Shown here piece by piece: positions 1 through 55,527 of a stretch of DNA of 55,527 nucleotides. The notes beneath the pieces are model-generated. The model saw nothing but the letters and a program-made list of their open reading frames with translations. It did not search any database and was not told the origin of the DNA. The position numbers and the translations under genes are program-made. The stretch spans positions 1-55,527 of the forward strand of contig NZ_FODY01000029.1 of assembly GCF_900110485.1 (NCBI RefSeq). The letters are read 5' to 3'. The DNA is from Propionispora vibrioides (lineage in GTDB: Bacteria > Bacillota > Negativicutes > Propionisporales > Propionisporaceae). Numbering within the stretch: the first letter of the stretch is position 1; each line of letters opens with the position of its first letter.

Positions 1-2052
1 TCCTCGAATATCACGGCAGGTAACAATGTCAATATTACGGCAAAAGCAGACGATGTCACGTTGCAGGATACGAAGATCAATGCGAAAAACGTGAAAATCG
101 ATGCGGAACGTGATATTAACCTCACGTCTGCTCAGAATGTGGAGCAAACCGACAGCAAATCCGACAGCTCCTCCTGGTCGCTGGGAGTCAGCCTGAATGG
201 TGGAGTCTTTGGCAATGCCAGCAAAGGAAACAGTAATGGCAACGGTACGGTAGTTACCCACAGTGGTACGGAAATTAATGCAACCGACACAGTAGACCTC
301 CATTCTGACAGAGATACCAATATCATCGATTCCCAGGTAAAAGGAAAAGAAGTAATCGCCAACGTTGGTCGAGACTTGAATATAGCCAGCCAGCAGGACA
401 TCGACAACTATACGGAGAAGAGCAGTAGCAGCGGCATTGGCTTTAGCACCGGTCCGTCAGGCGGCGTAACCGGCTCGGTCAGCAAAGGTAAAATCAACTC
501 TGAATACTCGAGTGTTACTGAACAGGCAGGTATTTATGCCGGCGAAGGTGGTTTCGATATAACGGTAGGCAAAAACACCGACCTGAAAGGTGCGGTCATT
601 GAGGCACCAGCAGGTAAGAATAAGCTTTCTACCGATACTCTTACGTACTCGGACATTGAAAACCATGCCGATTACAGCGCCAGCAGCGTTGGGGTAAATC
701 TGGATACCAGAAAAAATGCCAAATATAATGAGTATGGAATTACTCCTGATATTGGAGTCTCAGCTAAGGGTGATGCAAGCAGTACGACTAAATCTGCTAT
801 ATCGCCGGGAACAATTGAAGTCAGGAGTAATCCTGATCAAGATTTGAGTGGATTAAGTCGTAGCACTGATCAAACATTAAATTCGTTAGGAAAAATATTT
901 GATAAGAAAAGTGTCCAGGAAAAACAAGAACTAGCTAAGTTATTTGGAGAATTGGCTTACGAGGAAGTTCATAAAATTTCTGATAGAGCTAAAGATGCTG
1001 CTAAAAATGAGTTGAAGAAAGCTAAAGAAGATAAGAACTCTACACCTGAGCAACTTGCGGCATTACAAGCTAAAGTAGATTCCTGGGATGTAGGTGGAGC
1101 TAATAAAATAGCACTTCATGCCTTTGTTGGTGCAGTAATGGCAGATATAGGCGGAGGAAATGCCTTATCAGGAGCTGTTGGTGCTGGATTGAATGAAGCA
1201 GTACAAAAAGAATTAGCAGAGAAATTTAAAGATAATCCTGATCTTCACCAATGGGCGAGTGCTATAATCGGTTCTGCCGCCGCCGCAGTTATCGGTGGAG
1301 ATGCTCAAAGTGGAGCAAGTACTGCTGTTAGTGGAACAAAAAATAATGCACTTAATACCACACAACAGGAACGATTTGCAGATAGATTGAACCAGGCAAT
1401 TAACTCAGGTTCTTCAATAGAGATTGTCTTGGTAATTGCAGATTATGCACTCTTAGATTCTGCACAAAACTTAGTTTGGAATGATACTGGAGCAGAACAA
1501 CAGACTATTGACGCCTTTAATGCGGCTGCGAGAGCATTAGGTATTACCGATTATTTTGCTTATAATGAAAATGGTAATCTCCATGATAATTTCGTAGCAT
1601 TTAAAGATGCATTGATAGCTAACGTTCAAACAGTTGATTCTTCAACATTAATTGCGGCTGGTGCAGTGGCTACTGTGACAATTGCTGGAGTCGTATTGTT
1701 CAAATATAGGGGTAGCTTGGTTAGAGCCGGGGCTGGTGCGGGAGGTGCTTGGAGTCAGGCAACTTTCCAATCTGATCAGCTATTACAACGTCATCTTGCT
1801 GATCATGCTGCTACCGAATGGGGTGAAGCCTTAACTGCAACTCAATATATACAAAAGGCTCGAAGTCTTTTAAATAGTAATGTCGGAGGAGAAATTGAGG
1901 GTTTTACAAATAGTCTAGGTTGGACTTTCAGATATAATACTGCGACAAATGAGTTTGCAATAGGGTCACCACAAGGGACTATTTCAACACTTATGAGGCC
2001 TGCAGATGGTATGAATTATTGGCTGGAACAGGTAGCAAAGTATAAATGGTAA
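1..2052 (+). CDS. CdiA/FhaB-type exoprotein, C-terminal part with toxin domain (5' truncated)
   Basis: The reading frame is open from base 1, so the gene begins outside the window and only the last 683 codons are seen. The first ~270 residues are the beta-helical haemagglutinin repeats of two-partner-secreted exoproteins (many INA, NVK, DINLTS-type turns). A middle segment rich in Gly/Ala (about residues 365-455, ending near TKNNALN) resembles the pretoxin region that carries VENN in classical CdiA. A hydrophobic stretch follows (around residues 560-580). The last ~90 residues (RHLADHAATEWGE, FRYNTATNEFAIG, MNYWLEQ) have the pattern of BECR-fold CdiA-CT RNases, which typically cleave tRNA; that activity is inferred. 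The DNA becomes clearly AT-richer after about base 700, as expected for exchangeable toxin tails. It would be exported through an outer-membrane TpsB partner, which is not in the window. The immunity gene follows after 15 bases. Confidence 0.85.
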   Translation, partial: SSNITAGNNVNITAKADDVTLQDTKINAKNVKIDAERDINLTSAQNVEQTDSKSDSSSWSLGVSLNGGVFGNASKGNSNGNGTVVTHSGTEINATDTVDLHSDRDTNIIDSQVKGKEVIANVGRDLNIASQQDIDNYTEKSSSSGIGFSTGPSGGVTGSVSKGKINSEYSSVTEQAGIYAGEGGFDITVGKNTDLKGAVIEAPAGKNKLSTDTLTYSDIENHADYSASSVGVNLDTRKNAKYNEYGITPDIGVSAKGDASSTTKSAISPGTIEVRSNPDQDLSGLSRSTDQTLNSLGKIFDKKSVQEKQELAKLFGELAYEEVHKISDRAKDAAKNELKKAKEDKNSTPEQLAALQAKVDSWDVGGANKIALHAFVGAVMADIGGGNALSGAVGAGLNEAVQKELAEKFKDNPDLHQWASAIIGSAAAAVIGGDAQSGASTAVSGTKNNALNTTQQERFADRLNQAINSGSSIEIVLVIADYALLDSAQNLVWNDTGAEQQTIDAFNAAARALGITDYFAYNENGNLHDNFVAFKDALIANVQTVDSSTLIAAGAVATVTIAGVVLFKYRGSLVRAGAGAGGAWSQATFQSDQLLQRHLADHAATEWGEALTATQYIQKARSLLNSNVGGEIEGFTNSLGWTFRYNTATNEFAIGSPQGTISTLMRPADGMNYWLEQVAKYKW

Positions 2053-2067
2053 ATTCAGGAGGGTAGA

Positions 2068-2490
2068 ATGAAAATTATTAGAGATTGTTGCCCTTGTTGT
2101 GGATATCCAACATTACAACCACGTGATCACCCCCGAATGCCTACTTTTGAAATATGTGTTTTATGTAGGTGGCAAGATGACGGACAGACTGATTTGGACG
2201 CTGATAAAGTTTATGGTGGTGCAAACGGAAGATATTCTTTAACAGAAGCAAGAGCTAATTTTAGAAAGTATTTAGTGAAGTATTCACCAGAAACTGATAC
2301 ACGATTAGTCCCAAGAGATTGGCCGGAAGAGACAAACATAAAAAAAGCTTTGATTAGGCTATATGAAGAAAGTCAGACACTAAGTAATCAATCCATATCC
2401 GATGAAATATGGGCAGAAATTCTTAACCTTGAAAATAGGTTAGATGAAATTACTCGTAAAAAAAATGAACAGGCGATAAGAAAAAGATGA
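2068..2490 (+). CDS. CPCC-family cysteine-rich protein, probable immunity protein
   Basis: A 140-residue protein starting 15 bases after the exoprotein stop, behind a good GGAGGG ribosome site. The N-terminus holds the CPCC zinc-binding pattern: CCPCCG at residues 7-12 and CVLC near residues 31-34, followed by WQDD. CPCC-domain proteins are known as immunity proteins in polymorphic toxin loci, and the position directly behind a CdiA-type toxin tail supports that role. The C-terminal half is helical and charged (about residues 85-140) and may be the part that recognises the toxin. AT-rich like the toxin tail, so the two probably moved together. The immunity function is inferred from family and context; no toxin-binding residues can be assigned. 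Confidence 0.75.
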   Translation: MKIIRDCCPCCGYPTLQPRDHPRMPTFEICVLCRWQDDGQTDLDADKVYGGANGRYSLTEARANFRKYLVKYSPETDTRLVPRDWPEETNIKKALIRLYEESQTLSNQSISDEIWAEILNLENRLDEITRKKNEQAIRKR

Positions 2491-3007
2491 TGTAAGGGGT
2501 AGGCTGAGGGAACAATAGGGTTATTTAAAACAACGAGGTCATTGGACGTAAAAATCTACTGATCTCATTTTCTATCAGATGCCTTCTAGTGATTAAAACA
2601 TGAAAATGGATAATATTACCTATTGATAATCTCTAAAAATCAAATTTCGTTAATCAGAAGGACTTCGACTCATTATTGCCACAATCCTTACATTTCATCA
2701 AGAACCTCCACAAGGTGAATCGCTGCCACAATTCGGACATTTCCTTACGTATCGTACATATCAATCAAACCCCTCAAAAAATAATAATTTTAATATATCA
2801 CCTGTCGGTGATGATGAAAACGGAGGATTTTTTCTTAATCGGTACAATAAAATATATTACCGGAAGAAAAGTATCCAACAGGGATTGGGGACATGGGGAC
2901 AGGCTCCATTGTTCCGGCATGAAGAAATGGTATATAGAGTTATAAAAGCAATTGTTGAAAGAATAAAATAAGGCACCCCACCGTCCTTATGTCCGTGAGA
3001 AAAAATA
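2491..3007. other. Gene-poor spacer with decayed repeats
   Basis: AT-rich stretch without a convincing gene. It contains the zinc-knuckle relic and, around 2887-2920, GGGGACATGGGGACAGG followed by TCCATTGTTCC. That is similar in style to the GGGGAC repeats that accompany RAYT transposases in Clostridia (compare GGGGGACGG at 50993-51001). An 89-codon frame at 2676-2945 has no ribosome site and low-complexity content and is not called. Confidence 0.35.
2654..2745 (-). pseudogene. Possible zinc-ribbon gene relic
   Basis: On the minus strand two adjoining short frames spell zinc-knuckle pieces, CPNCGSDSPCG and then MKCKDCGNNES, joined through an overlapping stop/start. Neither frame extends far. 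This reads like the remains of a small zinc-ribbon protein, perhaps an orphan immunity gene left by toxin-tail replacement, but the match is too short to be sure. Confidence 0.2.
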
Positions 3008-3045
3008 GGAGCTCTATCTGAAATGGAGATAGAGCTCCCATTTTT
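3008..3045 (+). terminator. Intrinsic terminator
   Basis: Twelve-base perfect stem GGAGCTCTATCT / AGATAGAGCTCC with a short loop, followed by CCATTTTTG. It insulates the toxin-immunity region from the next operon. Confidence 0.7.
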
Positions 3046-3211
3046 GTCGATTTTTTAGGGATGTAAGAACATATGTAAAAGGAAAATTGGAAATTCCTTT
3101 GAGAATAGAGAGGAAATGGAATTTTAGTGGAGAAATGTGAAATAAATTACATATTTTACATATTAAAAGTCTTACTAGCTATATTTGATTAGGAGAAGAA
3201 AAAAGGTACAT

Positions 3212-3853
3212 ATGAGTGATTCTTCAATTTCCCAGGAACGGTTAGCGTTAATAGCTGAAGCAGCATTGAGACAATTGGAAAGTGGTAGGGATTTAGACAG
3301 TGTAGTAATGAAACTGGAGGCAAAAGGACTATCGCCTGGAGAAGCTCAGGATTTAGGGGAAAAGGTATATAAGGAATATATTGAAAAGCAGGAGGCAGCA
3401 CTAAATAATCAAAATTGTTCAAGTTGTAAGCAAAATACGCCTGAAGAAGGATATGCTGCATCTTTATGCCCCGGTTGTCGCAGTAAATTAGTTGCGCGAC
3501 CATTCCCAATGTGGATTAAGCTGGCCACTGGGGTCGTGTCCGTCATTTTACTATTTGCTTGCTTTGGAATTCAGGAAGCGTTTACCTCGAGGCTTGCTTT
3601 TGAAAGAGGGTTAAAATATGAAGCCAGTGGGAATTATGCTACCGCAATTAGTCAATATCAAAAGGCACTACAGTACTATCCTGATTCTACCAAAATATTG
3701 GTTCGGCAAACAGTGGCCTATTTTAAGAATAATGATGTTATGGCTGCTGCGGCAACCGTGAAAAAAATACAAGGGCGTAAGGTGGATAAAGAAACTGCCA
3801 ACGAGATTAATGGAATTATAGATAAAATGACGAAACTCAAAGATAGTAAATAG
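3212..3853 (+). CDS. Zinc-ribbon, membrane-anchored TPR protein
   Basis: Start taken at ATG 3212 (MSDSSIS) with AAAAGG five bases upstream, rather than an earlier in-frame codon. The 213-residue product has a helical N-terminal region, a four-cysteine zinc ribbon (CSSC ... CPGC, about residues 70-93), one membrane helix (about residues 103-123) and a C-terminal TPR-like repeat region (LKYEASGNYATAISQYQKAL). Ends 9 bases before the next gene, with which it forms a pair. Function unknown; the layout suggests a membrane-bound scaffold or sensor. Confidence 0.7.
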   Translation: MSDSSISQERLALIAEAALRQLESGRDLDSVVMKLEAKGLSPGEAQDLGEKVYKEYIEKQEAALNNQNCSSCKQNTPEEGYAASLCPGCRSKLVARPFPMWIKLATGVVSVILLFACFGIQEAFTSRLAFERGLKYEASGNYATAISQYQKALQYYPDSTKILVRQTVAYFKNNDVMAAAATVKKIQGRKVDKETANEINGIIDKMTKLKDSK

Positions 3854-3862
3854 GAGGGCTTT

Positions 3863-4384
3863 ATGTTTATTCCAGGATTTCTTATTAGTATTGTTACGTT
3901 CCCAGGAGTTATTGTACATGAGATTGCCCATCAGTTTTTTTGTCGCGTATTCAGAGTTGCGGTTGTTGATGTCTGTTATTTTAGGGTTGGAAACCCGGCC
4001 GGTTATGTAATTCATGAAACGCCTAAAAATTTATGGCATCAATTGTTCATTGCTATTGGTCCCTTTATTATAAATACAGTGCTAGGAGCGATTATTGCTT
4101 TTCCGGCCGCTATGAAATACCACTTTTCTTCTATGGGAATTTTGGATGGGCTATTAATGTGGGTGGGAATTTCTATTGCTATGCATTCTTTTCCGAGTAG
4201 CGGAGATGCCAAGAGTATATGGAATGCAACGAAACAAGCCCCTTTTTTGGTCAAAACGGTGAGTTTTCCTCTGGTAGGCTTAATTTATCTTGGAGCTATG
4301 GGGTCATTTTTCTGGCTTGACCTGGCATATGGAGTTGTCGTAAGCAATTTCATACCCGATCTTTTAGTAAAAGCTTTATTATAG
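3863..4384 (+). CDS. Small integral-membrane metalloprotease-like protein (HExxH)
   Basis: 173 residues with four or so hydrophobic segments. The motif HEIAH at residues 19-23 lies in a membrane-type helix (VIVHEIAHQFFC), as in site-2-protease-like or DUF3267-like membrane zinc proteases. A later Asp in SGDAKSIW could be a third zinc ligand. AGGAGG precedes the start. It directly follows the zinc-ribbon TPR protein and is probably co-transcribed with it. The catalytic assignment rests on HExxH and topology only. Confidence 0.6.
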   Translation: MFIPGFLISIVTFPGVIVHEIAHQFFCRVFRVAVVDVCYFRVGNPAGYVIHETPKNLWHQLFIAIGPFIINTVLGAIIAFPAAMKYHFSSMGILDGLLMWVGISIAMHSFPSSGDAKSIWNATKQAPFLVKTVSFPLVGLIYLGAMGSFFWLDLAYGVVVSNFIPDLLVKALL

Positions 4385-4565
4385 TTGTTTTATCTTAGAA
4401 GCAAATGGGCGCTTCTTTAACTTCCTGAAAACATCAAAGATCTGTAGAGGTAAAAAGGTCGCGGACCTTCTCTAATCACATTTAATAAATTTCCTAATAT
4501 ATTACCACACACGATACTAGGTAGCGGTGGGGGAAGAGATAAAGCAATAGAGTGGAGTTGATGGA

Positions 4566-5879
4566 ATGAAGTGTAGAGCTTTATGTTTGATAACAGTATT
4601 CTTGCTGATGATATTTAGTGTTTGCAGTGCGGCGACGGATATTAATCCACGTAGCGGAGATTCAAAATTGGTATCTGCAGTTGCGCAACAAGGAGAGGCT
4701 AAGATTAATTTTGTTCGTTCCTTCAAAGGTCACATGTATATTGAATTACAGCATGTTACGCGAGGGGCAGAAGATTATGCAGTGCTTCATATTCAGGGAT
4801 GGGATGGAACAAAAGATTTCGACAACGTAGAAATTAAAACAGCGGTCGGACAGGAAATTTCTCTACAAGCAGCCGATGTAAAGCCAGCGGTATATCTGCC
4901 TTCTGATTACATAGATAAATGGTATAATATTAATCTTAAAGATTGGGAAAGGATTTCGGCAGATAAAAAGGTTGTTTGCGTAATGCACAGAAAAGATGGG
5001 AAAAGCTATGAAGTTAAGATAGATGATTTGCTTTCCTATGTAAATAGCGTTAGTGAATCTGCCAAGGATTTGCCGGTTTCCTATGGGCCTCAATACAGCG
5101 TTTTTTTCCCAGGAAAAGCATATAAAGAAGTCAGGGATACTTTTGCTTATCATATCAATGAAAGAGGCAAGAATAATAAGGCAGTAGCTATTAATGGATT
5201 TTGGCGCTATGCAGTAGATGAAAATTCACGGGCTATTGGTTTTAGCTATGACTATTCGCCACAGCATATAAATTATGTAAAATTTATCGAAATGCCGGAA
5301 GGAACCTGGTTAAACCTTGATCATTGGACAGGACCACCCCTTTATGATAGCTACTATGAGTGGAAGGATCGGACTGCTATTGATGATGCGACCCGAAAAA
5401 TTTACCAGACATATGTAGCGCTTGAACCTTGGGGAGATTATGGAATTTCCCTACAAGGAAGTCCTTTAAAGACCCCTTTAATTGTGGATAGAGTAAATTT
5501 AAAGCTGCATCCGGAACTTGACGGGTTAAAACCAGGAGATCAAATTATTGCAGTAAATGGCAAAGATACGAAGGATTTTTTGCGTTATGAAATGGATTAT
5601 CTCATGTGGTATAGTAAGGACCATCCGGATTTAAGGCTTACAGTCCAGAATAAAACGCAAGGTACTTTTGAAATTACTGCCAAAGCACACATTAGTAATC
5701 CGCTTGTAGATAATGTAGATTATGAGGCAATTAATAAAAAGGAAGATTATCTTTGGTATAAAAAGAGAACCCCATTAGCCTATACACCAAATTTTTATGC
5801 GCCGTATGAGATTTTTGATCCATATGGGCCGCAAAATGTACCTTTGGTGTCTCCAAGAACAATGTTTTTGATAGAGTAA
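4566..5879 (+). CDS. Secreted protein with PDZ-like domain
   Basis: 437 residues with a clear signal peptide (hydrophobic residues 7-22, cleavage near CSAATD). The middle is rich in aromatic residues. Residues ~295-385 resemble a PDZ domain (VDRVNLKLHPELDGLKPGD, then IIAVNGKD). No protease catalytic triad is visible. Probably periplasmic or surface-exposed; role unknown. It starts 181 bases after the membrane protease-like gene and ends before a hairpin at 5975. Confidence 0.65.
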   Translation: MKCRALCLITVFLLMIFSVCSAATDINPRSGDSKLVSAVAQQGEAKINFVRSFKGHMYIELQHVTRGAEDYAVLHIQGWDGTKDFDNVEIKTAVGQEISLQAADVKPAVYLPSDYIDKWYNINLKDWERISADKKVVCVMHRKDGKSYEVKIDDLLSYVNSVSESAKDLPVSYGPQYSVFFPGKAYKEVRDTFAYHINERGKNNKAVAINGFWRYAVDENSRAIGFSYDYSPQHINYVKFIEMPEGTWLNLDHWTGPPLYDSYYEWKDRTAIDDATRKIYQTYVALEPWGDYGISLQGSPLKTPLIVDRVNLKLHPELDGLKPGDQIIAVNGKDTKDFLRYEMDYLMWYSKDHPDLRLTVQNKTQGTFEITAKAHISNPLVDNVDYEAINKKEDYLWYKKRTPLAYTPNFYAPYEIFDPYGPQNVPLVSPRTMFLIE

Positions 5880-5974
5880 TGTGCTCTTTCTAATTTCAGA
5901 AAGAACAAAGGGATATGCGGATGTCTTGGCAAAGAGATGAGATAATTAAAGTGTGAAAATCCTATATATCTTAA

Positions 5975-6009
5975 AGAGATGTCAACGGACAAAATCCGTT
6001 GACATCTCT
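5975..6009 (+). terminator. Probable intrinsic terminator
   Basis: Fifteen-base stem AGAGATGTCAACGGA / TCCGTTGACATCTCT with a CAAAA loop and a weak T-rich tail (ATTTCTCTC). The remaining ~210 bases to the next gene show no other feature. Confidence 0.6.
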
Positions 6010-6221
6010 ATTTCTCTCAGGTATTGTCTGGTGAATATACCATACCCGGCTGCATAACCAACAAGTTATTTTTGAGTTATAAGCAAAGAGGCAGAAGGAA
6101 CACGTTCTGCTTCGTCCGTAGTTATATATGAAATAAAGCAGGAATTATTTTCTATCAGCAGAAATCTATATGCAATCAGTGAGTAGGCTTTACGCTTCAT
6201 TTCATTTTAGGAGGACAGCTT

Positions 6222-7070
6222 GTGAATAATTTCTATGATTCATCATCCGAAATTCTGACTGCACAAACTGATCTTTACGACGAAAAAGGAATTTTGCTGA
6301 TTGCCAAAGGCATGTCGGTAACCAGGAAGGTCTTTGAAAAATTACAAACCAGAAATGTCGTACGACCATCCAAAGTTTTGCCTGCTGACATTCAGGCAGA
6401 CTCCATTCTAACGGGTCCGGAAAAATCAGAATATCAAATTGACCAAATTTTTACTGATGATGATGTAGTTTCGCTGGCGACCCGTATTACTCAGCAGGCG
6501 GTAGACACCATGAAAAGTAATTCTCACTTACAAACGAGAATGCGAGAATTTGTCCTGAATCAGGCCTGGGTCTATGATCATTCGCTGAATGTTGCCCAGC
6601 TGTCCACGCAAGTTGCGCTTAAGCTCACCATGCCGGCGGACGAAGTTTTTATGGTTTCACTGGGAGCTTTACTGCATGATATTGGCCGTACCATTACGGA
6701 AAACGCTACAACATCGTTTGTTTTGAATAATGATGATCTCGTTGGCTCCTCGGTCAAACATCATCCGGTTATCGGCAGCAACTTGTTGCGGAAGGCGGGA
6801 TTACCTGAATCGGTATGTCTAGTCGCGCTTCAGCATCATGAACGTTTTTCCGGCAGGGGTTATCCCAGAGGTTTGGCCCATGAAGAAACGCATCCACATG
6901 CTCAAATCGTTATGCTGGCAGACTCGTTTGAGGCTCTGACAACCAGGCGTTTTAAAAATAAGACGCTTAGTATTGCCGAAGGCCTTGATATTGTGGAGCG
7001 TGGCCGTGGCACCAATTTTAATCCGGACATTCTGGATGCACTGACCGGTTTGTTTCAAGACCAGATTTGA
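6222..7070 (+). CDS. HD-GYP domain protein, probable c-di-GMP phosphodiesterase
   Basis: Starts at GTG 6222 with AGGAGGAC upstream; 282 residues. The C-terminal half carries the HD-GYP signature: LLHDIGR (metal-binding HD), KHHPVIG, and HHERFSGRGYP containing the GYP motif. The N-terminal ~90 residues resemble the short domain often placed before HD-GYP in clostridial proteins (LYDEKGILLIAKGM). Such proteins usually hydrolyse c-di-GMP. No receiver domain is present. Monocistronic. Confidence 0.85.
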   Translation: MNNFYDSSSEILTAQTDLYDEKGILLIAKGMSVTRKVFEKLQTRNVVRPSKVLPADIQADSILTGPEKSEYQIDQIFTDDDVVSLATRITQQAVDTMKSNSHLQTRMREFVLNQAWVYDHSLNVAQLSTQVALKLTMPADEVFMVSLGALLHDIGRTITENATTSFVLNNDDLVGSSVKHHPVIGSNLLRKAGLPESVCLVALQHHERFSGRGYPRGLAHEETHPHAQIVMLADSFEALTTRRFKNKTLSIAEGLDIVERGRGTNFNPDILDALTGLFQDQI

Positions 7071-7200
7071 TCTGGATTGCCATGAGCCGCAAGAAGACAC
7101 TCTTTTTGCTTTCTCCGGGAAACTTTTTACCTGTTGAAAAAACACCCCGGATATGCTTGCTTATTTAGCGGGATAGAAAGGTTTTGAGGGGAGAGGCGTT

Positions 7201-7542
7201 ATGATAAACTCAGTGGAAATGCGCAGAAGTATTAGAAAATATAAGGATAAAGCTGTCCCGAATGAAAGTATTATCCAGATCATGGAGAATGCAAGACTGG
7301 CTCCATCGGGGAGCAATACTCAGCCTTGGCATTTTATCGTTGTAAAAGAAGAAGTCACTAAACAAAAAATAGCAGAGATATCCCATAATCAAAAATGGAT
7401 GTTATCTGCTCCTGTTTTTATTGTGTGTATTGCAGATATTCGGTCGAGAATAAAGGAAGAAGTCGAGTTAAGGCTGGATGAAAATAGCCCGGAAGAAGAG
7501 GTTAAGCAAATTATAAGGGACACCTCTATTGAGCAGTGGTAA
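7201..7542 (+). pseudogene. Truncated nitroreductase-family protein
   Basis: The first ~105 residues match the start of FMN nitroreductases (MRRSIRKYKDKAVP, then ARLAPSGSNTQPWHF, the FMN-binding loop). The family is usually 165-200 residues, but here the frame stops at 113 just after IIRDTSIE, where the conserved second FMN-contacting half should begin. No remnant of that half is evident downstream. Probably a 3'-deleted gene; a functional short protein is unlikely. A GGGGAGAGG ribosome site is retained. Confidence 0.7.
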
Positions 7543-7754
7543 GCAAATTAGCAACTAAGTGGAGTTAATTAATGCAGCAAAAAAGTACCGGTCAATATAG
7601 GGATATCCCGGTGCTGTATTTTGGGGAAGTCTGCTAACAAGGAAGAATTTAGCGATATTATGTCAGTTTTTCCAAAACAGAAGAAATTAGCACCCTTTAC
7701 TTTATTAAGAATAGTATATTATGTAACCTAATTAATTTGTAAAGGAGTGTTCTA

Positions 7755-7970
7755 ATGAGTAATTCTGTGGAAAGAGGCCATAAGGTAGAAGTAAAGTGGG
7801 ATCATTGTCAATGCTGTTGCCCAAAGTGTGAGCATAAGTATTCACACCATTGTCCTAAGTGTCATCATGAATGCCATGTAGAATGGGATAAATGCCCGCA
7901 TTGTGGTCATGATTTTGACCATCATAAAAAGTGTCCTAAGTGTGAACACGAATGGGATGATTACTACTAA
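7755..7970 (+). CDS. Small Cys/His-rich metal-binding protein
   Basis: 71 residues behind AAAGGAGTGTTCT. It contains a CQCCC run and three CPxC knuckles separated by His-rich stretches (CPKCEHKYSHHCPKCHHEC, then KCPHCGHDFDHHKKCPKCEH). About 14 Cys and 12 His in 71 residues indicate high capacity for Zn or other soft metals. No signal peptide. It might be a metal store or chaperone; no known family was recognised. The upstream ~200 bases are AT-rich and likely carry its own promoter. Confidence 0.7.
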   Translation: MSNSVERGHKVEVKWDHCQCCCPKCEHKYSHHCPKCHHECHVEWDKCPHCGHDFDHHKKCPKCEHEWDDYY

Positions 7971-8095
7971 AAGCACTATGCCTCCTGACAGAAGTTCTTT
8001 AGAATCTTGATCCGTAGTTTGTTAGAATTGAAATGTAGTTTGGCTAAATAGATGAAATAACTGATAGGGTGGAGTAGGTGGACGGCCCCCGCATC

Positions 8096-8130
8096 AAAAA
8101 AACCTTCCGGCGATTGCCGGAAGGTTTTTT
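8096..8130. terminator. Bidirectional intrinsic terminator
   Basis: AAAAACCTTCCGGC, GATT loop, GCCGGAAGGTTTTTT. The flanking A and T runs make it usable on both strands. Confidence 0.8.
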
Positions 8131-8248
8131 ATAGTATATACCTATGTTTCTGGAATTCTCAATTGCTAGTTGTTTTTTTAGGTTAGTCCTGTTTTTCGGA
8201 ATGTATTTCAAAAGTCGACGGCGCAGAGTTGTCGATAATTTGATCATA

Positions 8249-8553
8249 GCGGATTTAAGTAAAGCAATTGAGTTAAAGCCGGATTTTATTTATCCTTAGG
8301 CTGTCCGGGGCAATGCGTATTCCGACAAGGGAGAGTATGATTTGGCCTTGGCAGATTTCGATAAAGTCATTGAACTGGATGCTCATTATGCAAAGGCTTA
8401 TTATTTTAAGGGCCTGACGTTAAATGGCATCAAACGAAAGCAGGAAGCTCTGGAGAATTATAGAAAATTTCTTCAGTATGCCAAACCTGATGATATGGAA
8501 ATAATATGGTGAAAAAGAACATTAAGGAAAATGAAGAAGAGTTGCAGCAGTGA
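8249..8553 (+). pseudogene. Broken TPR-repeat gene fragment
   Basis: Conceptual translation gives two TPR units (ADLSKAIELKPDF and YDLALADFDKVIELDAHYA) and a C-terminal end like that of the TPR gene at 11682. It has an in-frame TAG at about 8297 and a shift near 8505 (…MEIIW stop; the other frame reads VKKNIKENEEELQQ). No start codon with a ribosome site is present. A decayed 3' fragment of an LPP20/TPR-type gene. Confidence 0.6.
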
Positions 8554-8632
8554 CCTTTATAGCCAGGGTTTTTGGTGGAATATCTGTCAAGGGAGAGAGT
8601 CTCTGTCTTTGGGCCATAAGCCGGATGCTTTT

Positions 8633-9694
8633 TTATTTACCAATCTTCTGATTAATCTTGTCAATTAGGTCTTGTTTTTCTAGATCATCAGCCGTCGGAG
8701 TCATGATTAATTGGTCGCCGATATAGATGGCGCCACCGTCTCCCTCATAAGCAGTTGCAAGATCGTTTTTATGGTATACGCGGGCAAGATTGCCGGCGAT
8801 TAGATAAGCCCGTTCCTCTGCCGTAAGCTGGTCTGTTTTTACAGGTGTCAGGACATCTTGACCGTTAATTTGCACAGTCTTGTCATTTCTCACGGAAATA
8901 TGGCCGCCGCTGTAATCGGTAAGCCGTTTGGCAAAGTTTTTAATGCGGTCAGAAGTCCGTGGATGATTGTTGGGACTGACAACCCGGCCCAAGCCTTCAT
9001 GCCATAATTCACCGAGCTGGGCGCGGAGCTTAACCATGGCCGCTGCGCCGCCGCCGGGATTATAGCCTGCAGCGACGGCATTGTCAAAGCCTGAATTGTC
9101 GGCGTTCCATTCCTCCTGCATGGTGATGACTTCATTGGTAACATAATTAGCAGCCGCGATACCAAGCACTTCACTGGTCAGATTGGAATTGTCCTTTAAG
9201 TACAAGTCTACCATTAAACCGAGGCCCATTACCTTCTTTGTTCCCTCGACAGGATCCTTATGTTCGCCATGACTCATTTCGTGCCCCAATACCGCCGCTA
9301 ATTCATCTTCATTCAGCGTTTCAACGGTGCCTCTGTTCACCGCAATAACCCTGCCGAGTGTACAAAAAGCATTGAATTTTTTATCAGGAGTTATGTATAC
9401 GGCATAGTGGTTTCTGATAAGCCCGTTTGACATTAAATGGCGAGCTATATTCCTTACATAGGTATCCATTTCGTCATTTTCATATACGCCGGTCTGTTTT
9501 TGGGTTTGTTTAAGCAAATCTTCCTGATGATGGTCATTAAGACTGTTTAATTGGTTGTTCATGTAGGCAAAGGCAACAGTGCCATAAAATAACGTCTGGC
9601 CGAACGAAGCCGCTTCCGCCGGTATGGTTACTTGAAAGATAAAAAAGGCTGCTAAAAAAATGCTGGATAATCTTTTTAACATTTGATGCCACAC
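8633..9694 (-). CDS. Exported M48-family zinc metallopeptidase
   Basis: 353 residues with an N-terminal signal peptide (hydrophobic residues ~9-26, AEAASF cleavage region). The catalytic motif is HEMSHGEH (HExxH), in AAVLGHEMSHGEHKDP, with the downstream Glu region TMQEEWNADNSGFD expected for the third zinc ligand, as in Ste24/HtpX/BepA-like M48 peptidases. The C-terminal ~80 residues lack TPRs. Probably periplasmic quality control or cell-envelope processing. Good AGGAGG-like site on the minus strand; monocistronic. Confidence 0.85.
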   Translation of the reverse strand: MWHQMLKRLSSIFLAAFFIFQVTIPAEAASFGQTLFYGTVAFAYMNNQLNSLNDHHQEDLLKQTQKQTGVYENDEMDTYVRNIARHLMSNGLIRNHYAVYITPDKKFNAFCTLGRVIAVNRGTVETLNEDELAAVLGHEMSHGEHKDPVEGTKKVMGLGLMVDLYLKDNSNLTSEVLGIAAANYVTNEVITMQEEWNADNSGFDNAVAAGYNPGGGAAAMVKLRAQLGELWHEGLGRVVSPNNHPRTSDRIKNFAKRLTDYSGGHISVRNDKTVQINGQDVLTPVKTDQLTAEERAYLIAGNLARVYHKNDLATAYEGDGGAIYIGDQLIMTPTADDLEKQDLIDKINQKIGK

Positions 9695-9872
9695 AGTAAT
9701 ACCTCCAGGTTGCTCTGTTAAGTTTTAGGGAGCTTATCTTTCAATAGCGATAAGCTCCGGGTTGAATAAATTATGGTTATTTTCTGTTTGGAACCACCGT
9801 AGTCCTGCACTGAATCATAATATATTTTATTCATAAACAAACCGGGTAAGCGATAAACAGCTAATTATTGAC

Positions 9873-10430
9873 TTATAACTTTCCGGCAGTTTGGTTTCGA
9901 AAATTCTTCTTGCTATAGAGTTTGGTTAAACGAGTGGTAAATAAATAAGTGAGACTCACTTGAATCGGCAGCATGAGCAGGGCTTTAATCAATCTGCTGC
10001 CAAGAATAGTTGACGCCGCTTTTTGATAAAGGATTGTCAGCCATAAAGTATTAAGGCCCAGGTCGATAAAGAAAAAAACAGCCATTGCGGCGACGATTAT
10101 TCTTAAAAGTGACAGCCGCGTCCGATATAAGGCAAGTCCGTAAAACAAACCGGACAGAAAGGCGCTTAGCGTGAAGCCGGGGAAATATAAGCCGGGCGTG
10201 AAAATCAGGCAGCCGAGGATATCCGCCGCCGCTGCCGTGATGGCCGCCTTTAACGGGCCGAAACGCATGGCAAAGACGGCAACCGGTAAAAAACTGAGAC
10301 TGATCCGGACAAAGGGGGTCTGGATTGCCAGGATATGGGTAAGGATGATGATGAGAGCAATAAAGACTGCCGAAATAATGAGTTCTGTTATGGTATAGCC
10401 TGACCAAAAACCGGAAAAAAATCTTTTCAT
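9873..10430 (-). CDS. ECF transporter S component (folate-type)
   Basis: 185 residues with six hydrophobic segments. The N-terminal pattern (ELIISAVFIALIIILTHILA, then RISLSFLPVAVFAMRFGP) is that of the FolT-like subfamily of energy-coupling-factor S components. It would bind a vitamin such as folate and use the shared EcfAAT module, which is not in this window. An AGGAGG site precedes the start. The leader has a hairpin at 10462-10493 (GCTACATA / TATGTAGC) but no recognisable THF riboswitch. Substrate is a family-level guess. Confidence 0.75.
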   Translation of the reverse strand: MKRFFSGFWSGYTITELIISAVFIALIIILTHILAIQTPFVRISLSFLPVAVFAMRFGPLKAAITAAAADILGCLIFTPGLYFPGFTLSAFLSGLFYGLALYRTRLSLLRIIVAAMAVFFFIDLGLNTLWLTILYQKAASTILGSRLIKALLMLPIQVSLTYLFTTRLTKLYSKKNFRNQTAGKL

Positions 10431-10519
10431 TTGAGAATACCTCCTATCGGTTATGATGCTACATAGCGAGGAATCCTCAGATATGTAGCAGCGGGATGCA
10501 ATGTTTGTACCGCAAACTA

Positions 10520-10680
10520 GGGAACCACTGATTCATTCACACTGCGCGTCCTGACGGATCTTTTTCCGTCTGGCTGCGTCAGCAAAAACTTGAAATAGCT
10601 GAGCTATTCCTACGGTTTTACTTTCTTGCCAGGCAAAAAAATCTCTCGCCTGGCCAACCGGTTCATTTCATCAGTAGTCC
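10520..10680. repeat. MITE-like repeat, family 1, copy 1
   Basis: Starts GGGAACCACTGATT and ends with a degraded inverse (ATCAGTAGTCC). The interior contains TGACGGATCTTTTTCCGTC, GGCTGCGTCAGCAAAA and CGGTTTTACTTTCTTGCCAGGC. The same blocks occur in the opposite order and strand at 41170-41333. No coding capacity. The left end abuts TA, suggesting a TA target duplication. Confidence 0.75.
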
Positions 10681-10923
10681 TGTACGTTTTTCGTTCAGCG
10701 ACAACTCCCCGTTCAACTGACACTTAACGCACAAACATTTACTCTGCTGTTTGATAATTAGTTTATTAAATTATAAGGGACAAAGGAAAAAAGGGCAATT
10801 GTTCCAGGTGAACGAGCTGGACAATCAAAACCACGCCGAAGGGGGACATTATGATGACAGGGAAGAATTACGATATAAAGAATGAGTAGTTTTTTGAGAA
10901 ACAATCATCTCTTGTGACAACTA

Positions 10924-11103
10924 GGGCGTGTCTTCAAACTAACGGAATGATCCATGGCGAGTGATTTTTGCGCCAGACGAATTATACCCTAAAGGGCACG
11001 TGAAATTTTGAAGGAATAGCGGCCCCTATTTCAAAAAATTTTAAGGAAGTATGGCACAAAAAGCACCGTCAGGGAACGTTTCGGATAATTTGAAGACACG
11101 CCC
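10924..11103. repeat. MITE-like repeat, family 2
   Basis: Perfect terminal inverted repeats GGGCGTGTCTTCAAA / TTTGAAGACACGCCC, flanked on both sides by TA. Non-coding, 180 bases. The interior carries GGAATAGCGGCCCCTATTTC, the same block as inside family 1 at 41170-41333. Confidence 0.8.
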
Positions 11104-11149
11104 TAAGGTGGAAGGGTGAATAATAGAGATAGCTTGGAGGCGATTAGAT

Positions 11150-11440
11150 ATGGAACCGGGGAAATATGAAAAGGCCGGGAAGGAGCTGGGGCGGTTGGTG
11201 GATGAGAAACAGGCAGCCTATGGTGATGCGATTACGGCGGTAGAACAGATGATGCTGGTGCTCTATCCTGACGGGGTAAAACCGGAGCAATACCGGGACA
11301 TGCTGCTTTTGGTTCGCACGATGGACAAGCAGTGCCGGATCGCCAAGGGAGATAAGACGGCTTTCGGGGAAAGTCCCTGGCTGGACATTGCCGGGTATGG
11401 GCTGCTGGGGGCGGGACACGGCAATAAACAAGAAAAATAG
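11150..11440 (+). CDS. Orphan phage-type small protein (DUF6378-like)
   Basis: 96 residues, ribosome site TTGGAGG. The pattern (KQAAYGDAITAVEQMMLVLYP, RTMDKQCRIAKGDKTAFGESPW, DIAGYGLLG) matches small MazG-like phage proteins sometimes annotated DUF6378. It sits alone among MITE-like repeats with no other phage gene nearby, so it is likely a domesticated or stranded phage gene. Biochemical role unknown. Confidence 0.65.
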   Translation: MEPGKYEKAGKELGRLVDEKQAAYGDAITAVEQMMLVLYPDGVKPEQYRDMLLLVRTMDKQCRIAKGDKTAFGESPWLDIAGYGLLGAGHGNKQEK

Positions 11441-11520
11441 CACTTCTTGGGCAAAAGAAAAGGAAAACTAAAAGCTAATCCTTGATAATGAAATAAGGAT
11501 ACACATTCGATCAGAGACAG

Positions 11521-11627
11521 ACTGCTGTTTTACGGCACGCGTTACGCCGGAGTCTTTTCCTCCTGCTGTGTGCTTTCCTTGCGAGGCGTAAAATTTCTCG
11601 CTGTGCTCAGGCATTCGTTACAGCAGT
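11521..11627. repeat. Possible short repeat element
   Basis: About 107 bases bounded by ACTGCTGT and ACAGCAGT, with CG-rich palindromic interior and no coding potential. Looks like the other non-coding elements nearby, but no second copy was found in the window. Confidence 0.35.
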
Positions 11628-11681
11628 AGTTCACGGGCGGTTGTGGCTATTCTCAGGCTTTTCACAGGGAGGTGACTATGC

Positions 11682-12716
11682 GTGAAATCGACAAAATGGA
11701 TTGTGCCGCTATGCTGCCTTGCCTTGTGGCTGGTAGGTGTGTTTCCGGCTGTCGGACATGCGGCAGTAAAGGAAATTATTGCTGAAGGGAACTATTCCAT
11801 GGGCGACGGGGAAACACCGGCAACGGCAGAGGAACGGGCGCTCCTTGATGCCAAACGTACGGCTTTGGAAGAGGCCGGGACGTATGTGCAAAGCTATTCG
11901 GCCACGCAAAACTATCAGTTGACGGCAGACGAGGTGCAGGTCGTTGCCGCCGGAATTATGGAAGTTTCCGTATTGGAGAAAAAACGCACGCTAGAGGGTA
12001 ATGCTATCCATTTCTGGGTAAAAATCAGGGCGGTTATTACGACCGATAATATTGAGAGCATGGCCGGCAAGCTGAAAAGCATGTCGATGGCGGAGGACTA
12101 TCAGAAATTGCAGCAGGATTATGCCCAAAGCCAGCAGGAAGTGGCCGACTTGAAGCGGCAGATTGGCCAGGCAAATAATGAAACGGAGAAACAGCAGCTG
12201 CAAAATAGGATTGCCCAAAATGAAAATGAATTCCAGGCCAATCTGCGTTTCGAACTGGGTGATCAAAAAATGGCTGGTCACCAGTATGACGAAGCAATCG
12301 CCGCCTATACGGAAGCGATTGCCCTGAATCCCCAGTTTGGACAGGCCTATTTGCGACGGGAGATCGCCTTCTTCTATAGGGACAAGTATCGCAGTGCGTT
12401 GCAGGACTTTGATGCGGCGTTGAATATAGACGGCCATTTGACCCTGGCCTATTTTGAGAAAGGTCAGGTTTATGAGCGAATGGGCTATCGCCGGCGCGCC
12501 ATAGAGGCCTATCGGGATTTTCTGGCCCGGGCAACGCCGGACCAGCAGGAATATATAGTCATTGCCAAACGAAACTTGCGCCGTTTGGAGGAAACAGACG
12601 AAGCGATCAATCTTTTTACCGCCTGGGTTTACGGACCTGATATGCCGTACCGGCCGGGAGGGCCGTCGGACAGATGGCACGAGGGGGGCCGTGAACGTCG
12701 AAGCGGACGGTATTGA
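11682..12716 (+). CDS. Exported LPP20/FlgT-like and TPR protein
   Basis: Starts at GTG 11682 with AGGGAGG eight bases upstream; 344 residues. Signal peptide (hydrophobic ~8-25, GHAAVKE). Residues ~30-120 have the LPP20/FlgT-N pattern (AEERALLDAKRTALEEAGTYV). A coiled coil spans ~135-180 (YQKLQQDYAQSQQEVADLKR, many Gln). Residues ~190-290 hold TPR repeats (QYDEAIAAYTEAIALNPQFG). The C-terminus is Arg/Gly-rich. Probably a periplasmic envelope factor. It is followed by a second LPP20/FlgT-like protein, suggesting a joint role. Function not known. Confidence 0.7.
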   Translation: MKSTKWIVPLCCLALWLVGVFPAVGHAAVKEIIAEGNYSMGDGETPATAEERALLDAKRTALEEAGTYVQSYSATQNYQLTADEVQVVAAGIMEVSVLEKKRTLEGNAIHFWVKIRAVITTDNIESMAGKLKSMSMAEDYQKLQQDYAQSQQEVADLKRQIGQANNETEKQQLQNRIAQNENEFQANLRFELGDQKMAGHQYDEAIAAYTEAIALNPQFGQAYLRREIAFFYRDKYRSALQDFDAALNIDGHLTLAYFEKGQVYERMGYRRRAIEAYRDFLARATPDQQEYIVIAKRNLRRLEETDEAINLFTAWVYGPDMPYRPGGPSDRWHEGGRERRSGRY

Positions 12717-12771
12717 TCTACGGATAAGGCTGGGTATTTTAAGATTAGAAAAACGGGAAGGGGAGCGAAAT

Positions 12772-13638
12772 ATGAGAAAGTTAGGATATGTTATATTGGC
12801 CGTTTGGCTGGTTTTGGGACTTACACCGGTAGCAGCGGCAGGCAATGATTTTACGGGAGCGGGCGGGACGGAAATCCGCGGGCAGGTTGATGCCTGGAAA
12901 GACGGCGTTATTGAGGCAACAGGCACCGGAGTTTCGCCAAGTTCAGCAGGCAATGCAGCACAGGCCAGTGCGATGGCCCGGCGGGCTGCTATTGTTGATG
13001 GCTATAGAAATTTATTGGAAAAAGTCGGTGAAGTCCGGGTGGAAGCGGCGACGACGGTAAGAAACTACGTGCTGGAAAGCGATATGGTTAAAACCAATAT
13101 TTCCGGGTTGGTACAGGGCGCCCGGATTGTAAATGAACAAGCCTTGCCGGACGGATCGTATCAGGTAACGCTGCAGGTAGCTTTGTTTGGCGAACATAGC
13201 GTTGCCGCCGCTATCGCCGACCAAATGAAGCCTGCCGCCATGCTGCCTGTGCCGTCTCCTTCGGCCGCTTATCAGCCGTCGGCAATGGGAGAAAGCGCTC
13301 CGGTAGTTTCGGGCGTGATTGTCGATGCCCGGGGCCTAGGCCTGGCGCGGGTGATGTCACCGCGCATCTATGACGAAACCGGGCGGATTATTTACGGCAA
13401 TATGTATTTGGATGCTGATTTTGTGGTGAGTCATGGTATGGTCGATTATGCGGTCAATGGGGATGTGGCAGGAGAAGCCGCCTCACGGGCCGGAACCAGT
13501 CCGCTGGTTGTGAAGGCTATTGGCTTACGGGATTTTAATGCCAATGTTGTTATCAGCCGGGCCGATGCCGATGCCATTTTAGCGGCTAATGCTAAAACCA
13601 ATTTCTTTGCCCGCACGGCAGTGGTGTTTGAGCAGTAG
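12772..13638 (+). CDS. Exported LPP20/FlgT-like protein
   Basis: Start placed at ATG 12772 because a clean signal peptide begins there (MRKLGYVILAVWLVLGLTPV) after GGGAAGGGGAGC; an upstream in-frame extension overlaps the previous gene and lacks a site. 288 residues. The mature part has GTGVSPSSAGNAAQASAMARRAA, typical of the LPP20/FlgT N-domain, then a beta-rich C-terminal domain (GVIVDARGLGLARVMSPRIYDE) as in FlgT-like outer-membrane or flagellar-ring proteins. Paired with the preceding exported TPR protein. No flagellar genes are nearby, so the flagellar link is uncertain. Confidence 0.7.
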   Translation: MRKLGYVILAVWLVLGLTPVAAAGNDFTGAGGTEIRGQVDAWKDGVIEATGTGVSPSSAGNAAQASAMARRAAIVDGYRNLLEKVGEVRVEAATTVRNYVLESDMVKTNISGLVQGARIVNEQALPDGSYQVTLQVALFGEHSVAAAIADQMKPAAMLPVPSPSAAYQPSAMGESAPVVSGVIVDARGLGLARVMSPRIYDETGRIIYGNMYLDADFVVSHGMVDYAVNGDVAGEAASRAGTSPLVVKAIGLRDFNANVVISRADADAILAANAKTNFFARTAVVFEQ

Positions 13639-13727
13639 GGGAACTCTTGGAACGGGCAGAGTACTTTTTCCGGTGTATTTGTTAGTCTAACTGCCGGGGG
13701 TATTTTCTATTAATTGTTCGTTAATGT

Positions 13728-13779
13728 AAAAAACCAGCTACATCTTTTTGTAATTACACAAAGATGTAGCTGGTTTTTT
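13728..13779. terminator. Bidirectional terminator palindrome
   Basis: AAAAAACCAGCTACATCTTT paired with AAAGATGTAGCTGGTTTTTT around a 12-base loop. Ends the exported-protein genes and isolates the sigma-54 promoter downstream. Confidence 0.8.
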
Positions 13780-13830
13780 GTCGAACGGAAAAGCAGGCCA
13801 ATGCTGTATTTGGTTGCTTGCTTCTGTAAT

Positions 13831-13846
13831 TGGCACGAGACTTGCA
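13831..13846 (+). promoter_or_regulatory. Sigma-54 (-24/-12) promoter of the PTS operon
   Basis: TGGCACG-AGAC-TTGCA is an exact fit to the sigma-54 consensus, with GG and GC ten bases apart. It lies about 48 bases before the EIIB start. The downstream gene at 18223 encodes the matching sigma-54 activator. Confidence 0.9.
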
Positions 13847-13893
13847 ATAAAAATAGGCGTAAGTAAGTTAACGAAAACAGGAGGTGAAGCAGG

Positions 13894-14196
13894 ATGAAAG
13901 AAAAAGTCACGGTGCTGTGCTGCTGTGGTGCAGGCATATGCACGTCCAACTACTTAAGGGAAGAAATTGAGGACCGTATCAAGCAGGAAGGCTTGAAAAA
14001 CGTAAAGGTCATTCTTTGCCGGGTCAATGATGTGGAGGAAGCCATCAATAATGCCGATATGCTGGTTACCACAGTGGAAATGAAAGCCGACTACCCGGTT
14101 CCCATGATCAGGGCCTTAGGCATTATGCTGGATGACAAAGCGGCGAAGAAGGCCCTGGATGAAATTATAGCTGAAATCAGAAATATCCAGCAGTGA
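13894..14196 (+). CDS. PTS EIIB, galactitol/ascorbate type
   Basis: 100 residues, AGGAGG site. The N-terminal phosphate-accepting loop is CCCGAGICTSN, with the cysteine before GAG (C11) as the likely phosphocysteine, followed by an alternating beta/alpha pattern as in GatB/SgaB. It receives phosphate from the EIIA encoded two genes on and passes it to the sugar bound by EIIC. First gene of the sigma-54 controlled operon. The sugar cannot be determined from sequence. Confidence 0.88.
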   Translation: MKEKVTVLCCCGAGICTSNYLREEIEDRIKQEGLKNVKVILCRVNDVEEAINNADMLVTTVEMKADYPVPMIRALGIMLDDKAAKKALDEIIAEIRNIQQ

Positions 14197-14302
14197 CTTC
14201 TTAATCTTGGTGGCAGAAAAACGTTGAGTGAAAACCAGGCGGCATTTCTACCGCCAAGATATGCCTGAATGTAAAAAATTAAATATGCAGAGGAGAAGGC
14301 GT

Positions 14303-15577
14303 ATGGAATTTATTGATTCAATTACTAATATCCTTTCGGCGTTTTTTAAATTTGATTCTACCGTTACGATTGTCGGGATCATTTTGATTGTGTCTCTGCT
14401 GGTAAAAGTAAGTTTAAAAAAGGCGATTCTTGGAGCGTTGAAGGTCTCTATCGGCCTTACCGGGTTGTTTATGGTGGTCAGTCTGATTCAGGAAGCCATG
14501 GTCAAGCCCATCACCAATATCGTAAGCATCTACGGCTTCAATAAAGGCGTTATTGATATCGGCTGGGGCTCAGTCGGCTATGCTTTCGGCAATACCTACG
14601 GGTATTTCGGCGTATTGGTTTTTCTCATTATTAATGTCCTGTTGGTTACCGTCCGGTTTACACAAACCATCTATGTAGATGTGTTCAATACCTGGCGGGC
14701 CATGCTGCTGGCCGGTTTGGTCGGCGTAACGACAGGGAACTTCTGGCTGGCCACGCTGGCGGTCGTGGTTTTCCTGATTATCGACGTAAAGGCGGCCGAT
14801 ATCGCGGCGCCGTACATTGAAAAGATCAACAATTTCCCGCCGGGCGGTTCCTGGCCGCACGGAACGCATTTTTCCTTCCAGGCTTGTATCGCCATTCCAC
14901 TGGAGTGGATTTTGCGGCGGACACCGGTGATTAAGGATGTGGAGTTCAGCGCGGAAACCATTCAGGAAAAGTTTGGTGTCTTTGGTGAGACTACCGTAAT
15001 GGGCGCTACCCTGGGGATTATCCTGGGTCTGTTCAGCCAAATCGGCATTATGCCGTCCTTGCTGTTAGGGGTAAAAATGGCTGCCGCTTTCCTGCTGCTG
15101 CCCAGAATGGCCGCCATTTTGGTGGAAGGCTGGTTCCCGATTATCAAATCGGCGCGGAGCATTCTGGTCAGCAAGCTGAAGCGCGATGATGTCCGGATTG
15201 CTCTGGATTGTTCCACGGTTATCGGACACTCGGCGGTTGTGCCGACAACGTTGATCATGTATCCTATCGCTCTCTTAATTTCCCTGGCGCTGCCCGGCAA
15301 TCAAATGATTGCGTCGGTCAGTCTGATCATCGTCCTGTGGGAGAGCGCGGCTGTCAATGCGATTACGGAAGGCAACATCTTGCACAACCTGATCATTCTG
15401 TCGATCATTGTCTGCCTGTTCTGCTGGGGAGCCACCTTTATGGCTGGCCCGATGACCCAACTGGCAGGCACGATGGGGTACGATGTGGCTAAAGGCATGG
15501 TGTCCAACTGGGATGCCGCCGGTACGCCGGGTCTGGTGCTGGTATATAAACTATTCTCGCTGGTTTTCGGTTTTTAA
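14303..15577 (+). CDS. PTS EIIC, galactitol type (GatC-like)
   Basis: Start chosen at ATG 14303 (MEFIDSITNI) with AGGAGAAGG just upstream; the longer frame has a basic, unlikely extension. 424 residues with about ten hydrophobic segments and the GatC-type stretch NNFPPGGSWPHGTHF. Transport channel that imports and phosphorylates a sugar, polyol or sugar acid with the neighbouring EIIB and EIIA. Confidence 0.88.
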   Translation: MEFIDSITNILSAFFKFDSTVTIVGIILIVSLLVKVSLKKAILGALKVSIGLTGLFMVVSLIQEAMVKPITNIVSIYGFNKGVIDIGWGSVGYAFGNTYGYFGVLVFLIINVLLVTVRFTQTIYVDVFNTWRAMLLAGLVGVTTGNFWLATLAVVVFLIIDVKAADIAAPYIEKINNFPPGGSWPHGTHFSFQACIAIPLEWILRRTPVIKDVEFSAETIQEKFGVFGETTVMGATLGIILGLFSQIGIMPSLLLGVKMAAAFLLLPRMAAILVEGWFPIIKSARSILVSKLKRDDVRIALDCSTVIGHSAVVPTTLIMYPIALLISLALPGNQMIASVSLIIVLWESAAVNAITEGNILHNLIILSIIVCLFCWGATFMAGPMTQLAGTMGYDVAKGMVSNWDAAGTPGLVLVYKLFSLVFGF

Positions 15578-15620
15578 AATACAGCCGTGAGGCAACTGCA
15601 CGGCTAAGAGGGGTAGACGC

Positions 15621-16100
15621 ATGGAGTCAACAGCAGAAAGCATCTATTACGATGCGGTTATTTTAGAAGATATGAACAGCAAAGAAGAAATTATCAGTTG
15701 CCTGGCCAACTATTTGCAGCAGAAGGGATATGTCAATGAACAGTACCAGGCGGCTACGCTGGAACGGGAACTGGAATATCCTACGGGGCTGCCGACCAAG
15801 CCCATTGGCGTTGCCGTACCTCATTCCAAAGCGGAAAATGTGATCAGGCCGGCGATCGTTATGGCCATCTCAAGAAAGCTGGTGGAGTTTGGAGAAATGG
15901 GCAATGCCGGTGCAAGCCTGCAGGTAGGAATTGTGTTTATGCTGGCGCTGCAAGGGGAAAACAGACATTTGAATTTCCTGAAACACATCATAAATTTTTG
16001 CAAACAGGAAAGCAATGTGACCAGGCTGTATCAGGTGCCGGCTAGGGAAGAAGCCTACCGGATTTTCCAGGAGGAAATTTTGCCTGGCACCAGGGAATAG
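15621..16100 (+). CDS. PTS EIIA, fructose/mannitol superfamily (GatA-like)
   Basis: 159 residues, GAGGGG site. The active-site His is H68 in GVAVPHSKAENV, the typical EIIA-2 context. It accepts phosphate from HPr. With EIIB and EIIC it completes a three-protein enzyme II. Confidence 0.88.
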   Translation: MESTAESIYYDAVILEDMNSKEEIISCLANYLQQKGYVNEQYQAATLERELEYPTGLPTKPIGVAVPHSKAENVIRPAIVMAISRKLVEFGEMGNAGASLQVGIVFMLALQGENRHLNFLKHIINFCKQESNVTRLYQVPAREEAYRIFQEEILPGTRE

Positions 16101-16126
16101 CCAAAACGGAATGGAGGAATCAGAAC

Positions 16127-17218
16127 GTGGATAAAAGTAAAAAGCTAAAAGTCCTGGTAGTTGGTGATGAATGGGTGCATACTAAGGACTTGATCCATAT
16201 AGCCCAGGACGTGCTGCAGGGCTATGACTATGAATTGGATTCGTTTGATGTGATCATGGATAAACCGATGAGCCGGGACAGAAGCGATGATATTGGTGAC
16301 GATACGGTTACCGAGTATTGCGGCCATCCGCAGCAGCTCATTGACCGGATTGCCGGCGTCCAGGTACTGATCGTTCATACGGCGCCGGTTACCAAGCAGG
16401 TGATTGCCGCCGGAAAAGACCTGCTCGCTATCGGCTGCTGCCGGTCGGATGCCGTTAATATCAATATTGAGGCCGCATCGGCAAGGGGAATCTACTTTTT
16501 TAACGCTCCCGGCCGTTCGGTGGAACCGGTATCCGATCTGACCATTGCCTTCGCGCTGCTTCTGGGCAGAAATATTCTCAAAGCGGACCAGTATGTGAAG
16601 GCCGGCCGCTGGGCTGCCGACATCAACCGGGACGTGCCGGTCTGGGATGAGTTTGTTACCTTCCGGGGTATTACGTTTAAAAATAAAAAATTCGGCTTGG
16701 TTGGCTTGGGCAAAATCGGTAAGCGGGTGGCGGAAAAGGCCAAGGGCATCGGACTTCAGGTGCTGGTGTACGATCCTTTTGCCAAAGAGGAGGCCTTCGC
16801 GGGGTATACCAGAATCACATCTCTGGAAGAACTGTTTACCGTCTGCGATTTTATCTCTATTCATGTGCCGCCTTTGCCGTCCAATAAAGGGCTGATCAGC
16901 CGAAAGCTGTTTAGCCTGATGAAACCTACCGCTTATTTTATCAATATTGCCCGCGGGGAAATTATTGATGAAAACGCGCTGATTGAAACGCTTCAGCAGA
17001 AGAAAATCGCCGGTGCCGCCCTGGATGTTTACTATACCGAGCCGCTGCCCCAGGAAAGTCCGCTGACTTCGCTGGATAATGTGATTCTGACACCGCATCT
17101 GGCCGGGCAGCGCAAGGATCTATCGGAAGGTTCGGCGGACATTTTGCGGGAGATGATGCAGCCATTTTTCCAAAGTAATTGTCTCGACACTTGTTTTAAT
17201 AAAGACAAGATAAAATAA
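16127..17218 (+). CDS. NAD-dependent D-2-hydroxyacid dehydrogenase
   Basis: GTG start at 16127 behind GGAGGAAT; 363 residues. Rossmann motif GLVGLGKIG (about 190), catalytic Arg in INIARGEII, Glu in DVYYTEPLP and His in ILTPHLAG: all three catalytic residues of the SerA/PdxB-like family. In a PTS operon it may act on a phosphorylated sugar acid, or oxidise or reduce the product before aldol cleavage. Substrate unknown. Usual galactitol operons carry a zinc alcohol dehydrogenase here instead, so the pathway may be different. Confidence 0.85.
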   Translation: MDKSKKLKVLVVGDEWVHTKDLIHIAQDVLQGYDYELDSFDVIMDKPMSRDRSDDIGDDTVTEYCGHPQQLIDRIAGVQVLIVHTAPVTKQVIAAGKDLLAIGCCRSDAVNINIEAASARGIYFFNAPGRSVEPVSDLTIAFALLLGRNILKADQYVKAGRWAADINRDVPVWDEFVTFRGITFKNKKFGLVGLGKIGKRVAEKAKGIGLQVLVYDPFAKEEAFAGYTRITSLEELFTVCDFISIHVPPLPSNKGLISRKLFSLMKPTAYFINIARGEIIDENALIETLQQKKIAGAALDVYYTEPLPQESPLTSLDNVILTPHLAGQRKDLSEGSADILREMMQPFFQSNCLDTCFNKDKIK

Positions 17219-17267
17219 CAGGCCACTGGAGTTGTGGAAAAAAACGTGATAGGATGAGGGTAAAGCC

Positions 17268-18101
17268 ATGCTTGTAAATATGAAGACCCTGTTACAGGAC
17301 GCTAAAAAAAATCAATATGGGATACCGGCTGCCAATGCCTGGAATGAAAGCACGGTGAAAGCTGCCATTGCCACAGCGGAGGCCCAGCGTTCACCGCTCA
17401 TTCTGGCGCTTTATCCGGCTATGGCGGATATTCTGGAATTTGGCGCTATCGCCATTCCTCATGCCAGCCGGGCGCAGGTGCCTGTGGTCGTTCATCTGGA
17501 CCATGGACAGGAGTTTGCCGACGCCGTAAAAGCGGTGCGCGCCGGATTTACCTCTCTTATGGTAGACCGGTCGACTTGCCCTTTTGAACAGAATGTGGCG
17601 GAGGTAAGGGAAATCGTTAAGATCGCCCACACGCTGGACATGAGCGTAGAAGCCGAACTGGGCCATGTAGGCAAGGGCAGCGAGTACCACAGAACCAAGA
17701 ATGATGGTCTGACCGATCCTGGTGAAGCGGAGCGGTTTGTAGCGGCAACGGGAATTGATTGCCTGGCTGTGGCCGTGGGAACTTCGCACGGGATGTATGC
17801 GGGGACGCCGGAAATCCATTTCGACCTGCTCGCCAGGCTCAATCAGGTGGTGCCGGTGCCGCTGGTACTACACGGCTGCTCGGGAACGGGCGATGATAAT
17901 TTGCAAAAGGCCATCCAATATGGTATCACCAAGCTGAATCTGTACACCGATCTGGATCAGGCAGGCTATGCAGTATTGGACCAGTTTTTCATTCAGGGGA
18001 AAGCGGCCAATATGCTGCAGGCGGAAGCCGCCATGACCGCCGGCTATGCAGCAAAGCTGGGCTACTATATGGAATTGTTCGGTTCCCAACAGCGCGTATA
18101 A
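17268..18101 (+). CDS. Class II aldolase (GatY/KbaY/FbaA family)
   Basis: 277 residues. Zinc-binding His in VHLDHGQEF, then VEAELGHVGKG, the SHGMY motif (AVAVGTSHGMY) and the phosphate-binding LHGCSGTGDDN. These are class II fructose-bisphosphate/tagatose-bisphosphate aldolase motifs. It would cleave the phosphorylated intermediate to DHAP or a related ketone plus an aldehyde. Last gene before a terminator at 18130. Confidence 0.88.
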   Translation: MLVNMKTLLQDAKKNQYGIPAANAWNESTVKAAIATAEAQRSPLILALYPAMADILEFGAIAIPHASRAQVPVVVHLDHGQEFADAVKAVRAGFTSLMVDRSTCPFEQNVAEVREIVKIAHTLDMSVEAELGHVGKGSEYHRTKNDGLTDPGEAERFVAATGIDCLAVAVGTSHGMYAGTPEIHFDLLARLNQVVPVPLVLHGCSGTGDDNLQKAIQYGITKLNLYTDLDQAGYAVLDQFFIQGKAANMLQAEAAMTAGYAAKLGYYMELFGSQQRV

Positions 18102-18129
18102 TTGTTGAGCTTGCTTGTTGGTAGCTTCA

Positions 18130-18176
18130 GGGGAATATGCTCACCGTGCAGGACACAACGGCATATTCCCCTTTCT
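18130..18176 (+). terminator. Intrinsic terminator of the PTS operon
   Basis: GGGGAATATGC / GCATATTCCCC stem followed by TTTCTT, between the aldolase stop and the regulator start. Confidence 0.75.
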
Positions 18177-18222
18177 TAAGTTGATATTCAGCATATGCAG
18201 GAGCAAGAGAGGAAGAACTATC

Positions 18223-21123
18223 TTGTCTGAAGAGGTAAAAGATACAATCAAGCAGTTAATTATGTCGGAAAGTGTGTATCATCCTTTGACCGATGAAGAA
18301 ATTGCCCGGACGGTAGCGGTGCTGCGGGAAACGGTAACAGGCATCAGAAAAGAACTGCAAATTCCGAGTTCAAGGGAACGGCGCAAAAGGAATATAAAAG
18401 AAGCCATTCAGGCCGTAAGAACAAAGCGGCCTGCTGTTTCCATCAGCCAGCTTGTCCACTTGCTCAACGATCAGGGGTTTGAGGTCACGCGAAACTATGT
18501 GGCCGATGTAATTAATGAAAAACTGCCGTCTGTTGCTGACCCGGGCAGCGAAGAACCGGCGGTGCCTGAGTCGCGGCCGGAGGATTTTTCTACGCTGGTT
18601 GGTCATAATGGCAGTTTAGTTAAAAATATTCAACAGGCCAAAGCGGCTATTTTATATCCTCCCTATGGTCTGCCGACCTTGATTGTCGGTGACAGCGGCA
18701 CCGGGAAATCAAAATTTGCCGAGTGCATGTACCAGCATGCCAAGAACAATCACATCCTAGCCGATACGTCGCCCTTTGTCGCTTTAAACTGTGCCGACTA
18801 TGGCGATAATCCCCAACTGCTGCTGTCTATTTTGTACGGACATAAAAAGGGGGCCTTCACCGGTGCCGATCAGGATACGGCGGGCCTGGTAGAGCGGGCC
18901 GACGGCGGCATTTTATTTCTGGATGAAATCCACCGGCTGCCGCCGAAGGGACAGGAAATGCTGTTTTCCCTGCTTGATAAGGGTAAGTTTCGCCGGTTGG
19001 GCGAAGTGGACACCGAGCGGGAGTCACGGGTATATTTTATCGGAGCCACGACAGAAAGCATCGAGTCTTCGCTGCTGTTGACTTTTAGAAGAAGAATTCC
19101 CATGATTATTGAACTGCCTAAGCTGGAGGATCGCACTCTCCAGGAAAAGGCCCAGCTTATTTATGATTTTTTTCAGAACGAGGCTAACCGCACTAAGTGC
19201 AAGATTATGGTGAAAAGTAAGATTTTATCGGCCTTTGCCCTGAAAAAGTATGACGGTAATATCGGACAGCTAAAGAGTGAAATCCAGGTTACCTGTGCCA
19301 ATGCGTATGTGGAAAAGATGAACAGCGGTAAAAATGAAATCAATATCGGGTTTAATGAACTTTTATATAATACCTTATTCCATGACAAACAAACGGCCGG
19401 TCAGCCGCGCAAAAGCGCCGTTATCTTTCAGGATACCTTATTTGTGCCCCATATTACGGCCACCAAGGTACAGCATGAGTATCCGGTGTTTGAGGATATT
19501 TATCAAAAGATAGAAGAAAAATATTATGAGTTAAAAGAAATGGACATTTCACCGCCGGAGATCGAGAAAATCATCTGGACTTTTGTGGTAAACAAATTTA
19601 AACTCATCGGGACGGAACGGTCGGAAGGCAAGCAATTAGTCATTGATGAGTTTAAATATTTGGTCGGAGAAACGATCAGTACCATCATAAAAGATTTTTA
19701 CCTGCGAACCGGCTCCTTGTATCCCGACCTGAAGCTTAATACCAAAGTACTGATTTACCTGGCCATTCATTTGGGCGAAGCCATCAAACGGATCAAATAC
19801 AATCAGGACATTATCAATCCTAATTTATCGTATATCAGACAAAACTTTGCCAATGAATATAACTTGGCGCTGCAACTGGCGAAGGACGTGGAAAAGGCGG
19901 AGAATATGGAGCTGCCCGAGGGCGAAATCGGCTTCATTGCCATGTATATCAAGGAATTGCTGCAGGTTACCAATAAAAAGAACAAGGTGGCCATCATTAC
20001 CGTCTGTCATGGTAAAATCGCGTCGGAAATGATTGCCATTGTCCGCCAGCTTATGGGCGTGGATTTCCCGATTGCCATTGATATGCCCTTCAATACCAAT
20101 CCAACCAAAGTGTTTGAGCAAGTTGTGGAAATTGCCCAAACCTTTGAGCCCGACATGGGCATTTTATTCTTTGTCGACATGGGTTCGCTGGTTAATATCG
20201 GTGAAGTCGTACAAAAAAGAACAGGCATAAAGACCCGCACCATTGACCGGGTGGATTTGGTATCGGTCATGGAGGCTGTCCGTAAGGCGTATATCTCCGA
20301 TCAGGATTCGCAGGAAACACTGGATGATATTTACTATGAAATCATTCACTCCCGCCACTCCTACCCGGTACTGCCGATCGAAAATTCCGGAAAACCGCCG
20401 GTTATTGTCTGCATGTGTCTGACCGGTCGCGGGGTGGCAACCACTATTCGCGATGTCCTCACCGAATATTACCCTCATGTTAAAACTGAGACACTCAGTG
20501 TCGTGGACGAAGAGTTGAAACAAAAAATGACCGCACTGCGCAGCCAGTACAGCCTGATTGCCGTTGTCGGGACGATGAATCCCAAGCTACAGGGCGTTAA
20601 TTTCATTCCTTTTGACTTTGAGTTTCATAAAAACCAGAAAATGCTGTTAGACTATCTCATCAGACAGCACCAGGGGAATACCTTGCAAAGCATTTTGCGG
20701 GAGGACCTGATTCTGCTGAATGGCAATTACCGGACTAAATTGGAAGTGCTGGAAGCGCTCGGCAGCTTGTTATTTAATAACGGCTATGTGAAAAAGCAAT
20801 TTCTCCAGTCCATGACGGCCCGGGAAGATATGAGCAGCACTTGTTTTAAAAATGGGATTGCCATTCCTCATGGCTTGCCTTCCTTGGTCAATGAATCGGC
20901 GGTGGTGTTCATCAAACTGCAGCAAGCTCTCGAATGGGATCAGAACAAAAACAAGGTAAAGCTCATTTGCCTGCCGGCTGTCAAAAACGATGATGTTGGC
21001 ATTATTACCGATTTGTTTTATACATTGAAGGACAAGGAACGGGTGCAAAGCCTGCTGGCAGCGGCCGGACCACAGGAATTTATCAATACATTGTGTTCCC
21101 TGTCAGCAAGCAAACACTCCTGA
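18223..21123 (+). CDS. LevR-type sigma-54 activator with PRD and PTS domains
   Basis: Start taken at TTG 18223 (LSEEVKD) after GAGAGGAAG, because an upstream extension to 18115 would run through the terminator hairpin. 966 residues. Domains in order: N-terminal DNA-binding region resembling RpoN (LTDEEIARTVAVLRETV); AAA+ domain with Walker A GDSGTGKSKF, GAFTGA (sigma-54 contact) and Walker B ILFLDEI; a PRD (YQKIEEKYYELKEMDISPPE, then LAIHLGEAIKRI); an EIIA-Man-like domain with VCHGKIA; an EIIB-Gat-like part (MCLTGRGVATTI); and a C-terminal EIIA-like domain with AIPHGLP. Phosphorylation of these domains by the PTS should tune activation of the perfect -24/-12 promoter at 13831. Confidence 0.9.
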   Translation: MSEEVKDTIKQLIMSESVYHPLTDEEIARTVAVLRETVTGIRKELQIPSSRERRKRNIKEAIQAVRTKRPAVSISQLVHLLNDQGFEVTRNYVADVINEKLPSVADPGSEEPAVPESRPEDFSTLVGHNGSLVKNIQQAKAAILYPPYGLPTLIVGDSGTGKSKFAECMYQHAKNNHILADTSPFVALNCADYGDNPQLLLSILYGHKKGAFTGADQDTAGLVERADGGILFLDEIHRLPPKGQEMLFSLLDKGKFRRLGEVDTERESRVYFIGATTESIESSLLLTFRRRIPMIIELPKLEDRTLQEKAQLIYDFFQNEANRTKCKIMVKSKILSAFALKKYDGNIGQLKSEIQVTCANAYVEKMNSGKNEINIGFNELLYNTLFHDKQTAGQPRKSAVIFQDTLFVPHITATKVQHEYPVFEDIYQKIEEKYYELKEMDISPPEIEKIIWTFVVNKFKLIGTERSEGKQLVIDEFKYLVGETISTIIKDFYLRTGSLYPDLKLNTKVLIYLAIHLGEAIKRIKYNQDIINPNLSYIRQNFANEYNLALQLAKDVEKAENMELPEGEIGFIAMYIKELLQVTNKKNKVAIITVCHGKIASEMIAIVRQLMGVDFPIAIDMPFNTNPTKVFEQVVEIAQTFEPDMGILFFVDMGSLVNIGEVVQKRTGIKTRTIDRVDLVSVMEAVRKAYISDQDSQETLDDIYYEIIHSRHSYPVLPIENSGKPPVIVCMCLTGRGVATTIRDVLTEYYPHVKTETLSVVDEELKQKMTALRSQYSLIAVVGTMNPKLQGVNFIPFDFEFHKNQKMLLDYLIRQHQGNTLQSILREDLILLNGNYRTKLEVLEALGSLLFNNGYVKKQFLQSMTAREDMSSTCFKNGIAIPHGLPSLVNESAVVFIKLQQALEWDQNKNKVKLICLPAVKNDDVGIITDLFYTLKDKERVQSLLAAAGPQEFINTLCSLSASKHS

Positions 21124-21149
21124 CCATAAAAAGACGGCAACCGGCAATA

Positions 21150-21240
21150 GTACCTTATCAACCCTAATCCTGTGAATACTGACGGTCTATTTTCCGCAAG
21201 CCTTCGTTGTCGTCAGTCGGCATACTTCCTCCGCCCTTTT
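21150..21240. repeat. Inverted repeat arm, left of tetR
   Basis: TACCTTATCAACCCTAATCC and the following ~70 bases are the reverse complement, with few differences, of the right part of the element at 21974-22128. It lacks the other end, so it is a partial copy. Its core (CTTCGTTGTCGTCAGTCGGC) also resembles the element at 49862. Confidence 0.75.
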
Positions 21241-21247
21241 TACGAAT

Positions 21248-21294
21248 ACATCCCGCATGCCGGTTTTTTGCCGGAAGCGGGATGTGTTTGTTTT
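21248..21294. terminator. Convergent-gene terminator
   Basis: ACATCCCGC…GCGGGATGT with an inner CCGG pair, followed by TTTGTTTT. It separates the PTS regulator (plus) from the tetR gene (minus). Confidence 0.65.
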
Positions 21295-21922
21295 ATAGAG
21301 TGCTGTCGGTTTTAGGGTGTTGGTTTTTAGAAAATAGAGCTTCATTTGCAATGCCATTAACAAATAAGTCAATAAACTCACGGGTGTATTCGTTAACTGC
21401 GGTTTTATCAGAGAAAGTTAAAACTTTATTAGTGATAAATAAGGATTGCAATAAATTAAATCCGATACAGGCAACGAAATGTTCGTCTATATTACGAAAC
21501 TGACATTGCTGTTTGCCTTCCAGGATTACTTTGGCGATAAGTGCGCTTATTTCTTTTTCCACGGCAGTTTGAAACCGGTTAGTTTGTCCGAGGGAATGAA
21601 TGGTATTATCTTGTTTTATAGTTGCATATAATAAAGACCGGTTTTCATAAAAATAAACACCGATAGTTTGCAATAGTTGTGATAACTGATAGACAGGAAG
21701 AGCGAGATTTTGTGTTTGAGTCAAGACCATAGCCTTAAGCTTTTCTAATTCATGAGTGATCAAACACATAAATAGTTCTTCCTTGTTAGGGAACTGTTGA
21801 TATAGCGTTCTCTTGGAAATCCGGCAGTCACGACATATTTCATTTATCGTGGTTTTTTGAAAGCCGAAGCGGGAGAAGCGAATTTTGGCAGCTGAGAGAA
21901 TTGAAAGCTTTACATCTTCCAT
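21293..21922 (-). CDS. TetR-family regulator
   Basis: 209 residues. N-terminal TetR helix-turn-helix (AAKIRFSRFGFQKTTINEIC, ISKRTLYQQFPNKEELF). C-terminal ligand domain not recognised. The gene is boxed by two inverted copies of a repeat (21150-21240 and 21974-22128). It points the same way as the efflux operon upstream of it (22111-25462), although that operon has its own TetR at 25655. No ribosome site stronger than GGAG is evident. Target unknown. Confidence 0.8.
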   Translation of the reverse strand: MEDVKLSILSAAKIRFSRFGFQKTTINEICRDCRISKRTLYQQFPNKEELFMCLITHELEKLKAMVLTQTQNLALPVYQLSQLLQTIGVYFYENRSLLYATIKQDNTIHSLGQTNRFQTAVEKEISALIAKVILEGKQQCQFRNIDEHFVACIGFNLLQSLFITNKVLTFSDKTAVNEYTREFIDLFVNGIANEALFSKNQHPKTDSTL

Positions 21923-21973
21923 TCGACTGCGCTCCTTAAGAAAAGTATTACTTGCGGTATAGATCCATCGAAT

Positions 21974-22128
21974 ACCTTGTCAAAGCCTAAAACTGTAGAA
22001 TAATGGTATGGCTATTTTTCACAAGACAAGGTGGAGAAGGAGACATACCGGAAGTATGCTGACTGACGACAACGACGCTTACGGAAAATAGACCGTCAGT
22101 ATTCACGGGATTAGAGTTGATAAGGTAC
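21974..22128. repeat. MITE-like repeat, right of tetR
   Basis: Ends TACCTTGTCAA / TTGATAAGGTA, about 155 bases. The interior has GGTGGAGAAGGAGACATACC and GACTGACGACAACGACGCTT, related to the element at 49862. The last codons and stop of the ABC-2 permease gene (22111) lie inside its end, so the insertion has shaped that protein's C-terminus. Confidence 0.75.
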
Positions 22129-23277
22129 TCGTCCCTTGGTATCAACATGGCTTTTTCTGTGGGAGTAGCACATGATTGTCATGCTGAAGAGGCTGGTTCC
22201 TAGCAGGAATAAAATCATACTGTTTTGGTAAAGAACCGGTGAATAGCCGGCAAGCATCAGCTCGCGAAGGGTGTTGGAAAAATAAGATAGGGGGAAGGTA
22301 TAAGAGATAATTCTTCCGGCTCTATCCATAGCTTCCAGCGGCCAGGTATAGCCTGATAATACAAAGGCCGGGACGGTATAAGCGATGGATAGTCTGGTAA
22401 AGGTCAGTTCGGAATGGCAGAGGGAAGCAAGGAATGCTCCCAGCGAAACGGCGGCAAAAATAAAGGTAGAGGAGAGCAATAATAAACTGGGTAAGGAAGC
22501 TCTGCCGGGAATGTTAAAAAAGTATATGGCGGCCGATATGGTAAGGAAAAAGGTCAGTGTGCCTGAAATCCAATAGGGCAATAATTTTCCTGCCATGATG
22601 CTTAGCGGGTGGGACTGGCTTAATTCCTCCGGATGCCGGTATTCATGCTGGACGCTGGCACCGATTGCCAGGAAGATGCCCTGTTGAAAAGCGGCCATAG
22701 ACAAGCCCAGAACAAAGAAGTAGAGATAACTTTGCGTCGGATTGTTAAGTACCCGCAACCGGAATTCAGCCGGAGCGGTCTTGTTCTCAGCCATAGCAGG
22801 CATTTGACCGGTGTTTGTTTCCGTTAACCTGGTGCCTGTTTCCTGAGAAAAGGCCGCAATAATCTCCTGGGCGGCTGTAGTTACCGTATTGGCGATGAGA
22901 ATATTAGCGCCGTCAGCCATAAGCAGAACTGTGGAAGAGCGCCCGGCTTTGGCATCCTGGGTAAATTTCCTGGGAATATGTACGGCAGCGTACCCTTCTT
23001 TTTCCTGCAGTGCCTGTTCCAGCTCGGTCTGCGTTGAGACATAGTCGATGATTTGAAAGCGTTCGGAGTCGTCAAAAGCCTGAATCAGTGTGCGGCTGAA
23101 TTGCGTTTGGTCTTCATCGCAGATAATTAAAGGCACTGCTTTTATCGTATGGGTACTATATAATAGACTGAATAAAATCAGATAGGCCAGGGATGCACCG
23201 AACAGGAAAACGGCTCGCCGGCGGTCTGTAATAAACAGTTGACCGATTTCCCGTTTACATATCTGCCGCCAATTCAT
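22111..23277 (-). CDS. ABC-2 type permease (YhhJ/YbhR-like)
   Basis: 388 residues. One N-terminal membrane helix (residues ~20-42), a large extracytoplasmic domain, then five C-terminal helices with the ABC-2 pattern (AAFQQGIFLAIGASVQHEYRH, PAFVLSGYTWPLEAM). Overlaps the neighbouring paralogous permease by 4 bases. Together with it and the HlyD protein it should form a drug or lipid exporter. No ATP-binding subunit is encoded in the operon. Confidence 0.85.
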   Translation of the reverse strand: MNWRQICKREIGQLFITDRRRAVFLFGASLAYLILFSLLYSTHTIKAVPLIICDEDQTQFSRTLIQAFDDSERFQIIDYVSTQTELEQALQEKEGYAAVHIPRKFTQDAKAGRSSTVLLMADGANILIANTVTTAAQEIIAAFSQETGTRLTETNTGQMPAMAENKTAPAEFRLRVLNNPTQSYLYFFVLGLSMAAFQQGIFLAIGASVQHEYRHPEELSQSHPLSIMAGKLLPYWISGTLTFFLTISAAIYFFNIPGRASLPSLLLLSSTFIFAAVSLGAFLASLCHSELTFTRLSIAYTVPAFVLSGYTWPLEAMDRAGRIISYTFPLSYFSNTLRELMLAGYSPVLYQNSMILFLLGTSLFSMTIMCYSHRKSHVDTKGRVPYQL

Positions 23278-24437
23278 GGGGAAACCTCCTTTGTGGTTTG
23301 CAGCTCAAACTTTTTCCGGCGAAGGGTAAACACCAGCAGGGTGGTTAGCTGGAGGACGAGGCCGCCGGCAAACATGCTAAGACTGTTTGACAGCAGGAAT
23401 GGTGAGTAGCCTGCTAACAATATATCGCGCAGTGTATCTGCCATATAAGTGAGCGGCATAAGCGAGGAAAAAAATCGCGCCACCTCGTTCATGGCCAAAG
23501 AAGGCCAACTGAGGCCGCTGTATAACAGGCCGGGCATGATATAGAGCAGCGGTACCTGCAGAGCGGCAACTTCACTGCTGGTAATGGCCGAAAAGAAAAA
23601 GCTGAGATTAATGACGAGAAAGGTAAATGCACTGACCAGGAGCAGGAGGCTCAGCATATTTGTACGAACCGGTACCCCGAAGCCCACGTTCATGATAGCC
23701 AGGCAGATGATAAAGGCTACTGTGGCGCAGCCCCAGACGGGTAACAGCTTGCCGAGGACAAGCGTCGTTGCGGAGGTCTGCCGCCAGCGGGAAAGCCGGC
23801 GGTATTCCCGGGCGATAAGCGGGCCTGCCACCAACAGGATGGCGATTTGCAAGCCGTTAGCCGCTAAACCGGGCAGCATAAAATTGGTGTAGGAGGTAGT
23901 CGGGTTGCTAATAATTCTGATTCCCAATTTAACCGGAGCGGTAGTCCGCAGGGCCGGCGCCGGCAGTTGATTGAGCGCTTCCTGCAGTTTCTGGCCGGTG
24001 GCTGCCGAGAAGGTCTGTACAATCTCCTGACTGGAGGAAATTACGGCATTGGCAAACATCACGTTGGTCGAATTTGTTTCAATCAGAATTTCGGAGGACA
24101 TGCCCAGTTTGATCTGCTGGCTGAACTTGGCTGGAATAGAGACGGCAACCAATGCCTTATCTTCCCGGAGCCAGCGTTCCATTTCTTCCTGCGTGGTAAC
24201 TTGAGCAACAACTTTATAGCGTTCGGAGTCCATATACGCCTGAGTTAACGACCGGCTGCCCGTTGTCTGATCCTGGTCGTAGATGACAGTGGGGATATAT
24301 TTAACGACATTGTTGCTGTAAGTGAAGCCAAAAAGGATGGTATACAGAATAGGCAGGCCAACAAGCAGCAAAACGGTGGGGGCTGCGGGAGCAAAGAGCC
24401 TGCGCAGTTCCAGCAGCAGCACTTCCTTTAGTTTCAT
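23274..24437 (-). CDS. ABC-2 type permease (YhhJ/YbhS-like)
   Basis: 387 residues, paralogous to the next gene: N-terminal helix (~15-35), soluble domain, five C-terminal helices (ANGLQIAILLVAGPLIAREY, MPGLLYSGLSWPSLAMNE). The stop/start junctions overlap those of both neighbours, indicating translational coupling. Second half of a heterodimeric permease. Confidence 0.85.
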   Translation of the reverse strand: MKLKEVLLLELRRLFAPAAPTVLLLVGLPILYTILFGFTYSNNVVKYIPTVIYDQDQTTGSRSLTQAYMDSERYKVVAQVTTQEEMERWLREDKALVAVSIPAKFSQQIKLGMSSEILIETNSTNVMFANAVISSSQEIVQTFSAATGQKLQEALNQLPAPALRTTAPVKLGIRIISNPTTSYTNFMLPGLAANGLQIAILLVAGPLIAREYRRLSRWRQTSATTLVLGKLLPVWGCATVAFIICLAIMNVGFGVPVRTNMLSLLLLVSAFTFLVINLSFFFSAITSSEVAALQVPLLYIMPGLLYSGLSWPSLAMNEVARFFSSLMPLTYMADTLRDILLAGYSPFLLSNSLSMFAGGLVLQLTTLLVFTLRRKKFELQTTKEVSP

Positions 24438-25462
24438 CAGTTGACACCGTCCATCAATTTAAAGCGCATGCCGGGGCGGATTTTATCGGAATTGACCTGG
24501 ATTTTGACATTAAAGGTAATAATATCGTTGTCGCCGCGTTCGTTGGTGGCCCGGTAGGTAGCAAATTCCGCCTTCTTGCTAATATCGACAACGGTCCCGT
24601 CTAAGATAAGATTGCTGTCCCGGCCCTGAACCTTAACCTGCTGCTGAACAGAGTAGCGGGAAAGGTCGGTCTCCTTTACTTTTAAATTGACCCAGTTGTC
24701 CAACGGGTCCTGGATGGCTACTAAAGGCATGCCCTGAGATACCATGGCTCCTTCTTCTACATACTTGGCGGTGACGATGCCGTCAAAGGGCGCGCGTATT
24801 TCTGTTTCGTCCAGAGATACTTCCACCTGCTGCAAGGTAGCTTGCGCCTGGGCCACTTTGCTGTGCATGGTGGCCTCATTGGCGGTATTTACATCGGTTT
24901 GCAGCAGTCCGGCCTGAGCTGCCTTTAAACCGGCCTGGGCCTGACTGTACGCAGCCTGAGCCACTTGATATTTGGTCCGGTACGTATCAAATAATTGTTT
25001 GGAAATGGCACCCGACGCCAGCAGTTCACTGTACCGGCTATAATCACTTTCAGCCAGCGCTAAATCGGACTGGGCTTTTTCTAATTGGGCTTGGGCGGTA
25101 TGCAGGGCGGCTTTGGACGTTTGATCCTGCAGTACGGTAACGGTGGCGGCCTGGGCTGTTTGGGCCTGTAACGCATTGATATTGGCTTTTGCCTGACTGA
25201 CTTGAGCGGCGATATCCCGGTTGTCAATACGCGCCAAAAGTTGTCCTTGGCTTACTTTGTCGCCTTCTTTTACGAGCAGGCTGACGACGCGTCCCGGTAT
25301 TTTTGAGTTGATATCGACCTCCTTGGCTTCAGCCCTGCCCCACATTTCGGCAGTTGCCATGCTGCTTCCGCAGCCGGCCAGCATGGGGATCAATACAACT
25401 GATAATAGGATATAGATTGGCCAGTTCCAGGAACGGTTGTGCCTGATTCTGATTAAGGACAT
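24437..25462 (-). CDS. HlyD-family periplasmic adaptor (possible lipoprotein)
   Basis: 341 residues. N-terminal hydrophobic segment ending in LAGCGSS, a likely lipobox with Cys31. Biotinyl-lipoyl-like halves (GRVVSLLVKEGDKVSQGQLL and IRAPFDGIVTAKYVEEG) flank a long Ala/Gln-rich coiled-coil hairpin (~70-200), the hallmark of membrane fusion proteins. First gene of the efflux operon; bridges the ABC-2 permeases to an outer-membrane channel, which fits a diderm host. Confidence 0.88.
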   Translation of the reverse strand: MSLIRIRHNRSWNWPIYILLSVVLIPMLAGCGSSMATAEMWGRAEAKEVDINSKIPGRVVSLLVKEGDKVSQGQLLARIDNRDIAAQVSQAKANINALQAQTAQAATVTVLQDQTSKAALHTAQAQLEKAQSDLALAESDYSRYSELLASGAISKQLFDTYRTKYQVAQAAYSQAQAGLKAAQAGLLQTDVNTANEATMHSKVAQAQATLQQVEVSLDETEIRAPFDGIVTAKYVEEGAMVSQGMPLVAIQDPLDNWVNLKVKETDLSRYSVQQQVKVQGRDSNLILDGTVVDISKKAEFATYRATNERGDNDIITFNVKIQVNSDKIRPGMRFKLMDGVN

Positions 25463-25567
25463 TTTCTTTCCTCCTTGTTAAATACCTGATATCTTAAGAT
25501 AAAATCGGATTCCCCAGGGGTCCGGATGATGGAAAACAGAGACCGAAAGGAACTTTTGTACTTTTAT

Positions 25568-25591
25568 GTACCGAAACGGTATTTTTGGTAC
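25568..25591. promoter_or_regulatory. Probable TetR operator of the efflux operon
   Basis: GTACCGAAACGGTA followed by TTTTTGGTAC, upstream of the HlyD gene. The same GTACCG/CGGTAC half-sites occur in front of the tetR gene at 26227. Confidence 0.55.
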
Positions 25592-25654
25592 TGACAGGGT
25601 ATAAGTAAAGCGCCGCAATAGCGCATGTACCTATAGATAAAAGATCTTAAGTTA

Positions 25655-26206
25655 TTATTTTACGGAAATTCCCTGGATGATTACATCCAGCATCGCCGAC
25701 ATGGCGTCCGGGTAGGTCATGTTGTTTTCACTGAGGAAACGGTAACTGTTCAAGTCATTCATGGTGCTAATGATCATTTGCTGAACGATCTTTATATTCA
25801 CCGGACGGATAATAGCAGCCTCCATTCCTTGCGAGAGGAGGTCGGACAGACGGTTCATCCGTTCCTGGCGAAATTGGGTCACCTTTTTCCATTCCCCCGG
25901 ATAGGTTAGGCGCAGATCGTCATATACACGGTCATGAAACGGTTCAAAAGCCTTCGGTGAAATCAATAGTGCGGCTTTTAACTTTTCAACAACCGGCAAA
26001 TCGGAATTATATATTTTTTCCTCTTGCTCGCGCAGATCCTGTAACACAATATCCAGGATGGTGGCAATCAATTCATCCTTGGAGGAAAAATGTTCATACA
26101 GCGATGACTTGCTGATACTTAGCCGCTTAGTAAGGTCACTCATTGTAAATTTGAAACCCCGTAAATTGATTTCTTCTACGGTTGCCAGAATAATTCGATT
26201 GCGCAA
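25655..26206 (-). CDS. TetR-family repressor of the efflux operon
   Basis: 183 residues with a TetR HTH (FKFTMSDLTKRLSISKSSLYEHFSSKDELI). It lies directly upstream of, and in line with, the HlyD/ABC-2 operon. Matching GTACCG…CGGTAC palindromes sit before both, so it likely represses itself and the exporter until an inducer binds. Confidence 0.85.
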   Translation of the reverse strand: MRNRIILATVEEINLRGFKFTMSDLTKRLSISKSSLYEHFSSKDELIATILDIVLQDLREQEEKIYNSDLPVVEKLKAALLISPKAFEPFHDRVYDDLRLTYPGEWKKVTQFRQERMNRLSDLLSQGMEAAIIRPVNIKIVQQMIISTMNDLNSYRFLSENNMTYPDAMSAMLDVIIQGISVK

Positions 26207-26226
26207 ATCATCACCTCATTAGTTTT

Positions 26227-26251
26227 GTACCGACAAGAACTAATCCGGTAC
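26227..26251. promoter_or_regulatory. Probable TetR autoregulatory operator
   Basis: GTACCG-N13-CGGTAC ending about 20 bases upstream of the tetR start, echoing the site at 25568. Confidence 0.5.
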
Positions 26252-26359
26252 TCTTCTTACAAGTGCATGATATACCAATTATTTTCTTGTGTCAATACCA
26301 ATGTGCCGGAGAAGCTATTGTAATATTTTTATTGAAAAAGTGAAATGGAGCATCAAACC

Positions 26360-26412
26360 TAAGACAAAAAGGACGGCTTCCGTAGCAGGCGGAAGCCGTC
26401 CTTTTTGTCTTA
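26360..26412. terminator. Bidirectional terminator
   Basis: Near-perfect 21-base stem around GGACGGCTTCC / GGAAGCCGTCC with A and T runs on the two sides, between the tetR promoter and the end of the response-regulator gene. Confidence 0.85.
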
Positions 26413-26414
26413 AG

Positions 26415-27146
26415 TTAAAACCGGTGCTTTTGCCGGAATTGAAGCGGTGACAACTGTTCGTATTTGCGAAAAACCTTGGTAAAATAGGCGGAATCGGAAA
26501 AGTTGAGGTCCATGGCTATTTTATAAATCGGTACCGAGGTATGAAGCAGCAGGCTTTTGGCCCGGTAGACCTTCTGCTGATTGACGTATTCGGTAAAGGA
26601 CTGGCCGATTTGTTCTTTGAAATAGCGACTGAAATATTTTTCGCTAAGGTGGACGCGGCTGGCCACATCGGTGAGTTGGAGGTTATCCAGGTAATGGGAG
26701 TTTATATAATCCAGCGCTTCCTGAATGGTGGTTTTTTCCTCGGTGACGGCCGGCTGAACCGGTGGCCGGCTGGTGGGGGTGCTGAGAATCTTGTCAATGC
26801 AGTCGTATAAAATGGCGGAGGAAAACGGCTTCAAGAGAAAGTCGAAGATACGGTATTTGATGGCTTCATGAGCATAGGAAAAATCATCATGAGCGGTGAT
26901 AATAATCGTTTTGATCTGAGGGTGAAAGGCAATAATCTGCTTTTGCGCGTCCAGACCGTTCATTTCCGGCATTTTGATGTCCATGAGCAGGATATCCGGC
27001 TTAAATTGCTGGGCTTTTTGCACAGCCTCCTTGCCGGTCCGGGCATCTTCCAGCAGCATGATATGGGGATACCGCTGCTCAATCATCTTGCGGAGCGTAA
27101 CCCGCTCCAGCGTTTCATCTTCACAAATCAGCAGGCTGTACATCAT
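26415..27146 (-). CDS. AraC-type response regulator (YesN-like)
   Basis: 243 residues. Receiver domain with phospho-acceptor D56 (DILLMDIKMP), acidic pocket ED at 9-10 and the conserved Lys in LLKPFSS. C-terminal AraC double HTH (LTDVASRVHLSEKYFSRYFK; KIAMDLNFSDSAYFTKVFRK). Encoded 11 bases after the histidine kinase and presumably phosphorylated by it. Expected to activate the microcompartment operon that diverges from the kinase gene. Confidence 0.9.
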   Translation of the reverse strand: MMYSLLICEDETLERVTLRKMIEQRYPHIMLLEDARTGKEAVQKAQQFKPDILLMDIKMPEMNGLDAQKQIIAFHPQIKTIIITAHDDFSYAHEAIKYRIFDFLLKPFSSAILYDCIDKILSTPTSRPPVQPAVTEEKTTIQEALDYINSHYLDNLQLTDVASRVHLSEKYFSRYFKEQIGQSFTEYVNQQKVYRAKSLLLHTSVPIYKIAMDLNFSDSAYFTKVFRKYEQLSPLQFRQKHRF

Positions 27147-27157
27147 GGTGGCCTCCC

Positions 27158-28366
27158 TTACTGTTTCGGCAGTCTGATGCTGACGCAGGTGAATCCCATC
27201 GGCTGGCTTTCGATGGTCAGGCCATAGTTCTCTCCGTAAAGCCGGCGAATGCGATCATCCGTATTCCGCAGGCCCAAACCCAGCCGGGACGGCATCATTT
27301 CTTTTTTGCGATTGAACAGGTCGATCAGGTCGGGGGGGAAGCCGACGCCGTTGTCATAGACGCTGAGCAGCATTTCATTGCCGCCGGCTATTTTAGTCCC
27401 GTAAATTTTCACGGTGCCGCCGTCCTTGAGGTCCTCTAAGCCGTGGATGATAGCGTTTTCGACAATTGGCTGCAGCGTCATGGAGGGGATGCGCCAGTCC
27501 AACAGTTCCGGGTCGATGTCGACGACAAAGCTCATCCGGTCACCGAACCGGGTTTGCTGAATGGATAAATAGTGTTGGAGGCTGTCCAGTTCGACCGACA
27601 GCTTCGGTGTCGTTTCATTATTTTTTATGCTGTAGCGGAGATAATTGGACAAATCATAGATGAGCGCCTCGGTCTGGGGGGCGGTTTCCAGAATGGCCAG
27701 GCGGGCAATCGAGTTTAGCGCGTTAAACAGAAAGTGAGGATTCATCTGCGCCTGGATACGGCGCAGTTCCTGTTCCTTGGCAATTTTCTGGAGCTGCAGC
27801 CGCTCCCGGGTCTCGCGGGTCAGTTTTTCCTGAATCAGCTTTTTGACTCCCGATTCGGCCAGATAATTGGACAAAAAGGCGTAAAAGCGCAGACAGCGAT
27901 GCAGATAGTCTTCCGACACCAGTTTGATTTCCTGTACTGTCCGTTTCAGGTCTGCCAGGGGCAGGTTGAATTTTTGGGCTAATTGGGCCAGCTTTACCTT
28001 GGAACGGTCCTCTTCGCGGACGAAGACCTGACCGCCCAGCACGCTGCCAATGTATACGTCGTCCACCACAATCGGTGCCGTGCAGTCTTTCAGTCCGCAA
28101 TGGCATTCGTAGAGCAGCGGCTTGCCGACGCGCAGCGCTTTCAGGCTGGCGATCCGGTCGCAGTCGATGCAGCCCTGGCGGCCCAGCGGTGAGGAGCGGA
28201 TTAACTGGCAAAAGGTTGTAAAGTTACTAAGACTGCCGATGGGTACACCGTTGGCGTCCACCGTGACTACGGAAAAGTCGACCATTTTGGATAGCTCATT
28301 TTGCAGAGCATTAAATTCTTTCACGTTGATGACGGTTTCAATAGACACGTGAAGTGCATTTTCCAT
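27158..28366 (-). CDS. PocR-domain sensor histidine kinase
   Basis: 402 residues. Residues ~10-165 form a PocR ligand-binding domain (FCQLIRSSPLGRQGCIDCD, YECHCGLKDCTAP) with cysteines C53, C66, C69, C88, C90 and C95. PocR domains are linked to sensing 1,2-propanediol and similar small diols. No membrane segment is seen, so it is cytoplasmic. A helical linker leads to a LytS/YesM-type kinase core: H211 in QMNPHFLFNALN is the phosphorylation site, with the N box PIVENAIIHG and G box DNGVGFP. Divergent from the microcompartment operon, whose lyase is a diol dehydratase, so signal and pathway agree. Confidence 0.9.
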   Translation of the reverse strand: MENALHVSIETVINVKEFNALQNELSKMVDFSVVTVDANGVPIGSLSNFTTFCQLIRSSPLGRQGCIDCDRIASLKALRVGKPLLYECHCGLKDCTAPIVVDDVYIGSVLGGQVFVREEDRSKVKLAQLAQKFNLPLADLKRTVQEIKLVSEDYLHRCLRFYAFLSNYLAESGVKKLIQEKLTRETRERLQLQKIAKEQELRRIQAQMNPHFLFNALNSIARLAILETAPQTEALIYDLSNYLRYSIKNNETTPKLSVELDSLQHYLSIQQTRFGDRMSFVVDIDPELLDWRIPSMTLQPIVENAIIHGLEDLKDGGTVKIYGTKIAGGNEMLLSVYDNGVGFPPDLIDLFNRKKEMMPSRLGLGLRNTDDRIRRLYGENYGLTIESQPMGFTCVSIRLPKQ

Positions 28367-28838
28367 GGTTTAAACAGCCTTTCTTTTAAAAAATCAGCCT
28401 GTGGATTTCCGGTAAAATTTCAAGCTTATTATACCACATATTCGGGATGGTACTAAAGCTGTGTGAATTTCCTGACAAATTAAGAAATAGTAAAATTTCC
28501 ACCCCGGATTTTTGATTAATGGTAGGAAATTTCAGACTATTAACGGCTGTCTACTTTTAAAATGTGCAATAAACGTACCAATTTACCATAGAAAAAGTAG
28601 AAAATTTACCGCTTCTTGTTGCAAAAGTCACAAGCGATGTCCGGCGTTTTTCTTATAATTAAAATACAATCAGAAAAGTAAGAAAATTTAAACACCTTAT
28701 GTAATGCGGGCAGGAAAAGCAAATTTGCCATAATTCCGGCCCGTCTGACAACAGGCACGCCAGGCAGAACGCTGATGTTTTTTATGCAAGCGTTTCAAGC
28801 TGCATAATGGCATAATAAAAAATTTTGGAGGTAACGAA
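28367..28838 (+). promoter_or_regulatory. Divergent control region of the microcompartment operon
   Basis: 472 bases without a gene. A TATAAT -10 at 28654-28659 has no good -35, typical of activator-dependent promoters. AT-rich repeats of the form AGTA(A)GAAAATTTA occur near 28587-28600 and 28677-28691, with related GTAGGAAATTTC near 28522 and AGTAAAATTTCC near 28490. They may be response-regulator sites. A GC hairpin (GCGGGCAGG…CCGGCCCG) follows near 28707-28743 in the leader. Confidence 0.5.
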
Positions 28839-29123
28839 ATGGGACAGGAAGCATTAGGTTTAGTTGAGACAAAAGGGTTAGTCGGCTCCATTGAAGCGGC
28901 AGATGCCATGGTAAAGGCAGCCAATGTATCGCTGATTGGGTATGAAAAGATTGGCTCCGGCCTCGTTACGGTTATGGTCCGCGGCGATGTAGGTGCTGTG
29001 AAGGCAGCTACCGACGCAGGTGCCGCCGCTGCCAAGCGGGTTGGTGAAGTCGTTTCTGTTCATGTCATTCCAAGGCCTCATACCGATGTGGAAAAAATGC
29101 TCCCCAAATTTACTAAAGAGTAA
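28839..29123 (+). CDS. BMC-H hexameric shell protein (PduA-like)
   Basis: 94 residues, a single BMC domain ([34 protein letters not shown]). GGAGGTAAC site. Major facet tile of the microcompartment; its central pore should pass substrate. First gene of the operon. Confidence 0.93.
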
Positions 29124-29141
29124 TCGGAGGTATAGAGAAAG

Positions 29142-29912
29142 ATGGATTCTGAACTTTTGAAAAAAATTATCGACTCCGTTGAGGATACCAAGGCGGCCCC
29201 GGCTGGCCAGATCAAGCAGCAAGGCTGCAATATTACCGAATTTGTCGGTTCAGGCATGGGCGATACGGTTGGCCTGGTTATTGCCAATCTGGATTATCAC
29301 CTGCACGAAAAAATGAAACTGGACCCCAAGTTCCGTTCCATCGGTATTGTCAGTTCCCGGACTGGCGGCGCACCGCATGTCATGTCGGCCGACGAAGCGG
29401 TCAAGGCAACCAATACCGAAATCGTGTCGGTGGAATTTTGCCGTGACACCAAAGGTGGCGCCGGTCATGGCAGTACGATTATCTTTGCTTCGGAAGACGT
29501 GTCGGACTCACGGCGTGCCGTAGAAATTCTGCTGACCAATCTGGAAAGAAATTTTGGCGATGTGTATGGCTGCGATGCCGGTCATATCGAGCTTCATTAT
29601 ACCGCTCGCGCCAGCTACGCTTTAAACAAGGCATTTTCCGCACCCATCGGCAAAGCATTCGGCATTACGGTTGGCGCTCCGGCGGCAGTGGGACTGTTGA
29701 TGGCCGATGTAGCGATGAAAACAGCCAATGTAGATATCGTCACTTATGCCAGCCCGGCCGTCGGCACCTGTTTTTCCAATGAAATCATCATTACCTTCAG
29801 CGGTGATTCCGGCGCGGTACGGCAATCGGTGCTGGCCGCCCGTGATGTAGGTCTTGGCGTATTGCGCGGCATGGGGCAGGACCCCCAGTCTCTGACCAAG
29901 CCTAATTTATAA
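29142..29912 (+). CDS. BMC-T trimeric shell protein (PduB-like)
   Basis: 256 residues with two fused BMC domains (VGLVIANLDYHLHEKM… and VGLLMADVAMKTANVDIV) and the N-terminal extension typical of PduB. Forms pseudohexameric trimers that may gate larger molecules. Eighteen bases after the BMC-H gene. Confidence 0.92.
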   Translation: MDSELLKKIIDSVEDTKAAPAGQIKQQGCNITEFVGSGMGDTVGLVIANLDYHLHEKMKLDPKFRSIGIVSSRTGGAPHVMSADEAVKATNTEIVSVEFCRDTKGGAGHGSTIIFASEDVSDSRRAVEILLTNLERNFGDVYGCDAGHIELHYTARASYALNKAFSAPIGKAFGITVGAPAAVGLLMADVAMKTANVDIVTYASPAVGTCFSNEIIITFSGDSGAVRQSVLAARDVGLGVLRGMGQDPQSLTKPNL

Positions 29913-29935
29913 TGCGGACGCACTGCGAAAGGTAG

Positions 29936-30511
29936 ATGGCTATGATTAACAACGCGCTGGGCCTGATCGAGGTGGTGGGAAAACTGGCAGCCCTTGAGGC
30001 GGCGGATGTGGCGTTAAAAGCTGCCAATGTAACGCTGCTGGGAGTGGAAAATGCCACAGGCGCACTGATCACTGTCAAGCTAACCGGCGACGTCGGTGCG
30101 GTCAAGGCGGCCGTAGACGCTGCCGGGATGGCTGCCAGCCGGGTGGGAACGGTGATTGCCACGCAAGTCCTGCCGCGGCCGGCCCACGGAATCTATCCCC
30201 TGCTGACGGCGGAAGCGCCGGCAGGCGATGACCAACCGCCGGTCATGGCAGCAGAAGAGCCTGTGAGCCAGGAGTGCGCCGGGGAGGCACTGTCACCGGT
30301 AGAGGTGACGGAACCGGCTGTCGTACCGGTACCGGAAGCTGACGGGCAGCCGGAGGAAGTAGCGGAAGAAGAACAGGAAGCGGCTTATCTGTCGGCTGAG
30401 ACGGAAGCGGAGGCTGACAGCAGGGCTACCTGCAATATTTGTCATGATCCGGTTTGCCCGCGGGAAAAGGGGCAGTCCGTAAAGCTTTGCATACATGGGC
30501 GAGGAAAGTGA
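29936..30511 (+). CDS. BMC-H shell protein with cysteine-rich C-terminal tail (PduK-like)
   Basis: 191 residues. Residues 1-90 are a BMC domain (ALGLIEVVGKLAALEAADVA). A long acidic Pro/Glu-rich linker (~95-160) leads to a tail with C166-x2-C169-x4-C174-x10-C185 (CNICHDPVCP…LCIHG). A similar tail is known in PduK. The four cysteines could bind an Fe-S cluster or zinc. The acidic linker would place the tail away from the shell facet. The role of the tail is unknown. Confidence 0.85.
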   Translation: MAMINNALGLIEVVGKLAALEAADVALKAANVTLLGVENATGALITVKLTGDVGAVKAAVDAAGMAASRVGTVIATQVLPRPAHGIYPLLTAEAPAGDDQPPVMAAEEPVSQECAGEALSPVEVTEPAVVPVPEADGQPEEVAEEEQEAAYLSAETEAEADSRATCNICHDPVCPREKGQSVKLCIHGRGK

Positions 30512-31151
30512 GGAATTTTACGTGGAATGGACCCGGGAGGAAGCTGTTGTAGAGATTTTGTCCCGGTTGGAAGAAACGGAAGCCAACGGAACCATACCTA
30601 TCGGGATTTCCAACCGGCATATCCATTTGAATCAGGCCGACCTGGAACTGTTATTCGGCAAGGAGCATCCGTTGACGGTGCTTAAAGAGCTTAGCCAGCC
30701 AGGACAGTTCGCCGCACGGGAGACTGTCTGCATTGCCGGTCCGAAAGGCTGCTTTAGCAATGTGCGGGTATTGGGGCCGGTCCGGCAAGAGAGCCAGATT
30801 GAAATCAGCCGCCATGACGCCATGGCGCTCGGTATTCAGCCGCCGGTCCGGGTATCGGGGGACTTAACAGGCGGCGCCAGTCTTTGTGTCAGCGGCCCCA
30901 AGGGCATGCTGGTCATGCCTGGCAAGGTCATTGTGGCCAAGCGCCACCTGCATATGACGCCGGTTGATGCCAAGCGTTTTCAGGTGTCCGACGGACAACT
31001 GGTTGCATTGGAAGCAGGCGGGGAAAAGCAGTGCGTGTTCCGGCAGGTGGTCGTCCGGGTCAGCGATCAGGCTGCGTTGGAACTTCATCTGGACGTGGAT
31101 GAGGCCAATGCGGCTGACTTGAAAAACGGCATGACGGCAAGGCTGCTATGA
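30495..31151 (+). CDS. pduL: Phosphate propanoyltransferase PduL
   Basis: 218 residues. PduL repeats with metal-binding histidines: GISNRHIHLNQADLE and VAKRHLHMTPVDA. Converts acyl-CoA plus phosphate to acyl-phosphate and CoA, recycling CoA inside the shell. The ATG at 30495 overlaps the previous gene by 17 bases; GTG 30522, with GAGG eight bases upstream, is an alternative start. The first ~30 residues (EEAVVEILSRLEETE) form an amphipathic helix that may be an encapsulation signal. Its stop overlaps the next start (ATGA). Confidence 0.92.
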   Translation: MGEESEEFYVEWTREEAVVEILSRLEETEANGTIPIGISNRHIHLNQADLELLFGKEHPLTVLKELSQPGQFAARETVCIAGPKGCFSNVRVLGPVRQESQIEISRHDAMALGIQPPVRVSGDLTGGASLCVSGPKGMLVMPGKVIVAKRHLHMTPVDAKRFQVSDGQLVALEAGGEKQCVFRQVVVRVSDQAALELHLDVDEANAADLKNGMTARLL

Positions 31152-32014
31152 AACGTGTCGCAAAAAAAACTTATCCGCCCGCCTCGATGGAGGCTGTCGA
31201 TGAATATCTGACCCGTATGGAAGCGACGCAGCAAATCGCGAGCTTTTCACCGATTGACCTGGCATTACCGTTAAAGGTAGGTGTCGATCTGGGCACCTCT
31301 AATATCGTGATTACCGTGCTGGATAACCGGAATCAACCCGTGGCGTTCGCCTCGCGGCCGGCCCATGTGGTCCGGGACGGCATCGTCGTCGGCTTTATGG
31401 AAGCCGTGAACATTCTGGCCGAGCTGAAGGAAGCTCTGGAAAAGCGATTGGGGCTGACCCTGACAGAGGCGGCCACCGCTATTCCGCCGAACATTCTGCC
31501 CGGTAATGTGAAGGTTATTGCCAATGTGGTGGCAGCCGTCGGGTTTCGTGTCGTCAAGGTGATTGACGAGCCGGAAGCGGCAGCCCTGATGATGCGGGTA
31601 GCCGATGGCGCCGTGGTCGATATTGGCGGCGGTACAACAGGCATTTCACTGCTCCGGGACGGTAAGGTAGTCTACTCGGTGGATGAGCCCACCGGCGGCA
31701 CCCATATGACGCTGGTAGTTGCCGGGAATACCGGGCTGGAATTTGACCGGGCGGAAGACTACAAGGTGCTGCCGGAGAACTATGCCCGGGTGTTTACCAT
31801 GGTTCATCCGGTTATTGAGAAGATGGCCCAGATTACCAAATCCAATTTACGGGAAAAGGTCGGGGCGCTCTATTTGGCCGGTGGTGCCAGTTGTTTCAAG
31901 GGAATTCAGGACGTATTCGAGGCGTATACGGGCATCAAAACCTATAAGCCGGAGAATCCCCTGCTGGTGACTCCCATTGGAATTGCGCTGTCCATTCCCT
32001 CGGTGGAGGTGTGA
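31148..32014 (+). CDS. eutJ: EutJ-like actin/Hsp70-fold protein
   Basis: 288 residues with the ASKHA ATPase pattern: phosphate-1 VGVDLGTSNIVITVLD, phosphate-2 VVDIGGGTTG, adenosine motif ALYLAGGAS. This is the EutJ family found in many microcompartment loci, possibly a chaperone or reactivation factor. Translationally coupled to pduL by a 4-base overlap. Confidence 0.88.
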   Translation: MKRVAKKTYPPASMEAVDEYLTRMEATQQIASFSPIDLALPLKVGVDLGTSNIVITVLDNRNQPVAFASRPAHVVRDGIVVGFMEAVNILAELKEALEKRLGLTLTEAATAIPPNILPGNVKVIANVVAAVGFRVVKVIDEPEAAALMMRVADGAVVDIGGGTTGISLLRDGKVVYSVDEPTGGTHMTLVVAGNTGLEFDRAEDYKVLPENYARVFTMVHPVIEKMAQITKSNLREKVGALYLAGGASCFKGIQDVFEAYTGIKTYKPENPLLVTPIGIALSIPSVEV

Positions 32015-32017
32015 GGT

Positions 32018-32818
32018 ATGGCAAACATACCGCTTGAATCCGACCTGTTGCAGCGGATCGTCCAGGCTTTACTGCCGGTACTCAACAAAAACACCCTTGT
32101 CTTTTTTACCGGTGGCGCCGCGGCAGCTAGAGCTGACGAGTGGCTGAAACTGGTTGACCGTTTGCTGATTACCGAAGCGAAAATCGTAGTGTCTCCGGCC
32201 TTTTGCCAACTGGCGCCCGAACTGTTTGTTCAGCGGCTGGGGTCAAGGCTCCTGACTGAAGAAGCCGCCATGCGGCGATTTATCCAGACAGCTCATCTAG
32301 GAGTTGTACCGGTGTTTACCCGAAACACGCTGGCCAAAGCGTCGCTGGGTATTCAGGACAATCTGATCACCAACGGCATTGCCGCCGTATTGATGAGGGG
32401 GTTGCCGCTGATTGGCGTCAAGGATAATTACCATCCTGACAATGACCATACCCGTGCGATGGGCTATCAGGCCAATCCGGCCTATAATGCCTTACTGCTG
32501 GGTTATGAGCAACAGCTTAGCCGGCTGGGTGCGACGCTGGTTGATTCCGGCGAATTCACCCCGGCTATGGAACGGACACTGTATCCCGGTGTGTTCGGCA
32601 AAACGGCGCAAAGCCGGGAAGCCAAACCACAAGGCAGTCCGACGGTAAAAAATCTGGCCAATCAACCGGTCATTACCTGGCAGGAGCTTAACGGTGTGGC
32701 ACCGGGAGCAACGGTGGTAATCAAGGAAAACGCCATTGTGACGCCGTTAGCCCAGGAATACATCAAGAAGCAGGGCATTGTGCTGCAGCCTGCCGGACAG
32801 CAGCCAAAATCAAACTAA
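32018..32818 (+). CDS. Microcompartment-associated flavoprotein
   Basis: 266 residues. The pattern (NTLVFFTGGAAAAR, RLLITEAKIVVSPAFC, TRNTLAKASLGIQDNLITN) fits the HFCD-fold flavoproteins that occur in glycyl-radical microcompartment loci. The C-terminal part (VITWQELNGVAPGATVVIKENAIVTPLAQEYIKK) looks like a small separate beta domain. It may feed electrons to the activating enzyme or maintain redox balance; this is inferred from family and context. Four bases after eutJ. Confidence 0.7.
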   Translation: MANIPLESDLLQRIVQALLPVLNKNTLVFFTGGAAAARADEWLKLVDRLLITEAKIVVSPAFCQLAPELFVQRLGSRLLTEEAAMRRFIQTAHLGVVPVFTRNTLAKASLGIQDNLITNGIAAVLMRGLPLIGVKDNYHPDNDHTRAMGYQANPAYNALLLGYEQQLSRLGATLVDSGEFTPAMERTLYPGVFGKTAQSREAKPQGSPTVKNLANQPVITWQELNGVAPGATVVIKENAIVTPLAQEYIKKQGIVLQPAGQQPKSN

Positions 32819-32832
32819 AGAGGTTATGAGCG

Positions 32833-34275
32833 ATGGATTTCGATAAAGATTTACAAAGCATCCAGGAAGTCAGAGATAAAGTAAAGCAGGCCAAACAGGC
32901 CGCGGCCCGGTTTAGCGAATATGCGCAGGAGACAATCGACCAAATTGTCGCCGCCCTGTGTGCCGCCGCCTTAGACAATGCCGAGCAACTGGCTAAGCTG
33001 GCCAAGGAGGAAACCGGTTACGGGAAGTGGGAAGACAAGGTGGTTAAAAACACCTTTGCTGCCCGGACGGTGTATGAATCCATGCAAGGCTTGAAAACGG
33101 TAGGCATTCTCCACGACGACCGGGAGAAAAAAATCGTGGAAGTCGGTGTGCCGGTAGGAGTCATTGCCGCGCTGATCCCGTCGACCAATCCCACCTCGAC
33201 CGTTATCTTTAAAGCACTGATCGCCCTGAAAGCGGGTAATGCTATTATTTTTTCACCTCATCCGACAGCGGTACGGTGCATCCGGGAAACGGTGCGGATT
33301 TTGCAGGAAGCGGCGACGCGCAGCGGAGCGCCGGAAGGCATCCTTAACTGCCTGACCCTTCCGACGCTTGAGGGTACTAATGCGTTAATGAAACATAAAG
33401 ACGTCAGCCTGATTCTCGCCACAGGCGGCGAGGCGATGGTCCGGGCGGCTTACAGTTCCGGCACCCCGGCCATTGGGGTAGGTCCGGGCAACGGCCCGGC
33501 CTTTATCGAGCGGTCAGCCGATATTCCGCAGGCAGTGCAGCAGATTCTGGAGAGTAAAACCTTTGATAATGGTGTAATTTGTGCGTCGGAGCAGTCCATT
33601 GTGGTCGAGGAAATCATCCGGGACGCAGTCATTGCCGAAATGAAACAACGGGGCTTTTATTTCCTTAGCCAGGCTGAATCGGAGACGTTAGGCCGTCTCC
33701 TGTTACGGCCCAATAAGACGATGAATCCGGCCATCGTCGGACGCAATGCCCAGGAAGTGGCTGTGCTGGCCGGCTTGTCGGTACCGGCCGATGCCAAGGT
33801 GCTGGTTTCGTTCCAGGACACCGTTTCCTACGATAATCCGTACAGCCGGGAAAAGCTGACCACCGTACTGGCTTTTTATACCGAGCCTACCTGGGAACGG
33901 GCTTGCCTCCGCTGCCTGGAGCTGTTGCACAATGAGGGCAAGGGTCATACCATGACCATTCACTCGAAAAATGAAGCGGTGATTCGCGAATTCGCGCTCA
34001 AGAAAAACGTATCCCGGCTGCTGGTTAACACCCCGGCGGCGCTGGGCGGTATCGGAGCCACCACGAATCTGGTGCCGGCTTTGACTCTGGGCTGCGGGGC
34101 GGCAGGCCGAAGCTCCACTTCCGATAATGTGGGCCCGCTAAACTTGATCAATATAAGGCGTGTCGCTTATGGTGTCCGCCCAACTCCGGCGTCGCCGGCC
34201 CCGGCCGTGAGCCCCAAGGCGGACGTACTGGATATCGAAGCGCTGGTGCGCAGCATTATCAGTCAGACCAAATAA
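32833..34275 (+). CDS. CoA-acylating aldehyde dehydrogenase (PduP/EutE-like)
   Basis: 480 residues. Catalytic Cys250 in DNGVICASEQ; the NAD/CoA region PVGVIAALIPSTNPTST is well conserved. Oxidises propionaldehyde (or acetaldehyde) to the acyl-CoA used by PduL and makes NADH for the alcohol dehydrogenase. After a Pro/Ala-rich linker (TPASPAPAVSPK) the last ~17 residues (DVLDIEALVRSIISQTK) form a classic amphipathic encapsulation peptide. Confidence 0.93.
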   Translation: MDFDKDLQSIQEVRDKVKQAKQAAARFSEYAQETIDQIVAALCAAALDNAEQLAKLAKEETGYGKWEDKVVKNTFAARTVYESMQGLKTVGILHDDREKKIVEVGVPVGVIAALIPSTNPTSTVIFKALIALKAGNAIIFSPHPTAVRCIRETVRILQEAATRSGAPEGILNCLTLPTLEGTNALMKHKDVSLILATGGEAMVRAAYSSGTPAIGVGPGNGPAFIERSADIPQAVQQILESKTFDNGVICASEQSIVVEEIIRDAVIAEMKQRGFYFLSQAESETLGRLLLRPNKTMNPAIVGRNAQEVAVLAGLSVPADAKVLVSFQDTVSYDNPYSREKLTTVLAFYTEPTWERACLRCLELLHNEGKGHTMTIHSKNEAVIREFALKKNVSRLLVNTPAALGGIGATTNLVPALTLGCGAAGRSSTSDNVGPLNLINIRRVAYGVRPTPASPAPAVSPKADVLDIEALVRSIISQTK

Positions 34276-34288
34276 AGGATGTGTCAGT

Positions 34289-34552
34289 ATGCACTTGGCC
34301 AAAGTGATCGCTAAAGTAGTCGCCACGCAAAAAGCGGAAAAACTGGTAGGCGGCAAACTGCTCGTGATTAAATCGGTGGATGAATACCGAAATTTGATGG
34401 ACCATGAGCCGCCGTATGTGGCGCTGGACTGCGTGGGAGCCGGCGTAGGAGACTGCGTGCTGGTGGACTGGGGCGGCAGCGTGGATAATGATCCCCGTAT
34501 GGTCAGCGATATGTCCATTGTCGGTATTATTGACACCATTGAATTTGAATAA
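34289..34552 (+). CDS. BMC-P pentameric vertex protein (EutN/PduN-like)
   Basis: 87 residues matching the EutN/CcmL family (MHLAKVIAKVVATQKAEKLV, VALDCVGAGVGDCVLV, SIVGIIDTIEFE). Caps the vertices of the shell. AGGATG site, 13 bases after the aldehyde dehydrogenase. Confidence 0.92.
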   Translation: MHLAKVIAKVVATQKAEKLVGGKLLVIKSVDEYRNLMDHEPPYVALDCVGAGVGDCVLVDWGGSVDNDPRMVSDMSIVGIIDTIEFE

Positions 34553-34570
34553 AGAAAGGAGGGGCTGTGA

Positions 34571-35710
34571 GTGGCTGCCAATGTGTTTCAGGTCCGGCCG
34601 GTGCTGTATTATGGCGTTGCGACCGCCGAAGTGATCGAACAGTGCGGGGCGAAAAAAGCGCTGGTTATTACCGATCCGTTTATGAAAGACAGCGATTTGC
34701 TGACGTCCATTCTCCAGCGACTATCGGCAAAAATGGATTACCGCTTGTTCGCCGATATACGTCCCGACCCGGACGTGTCGCTGGTGGCCCGGGGGACAGA
34801 GGCCCTGCTGGCCTACTCGCCCGATCTGGTGATTGCCGTCGGTGGCGGATCGACCATTGACACGGCGAAAAGCATCCTGTATTGCGTGAAACAGGCGCTG
34901 CCGGATCGGGAAGCTATTAAGTTTATTGCTATTCCTACTACCAGCGGCACCGGCTCGGAGGTTACCAATTTTTCCATCGTAACGGTGGACGGAAAAAAGC
35001 TGGCGATTGTTGATGATCAATTGGTGCCGGATATTGCCATTCTGGATGCCGCCTTTACCGAATCGGTACCGCCGGTCGTGACGGCCGATACGGGAATTGA
35101 CGTTTTAACCCATGCGCTGGAAGCGTACTTTTCGACCCAGGCATCCAACTATACCGATGCGCTGGCGGAAAAAGCCATTGAATTGGTGTTCACTTATTTG
35201 CCGCGGACGGTAAAAAACGGCAAGGACAAAGAGGCCAGGGAGCAGATGCACGATGCCTCCTGCCTGGCGGGGATGGCCTTTACCAACGCCTCCTTGGGCA
35301 TTAACCATTCTCTGGCCCATGCTTTGGGCGGCAGCTTCCATATTCCCCACGGCCGGGCCAATGCCCTGCTGCTGCCGGGAGTGATCGGCTACAATGCCGC
35401 CAGCCCCGTGGTTGCCCGGCGATGCTTCCGGTTGGCCGGCTTGCTGGGACTTTCACCCGCCGACCAGGCGGACGGGGTGCGGCGCCTGCTGGCGGCTGTG
35501 CGCATTCTGATCGGCAGTATTGGTATACCCGGCAGTCTGGCGCAAATGAATATTGAACGGGAGGCTTTCTTCCGGGAACTGCCGGCCATGTGCCAGGCAG
35601 CGCTTGATGATAAATGTACGGCCACCAATCCTGTAGTACCTTCTTCGCAGGAACTGGCGATTCTTCTAACACAAGTTTATACCGGCCTGGCGCCGGACGA
35701 GGTTGCCTGA
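34571..35710 (+). CDS. Iron-containing alcohol dehydrogenase (PduQ-like)
   Basis: 379 residues. NAD-binding GGGSTIDTAK; metal ligands in DTGIDVLTHALEAY and GINHSLAHALGGSFHIPHGRAN. GTG-type start at 34571 with AAAGGAGGGGC. Reduces propionaldehyde to 1-propanol and regenerates NAD+ inside the compartment. Confidence 0.92.
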   Translation: MAANVFQVRPVLYYGVATAEVIEQCGAKKALVITDPFMKDSDLLTSILQRLSAKMDYRLFADIRPDPDVSLVARGTEALLAYSPDLVIAVGGGSTIDTAKSILYCVKQALPDREAIKFIAIPTTSGTGSEVTNFSIVTVDGKKLAIVDDQLVPDIAILDAAFTESVPPVVTADTGIDVLTHALEAYFSTQASNYTDALAEKAIELVFTYLPRTVKNGKDKEAREQMHDASCLAGMAFTNASLGINHSLAHALGGSFHIPHGRANALLLPGVIGYNAASPVVARRCFRLAGLLGLSPADQADGVRRLLAAVRILIGSIGIPGSLAQMNIEREAFFRELPAMCQAALDDKCTATNPVVPSSQELAILLTQVYTGLAPDEVA

Positions 35711-35783
35711 GGAAAGTTTTACGGTCTTAATGATTAACAGGTAAACAATGACCATATTTTACTATATTTAGGAGGTTCTAAAG

Positions 35784-38333
35784 GTGAAACAGGTACTTGA
35801 TATTTCTCCCGTGAATCAAAGTCCGAGAATTCAGAAGCTGATCGACGCCTTATATGCGAGAAATCCCGAAGTAGAGGCGGAACGCGCCTGCCTGATTACC
35901 GAGTCGTACCAGCAGACGGAAGCGCTGCCGATCACTTTACGCCGGGCCAAAGCCCTGGAGCACATCCTGGATCATATGACTCTTGTCATCCGCGAGGATG
36001 AATTGATTGTGGGCAATCTCACGGCAGCGCCCCGGTCGACGCAAATCTTCCCGGAATTCTCCTTCCAGTGGCTTACCGAAGAATTTGATACGCTGGCCAA
36101 ACGGACTGGCGACGTGTTCAATATCAGTGAAGAAACCAAACGAAAGCTGACGCAGGTCTTTGCTTACTGGGGCGGCAAAACGGTTAACGAACTGGCTACC
36201 GAATATATGTATCCGGAAACCAAACTGGCGATGAGCCATAACGTATTCACCGTTGGCAACTATTATTTTAACGGTGTGGGCCATATCAGCGTCGATTATG
36301 AAAAAGTGCTGAAAGTCGGCTTTAACGGAATCATTCGCGAAGCGGAACAGGCGTTGGCTGAGGCTGACCGCGCCTGCCCGGACTTTATCAAAAAACGCAA
36401 CTTCCTCGATGCCGTGATTATTACCTCGCAAGCGGCTATCCGGTTTGCCAACCGCTTTGCCGATCTGGCCGAGTCGATGGCTTACCAAGCCGGCGGTAAA
36501 CGGAGCCAGGAACTGCAGACGATAGCCCGCAACTGCCGCACTGTTCCGGCCAATCCTGCCGGCAGCTTTTATGAAGCGCTTCAGTCCTTCTGGTTTGTGC
36601 AGGCCATCATTCAGATTGAATCCAACGGACATTCCATTTCCCCCATGCGATTTGATCAATACATGTATCCCTATTACCAAATGGACATGGCTGTGGGCCG
36701 CCTGACGAAAGACAGCGCCCAGGAACTTTTAGACTGCCTGTGGGTCAAATTCAACGATATCAATAAAGTGCGCGATTCCGGTTCCACCAAAGGCTTCGGC
36801 GGCTATCCGATGTTTCAGAATCTCATTGTTGGCGGCCAGGACCAGGAAGGGATTGATGCGACCAACGAACTGAGCATTGCCTGCCTGGAAGCCAGCGCTC
36901 ACACCAAACTGCCGCAGCCATCCATTTCCATCCGGGTCTGGAATAAATCGCCCAATGAATTCCTCATCAAAGCGGCGGAAGTTTCCCGCCTTGGCTTAGG
37001 CATGCCGGCCTATTACAATGACGAAATCATCATCCCCGCCCTGGTCAACCGGGGACTTACCCTGGAGGATGCCCGGGATTACGGCATTATCGGCTGCGTA
37101 GAACCGCAAAAGGGCGGCAAAACCGAAGGCTGGCATGACGCCGCATTCTTCAATATGGCAAAAGTCCTGGAACTGGTTATGTATAACGGCAGGCTGGACG
37201 GTGTTCAGGTCGGACCGCAAACGGGTGAATTCACCTCTTTCACGTCTTTTGAACAAATTGAAAAGGCCTATCACGAGCAAATGGAATATTGTGTCGGCCT
37301 GCTGGCCAATGCGGATAATGCCGTTGATTTAGCCCATGGCGCCCGCTGCCCGCTGCCGTTTGTTTCCTCCATGGTCGATGATTGTATCGGCCGGGGCCAG
37401 TCCATTCAGGAAGGCGGCGCCTGGTACAACTTTACCGGTCCGCAGGGCGTTGGCGTAGCCAATGTGGGCGATTCGCTGCTGAGCATCAAAGAACTGGTCT
37501 TCAACCGTAAGCTTTATACCCTGGCTCAGATCAAGGAAGCGGTGGAGCAAAACTTTGGCGGTGCCCATAACGGCAGCGGCCATGCCCAGGTTAGCCCCGA
37601 TATCATCGAGGAAGTCATTCGCCGGATGCTGGCTGACGGCAAAAAGATTACGCCGGAACAACTCGACAAACTGCAGCAAATCGCGAAGAATGGTCTGCCG
37701 GCAGCCGCTCCGGCGACGACAGGCGGTAAGTACGACAAGCTGTTGCAGGATATTGATACGGTACCTAAGTTTGGCAATGATGTGGCCGAAGCCGATGAAC
37801 TGGCCCGTTATGCCGCCCTGACCTATTGCCGAGCCGTTGAAAAATACAAAAATACCCGCGGCGGTAGATTCCAACCCGGCTTGTATCCCGTATCCGCCAA
37901 TGTGCCGATGGGCGGCCAAACCGGGGCAACGCCTGACGGCCGCAAGAACGGCGAGCCTTTGGCCGACGGCGTGTCGCCTGTTTCCGGCCGCGATGTGAAC
38001 GGACCGACGGCTGCTGCCAATTCGGTTGCCGCTCTGGATCATGCCATTGCTTCCAACGGTACGCTGTTTAATCAGAAATTCCATCCTTCCGCTTTAAGCG
38101 GCCGGGCCGGTCTGGAAAAACTGGCTGCTCTCGTACGGGGCTATTTTGATCAGAAGGGCATGCATGTACAGTACAATGTAGTCAGCCGGGAAACCTTGCT
38201 GGACGCGCAAAAGAATCCCGACCAATACCGCAATCTGGTAGTCCGGGTAGCCGGCTACAGCGCCCACTTCATTTCCCTGGACAAGAGCCTGCAAGACGAC
38301 ATCATCAACCGCACGGAACAAATGTTTAACTAA
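35784..38333 (+). CDS. Glycyl-radical diol dehydratase (1,2-propanediol/glycerol type)
   Basis: 849 residues, GGAGG site. Active-site C438 and E440 in GCVEPQKGG; glycyl radical G824 in RVAGYSAHF. By spacing, substrate residues match those of B12-independent glycerol dehydratase: H167 (GHISVDY), H283-S284 (ESNGHSIS) and D452 (TEGWHD). This argues for diol dehydration rather than choline lyase chemistry. With the PocR kinase and Pdu-like enzymes, 1,2-propanediol is the likely substrate. Between the active-site Cys and the radical Gly there are ~56 more residues than in the glycerol enzyme. The extra part lies at about residues 595-655: a helix (DIIEEVIRRMLADGKK), an Ala/Pro linker and a second helix. 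It may anchor the enzyme in the shell lumen. Confidence 0.92.
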   Translation: MKQVLDISPVNQSPRIQKLIDALYARNPEVEAERACLITESYQQTEALPITLRRAKALEHILDHMTLVIREDELIVGNLTAAPRSTQIFPEFSFQWLTEEFDTLAKRTGDVFNISEETKRKLTQVFAYWGGKTVNELATEYMYPETKLAMSHNVFTVGNYYFNGVGHISVDYEKVLKVGFNGIIREAEQALAEADRACPDFIKKRNFLDAVIITSQAAIRFANRFADLAESMAYQAGGKRSQELQTIARNCRTVPANPAGSFYEALQSFWFVQAIIQIESNGHSISPMRFDQYMYPYYQMDMAVGRLTKDSAQELLDCLWVKFNDINKVRDSGSTKGFGGYPMFQNLIVGGQDQEGIDATNELSIACLEASAHTKLPQPSISIRVWNKSPNEFLIKAAEVSRLGLGMPAYYNDEIIIPALVNRGLTLEDARDYGIIGCVEPQKGGKTEGWHDAAFFNMAKVLELVMYNGRLDGVQVGPQTGEFTSFTSFEQIEKAYHEQMEYCVGLLANADNAVDLAHGARCPLPFVSSMVDDCIGRGQSIQEGGAWYNFTGPQGVGVANVGDSLLSIKELVFNRKLYTLAQIKEAVEQNFGGAHNGSGHAQVSPDIIEEVIRRMLADGKKITPEQLDKLQQIAKNGLPAAAPATTGGKYDKLLQDIDTVPKFGNDVAEADELARYAALTYCRAVEKYKNTRGGRFQPGLYPVSANVPMGGQTGATPDGRKNGEPLADGVSPVSGRDVNGPTAAANSVAALDHAIASNGTLFNQKFHPSALSGRAGLEKLAALVRGYFDQKGMHVQYNVVSRETLLDAQKNPDQYRNLVVRVAGYSAHFISLDKSLQDDIINRTEQMFN

Positions 38334-38341
38334 TCCTGTAA

Positions 38342-38392
38342 ACAAGTCGATGCTCAAGTACGGTTTCCGCTGTATACTTGAGCATCGCTTGT
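38342..38392 (+). other. Hairpin between lyase and activase genes
   Basis: ACAAG(T)CGATGCTCAAGTA paired with TACTTGAGCATCGCTTGT, an 18-base-pair stem without a T-run. It sits between the lyase stop and the activase start and may slow decay of the lyase message or lower activase expression. Confidence 0.6.
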
Positions 38393-38419
38393 ATCAGCAA
38401 TACATGGATGGAGGCTATT

Positions 38420-39208
38420 ATGCAGGAATTATACAATATAACGGGAACTGTAGCGGAAATTCAGCGCTTTTCCGTGCATGACGGACCGGGCATCCGGACG
38501 CTGGTCTTTTTAAAAGGCTGTCCCTTGCGCTGCAAGTGGTGCTGCAATCCGGAAAATATCCGGCCCGAGCCGCAGGTTGTTACCCGGCGCGGCGTGCAAG
38601 TGACCATTGGCCGGCGCATGTCGGTGGGGGAATTGATGGCTGAAATACGCAAAGACGTCATTTACTACCGGCGATCGGGCGGCGGGGTGACACTGTCCGG
38701 TGGCGAGGTTTTATTTCAGCCCGAATTTGCTCTGGCCATTCTCCAGGCTTGCAAGGCAGAGAATATTCACACGGCGATTGAGACGAGCGCCTTTGCCGGC
38801 TATCCTACCATTCAGGAACTGCTGCCCTGGCTGGATTTGGCCATGTGCGATCTTAAGCACGTTGATCCGGCCAAGCACCAGCGCTATACCGGACGGCCCA
38901 ACGACATGATCCTGGATAATTTGCGAAAAATTGCGCTTGCCGGTACACCGCTGATTATCCGGGTGCCGGTCGTACCCACCTTTAATGATGCTCCCGGCGA
39001 GATCGCCAGCATTGCCGCCTATGCGGCGTCACTGCCCGGTGTCAGGGAGTTGCACCTGTTGCCCTATCACCGGCTGGGCGAAAGCAAATATAAGGAATTG
39101 GAGCAAGACTATGAGTTCAGCGGCATCGAACCGCTGACCAGCCAGGCTATGCTCAAGCTGCTGGACGTGGCCAGGCTTTCGGGGCTGTCCTGTCAGGTTG
39201 GCGGTTGA
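38420..39208 (+). CDS. Glycyl-radical enzyme activating protein (radical SAM)
   Basis: Start placed at ATG 38420 (MQELYN) behind GGATGGAGG; an upstream ATG at 38378 lies inside the hairpin. 262 residues. Cx3Cx2C motif GCPLRCKWCCNPEN binds the [4Fe-4S] cluster; GG(G)VTLSGGE is the SAM-binding motif. It installs the radical on G824 of the lyase. Between the motif and the next helix there is no ferredoxin-like eight-cysteine insert, which most non-PFL activases carry. It is therefore the short type. Confidence 0.9.
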   Translation: MQELYNITGTVAEIQRFSVHDGPGIRTLVFLKGCPLRCKWCCNPENIRPEPQVVTRRGVQVTIGRRMSVGELMAEIRKDVIYYRRSGGGVTLSGGEVLFQPEFALAILQACKAENIHTAIETSAFAGYPTIQELLPWLDLAMCDLKHVDPAKHQRYTGRPNDMILDNLRKIALAGTPLIIRVPVVPTFNDAPGEIASIAAYAASLPGVRELHLLPYHRLGESKYKELEQDYEFSGIEPLTSQAMLKLLDVARLSGLSCQVGG

Positions 39209-39247
39209 CGGGCGGTCCATCACTCGGGCAGAGAGGGGAGACAGCAG

Positions 39248-39544
39248 GTGCTGAACTGTGAACTGATTCATAATCCTTCGCCGGGCAGCCTTCAAATTTT
39301 AAAACGGAAAATCCATGACCGGGAACTTGCCGCCTATCTGGAGACACACCGGGTGGAAGCGGTAGGCTTAATTCAGGGACAATTGGCCAAAATTCTGGTT
39401 GCCGCCGACATCGCTGAAAAAGTGGCCAACGTGATGGTTACCGAAATCGCCGGCTCCTGTCCGCAGCATATTACCATGATCGCCGTTTTCGGCAGTACGT
39501 CGGCCGTAAAAGTGGCCATCGAGGCGGTGCAAAAACGGGGCTGA
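39248..39544 (+). CDS. GrpU-type shell protein
   Basis: GTG start at 39248 behind GAGGGGAGACAG; 98 residues. A permuted BMC domain (EAVGLIQGQLAKILVAADIA) with GSCPQH near the predicted pore (C71). GrpU proteins of glycyl-radical microcompartments are known to bind an Fe-S cluster at the pore through this cysteine. Last gene of the microcompartment operon. Adds a possible electron conduit through the shell. Confidence 0.8.
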   Translation: MLNCELIHNPSPGSLQILKRKIHDRELAAYLETHRVEAVGLIQGQLAKILVAADIAEKVANVMVTEIAGSCPQHITMIAVFGSTSAVKVAIEAVQKRG

Positions 39545-39651
39545 CCGGTAGCTCATAAAGGATGGGCGTGGAAAGTTTTCCAAATACTATTTACTTACAG
39601 AGCTAATCTGGTATAGTATATAGCTACAACAATACTAAAATATTTTACAAC

Positions 39652-39794
39652 ATGTCGTGCAGACGACTTACTGTTGGCAGGTGTTCGTTTATCATTACAA
39701 ATAATACCATCGCTGGTGCCCAGACAAGGTTGAGCAGACGACTGCAGGCCGGATATTTCTCCGTAAAGCTAAGGAGGAATCATCCGGCTTTTTT
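39652..39794 (+). ncRNA. Structured leader RNA with terminator, copy A (candidate riboswitch/attenuator)
   Basis: ATGTCG-N6-CGACTTAC opens the element (hairpin GTCG/CGAC at 39654-39667). A variable ~60 bases follow, then TGAGCAGACGACTGCAGGCC (39731-39750), which forms a GCAG/CTGC hairpin. The GCC of this tail is also the start of an intrinsic terminator stem (GCCGGAT / ATCCGGC, then TTTTTT, to 39794). The same layout is found at 44852-44978 before the NifH-like gene. A possible promoter (TATAGT at 39612) lies upstream. It controls the radical SAM gene at 39851. Not a known class that I recognise. Confidence 0.7.
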
Positions 39795-39850
39795 ATTGCA
39801 GCGGCCGGCTTGTCCGTCGGCAACAGCGAGCAGGGGTAATAAAGACGGGA

Positions 39851-41083
39851 GTGATGACGGTGACGGCCCAAGCCAACCATGTAAGCAAAACGGATCGCGA
39901 AAAATTATTAAAAGAAATGGAAATCCGGGTAGGCGTTTTTAACGAAGGCATTCATGCCGATGTGAGCCTGTTTCAGCAACTGGATTTTGAAAACGAATAT
40001 TTGGAACAGGTGCAGGCGTGCTTTTACAATAATCATCAGGCCTATAAGGACACCAATCTGCCTCAGGCTTTCCGCTCGCCCAGCGGCTACCGGTACGCCT
40101 TTTCCTATGATCCCCAGTCGCGCTATTCGATTACCGGGGAAAACGGACGGTTTTACCTGCATGACCGCCAGACAAGACTGTTCGAGGTGAAGTTTGAAAA
40201 ACGGCCGAAATACTACAACCAACACACCAGCAACGGCAAGAAAATGTCGACCATCGCCCAGTATGTGGGGTCATCCAAAATCACGGTGGCCTATAGCAAC
40301 GAATGCTCGCTGCAGGAAAAGAATCTGGACTGCCGGTTTTGCAATATTAACGCCACCAAGGCCAATTATGCCGACCGGCAGGGGATTTCCTGGAAAACGC
40401 CGGCCGAAATTGCCGAAGTGACCAAGGCGGCCTATGCCGAAGGCTGTAATCATCTGACGATTACCGGCGGTTTTATTCCGGAACGGCGCGAGGTGGAATA
40501 TTATATTGATGTGGCCGAAGCCATCCGGGAGACCACCGGTTTGGACGATTTCGGCGGCACGGCCTGCATCGGAGCGCCGTTGGATCTGGAGGTCATTGAT
40601 AAATACAAGGAAGCCGGCTACAGCCGGATTGCCACCAACATGGAGATCTGGGATGAAAACATCTTTAAGGCAATCTGTCCGGGCAAGCATAAAATATGCG
40701 GCGGCTACCAAAACTGGGTGGACACGTTAAAGTACGAAGTAGAGGTATTCGGCAAAGGCAATGTGCGTTCTTATTTTGTCGCTGGCATCGAAACCAAGGA
40801 AACACTGCTGGAGGGTATCGAATACCTGGCTTCGCTGGGCGTGGTGGCGGTGCCCCAGATCTGGATGCCTAAGCCGGGGGCGGCGCTGGAGGGACACCGG
40901 GCGCCAACGACCGAGTGGTTTATTGATCTATTCCTAAAAGCCTATAAAATTTTAGTGCGCTATGGCATTACCCACGAGCAATTTTATCATACAACCAATG
41001 ATGAAGGACGGTTTTTTGATTATCTCTATGACGCCGACGGCGACTATCTTAACCGGATCGCCGATTACCGGATCGCCATCTAA
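39851..41083 (+). CDS. Radical SAM protein with CX8CX2C cluster motif
   Basis: About 407-410 residues; the true start may be GTG 39860, which has GGGAG at ideal spacing, rather than 39851 or 39854. The cluster motif is C152-x8-C161-x2-C164 (CSLQEKNLDCRFCN), not the usual Cx3Cx2C. It is followed by HLTITGG, the SAM-binding GGE-like position, and later beta strands of a TIM-type barrel (GTACIGAPLDLEV, GVVAVPQIWMPKPGAA). The ~140 residues before the motif form an unrecognised N-terminal domain. The family is not one I can name. It shares its leader RNA with the nitrogenase-like operon, so a role in that pathway or in cofactor assembly is likely. It lies outside the microcompartment set by spacing and promoter. 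Confidence 0.8.
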   Translation: MMTVTAQANHVSKTDREKLLKEMEIRVGVFNEGIHADVSLFQQLDFENEYLEQVQACFYNNHQAYKDTNLPQAFRSPSGYRYAFSYDPQSRYSITGENGRFYLHDRQTRLFEVKFEKRPKYYNQHTSNGKKMSTIAQYVGSSKITVAYSNECSLQEKNLDCRFCNINATKANYADRQGISWKTPAEIAEVTKAAYAEGCNHLTITGGFIPERREVEYYIDVAEAIRETTGLDDFGGTACIGAPLDLEVIDKYKEAGYSRIATNMEIWDENIFKAICPGKHKICGGYQNWVDTLKYEVEVFGKGNVRSYFVAGIETKETLLEGIEYLASLGVVAVPQIWMPKPGAALEGHRAPTTEWFIDLFLKAYKILVRYGITHEQFYHTTNDEGRFFDYLYDADGDYLNRIADYRIAI

Positions 41084-41114
41084 CGGCGGGAAAAAACAAA
41101 AAAACTGTCGTTGC

Positions 41115-41168
41115 TGAGCAGAAAAAACTGCAGGCTGAATTTTTTGCGATTCAGTCTGCAGTTTTTTT
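41115..41168 (+). terminator. Terminator with leader-like tail motif (copy C)
   Basis: TGAGCAGAAAAAACTGCAGGCT (41115-41136) repeats the tail motif of leaders A and B with a different loop. ACTGCAG-G-CTGAAT pairs with ATTCAG-T-CTGCAGT, followed by TTTTTTT. The 5' GTCG/CGAC hairpin of the leaders is absent. It terminates the radical SAM gene. Confidence 0.7.
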
Positions 41169-41169
41169 A

Positions 41170-41333
41170 GGGAACCGCTGATTTAATGAGCTTGCCGGCC
41201 TGGCGAGAGATTTTTTCGGCTGGCAAGGAAGTAAAACCGCAGGAATAGCGGCCCCTATTTCAAGGTTTTGCTGACGCAGCCAGACGGAAAAAGATCCGCC
41301 AGGATGTGCGGTGTGAATAAATCAGTGGTTCCC
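41170..41333. repeat. MITE-like repeat, family 1, copy 2
   Basis: 164 bases bounded by GGGAACCGCTGATT / AATCAGTGGTTCCC, flanked by TA on both sides. It shares interior blocks, inverted, with 10520-10680. Non-coding. Confidence 0.85.
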
Positions 41334-41371
41334 TAGTACATATGACAAAAAGATTGTCGGGAGGGTGGAGA

Positions 41372-42028
41372 ATGAATTGTGTTGTGCCCCATTTTACCGA
41401 AGAGGAAATCAATCTTCTCAAACAATCCGGCCGGGTACTGACAGTGAAAGCCGGTCATATTCTGTTCAGAGAAAATGATGAGACAGACCATGTCTATCTG
41501 ATTGAAAGCGGCCATGTGAAGCATTATCATACCACCTCGCTGGGCAAGGTCGTCATTGTTTCTATTTGCGGGCCGAGCGAGATGATCGGCGTACCGGCGG
41601 TTTTGCTGGGCCAAAGACGGGGCGTCTTTGCCGAAGCTTTGGAACCGGGCACCTTGTGGCGGATTGAGCAGGAAGTTTTTCTGCGCCTCTTGCATCAGTA
41701 TCCGCAGTTAGCCGTCAAGCTGGCGGCGATTCACTGTCAACTGGTGCGAAACTATGAATACGGGCTGCAGACCTTGGTTGTTGCCAGTGCCGACAGCCGT
41801 CTGGCCTGGCTGCTGCTGCGGCTGGCCGAGGGCCGCAGGCCGGAGCGGGACGGCGGACAGCGGGTCGGTTTTTATCTGACCCATCAGGAGATGGCCGATA
41901 TGATTGGTTCCTGCCGGCAAACGGTAACGACGGTGCTGGGGAATTTTAAACGGGCCGGATTGATTCGTATCAAAAAACACGCTTTGGAAATTGTCGATGC
42001 CGACCGGCTGCGGCAATTGGTTAGTTAG
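41372..42028 (+). CDS. Crp/Fnr-family transcription regulator
   Basis: Start at ATG 41372 (MNCVVPHF) behind GGGAGGGTGGAG; 218 residues. N-terminal cyclic-nucleotide-type beta barrel (VKAGHILFRENDETDHVYLIESG), C-terminal winged HTH (LTHQEMADMIGSCRQTVTTVLG). No N-terminal Fe-S cysteine cluster as in Fnr, and the cAMP pocket RxS motif is not conserved, so the effector is unknown. Directly upstream of the ABC importer, which it probably regulates. Confidence 0.88.
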   Translation: MNCVVPHFTEEEINLLKQSGRVLTVKAGHILFRENDETDHVYLIESGHVKHYHTTSLGKVVIVSICGPSEMIGVPAVLLGQRRGVFAEALEPGTLWRIEQEVFLRLLHQYPQLAVKLAAIHCQLVRNYEYGLQTLVVASADSRLAWLLLRLAEGRRPERDGGQRVGFYLTHQEMADMIGSCRQTVTTVLGNFKRAGLIRIKKHALEIVDADRLRQLVS

Positions 42029-42076
42029 GTAAGCACTGATTCAATGAACCTGTCCGTGAATTAATCAGTGCTTACC
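42028..42076. repeat. Minimal 49-base inverted-repeat element at the crp stop
   Basis: GGTAAGCACTGATT and AATCAGTGCTTACC flank only ~21 bases, with TA on both sides. The termini match family 1 (GGGAACCACTGATT) in ACTGATT. The left end starts inside the TAG stop codon of the Crp gene. It may also act as a hairpin in the transcript. Confidence 0.7.
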
Positions 42077-42131
42077 TAGTAGCGGGCAGAGAAACCAAAG
42101 CAACTTAGATGATAAATGGAGAGTGAAGGAA

Positions 42132-43166
42132 GTGGCAAAGAGAGTGAAAGAGACGAGCGGACGAATATTGGTGGCGGTATTGTTAACCATACTGAGCGTG
42201 ATTGGTCTGGCCGGTTGTGGCGGCACAGGCGGTGCCTTGGATAAACAAGCGGGCAATAGCCGGTTTGCCATCCGGATCGGCGCCGATTCATCGCCTTTTT
42301 CCTTTCAGTTTCGCGTGGCAAAGGCCAAAGGATTTTTTGAAAAATACAATATTGACGCCGATGTACAAACCTTTTCCTTTGGCATTGATACCATCAACGC
42401 CTTAATTCTTGATCAGGTGGACAGCGGCCAGGCGATGGACTATGCCCTGGCCAGCCGGCTGGGCAAAGAGAGTGATCTGCGGATTGTCTCCTACATTGCC
42501 ACACCGTCACTGGATGGGTCCTCGCTATATGTGGTAGGTCCGGACATTAAAAGCCCGGCCGATTTGACCGGCAAGCGCATCGCCGCCCAAAAAGGGACGG
42601 TCAATGAATACGTTTGGGCGCAAACCTTCAAAAAGTTCGGCGTAGATCCCCAATCGGTGCACATGCAGTATTTTGGTTCCAATGCCGAGATGCTTGCCGC
42701 CGTTCAGACCGGCAAGGCCGATGCGGTCTGGGGTGATAAGTCAAACAAAAGCAAAATACTGGAGATCGCAGGCATCAGAGAGCTTGGTGATTATCATCTC
42801 ATTGATTTTGAAATGAAGGGCTATCTGGCCTTTAAAGACCAGTTTGTCAAAGCGCACCCGCAGGAAGTGGAGAATTTCCTGAAAGCCTTAAACGAGGCTT
42901 CCGAATACATTGCCCAGCATCCTAAAGAAACGGCGGACATTGCTTATCAGGATTTGAAGCTGCCCAAAGAGGATGTGCTGAAGACGCTGGAAACCTATAC
43001 CTATCATATCCGTTTTTCCCAGGACGATTATGACCATATTCAGGACATCGCCGCCTGGTCCTATCAAAACGGTTTGATAAAAAATTCATACGCTGTCCGG
43101 GATTACCTGGCGCTGGACCCCCTGCGCAAAGCTTTGCCGGAAACAGTTACTTACAGCGGAAAGTGA
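42132..43166 (+). CDS. NitT/TauT-type ABC substrate-binding lipoprotein
   Basis: GTG 42132 chosen (GGAG ten bases upstream); GTG 42123 is too close to the site. About 344 residues. Lipobox LAGCGG. The fold is the SsuA/TauA/NMT1 type (KAKGFFEKYNIDADVQTFSFG, GKRIAAQKGTVNEYVW, AAVQTGKADAVWGD). These proteins bind sulfonates, taurine, nitrate, pyrimidine precursors or aromatics; the ligand here is unknown. Heads the importer genes next to the nitrogenase-like set. Confidence 0.9.
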   Translation: MAKRVKETSGRILVAVLLTILSVIGLAGCGGTGGALDKQAGNSRFAIRIGADSSPFSFQFRVAKAKGFFEKYNIDADVQTFSFGIDTINALILDQVDSGQAMDYALASRLGKESDLRIVSYIATPSLDGSSLYVVGPDIKSPADLTGKRIAAQKGTVNEYVWAQTFKKFGVDPQSVHMQYFGSNAEMLAAVQTGKADAVWGDKSNKSKILEIAGIRELGDYHLIDFEMKGYLAFKDQFVKAHPQEVENFLKALNEASEYIAQHPKETADIAYQDLKLPKEDVLKTLETYTYHIRFSQDDYDHIQDIAAWSYQNGLIKNSYAVRDYLALDPLRKALPETVTYSGK

Positions 43167-43176
43167 AGGGATTGTT

Positions 43177-43953
43177 ATGCGGGACTTAGCCATTCATATT
43201 GAGCACTTGTCAAAAAGCTATGAAGGGTCCGGCCGGGAGGCTGGCCGGCCGGTGCTGGACAATATCAATCTGGAGATTATGCAGGGCGAGTTTCACGTAC
43301 TGCTGGGCTCCAGCGGCTGCGGCAAGTCTACCCTGCTCAATATCATTGCCGGATTTTTGCCCAAAACAAGCGGCACGGTCAATGTGAACGGCAGGGAAGT
43401 GGTCCGGCCGGGCCGGGACCGCGGCGTAGTCTTTCAAAATGCCGATGCGGCCATGTTTCCCTGGCTTACGGTAACCGAAAACGTGGAGTTCGGACTGCGG
43501 ATGCAGGGCGTTGAAAAAGAAAAGCGGCGGGCCATCGCCCAGGAATATCTGCAACTGGTGGGTTTGTCCAGTCATGGGAGCAAATATCCCCACGAGCTTT
43601 CCGGCGGGATGAAGCAGCGGGTCCAACTGGCCCGTCTGTTGGCCAACGACTCGGCTATTCTGATTATGGATGAACCGTTCGGGGCTCTGGATGCCCAGAC
43701 GCGAAAAATTATGCAGCGGGAGCTGATCCGGATCTGGGAAAAGACGGCCAAGACCATTGTGTTTGTCACCCACGATATTCAGGAAGCGCTGCTGCTGGGA
43801 GAAAAAATCAGCATTCTGGCAGCGTTCCCCCAGACCGGCATTGTGAAAACCTGCCGGGTTGAGTTTCCCTATCCCCGCCGGGAGACGGATCAAGCGTTTA
43901 TTCAGCAATATCTGGAGCTGCTGGGGTATTTTGATTTCGGAGGAGGTATTTAG
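43177..43953 (+). CDS. NitT/TauT-type ABC ATPase
   Basis: 258 residues. Walker A LGSSGCGKSTLL, Q-loop FQNADAAMF, signature LSGGMKQR, Walker B ILIMDEPFGALD, H-loop VTHDIQEA. SsuB/TauB-like. Powers uptake with the adjacent permease and lipoprotein. Confidence 0.93.
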   Translation: MRDLAIHIEHLSKSYEGSGREAGRPVLDNINLEIMQGEFHVLLGSSGCGKSTLLNIIAGFLPKTSGTVNVNGREVVRPGRDRGVVFQNADAAMFPWLTVTENVEFGLRMQGVEKEKRRAIAQEYLQLVGLSSHGSKYPHELSGGMKQRVQLARLLANDSAILIMDEPFGALDAQTRKIMQRELIRIWEKTAKTIVFVTHDIQEALLLGEKISILAAFPQTGIVKTCRVEFPYPRRETDQAFIQQYLELLGYFDFGGGI

Positions 43954-43955
43954 CA

Positions 43956-44822
43956 GTGTTGGGCAGAGCAAAGGGGTATTCAGTAGAACTGGCTGTCATG
44001 GAGGAACAGGGAGCGTCACCGATCGGTACTGGTTGGAAAAAAACGCAGCAGTTGGTCCGGTTGCTGCGGCAAAAAGGGGTTTTGACCTGGCTGCTGCTGG
44101 CGGTTTTGTGGAATGGGGTGGCCCTGTTTTATCCCCCGTCTTTTTTTCCCGGCATCGGCCAAACGGTGGTCGGGTCATGGGAGATCATTCAGGACGGCAC
44201 CTTGGTCTGGTTTATGCTGATCAGTCTGCTCCGGGTATACAGCGGCTGGCTGCTTGGTTCGCTGCTGGCTGTGCCGGTGGGGCTCTTGATTGGCCGCAGC
44301 GAGGTTGTCCGGGAATTGGCAGAGCCCTTTGTTAACTTTTTCCGGGCTATTCCGGCCATCGCCTTTCTGACGCTGTTTATTATGTGGTTTGGTGTCGGCG
44401 AAGAATCCAAGATTATCCTGATTCTGTATTCCACCTTTTTTATTGTGGTCATTAATACGGCGGCCGGCGTGCTGAGCCTGGGCAAGGATAAAATCCAGGC
44501 GGCCCGCTCGCTGGGCGCTTCGGAGGGGCAAATATTTTTTCATGTCATGATTCCCTCGGTCATACCGCACATATTCACCGGCGTCCGCCTTGGGCTGGGA
44601 GCGGCGTTTACGTCCATTGTCGCGGCGGAAATGCTGGCGGCCAAGGCCGGCATCGGTTATCTGATTTTTACCTCCCGGCTGTATTTTCGCACCGACTGGA
44701 TTTTTACCGGTCTGGTGGTGCTTGGGATTATGGGCTTTCTTTCCGACAAGCTGCTCCGCTGGGGCGGGGCGCTGGCTTTGAAAAAATACGGTGTCCGGAA
44801 TGAGGTCAATTTTGGCGAATAG
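43956..44822 (+). CDS. NitT/TauT-type ABC permease
   Basis: GTG 43956 with GGAGGAGGTA upstream; 288 residues, six membrane helices. The cytoplasmic coupling loop is QAARSLGASEGQIFFHVMIP, the EAA motif. SsuC/TauC-like. Two bases after the ATPase. The next operon begins 30 bases later with leader B, so read-through into the NifH-like genes could be controlled there. Confidence 0.92.
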   Translation: MLGRAKGYSVELAVMEEQGASPIGTGWKKTQQLVRLLRQKGVLTWLLLAVLWNGVALFYPPSFFPGIGQTVVGSWEIIQDGTLVWFMLISLLRVYSGWLLGSLLAVPVGLLIGRSEVVRELAEPFVNFFRAIPAIAFLTLFIMWFGVGEESKIILILYSTFFIVVINTAAGVLSLGKDKIQAARSLGASEGQIFFHVMIPSVIPHIFTGVRLGLGAAFTSIVAAEMLAAKAGIGYLIFTSRLYFRTDWIFTGLVVLGIMGFLSDKLLRWGGALALKKYGVRNEVNFGE

Positions 44823-44851
44823 CCTGTTTTAAGAGGATTTCTTTAAAGACT

Positions 44852-44978
44852 ATGTCGCAATGGCGACTTACGCGCCTGAACCGATTTGCTATACTGAAAC
44901 CACTCCGGGATAATCCGGAAGCTGAGCAGACAGACTGCAGGCCAAGCCATTCTGTAATAGAATTCGCTTGGCTTTTTT
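44852..44978 (+). ncRNA. Structured leader RNA with terminator, copy B (candidate riboswitch/attenuator)
   Basis: ATGTCG-N6-CGACTTAC (hairpin GTCG/CGAC at 44854-44867), a ~50-base variable part with an internal CTCCGG/CCGGA hairpin, then TGAGCAGACAGACTGCAGGCC (44923-44943). The final GCC begins the terminator GCCAAGC / GCTTGGC + TTTTTT (44941-44978). Fixed blocks match copy A while the variable and terminator sequences differ but keep pairing. That covariation-like pattern supports a real RNA. Controls the NifH-like operon. Confidence 0.75.
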
Positions 44979-45033
44979 GCGTGATCTATTTGATTGGCGG
45001 GAGAACGGTTCCCTAAAGGAAAGGAAGAGAAAA

Positions 45034-45909
45034 ATGGCAGGTAAGAAAGCGAAACATATAGCGATTTACGGCAAGGGCGGGATTGGCAAATCGACCACAA
45101 CCTCCAATATCAGCGCCGCCCTGGCTGAGGCCGGTTACCGGGTTATTCAGATTGGCTGTGATCCCAAGAGCGATTCCACCAATACGCTGCGCGGCGGTAA
45201 GTATCTGCCGACAGTACTGGACAGTATGCGGGACCAGTCGCAACCGCGCCTGGAGGATATTTCGGCCACAGGCTTCGGCGGTGTGCTGTGCATTGAAGCC
45301 GGCGGGCCGGTGCCGGGGGTGGGCTGTGCCGGCCGGGGCATTAATGCGGCGGTGAGCCTGCTGCAGGAATTCAATTTATTCGAAGAATACAAACCTGACT
45401 ATGTTCTGTACGACGTGCTGGGTGATGTGGTGTGCGGCGGCTTTGCCGTTCCCATCCGGGAAGGCATCACCGATCGGGTCTTTGTGGTAAGCTCTTCCGA
45501 TTTTATGGCCATTTATGCCGCTAATAATCTGTTTAAAGCCATTAACAAGTATGCGCCCAGCGGCGGCGCCCTGCTGGGCGGCGTCATCGCCAATGGGTTG
45601 TCCGCCGCCTATTCCCAGGCTATTGTCGATGATTTTGCCGCCCGGACATCGACCAAAGTGGTCGGCTACATTCCCCGGTCGCTGGTGGTATCGCAAAGCG
45701 AGCTGTACGGACAGACGGTGATCGAAGCCGCGCCGCAGTCGGACCATGCCCAGTTGTACCGGGATCTGGCGAACTACATTGCGACCACTGACGAGTTAAG
45801 CGTACCCAGTCCGCTGGCTTCAGCCGATTTACGGAGCTGGGCCAGGGACTGGGGTGACCGGGTTTTGGACGCCCGGACAGCCGTAGTGCGGCAGGGCGAA
45901 GCGATATAG
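45034..45909 (+). CDS. NifH-like ATP-dependent reductase (iron-protein homologue)
   Basis: Start at ATG 45034 (MAGKKAKH) behind AAAGGAAAGGAAG; an earlier in-frame codon at 44968 lies in the terminator. 291 residues. P-loop [14 protein letters not shown], switch regions GCDPKSDST and [12 protein letters not shown], cluster cysteines C98 (PGVGCAGRG) and C134. These match NifH C97 and C132, so a subunit-bridging [4Fe-4S] cluster is expected in the dimer. It passes electrons, driven by ATP, to the component-1-like pair encoded next. It differs from NifH in the region after C98 and lacks any nif neighbours. Confidence 0.92.
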
Positions 45910-45926
45910 GCGGGAGGAAACTGACT

Positions 45927-47330
45927 ATGGCAGTATTTCAGAAAAAATCCATTCCCATCAGAGAAAAAAGACTTAACACCATCAGCGCCTATCATGGCAG
46001 TGCCGCCGACCTGCTGCGGGAATTTGACGGACCGGAGGGGGCGCAGCAGCGAATCCGGACGTTTTCGGAAACCCATGACGATGATGTGCTGCAGGTATTG
46101 CAACGCTTTAGTGCCCTGCCGGACACCGGACTGGTGATCCACGGCCCCCGTGGCTGCACCGCCGCCTTGCTGAACGGTTCGAACCATCATCCCTGGGTGG
46201 TCAGCAATCTGGCGGAGCGCGATACCATCATGGGCGGCGAAGAAAGCCTGCGGGACGCTATTGTGGCGCTCCACACCCGTCATCACCCTTCGCTTATTCT
46301 GGTGATTACCACGCCGGTGGTTGCCATTAACAATGATGATGTGGCGGCCGTAACGCTGGAGCTGTCAGAGGAGCTAGCCGCTCACATCGTACCGGTCTAT
46401 ACCGACGGCTTCCGTTCGCAGGCGGCCATCGGCGGCAGTGATACCGTTTTATATGCCTTATTGAAGCAGTTGCCGCCGGCTCATAAGCAGGCTGCGGCAA
46501 ACACTGTCCAGGTATTGGCTCTTGACGAGCAGCCGGCTGATCTGGCTGAAACCAGGCGGCTGCTGGCTCTGCTGGGCATACCGGCGGCGATTGTACCGCA
46601 GGAGAAGGGCTGGGCCGGACTGGAAGTGGCCGCCGGCGCGGTGGCTATCGCGCTCAACCGGGATGAGACGGATTTTCTGGGGCAGGCGCTGCAGGAAGTC
46701 TGGCAGACAAAATTTCTGCCGTCAGCGCCGCCGATTGGAATAAACGGCACCTACCGGTGGCTGGCTGCCCTGGGTGAGGCTCTTGGCGTAAGCGATGCGG
46801 TAGAAGCCCTGCACCGGGTGGAAACGGCAACCCTGCAGCCGGTGGTGAATAACAGCAGTCTGCGGCATAAGACGGTCTATCTTTCCCTGCCGCCGGCTAT
46901 CGCCTGGCGTACGGCCGAGCTGGTGGAAGAACTGGGCGGCCGGCTTGCCGGACTGACGGTGGACCATGTCGATGAACTGCACCGCCAGGAATTGGCAGCG
47001 TTGGCGGCACGCCGGCCGGACCTGCCGGTGCAGGTGGGGGCAGGGCAGGTCTTTGAAGAGGTGAATTTGCTGCGCCGGCACGCTCCCGAGCTTTATATCG
47101 GCCGGGCCGACGGCGCCCAGTGGGCAGCCCGGCTGGGGGTTGCCGCGGTGGCACTGGAAAGGACGCCGCTGCTGGGGTATCAAGGGGCGGTAACGCTGGA
47201 GCGGCAAGCCCGCAAGGCACTGGCTAATCCCGCCTTTGTCCGGACGCTGGGAACTTACTGCGGGACGGCGTATAAGGATGGCTGGTATCAAAAGAAAGCC
47301 AACTGGCATATCAAGCTGGAGGTGAAATAA
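45927..47330 (+). CDS. Nitrogenase component-1-like subunit (one-cysteine partner)
   Basis: 467 residues, GGAGGAAAC site. Fits the oxidoreductase/nitrogenase component 1 family: HGPRGCTAAL (C77, equal to NifD C88), VITTPVVAINNDDVAAV at the place of the NifD C154 loop (here Thr129), and GGDTV-type strands. NifD C62 and C154 equivalents are missing. No cysteine matches NifD C275, and no NifD-type His442 region is evident. A C-terminal C445 in GTYCGTAYKDGW is distinctive. The heterodimer would therefore bind a [4Fe-4S] cluster with this subunit giving one ligand, like DPOR or CfbD. Substrate unknown. Confidence 0.82.
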   Translation: MAVFQKKSIPIREKRLNTISAYHGSAADLLREFDGPEGAQQRIRTFSETHDDDVLQVLQRFSALPDTGLVIHGPRGCTAALLNGSNHHPWVVSNLAERDTIMGGEESLRDAIVALHTRHHPSLILVITTPVVAINNDDVAAVTLELSEELAAHIVPVYTDGFRSQAAIGGSDTVLYALLKQLPPAHKQAAANTVQVLALDEQPADLAETRRLLALLGIPAAIVPQEKGWAGLEVAAGAVAIALNRDETDFLGQALQEVWQTKFLPSAPPIGINGTYRWLAALGEALGVSDAVEALHRVETATLQPVVNNSSLRHKTVYLSLPPAIAWRTAELVEELGGRLAGLTVDHVDELHRQELAALAARRPDLPVQVGAGQVFEEVNLLRRHAPELYIGRADGAQWAARLGVAAVALERTPLLGYQGAVTLERQARKALANPAFVRTLGTYCGTAYKDGWYQKKANWHIKLEVK

Positions 47331-48665
47331 ATGAGCCGCATCATAGAAAGCTGTCGCAACCACTGCGCGCTGTTGGGCGCCATTCAGACTGTCCGGGCGG
47401 TAGAGGGGCTTTTGCCCATTGTTCATTCCACGGCCGGCTGCGGCCGTCAGGAAGAACTGGGATTGGGAAAGCAGGGTGGTTATCAGGGACAGCGGGCGGC
47501 GCTGCCGTCCTCCAATGTGCGGGAAAAGCAAATCGTGTTTGGCGGCGCTTCCCGGCTGCGGGAACAAATAAAGAATACGGTAAAAACGATAGAAGCCGAC
47601 GCTTATGTCGTGTTGTCCGGCTGCGCGACCGAACTGGTCGGCGACGATATTCCGGCCATGGCCAAAGAGGCGCGGGAGCAGGGCTATCCGGTGCTACAGG
47701 TAGCGGCGCCGGGCTTTAAAGGCGACGTGCACCAAGGCTATGAAGCGGTGGTGCAGGGTCTCCTGGCTTATGCGGCCGGTCTTGCTCCGGCGCAGAAGCA
47801 TACGCAACGGGGACTGATTAATCTGTTGGGCATCATACCGGGGCAGGATGTATTCTGGCAGGGAAACCTGCTGGCGCTGGACGCCCTGCTGCAGCAAGCG
47901 GGACTACGGGCTAACCGGCTGTTTGGCCTGGGGCAGACGATTGATAACTGGACGGCGGCGGCCTCGGCCGAACTGACGCTGGTGCTTTCACCCTGGGGCA
48001 GGAAGGCGGCAGTGTATCTGGAAGAAAAGGCGGGCGTTCCCTATTTGGAGGTATCCCGCTTACCGGTGGGCTTTACGGCGACCCAACGCTTTTTACAGCA
48101 ACTGGGCGAAAGAGTGCGGCTTCCGGAGCAGACGCTCACCGGGCTGTATGCCCGGGAGGAGCAACGGCAGAACTACTATCTGAACCAACTGGCGGCTGTA
48201 TATTATGCTGCCGGTGTTCAGCGGGAATTCGCCGTCGTCGGGGAAAGCTCTTTTATCCTGGGCCTGCAGGAATTTCTGACCGGGACGGCGGGTTTGATCC
48301 CCAAATTGTTAATAGTTACCGATCCTCTGGCGAAGGAAGAGCAGCGGCGTCTGCAAGAGTGGCTGGAACCGGAGCTGGCCCTTTGGGAAACCGAACTGGC
48401 CTTTAGTGAAGACCGGCAGGACATCGTGACAAGCCTTAGCCGGCACAAGGTAGAACTGGTGCTGGGCAGCTCGCTGGAACAGGCGTGGGCCGGGCAGCAA
48501 CAGCTTCCCTTTTTGCCGGTTTCCTTTCCGGCCGGTGACCAATTTTGGCTTAGCCGGAGTTATTTGGGCCTTGACGGCGCTGTAACCTTGTTGGAGGATC
48601 TGGTTGGACAAATCCGGCAGAGCCGGCGGCAAGATGATCATAAGGATAAGGAGTGTGTATCATGA
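47331..48665 (+). CDS. Nitrogenase component-1-like subunit (three-cysteine partner)
   Basis: 444 residues; the start directly follows the previous stop. C12 (RNHCALLGA), C37 (HSTAGCGRQ) and C98 ([14 protein letters not shown]) match NifK C70, C95 and C153 in context and spacing (25 and 61 residues apart, against 25 and 58). With C77 of the partner they make four ligands for an interface [4Fe-4S] cluster. No other internal cysteine is present except near the C-terminus (KECVS). Forms a heterodimer or heterotetramer with the preceding gene product. The end overlaps metK by four bases (ATGA). Confidence 0.82.
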
Positions 48666-49861
48666 AACAACGGTATTTATTTACTTCCGAATCGGTGACG
48701 GAGGGGCATCCTGACAAGCTGGCCGATCAGATTTCCGACAGCGTGGTGGACGCGGTGCTGAGTCAGGACCAGTTGGGCCGCGTGGCCTGCGAGACAAGCG
48801 TTACCACCGGGTTGGTACTCATTACCGGCGAGATTTCCACCAGCGCCCAGGTCAATATAGCTGCCATAGCCAGAGAGACGATCGCTCAGGTTGGCTATGT
48901 CCGGGCGGAATACGGGCTGGATGCGGCGACAGCGGCGGTGTTGGTCGCTCTGGATCAACAATCGCCGGATATTGCCCAGGGCGTCAATCAGGCGCTGGAA
49001 AGCCGGTCAGGCAGCAGTCAGGAAAAGTGGGATGCCATCGGCGCCGGCGACCAGGGCATTGTGTTTGGCTATGCCTCGGATGAGACGCCGGAATATCTGC
49101 CGGCTCCCATTGCCCTGGCCCACCGGTTGGCGCGGCGGCTGACTGCCGTACGCAAGGAGGGAAGTCTGGCCTATCTTCGCCCCGACGGCAAAACCCAGGT
49201 TACCGTGGAATACGACGGTTTGAAGCCTGTCCGGGTGGATACGGTGCTTATTTCGGCTCAGCATGACCCGGAAGTTTCCCAGGCGCAGCTTGCCGCCGAT
49301 ATCCGGAGCCAGGTCATCAACCCAACGCTGCCGGCAGAGTGGCTGGATGACAGGACCAAGGTACTGGTCAATCCCACCGGCCGGTTTGTCGTAGGCGGCC
49401 CGCAGGGCGATGCCGGACTGACCGGACGTAAAATCATTGTCGATACCTATGGCGGTTTTGCCCGGCACGGCGGCGGCGCTTTTTCGGGCAAAGACCCAAC
49501 CAAGGTGGACCGGTCGGGGGCCTATGCCGCCCGTTACGTGGCGAAAAATCTGGTGGCCGCCGGACTGGCCAAGCGGCTGGAAATCCAGATTGCCTATGCT
49601 ATTGGTGTAGCGCGGCCTGTTTCCATCTTTGTCGACTCCTTCGGCACCGGCCTGGTCAGCAACCGGGAACTGGTGGATATTGTGGAACGCCACTTTGACC
49701 TGCGGCCGGCGGCGATTATTGAACAGCTTGCCCTAAGGCAGCCACTGTACCGCCAGGTTGCCGCTTATGGACATTTTGGCCGGACCGATGTGACCGTACC
49801 CTGGGAGCAGACGGACAAAGCCGTCCGGCTGCGATCGCTGGAGGGCAGCAAGTTGGCTTAA
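48662..49861 (+). CDS. metK: S-adenosylmethionine synthetase
   Basis: Start at ATG 48662 with AAGGATAAGGAG eight bases upstream. 399 residues, full length. Family motifs: [41 protein letters not shown], and conserved methionine/ATP-binding residues. Makes SAM from methionine and ATP. Its overlap with the component-1-like gene means it is translated with that system, probably as a dedicated second copy. That fits a pathway that yields methionine or consumes SAM, for example through the radical SAM protein. Confidence 0.93.
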
Positions 49862-50026
49862 ATAGTGCCTCATCCGGTAGGAAGATGTAGTGTAACATCG
49901 AGAATTTTTGGCGGCAGGCAAGGCGGAGGAGGCGCGCATATCGGATATATGTAAGCCGACGACAACGAAGACTGACGGCAAAAAGGCCGGTGATCTGCTA
50001 CAGATTTCTGCCGGATGAGGCACTAT
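49862..50026. repeat. MITE-like repeat, family 3
   Basis: Perfect 16-base ends ATAGTGCCTCATCCGG / CCGGATGAGGCACTAT around ~130 non-coding bases. The interior has GGCAAGGCGGAGGAGGCGCG and GCCGACGACAACGAAGACTG, related to the repeats flanking the tetR gene at 21293. It begins one base after the metK stop. Confidence 0.85.
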
Positions 50027-50065
50027 ATATGCGTTTCAGGTGGGAACCGTATGCTTATTTTTGTC

Positions 50066-50830
50066 TTATAAAGGTTCTTGCGGACTTCGTTTGGCGGTAA
50101 AGTAGCTGACTCCGGAATAGTATAGGGGGATTGTCAAAAAGAGAACCCAGGCGGGATGCCAGCTATGATATAAAAAGCCCAGACAAAGATAAATCACGGT
50201 AATGATCAGCGGATAAGGGAGCTTTCGCCAGTTTTTATGCTGAATGGCAGCGAGCGTTTTGCCGGTTAGCGGAATAAGCAGAAAAACCAGCCAGGTAGGA
50301 TGCCAAATGTCGTAGAGCATGCCGATGCCCAAATAGATGAGCAGGGCCAGCAGGGTTAGGGGGAACCGGGCGGGATAGTTGTGCCGCCATTTGGCCCGGG
50401 CCTCCCGCCAGGTGTAGGACTGGCCGTTGATGGTAAGCCGGGCTGTGTCCTGGCTGTGGACGGTGTCGGTGAAATCGGTGGCATAAATGCCGTCCCGGCC
50501 AATATATATTTCGCCGTCCTTGCTTTTTAGGTGAATTCCGGCGCCCCTTTGCGGGGGAGGCGTTTCGTCGGGTGAGGGATCGTCTGTTTTAGTCTGTGAA
50601 GCTTCTTCCTCATCCGCTGTTGCCGGTGTTTTTAACAGCAGCATTTCATCCAGTGATATTTGATATAATTTGGCCAGTTGGATCAGATTATCGGTATCAG
50701 GCGAGGCTTCACCCCGTTCCCATTTGCTGACGGCCTGGCGGCTGATGCCCAGCTTTTCGGCCAGGGCTTCCTGGGAAAGACCGTTCTTTTTGCGTAAACT
50801 GACCAATTGATTGGCAATCTCCATATTCAT
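50066..50830 (-). CDS. XRE-family membrane regulator
   Basis: 254 residues. N-terminal HTH (GLSQEALAEKLGISRQAVSKWERGEASPDTDN), an acidic linker with Pro, then a beta segment and C-terminal membrane helices in two similar pairs (GIGMLYDIWHPTWLVFLLIP; LGFLYHSWHPAWVLFLTIPL). A membrane-bound transcription factor; target unknown. Reads on the opposite strand to its neighbours. Confidence 0.8.
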   Translation of the reverse strand: MNMEIANQLVSLRKKNGLSQEALAEKLGISRQAVSKWERGEASPDTDNLIQLAKLYQISLDEMLLLKTPATADEEEASQTKTDDPSPDETPPPQRGAGIHLKSKDGEIYIGRDGIYATDFTDTVHSQDTARLTINGQSYTWREARAKWRHNYPARFPLTLLALLIYLGIGMLYDIWHPTWLVFLLIPLTGKTLAAIQHKNWRKLPYPLIITVIYLCLGFLYHSWHPAWVLFLTIPLYYSGVSYFTAKRSPQEPL

Positions 50831-50940
50831 TGTACATGGCTCCTTTATACAGGCTGAGCAGGGATGCTGTTAGCACCTGCTTTGCTTTCATTATAGAAGA
50901 AAAGGACCGGTTGCACTATATACTTTGCTTTTCATTTACC

Positions 50941-50997
50941 GCAACTATCGGTTGCGGTACGGTAGACAGCCAATCGTTAAGCCCCCTTTATTGGGGG
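50941..50997 (+). repeat. REP-like hairpins before the RAYT gene
   Basis: GCAAC-TATCG-GTTGC (50941-50955) and CCCCC-TTTATT-GGGGG (50982-50997), followed by GACGGTTCTC. Such GC hairpins with GGGGAC-type tails are typical substrates next to RAYT transposases. Confidence 0.45.
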
Positions 50998-51053
50998 ACG
51001 GTTCTCTTGATTCTCACTGCTTTTGGTGCTACAATGATTTTGAGGTGACGAGC

Positions 51054-51818
51054 ATGGCGCGACAAGCCCGGCAAAAGAGCAGCAGCGGGATATACCACAT
51101 TCTGCTGCGCGGTATTAACCGACAGATTATTTTTGAGGATGACGAAGATAAGGAAAAGTTTCTGGAATGCGTAAGTTTTTATAAAGCTGGCTGTCATTAT
51201 GAGGTATATGGGTATTGTCTGATGGATAATCATATCCATCTGGTGATCAAAGAGAACGGGACCGATATCGGGGCCATTATGAAGCGCATCGGGGTCCGTT
51301 ATGTGGCCTGGTATAATCGCAAATATTACCGGTGTGGCCATTTGTTTCAGGACCGGTTTCAGAGTGAGCCGGTGGAGACCGACAGTTATTTGTTGACGGT
51401 GCTGCGCTATATCCATCAGAATCCGGTCAGGGCCGGCTTGATCCAAAGCCTGTCCGAGGGATGGAGCAGCAGCTATAGTGCCTATTTTGAGGCCAATTCA
51501 CTGGTTGATTCTTCTTACATATTGAAAATGTTTTCGTCTGACGACGAGGATGCGCGCCGGCAGTTCAACCGGTTTATGCAGGTGGCTGACGACGCTGTGC
51601 CTAACCTGGTGTATAAAGAACCGGTCCTGCTGCGGGACGAAGAGGCGCGGGTCCTAATCCAGCAATTGACAAATATCAGGACGCCGCTGGAGCTCCAGAC
51701 GATGAAAAAGCCGGACCGGGATGAAGTGCTAAGAAAAATAAAGCAAATCGAAGGCCTATCCACCCGGCAGATTGCCAGGCTTACCGGCATCAGCCAAAGC
51801 GTGATTGCCAGGGCGTAG
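51054..51818 (+). CDS. REP-associated tyrosine transposase (RAYT, Y1/HUH)
   Basis: Start at ATG 51054 (MARQARQKSSSG). 254 residues. Y1_Tnp fold: HUH motif in MDNHIHLVIKENG and catalytic Tyr in LRYIHQNPVRAGL. The C-terminal ~60 residues end in an HTH (LSTRQIARLTGISQSVI). Such enzymes nick single-stranded DNA at REP hairpins. The hairpins just upstream, and the GGGGACAGG relic near 2890, may be its substrates. Confidence 0.88.
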   Translation: MARQARQKSSSGIYHILLRGINRQIIFEDDEDKEKFLECVSFYKAGCHYEVYGYCLMDNHIHLVIKENGTDIGAIMKRIGVRYVAWYNRKYYRCGHLFQDRFQSEPVETDSYLLTVLRYIHQNPVRAGLIQSLSEGWSSSYSAYFEANSLVDSSYILKMFSSDDEDARRQFNRFMQVADDAVPNLVYKEPVLLRDEEARVLIQQLTNIRTPLELQTMKKPDRDEVLRKIKQIEGLSTRQIARLTGISQSVIARA

Positions 51819-51827
51819 AGCAAATAA

Positions 51828-51890
51828 AAAGAGGCAAGGGAATGCGAAATTTAAACCGCAGGGTCCTTTGCTTCTTTATTTATACCGGTT
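51828..51890. terminator. Possible bidirectional terminator
   Basis: AAAAGAGGCAAGGGAA and GTCCTTTGCTTCTTTA pair imperfectly across ~24 bases, with A and T tails, between the convergent RAYT and thioesterase genes. Confidence 0.4.
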
Positions 51891-51942
51891 TTTTTACTAT
51901 TGTTAAAATCACTGCAACCTGCTTGGCAACAAATCCGGGGCT

Positions 51943-52392
51943 TTAGCCGATTTTTTTAGTGCTCTGGTGTCCCTGTTCTTTCAGGTGTTTGCCTTTTTCA
52001 TAGAGGGTATATTCATCGGGAGTTGCCGGTTCGATGGTGATGCCGTGCGGAATGGGTTTGCCGTCGATGACATGGATGAAGGTGAGAAATCCTTCGACGA
52101 CGAATTCATCGGTCTGGCTGAACACGACGCGTACATAAGCCACCAGGCTGGTCCGGCCGGCGTAGACGATGCGGGTTTCGAATTTCAGCAGACTGCCCTT
52201 TTTTACCGGCCGGGTAAAGATCATGCCGTGGATATTCAGGCAGACGGTGTGTTCCGGCTGGGTCAGGCTGGCGGCGGCGATAAACCCTGCCTCTACCAGC
52301 CATTCGGCGCCCCGGCCGGCAAATAAGGTATCATGATGGTTCAGATCGGCGCCTTTTACCATATGATGAATGATGATTGGTTTGATTTGCAT
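51943..52392 (-). CDS. Acyl-CoA thioesterase, hotdog fold (YciA-like)
   Basis: Start at the internal Met (minus strand 52392, MQIKPIII) behind GAGGAGATTCTT; the upstream codons lack a site. 149 residues. NHHDTLFAGRGAEWLVEAGFIAAAS is the catalytic Asp/Asn region of hotdog thioesterases; SLVAYVRVVFSQTDEFVVEGFLTF is the core strand. Hydrolyses acyl-CoA; chain length unknown. Confidence 0.82.
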   Translation of the reverse strand: MQIKPIIIHHMVKGADLNHHDTLFAGRGAEWLVEAGFIAAASLTQPEHTVCLNIHGMIFTRPVKKGSLLKFETRIVYAGRTSLVAYVRVVFSQTDEFVVEGFLTFIHVIDGKPIPHGITIEPATPDEYTLYEKGKHLKEQGHQSTKKIG

Positions 52393-52581
52393 AAGAATCT
52401 CCTCACTTTCAGACAGTGGCAGTCCAAAGTGTATACAACATTCAGTATACACGGAGAGGCTGAAACGTCTTTGACATATTGGTTTGTTTTCAAGTAGAAT
52501 TATAGCAAAGCTGGATATATATGAAAAATACTTATTTTATCTGTTATATATTCGTATTTCGAATGGATGGGGGGCGGCGGG

Positions 52582-53463
52582 ATGGAATTTCGCCAATTGA
52601 AATACTTTCTGACGGTTGCCGAGGAAGGGCAGATCACCAAGGCGGCCGAGCGGCTGCATATTACCCAGCCACCGCTTAGTCAGCAATTAATTTTGCTGGA
52701 ACGGGAGCTGGGAGTCAAGCTGCTGGAGCGCAACCGTAAACAGGTTACGCTGACCGAGGCCGGCCATGTTTTGCATAAGCGGGCGGAACAGATGCTGGAA
52801 CTCATGCGGGTTACGACAGACGAAATCAGGGAAGTCGCCGAAGGGGTGAACGGCAAGCTGACTATCGGAACCATCACCTCGTCAGGCCGTTCCATTTTGC
52901 CGGAGCATATTCAGGAGTTTCACAAGCTGTATCCCAAAGTGTCCTTTGACTTGCGGCAGGGAGAGACACACAGCATTCTGGAGTTGCTCCAGGCAGGTAT
53001 TATTGAGTTGGGGATTGTGCGGTTTCCCTTTGATTTTACCCTTTATGATTTTATCGCACTGCCCGAGGAGCCGATGGTGGCGGTGGCCAAGCCGCCGGTC
53101 TTTGGTGAAAGCCGTGGTGGCAGTGTGCGACTGGATGAACTGCGGAGCGAGGCACTGCTTATTCATCGCCGCCATGAGAATATTATTTTGGAGTATTGCC
53201 ATCAGATGGGGTTTGAACCGGATATCCTTTGTACCAGCGACGACATTACGCCACTCCTGATCTGGGCCAGGCTGGGGCTTGGCATTGCCATTGTACCTCA
53301 ATCGTCGGTACATATCTTTGTCGGTTCGGCGCTGTGTGTCAGGCAGATTACCAGCCCGCTGATTACCACGACCCGGGCGGTTATCTGGCATAAGAAACGG
53401 GTTCTCTCGCCGGTGGCCGCCCGCTTTGTCGAGATGTTCCGGGAACCAGACGAGAAAACCTGA
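52582..53463 (+). CDS. LysR-family regulator
   Basis: ATG 52582 (MEFRQLKYF) follows a G-rich site. 293 residues: HTH (GQITKAAERLHITQPPLSQQ) and a LysR substrate-binding domain (LTIGTITSSGRSILPEHIQEF; LGIAIVPQSS). Transcribed divergently from the thioesterase gene; LysR proteins often control a divergent neighbour. Effector unknown. Confidence 0.88.
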   Translation: MEFRQLKYFLTVAEEGQITKAAERLHITQPPLSQQLILLERELGVKLLERNRKQVTLTEAGHVLHKRAEQMLELMRVTTDEIREVAEGVNGKLTIGTITSSGRSILPEHIQEFHKLYPKVSFDLRQGETHSILELLQAGIIELGIVRFPFDFTLYDFIALPEEPMVAVAKPPVFGESRGGSVRLDELRSEALLIHRRHENIILEYCHQMGFEPDILCTSDDITPLLIWARLGLGIAIVPQSSVHIFVGSALCVRQITSPLITTTRAVIWHKKRVLSPVAARFVEMFREPDEKT

Positions 53464-53542
53464 GCCGGCTTTATTTTTACCTGTTCTCCGGTATATAATG
53501 GAAAAGACGATGGTTCGCAATTAAATAGCAGGAGGGGATGAA

Positions 53543-54043
53543 ATGGCTATAAACGAGTATGAACAAGAACTGGCCATATTGGAACAGGAGGAAGGGGAGA
53601 TTCAATTTTCCGCCTTTACTTCCGAGATGGCATTGACCGTAGGAATGATGCTGTACGAAGAGGTAAAACGCCGGGGCAAAGCGGTGGTCATTCACATTGC
53701 CCGTAATCAGCAGTGTCTGTTTCATCTGGCGATGGAAGGTACTGCGATTGATAATGCCGACTGGGTACGGCGCAAAAGCAACGTGGTTCACCACTTTGGC
53801 AAAAGCTCTTATCATGTGGGAACCAAGCTGCGTCAACAAGGGAAGACACTGGAAAATAAATACGGATTTGCCTTGCGGGACTATGCCGATCATGGCGGGG
53901 CGTTTCCCTTGATTATTAAAGATGTCGGCCCGGTAGGAACGATTGCCGTATCCGGGTTGCCGCAAAAGGAAGACCATGAACTGGTGGTTAGCGTTCTAAG
54001 AAATTACCTGGCCGAACTGAACGGGGTAGCAACACGAGTATAG
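53543..54043 (+). CDS. UPF0303 / GlcG-HbpS-like protein
   Basis: 166 residues, AGGAGGGG site. Matches the UPF0303 family (AFTSEMALTVGMMLYEEVKRRGK, RKSNVVHHFGKSS, YADHGGAFPLIIK). Related GlcG/HbpS folds bind haem or small cofactors. No catalytic residues assigned. Eighty bases after the LysR gene and possibly controlled by it. Confidence 0.8.
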   Translation: MAINEYEQELAILEQEEGEIQFSAFTSEMALTVGMMLYEEVKRRGKAVVIHIARNQQCLFHLAMEGTAIDNADWVRRKSNVVHHFGKSSYHVGTKLRQQGKTLENKYGFALRDYADHGGAFPLIIKDVGPVGTIAVSGLPQKEDHELVVSVLRNYLAELNGVATRV

Positions 54044-54100
54044 TTGATAGGGCAGACAAATAGACAGTTAGCTTATAGTCGGATGAATTGAGGAATTAGC

Positions 54101-55021
54101 GTGCTAAACAAGATCCTTGTCCAAATGTTAATTTATATTAATATGATAATGCTTTTTGCGTCTGCTCCTGTTTTGGCGGCGAATGATTTGGATAAAGACA
54201 AGCAGTTTTTACTTGGACCGGTACAATCGGTACGCACTGTTGTCGTTTCCGATCCCAATCGTATTCCGGTTGTAACGACCAGACTGTACAGACGGGACGA
54301 GACAATAGCGTCGATGGAGATTGAGTGGGAAACAAAATCTATTATTTATTATGATTCCTCCGGCCGGTCGATTAAGACTGAGAAAATTGGCGCGGATGGC
54401 AAGAAGACAGTAGACAGCACGGTCTATGATGATGTGAATCATACCTATGTTACGTACTATCAACAAGCAGGCTATCCCCGCGAAGTGAGGGGAAGTTTGG
54501 ATAAGAACGGAAAAATTATCGATTATTATAAATATGGATTAGACGGGACCTACGAGGGGAAAACAATCAGCACCTACGATGACGCCGGGTTAGTTACGGA
54601 AACAAATTATTACAATAAAACAGATAGGCATTTTCTTAAGGTTCTTTATGAATATGATGAGCGTGGGTTATGTATTGTACAGACTGCTTATCGAGAGAAC
54701 GGGTCGGTTTCCCGGAGGACTGAAAGTGAGTATGATCAACATGGAAGATGTGTTGAGTCCAGACGTTATGAAAGTGAGGTTGTTAGCCCCGCTGAGTGCA
54801 TTCTTAAGTCCCAAACGCAGGTAAGCTTTGACGGCGAGGACCGCCAGACCGAGACAAGGAGTTTTGATTGGGGCGCTTGGGGTGAAACAAGTACCATTAT
54901 TACTTACGGTGATTTTGACCGACACGGTAATTGGCGGCGCGGTATGCTAAAATATGAATATCCCAATGGTCATATAAAGAAAGAGGGACCTCTGCAGACT
55001 AGAATAATTGAATATTATTAA
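54101..55021 (+). CDS. Secreted YD/RHS-repeat-like protein
   Basis: GTG start at 54101 with TGAGGAATTAGC upstream; 306 residues. Signal peptide (hydrophobic ~5-25, PVLAAND). Residues ~80-260 contain degenerate YD/RHS-type repeats (IIYYDSSGRSIKTEK, VLYEYDERGLCIVQTAY, SEYDQHGRCVESRRY), forming a beta-rich wrap. No toxin core. It may be a small periplasmic or surface protein. The gene has lower GC than its upstream neighbours. Confidence 0.65.
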   Translation: MLNKILVQMLIYINMIMLFASAPVLAANDLDKDKQFLLGPVQSVRTVVVSDPNRIPVVTTRLYRRDETIASMEIEWETKSIIYYDSSGRSIKTEKIGADGKKTVDSTVYDDVNHTYVTYYQQAGYPREVRGSLDKNGKIIDYYKYGLDGTYEGKTISTYDDAGLVTETNYYNKTDRHFLKVLYEYDERGLCIVQTAYRENGSVSRRTESEYDQHGRCVESRRYESEVVSPAECILKSQTQVSFDGEDRQTETRSFDWGAWGETSTIITYGDFDRHGNWRRGMLKYEYPNGHIKKEGPLQTRIIEYY

Positions 55022-55213
55022 AGGGCCAATCATATTGTTAACTGTTGGTTTTTTCCCGCCTTTGTGAAAAGAGAGGCCAGACGTTCTCCTGATCGATCTC
55101 TGGGAAAAGCCGATGAATGTAGCCAATGTGTCAGGTGAAGATGGCGGGAGTAAGAAGTTAGTGGAATCAGGAGGATTACCCCCCGACAAAGGAAGGCTCA
55201 AACGAACCGTCCC

Positions 55214-55527
55214 GTGCGCCAAGAAGCGCACGGAGTAAAGCGGGTGGAAATCCCGCCAGAGAAGGTCTAGCCAGCCACTCTGTATCCAGCCTTGGGACTG
55301 AAGCGGTAACGCCAGGTCTAAGCGTAGGTAGGAAAGGTAGTAGGCCGAAAGCGAAAGCTGAAGATGTAGAATCCCGAAATTCCTAAAGGGAAAGGTCGAT
55401 GTATGGGACGAGCAGAAGACAATACTGGGCTTAGCGATAAAGGCGAGTTAAGTCTGGCGCCCCGGGATCGAAGGTCTTGGCATGCTACACACCATTACTC
55501 CGTGTGAACTTGGGAGACCCTGCCGCT
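55214..55527 (+). other. Group II intron, 5' part (cut by the window end)
   Basis: Begins GTGCGCC, the group II 5' consensus, forming GTGCGC/GCGCAC with a CAAGAA loop. The following ~300 bases (AAAGCGGGTGGAAATCCCGC, GTAGTAGGCCGAAAGCGAAAG, GTGTGAACTTGGGAGACCCTG) match domain I of bacterial retro-introns. The encoded reverse transcriptase would start beyond base 55527. The 5' exon (55022-55213) includes a short frame (MNVANVSGEDGG…) of unknown origin. Confidence 0.7.

What the first reader, a model, noticed from the sequence alone, without database searches (positions are those of the whole stretch)
1600..2490. CdiA-type toxin tail and CPCC immunity gene with an AT-rich, exchangeable signature
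The tail ends in a BECR-like RNase pattern (RHLADH, FRYNTATNEF, MNYWL) and is followed by a CPCC-type gene. The composition shift after ~700 suggests tail replacement. The pretoxin site has TKNNALN in place of VENN. Contact-dependent inhibition in a Firmicute with an outer membrane is little studied.
Basis: partly seen in the sequence, partly recalled or inferred. Interest (0 to 1): 0.5.

Follow-up and report, generated by a model that had tools for sequence, protein, structure and literature searches.

The report
CdiA RNase toxin with CPCC immunity
This is the toxic end of a bacterial contact-killing protein together with its antidote gene, a relative of a pair whose structure is already solved in E. 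coli, here in a Firmicute with an outer membrane; the same pair also rides on phage head proteins, which is the more interesting part.

Summary
Window 1-2052 is the 3' end of a cdiA-like gene cut by the contig edge. Its last ~90 residues are a BECR-fold RNase domain, and 15 bp downstream lies a 140-aa CPCC gene. They match chains A and I of PDB 8EY4, the E. coli O32:H37 CDI toxin-immunity complex; the toxin model (pLDDT 94) superposes on 8ey4_A at Z 12.1. A published abstract on that complex reports a colicin D-like, non-specific RNase needing EF-Tu and an immunity protein holding Fe3+ by cysteines; activity and neutralisation here are inferred from it.

Corrections: the AT shift at ~700 marks the start of the pretoxin domain, shared by a paralogue with another tail, not the exchange point. 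Homology to that paralogue ends at TKNN (1336-1347), the usual junction in this class. tRNA specificity is not implied. The pair is not peculiar to CDI: in 380 Negativicutes genomes 20 of 23 toxin matches have a CPCC gene 14-114 bp downstream, on CdiA, phage portal or stand-alone genes. New member of a known kind; whether this copy is a full cdiA or a silent cassette is unresolved.

The parts
1..2052 (+). 3' part of a cdiA-like gene (two-partner secretion exoprotein), 5' end cut by the contig edge
   Evidence: open ORF 683 aa; PF13332 1.3e-34
628..1347 (+). Negativicutes-type pretoxin domain, ending in the junction motif TKNN (1336-1347)
   Evidence: alignment A4; found in 84 of 380 class genomes; TKNN in 35 of 50 distinct modules; DNA homology with paralogue C16 ends at 1346
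1348..1629 (+). variable linker of the tail
   Evidence: position between junction and shared segment; little likeness to L006/L007 by eye
1630..1779 (+). hydrophobic segment shared by 7 of 47 tails, several with unrelated toxins behind it; probable entry/membrane-passage element (inferred)
   Evidence: profile search of tails
1780..2049 (+). BECR-fold RNase toxin domain of the E. coli O32:H37 CdiA-CT family
   Evidence: 8ey4_A 3.8e-5 / 5.3e-27; AlphaFold2 pLDDT 94.3; VIA-align Z 12.1 to 8ey4_A, 6.1-7.0 to colicin D
2057..2063 (+). Shine-Dalgarno-like AGGAGGG of the CPCC gene
   Evidence: sequence
2068..2490 (+). CPCC-type immunity gene (CdiI), 140 aa: four-cysteine domain plus a ~70-aa predicted helical C-terminal extension
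   Evidence: PF14206 1.7e-15; 8ey4_I 2.1e-6; full-length extension shared only with L006 and L007 among the 10 aligned; helices in a weak model

Best explanation
A contact-dependent growth inhibition toxin-immunity pair of the E. coli O32:H37 kind, in a Propionispora species (Negativicutes). If joined to a secreted CdiA head, the tail would be released at the TKNN junction, pass the inner membrane of a neighbour with help of the segment 1348-1779, and its last ~90 residues would degrade RNA in the cytosol, probably needing EF-Tu. The CPCC protein, folded round one metal ion held by four cysteines, would bind the toxin and keep the producer and its kin safe. Shown here: sequence and fold membership, gene pairing, exchange at TKNN. 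Inferred from the relative: RNase activity, EF-Tu need, Fe3+, neutralisation. Inferred from CDI in general: contact delivery and release.
For: Toxin and immunity each match one of the two chains of one solved complex, titled in the PDB copy as a CDI toxin-immunity complex of E. coli O32:H37; the model superposes at Z 12.1, rmsd 2.0 over 86 residues, and next on colicin D, with CdiA NC101 and P. aeruginosa CdiA further down. Two histidines, a glutamate and a threonine (H5, H9, E13, T70 of the domain) are invariant in 8 of 8 rows across CdiA, RHS and phage portal proteins; the four cysteines C8, C11, C30, C33 are invariant in 10 of 10 CPCC rows. A CPCC gene lies 14-114 bp downstream of 20 of 23 toxin matches in 380 genomes, while CPCC genes are rare there (44 matches in 38 of 380 genomes). 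Pair distances correlate (Mantel r 0.70, 28 pairs, 0 of 9999 permutations; 0.60 for 22 non-redundant pairs). 24 of 44 CPCC matches have no toxin match, against 3 of 23 toxins without CPCC, the asymmetry expected of an antidote.
Against: No activity was measured for this pair. Whether this copy has a secreted head is unknown: the contig ends at base 1, and the two closest relatives of the tail lie in headless cassettes. The immunity model is poor over the CPCC domain (mean pLDDT 70.8, pTM 0.44). The tryptophan behind the first helix histidine in 8ey4_A is a leucine here; which tryptophan the abstract means is not known. In A5, whose row L117 is cut short and whose phage rows are more diverse, neither histidine is listed as invariant. 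Identity to 8ey4_A is only 28-29%.
Confidence: 0.85

Rival explanations
1. The copy in the window is a headless, normally silent cassette kept as a spare tail, not the end of an expressed full-length cdiA; only the CPCC gene would be expressed, as a spare immunity.
For: The two nearest tail relatives sit in tandem arrays of truncated modules: G019 has a long cdiA plus four short modules, G048 five or more short modules; the array modules show no start codon with a clear Shine-Dalgarno near their beginning (by eye). The contig ends at base 1, as expected where near-identical repeats begin.
Against: The own genome has four CdiA heads (C16, C49, C50, C52), of which three lack an assembled 3' end, so a head for the window's tail is available. 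No contig-end overlap joins them either way.
Confidence: 0.45
2. The toxin is a sequence-specific tRNase like colicin D.
For: Same fold as colicin D, Z 6.1-7.0; another CdiA tRNase (NC101) in the same list.
Against: The much closer relative (Z 12.1) is reported as a non-specific RNase (PMC12585627).
Confidence: 0.25
3. The CPCC protein is not the immunity but a zinc-ribbon regulator or bystander.
For: CPCC proteins also occur without the toxin (24 of 44 matches); the domain looks like a general four-cysteine ribbon.
Against: Solved toxin-CPCC complex of relatives, pairing on four unrelated carrier types, correlated distances.
Confidence: 0.03

Closest known systems
E. coli O32:H37 CdiA-CT / CdiI (PDB 8EY4, 8EY3; PMC12585627)
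   Same: toxin fold and sequence, CPCC immunity with four cysteines
   Different: host class; TKNN junction; immunity twice as long (140 aa against 65-70 in the PDB chains) through a C-terminal extension; 28-29% identity
Colicin D tRNase domain
   Same: BECR fold (Z 6.1-7.0)
   Different: 14-16% identity; different immunity; colicin delivery; specific for tRNAArg (as stated in PMC12585627)
Phage BECR (PBECR) domains fused to portal or MuF proteins (PMC5512222, passages read)
   Same: BECR RNase at the C-terminus of phage head proteins; here of the same family as the window's toxin (phrog_15528 portal, 4.9e-14)
   Different: no Pfam model matched the toxin domain; CPCC does not occur in that paper's text
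MuF polymorphic toxins of temperate phages (PMC5576092, passages read)
   Same: toxin-immunity modules shared between phage heads and another polymorphic toxin family
   Different: their shared instance is with MafB; portal fusions with this pair were not among the passages I read
Orphan cdiA-CT/cdiI modules (PMC9086364, passages read)
   Same: headless tails with immunity genes at cdi loci
   Different: there they typically start at the junction motif; in G019 and G048 the cassettes carry the whole pretoxin and a further 66-427 residues upstream of it

Membership tests
CdiA-CT/CdiI O32:H37 pair | toxin domain homologous to 8ey4_A | tested here: met
   E 3.8e-5 single, 5.3e-27 profile; Z 12.1
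CdiA-CT/CdiI O32:H37 pair | CPCC immunity protein with cysteine metal site encoded next to it | tested here: met
   8ey4_I 2.1e-6; four cysteines invariant in 10 of 10 rows; the metal itself not testable
CdiA-CT/CdiI O32:H37 pair | colicin D-like catalytic centre with a histidine | tested here: inconclusive
   H5, H9, E13, T70 invariant in 8 rows; residue-by-residue match to the catalytic residues of 8ey4 was not made
CdiA-CT/CdiI O32:H37 pair | RNase activity that needs EF-Tu | not testable with these tools
   needs protein
CDI (CdiB/CdiA two-partner secretion) | haemagglutinin-repeat exoprotein with pretoxin domain and a conserved junction motif at which homology ends | tested here: met
   PF13332; TKNN junction, homology with paralogue ends at 1346; the literal VENN is absent and no PT-VENN Pfam hit was seen, but the motif varies by lineage
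CDI (CdiB/CdiA two-partner secretion) | TPS head and CdiB partner for this copy | tested here: inconclusive
   contig edge; genome has four heads and two strong CdiB matches elsewhere, none joined to the window
CDI (CdiB/CdiA two-partner secretion) | contact-dependent inhibition | not testable with these tools
   needs competition assay
BECR-fold RNases | N-terminal helix then four-stranded meander | tested here: met
   model order H9-24 H30-42 E49-53 E59-63 E68-72 E78-82 H87-98, pLDDT 94.3; colicin D and CdiA NC101 among structural matches; definition of the fold in PMC3482391 (passage)

The most novel reading that the evidence does not exclude
One toxin-CPCC cassette circulates between CDI systems, RHS proteins, phage capsid proteins (portal, minor capsid) and stand-alone chromosomal genes, so that a prophage's CPCC gene could protect its host against neighbours' CDI, and a CDI immunity could blunt an incoming phage carrying the toxin in its head.
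Probability: 0.25. Interest if true: 0.6.

Novelty: new member of a known kind. Interest (0 to 1): 0.4.

Why it matters
It extends a recently solved CDI toxin-immunity type to outer-membrane Firmicutes, where the passages I read list CdiA-like proteins but no tested CDI (PMC8510554). It suggests a function (immunity) for the phage family phrog_6332, listed as unknown, and for the C-termini of a phage portal family, and it makes cross-protection between CDI and prophages directly testable.

Tried and rejected
Composition as an exchange mark: rejected, since the paralogue on C16 shows the same drop at the same domain border (GC3 0.54 in the body, 0.26 in the pretoxin, 0.30 in its unrelated tail; window 0.53, 0.21, 0.25; the C16 body stretch was not a whole number of codons, so its GC3 is rough, though its GC of 0.49 against 0.41 agrees), and low GC runs on to about 6.4 kb in the window.

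Idea that the window must be an orphan because only two CdiB and two heads exist: dropped when one search showed four heads (C16, C49, C50, C52). C17's end with a cdiB overlaps exactly with both C50 (95 bp) and C52 (115 bp), a branch in the assembly.

Family libraries: no NCBIfam match up to E 1 for the isolated tail or the immunity; no Pfam match that covers the toxin domain. PADLOC was never run successfully (one search failed on a frame error and was not repeated).

Trees of toxin and CPCC: the Negativicutes CdiA toxins group with the phage minor-capsid toxin L059 with support 0.79 only, and the CPCC tree does not agree at depth; no claim on direction of transfer is made.

First genome-contig scan with A3 found no relative; the second, with the pretoxin alignment A4, found 16 loci. 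Literature searches for CPCC as immunity found nothing on it, but a search by strain name found the abstract, so absence from those searches was not absence from print.

Full report
What is there. Window 1-2052 is one open frame of 683 aa that runs in from the contig edge; the window is contig C29 of a 58-contig genome from its first base. It has haemagglutinin repeats (PF13332, 1.3e-34), and the next gene, 2068-2490, is a 140-aa CPCC protein (PF14206, 1.7e-15) with a good Shine-Dalgarno. The named motifs are in place. A genome of the same genus, G001, is identical over 3.6 kb to Propionispora sp. 2/2-37 (locus L086 = L065), so the host is a Propionispora species; that this is an outer-membrane Firmicute (Negativicutes) is recalled and fits the named relatives (Pelosinus, Sporomusa, Pectinatus).

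What the pair is. The last 90 residues match PDB 8ey4_A (3.8e-5; 5.3e-27 with a profile of eight relatives), and the CPCC protein matches 8ey4_I (2.1e-6) and 8ey3_A (4e-6). One search gives the entry title: contact-dependent growth inhibition toxin-immunity protein complex from E. coli O32:H37. An AlphaFold2 model from eight sequences has mean pLDDT 94.3 and the order helix, helix, four strands, helix. VIA-align puts it on 8ey4_A at Z 12.1 (rmsd 2.0, 86 residues), then colicin D at 6.1-7.0, BrnT 6.0, P. aeruginosa CdiA 5.5 and CdiA NC101 5.5. The only account found, an abstract (PMC12585627, read whole), reports a colicin D-like but non-specific RNase that needs EF-Tu, and an immunity protein with a unique fold holding Fe3+ by cysteines. 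PMC11630599 (one passage) lists O32:H37 as an RNase. The four cysteines are invariant in 10 of 10 CPCC proteins aligned. The window protein differs by a ~70-aa C-terminal extension, shared in full only with L006 and L007 in that alignment and modelled as helices (weak model overall).

Exchange point. The genome holds a complete cdiB-cdiA on C16. DNA homology between C16 and the window runs over 471-1346 at 74% and stops at TKNN; the tails behind it are unrelated. The composition drop lies instead at the start of the pretoxin in both genes. The pretoxin profile is found in 84 of 380 class genomes. Of 61 modules in the loci I held that reach the junction, 50 are distinct, 35 of them with TKNN; 47 have closed tails of 60 aa or more and fall in 31 C-terminal clusters. 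Seven of these 47 tails, the window's included, share a hydrophobic segment in front of several different toxins, a likely entry element (inferred).

Cassettes. The two nearest relatives of the tail (72% and 71%) lie in tandem arrays: in G019 one long cdiA and four short pretoxin-tail modules, in G048 several short modules with near-identical beginnings. Orphan modules are known from other cdi loci (PMC9086364, passages). In the window's genome four heads are present, three on short contigs without a 3' end, so this copy's head remains open.

Pairing and carriers. In 380 class genomes the toxin profile gives 23 matches in 22 genomes. With my CPCC profile, 20 of 23 have CPCC directly downstream; with Pfam PF14206 also 20 of 23, 14-114 bp away. 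The three without: G202 (lipoprotein-like protein), G289 C151 (150 bp from the contig end) and G026 (weak partial match). Two of the 23 (L049, L053) have stop codons inside the match. In two (L041, L052) toxin and CPCC are one frame. PF14206 has 44 matches in 38 of 380 genomes, 24 of them without a toxin match; I looked at 12 of these 24 (one, L150, lies at a contig end), and in L125 the CPCC gene carries what looks like the first residues of the stand-alone toxin, as after deletion of the toxin. Carriers: CdiA (window, L006, L007, and a Rhizobium plasmid), RHS (a Vibrio plasmid), phage portal (PF06381 in L060, L116, L119) and phage minor capsid protein (PF06152 in L059), and stand-alone genes in what look like housekeeping operons. 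All 7 distinct viral-contig loci have the CPCC gene downstream (L060 is the G126 prophage again, L120 repeats L059), as do all 5 loci fetched out of 10 phage and plasmid records matched (the Listeria toxin is only a 3' fragment). The window tail matches phrog_15528, a portal family, at 4.9e-14, and CPCC is phrog_6332, function unknown. Toxin and CPCC distances correlate over 28 pairs (r 0.70; 22 non-redundant 0.60; 0 of 9999 permutations each), which shows inheritance as a unit but says little about direction.

Known or new. CdiA-like proteins in Negativicutes are noted in PMC8510554 and PMC3482391 (passages); BECR domains on portal and MuF proteins in PMC5512222 (passages); modules shared by MuF and another toxin family in PMC5576092 (passages). 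The pair here is therefore a new member of a known kind. What I did not find in print with the searches made is the same BECR-CPCC pair on CDI, RHS, phage head and stand-alone genes.

Noticed in passing
L043, L044, L047 (1450-1981 region); L045, L050: Stand-alone toxin domain plus CPCC gene directly behind yajC-like and before a 5-formyltetrahydrofolate cyclo-ligase-like gene (other copies behind a release-factor-like or plsY-like gene), with no delivery domain: looks like a domesticated toxin-antitoxin pair (gene names recalled from sequence, not from a call).
   Followed up: partly
L125 1483-1914: Two CPCC genes in tandem behind the same yajC-like gene, one starting with residues like the start of the stand-alone toxin, as if the toxin had been deleted and the antidote kept.
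   Followed up: partly
L041 1312-1914, L052 1486-1947: Toxin domain and CPCC domain in a single open frame next to portal gene remains.
   Followed up: no
L119 110-2638: Phage portal protein with both a NUDIX domain and the toxin domain.
   Followed up: no
L109 (G048:C1:1204000-1223500): Headless cdiA cassettes that all begin with nearly the same few residues after a stop, suggesting a fixed duplication border.
   Followed up: no
G000 contigs C17, C49, C50, C52 (L019, L020, L121, L122): Three CdiA heads about 93% identical in their first 0.8 kb; the cdiB at the end of C17 overlaps exactly with both C50 and C52.
   Followed up: partly
window 7755-7970: Small 71-aa protein made of repeated CxxC/His motifs.
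   Followed up: no
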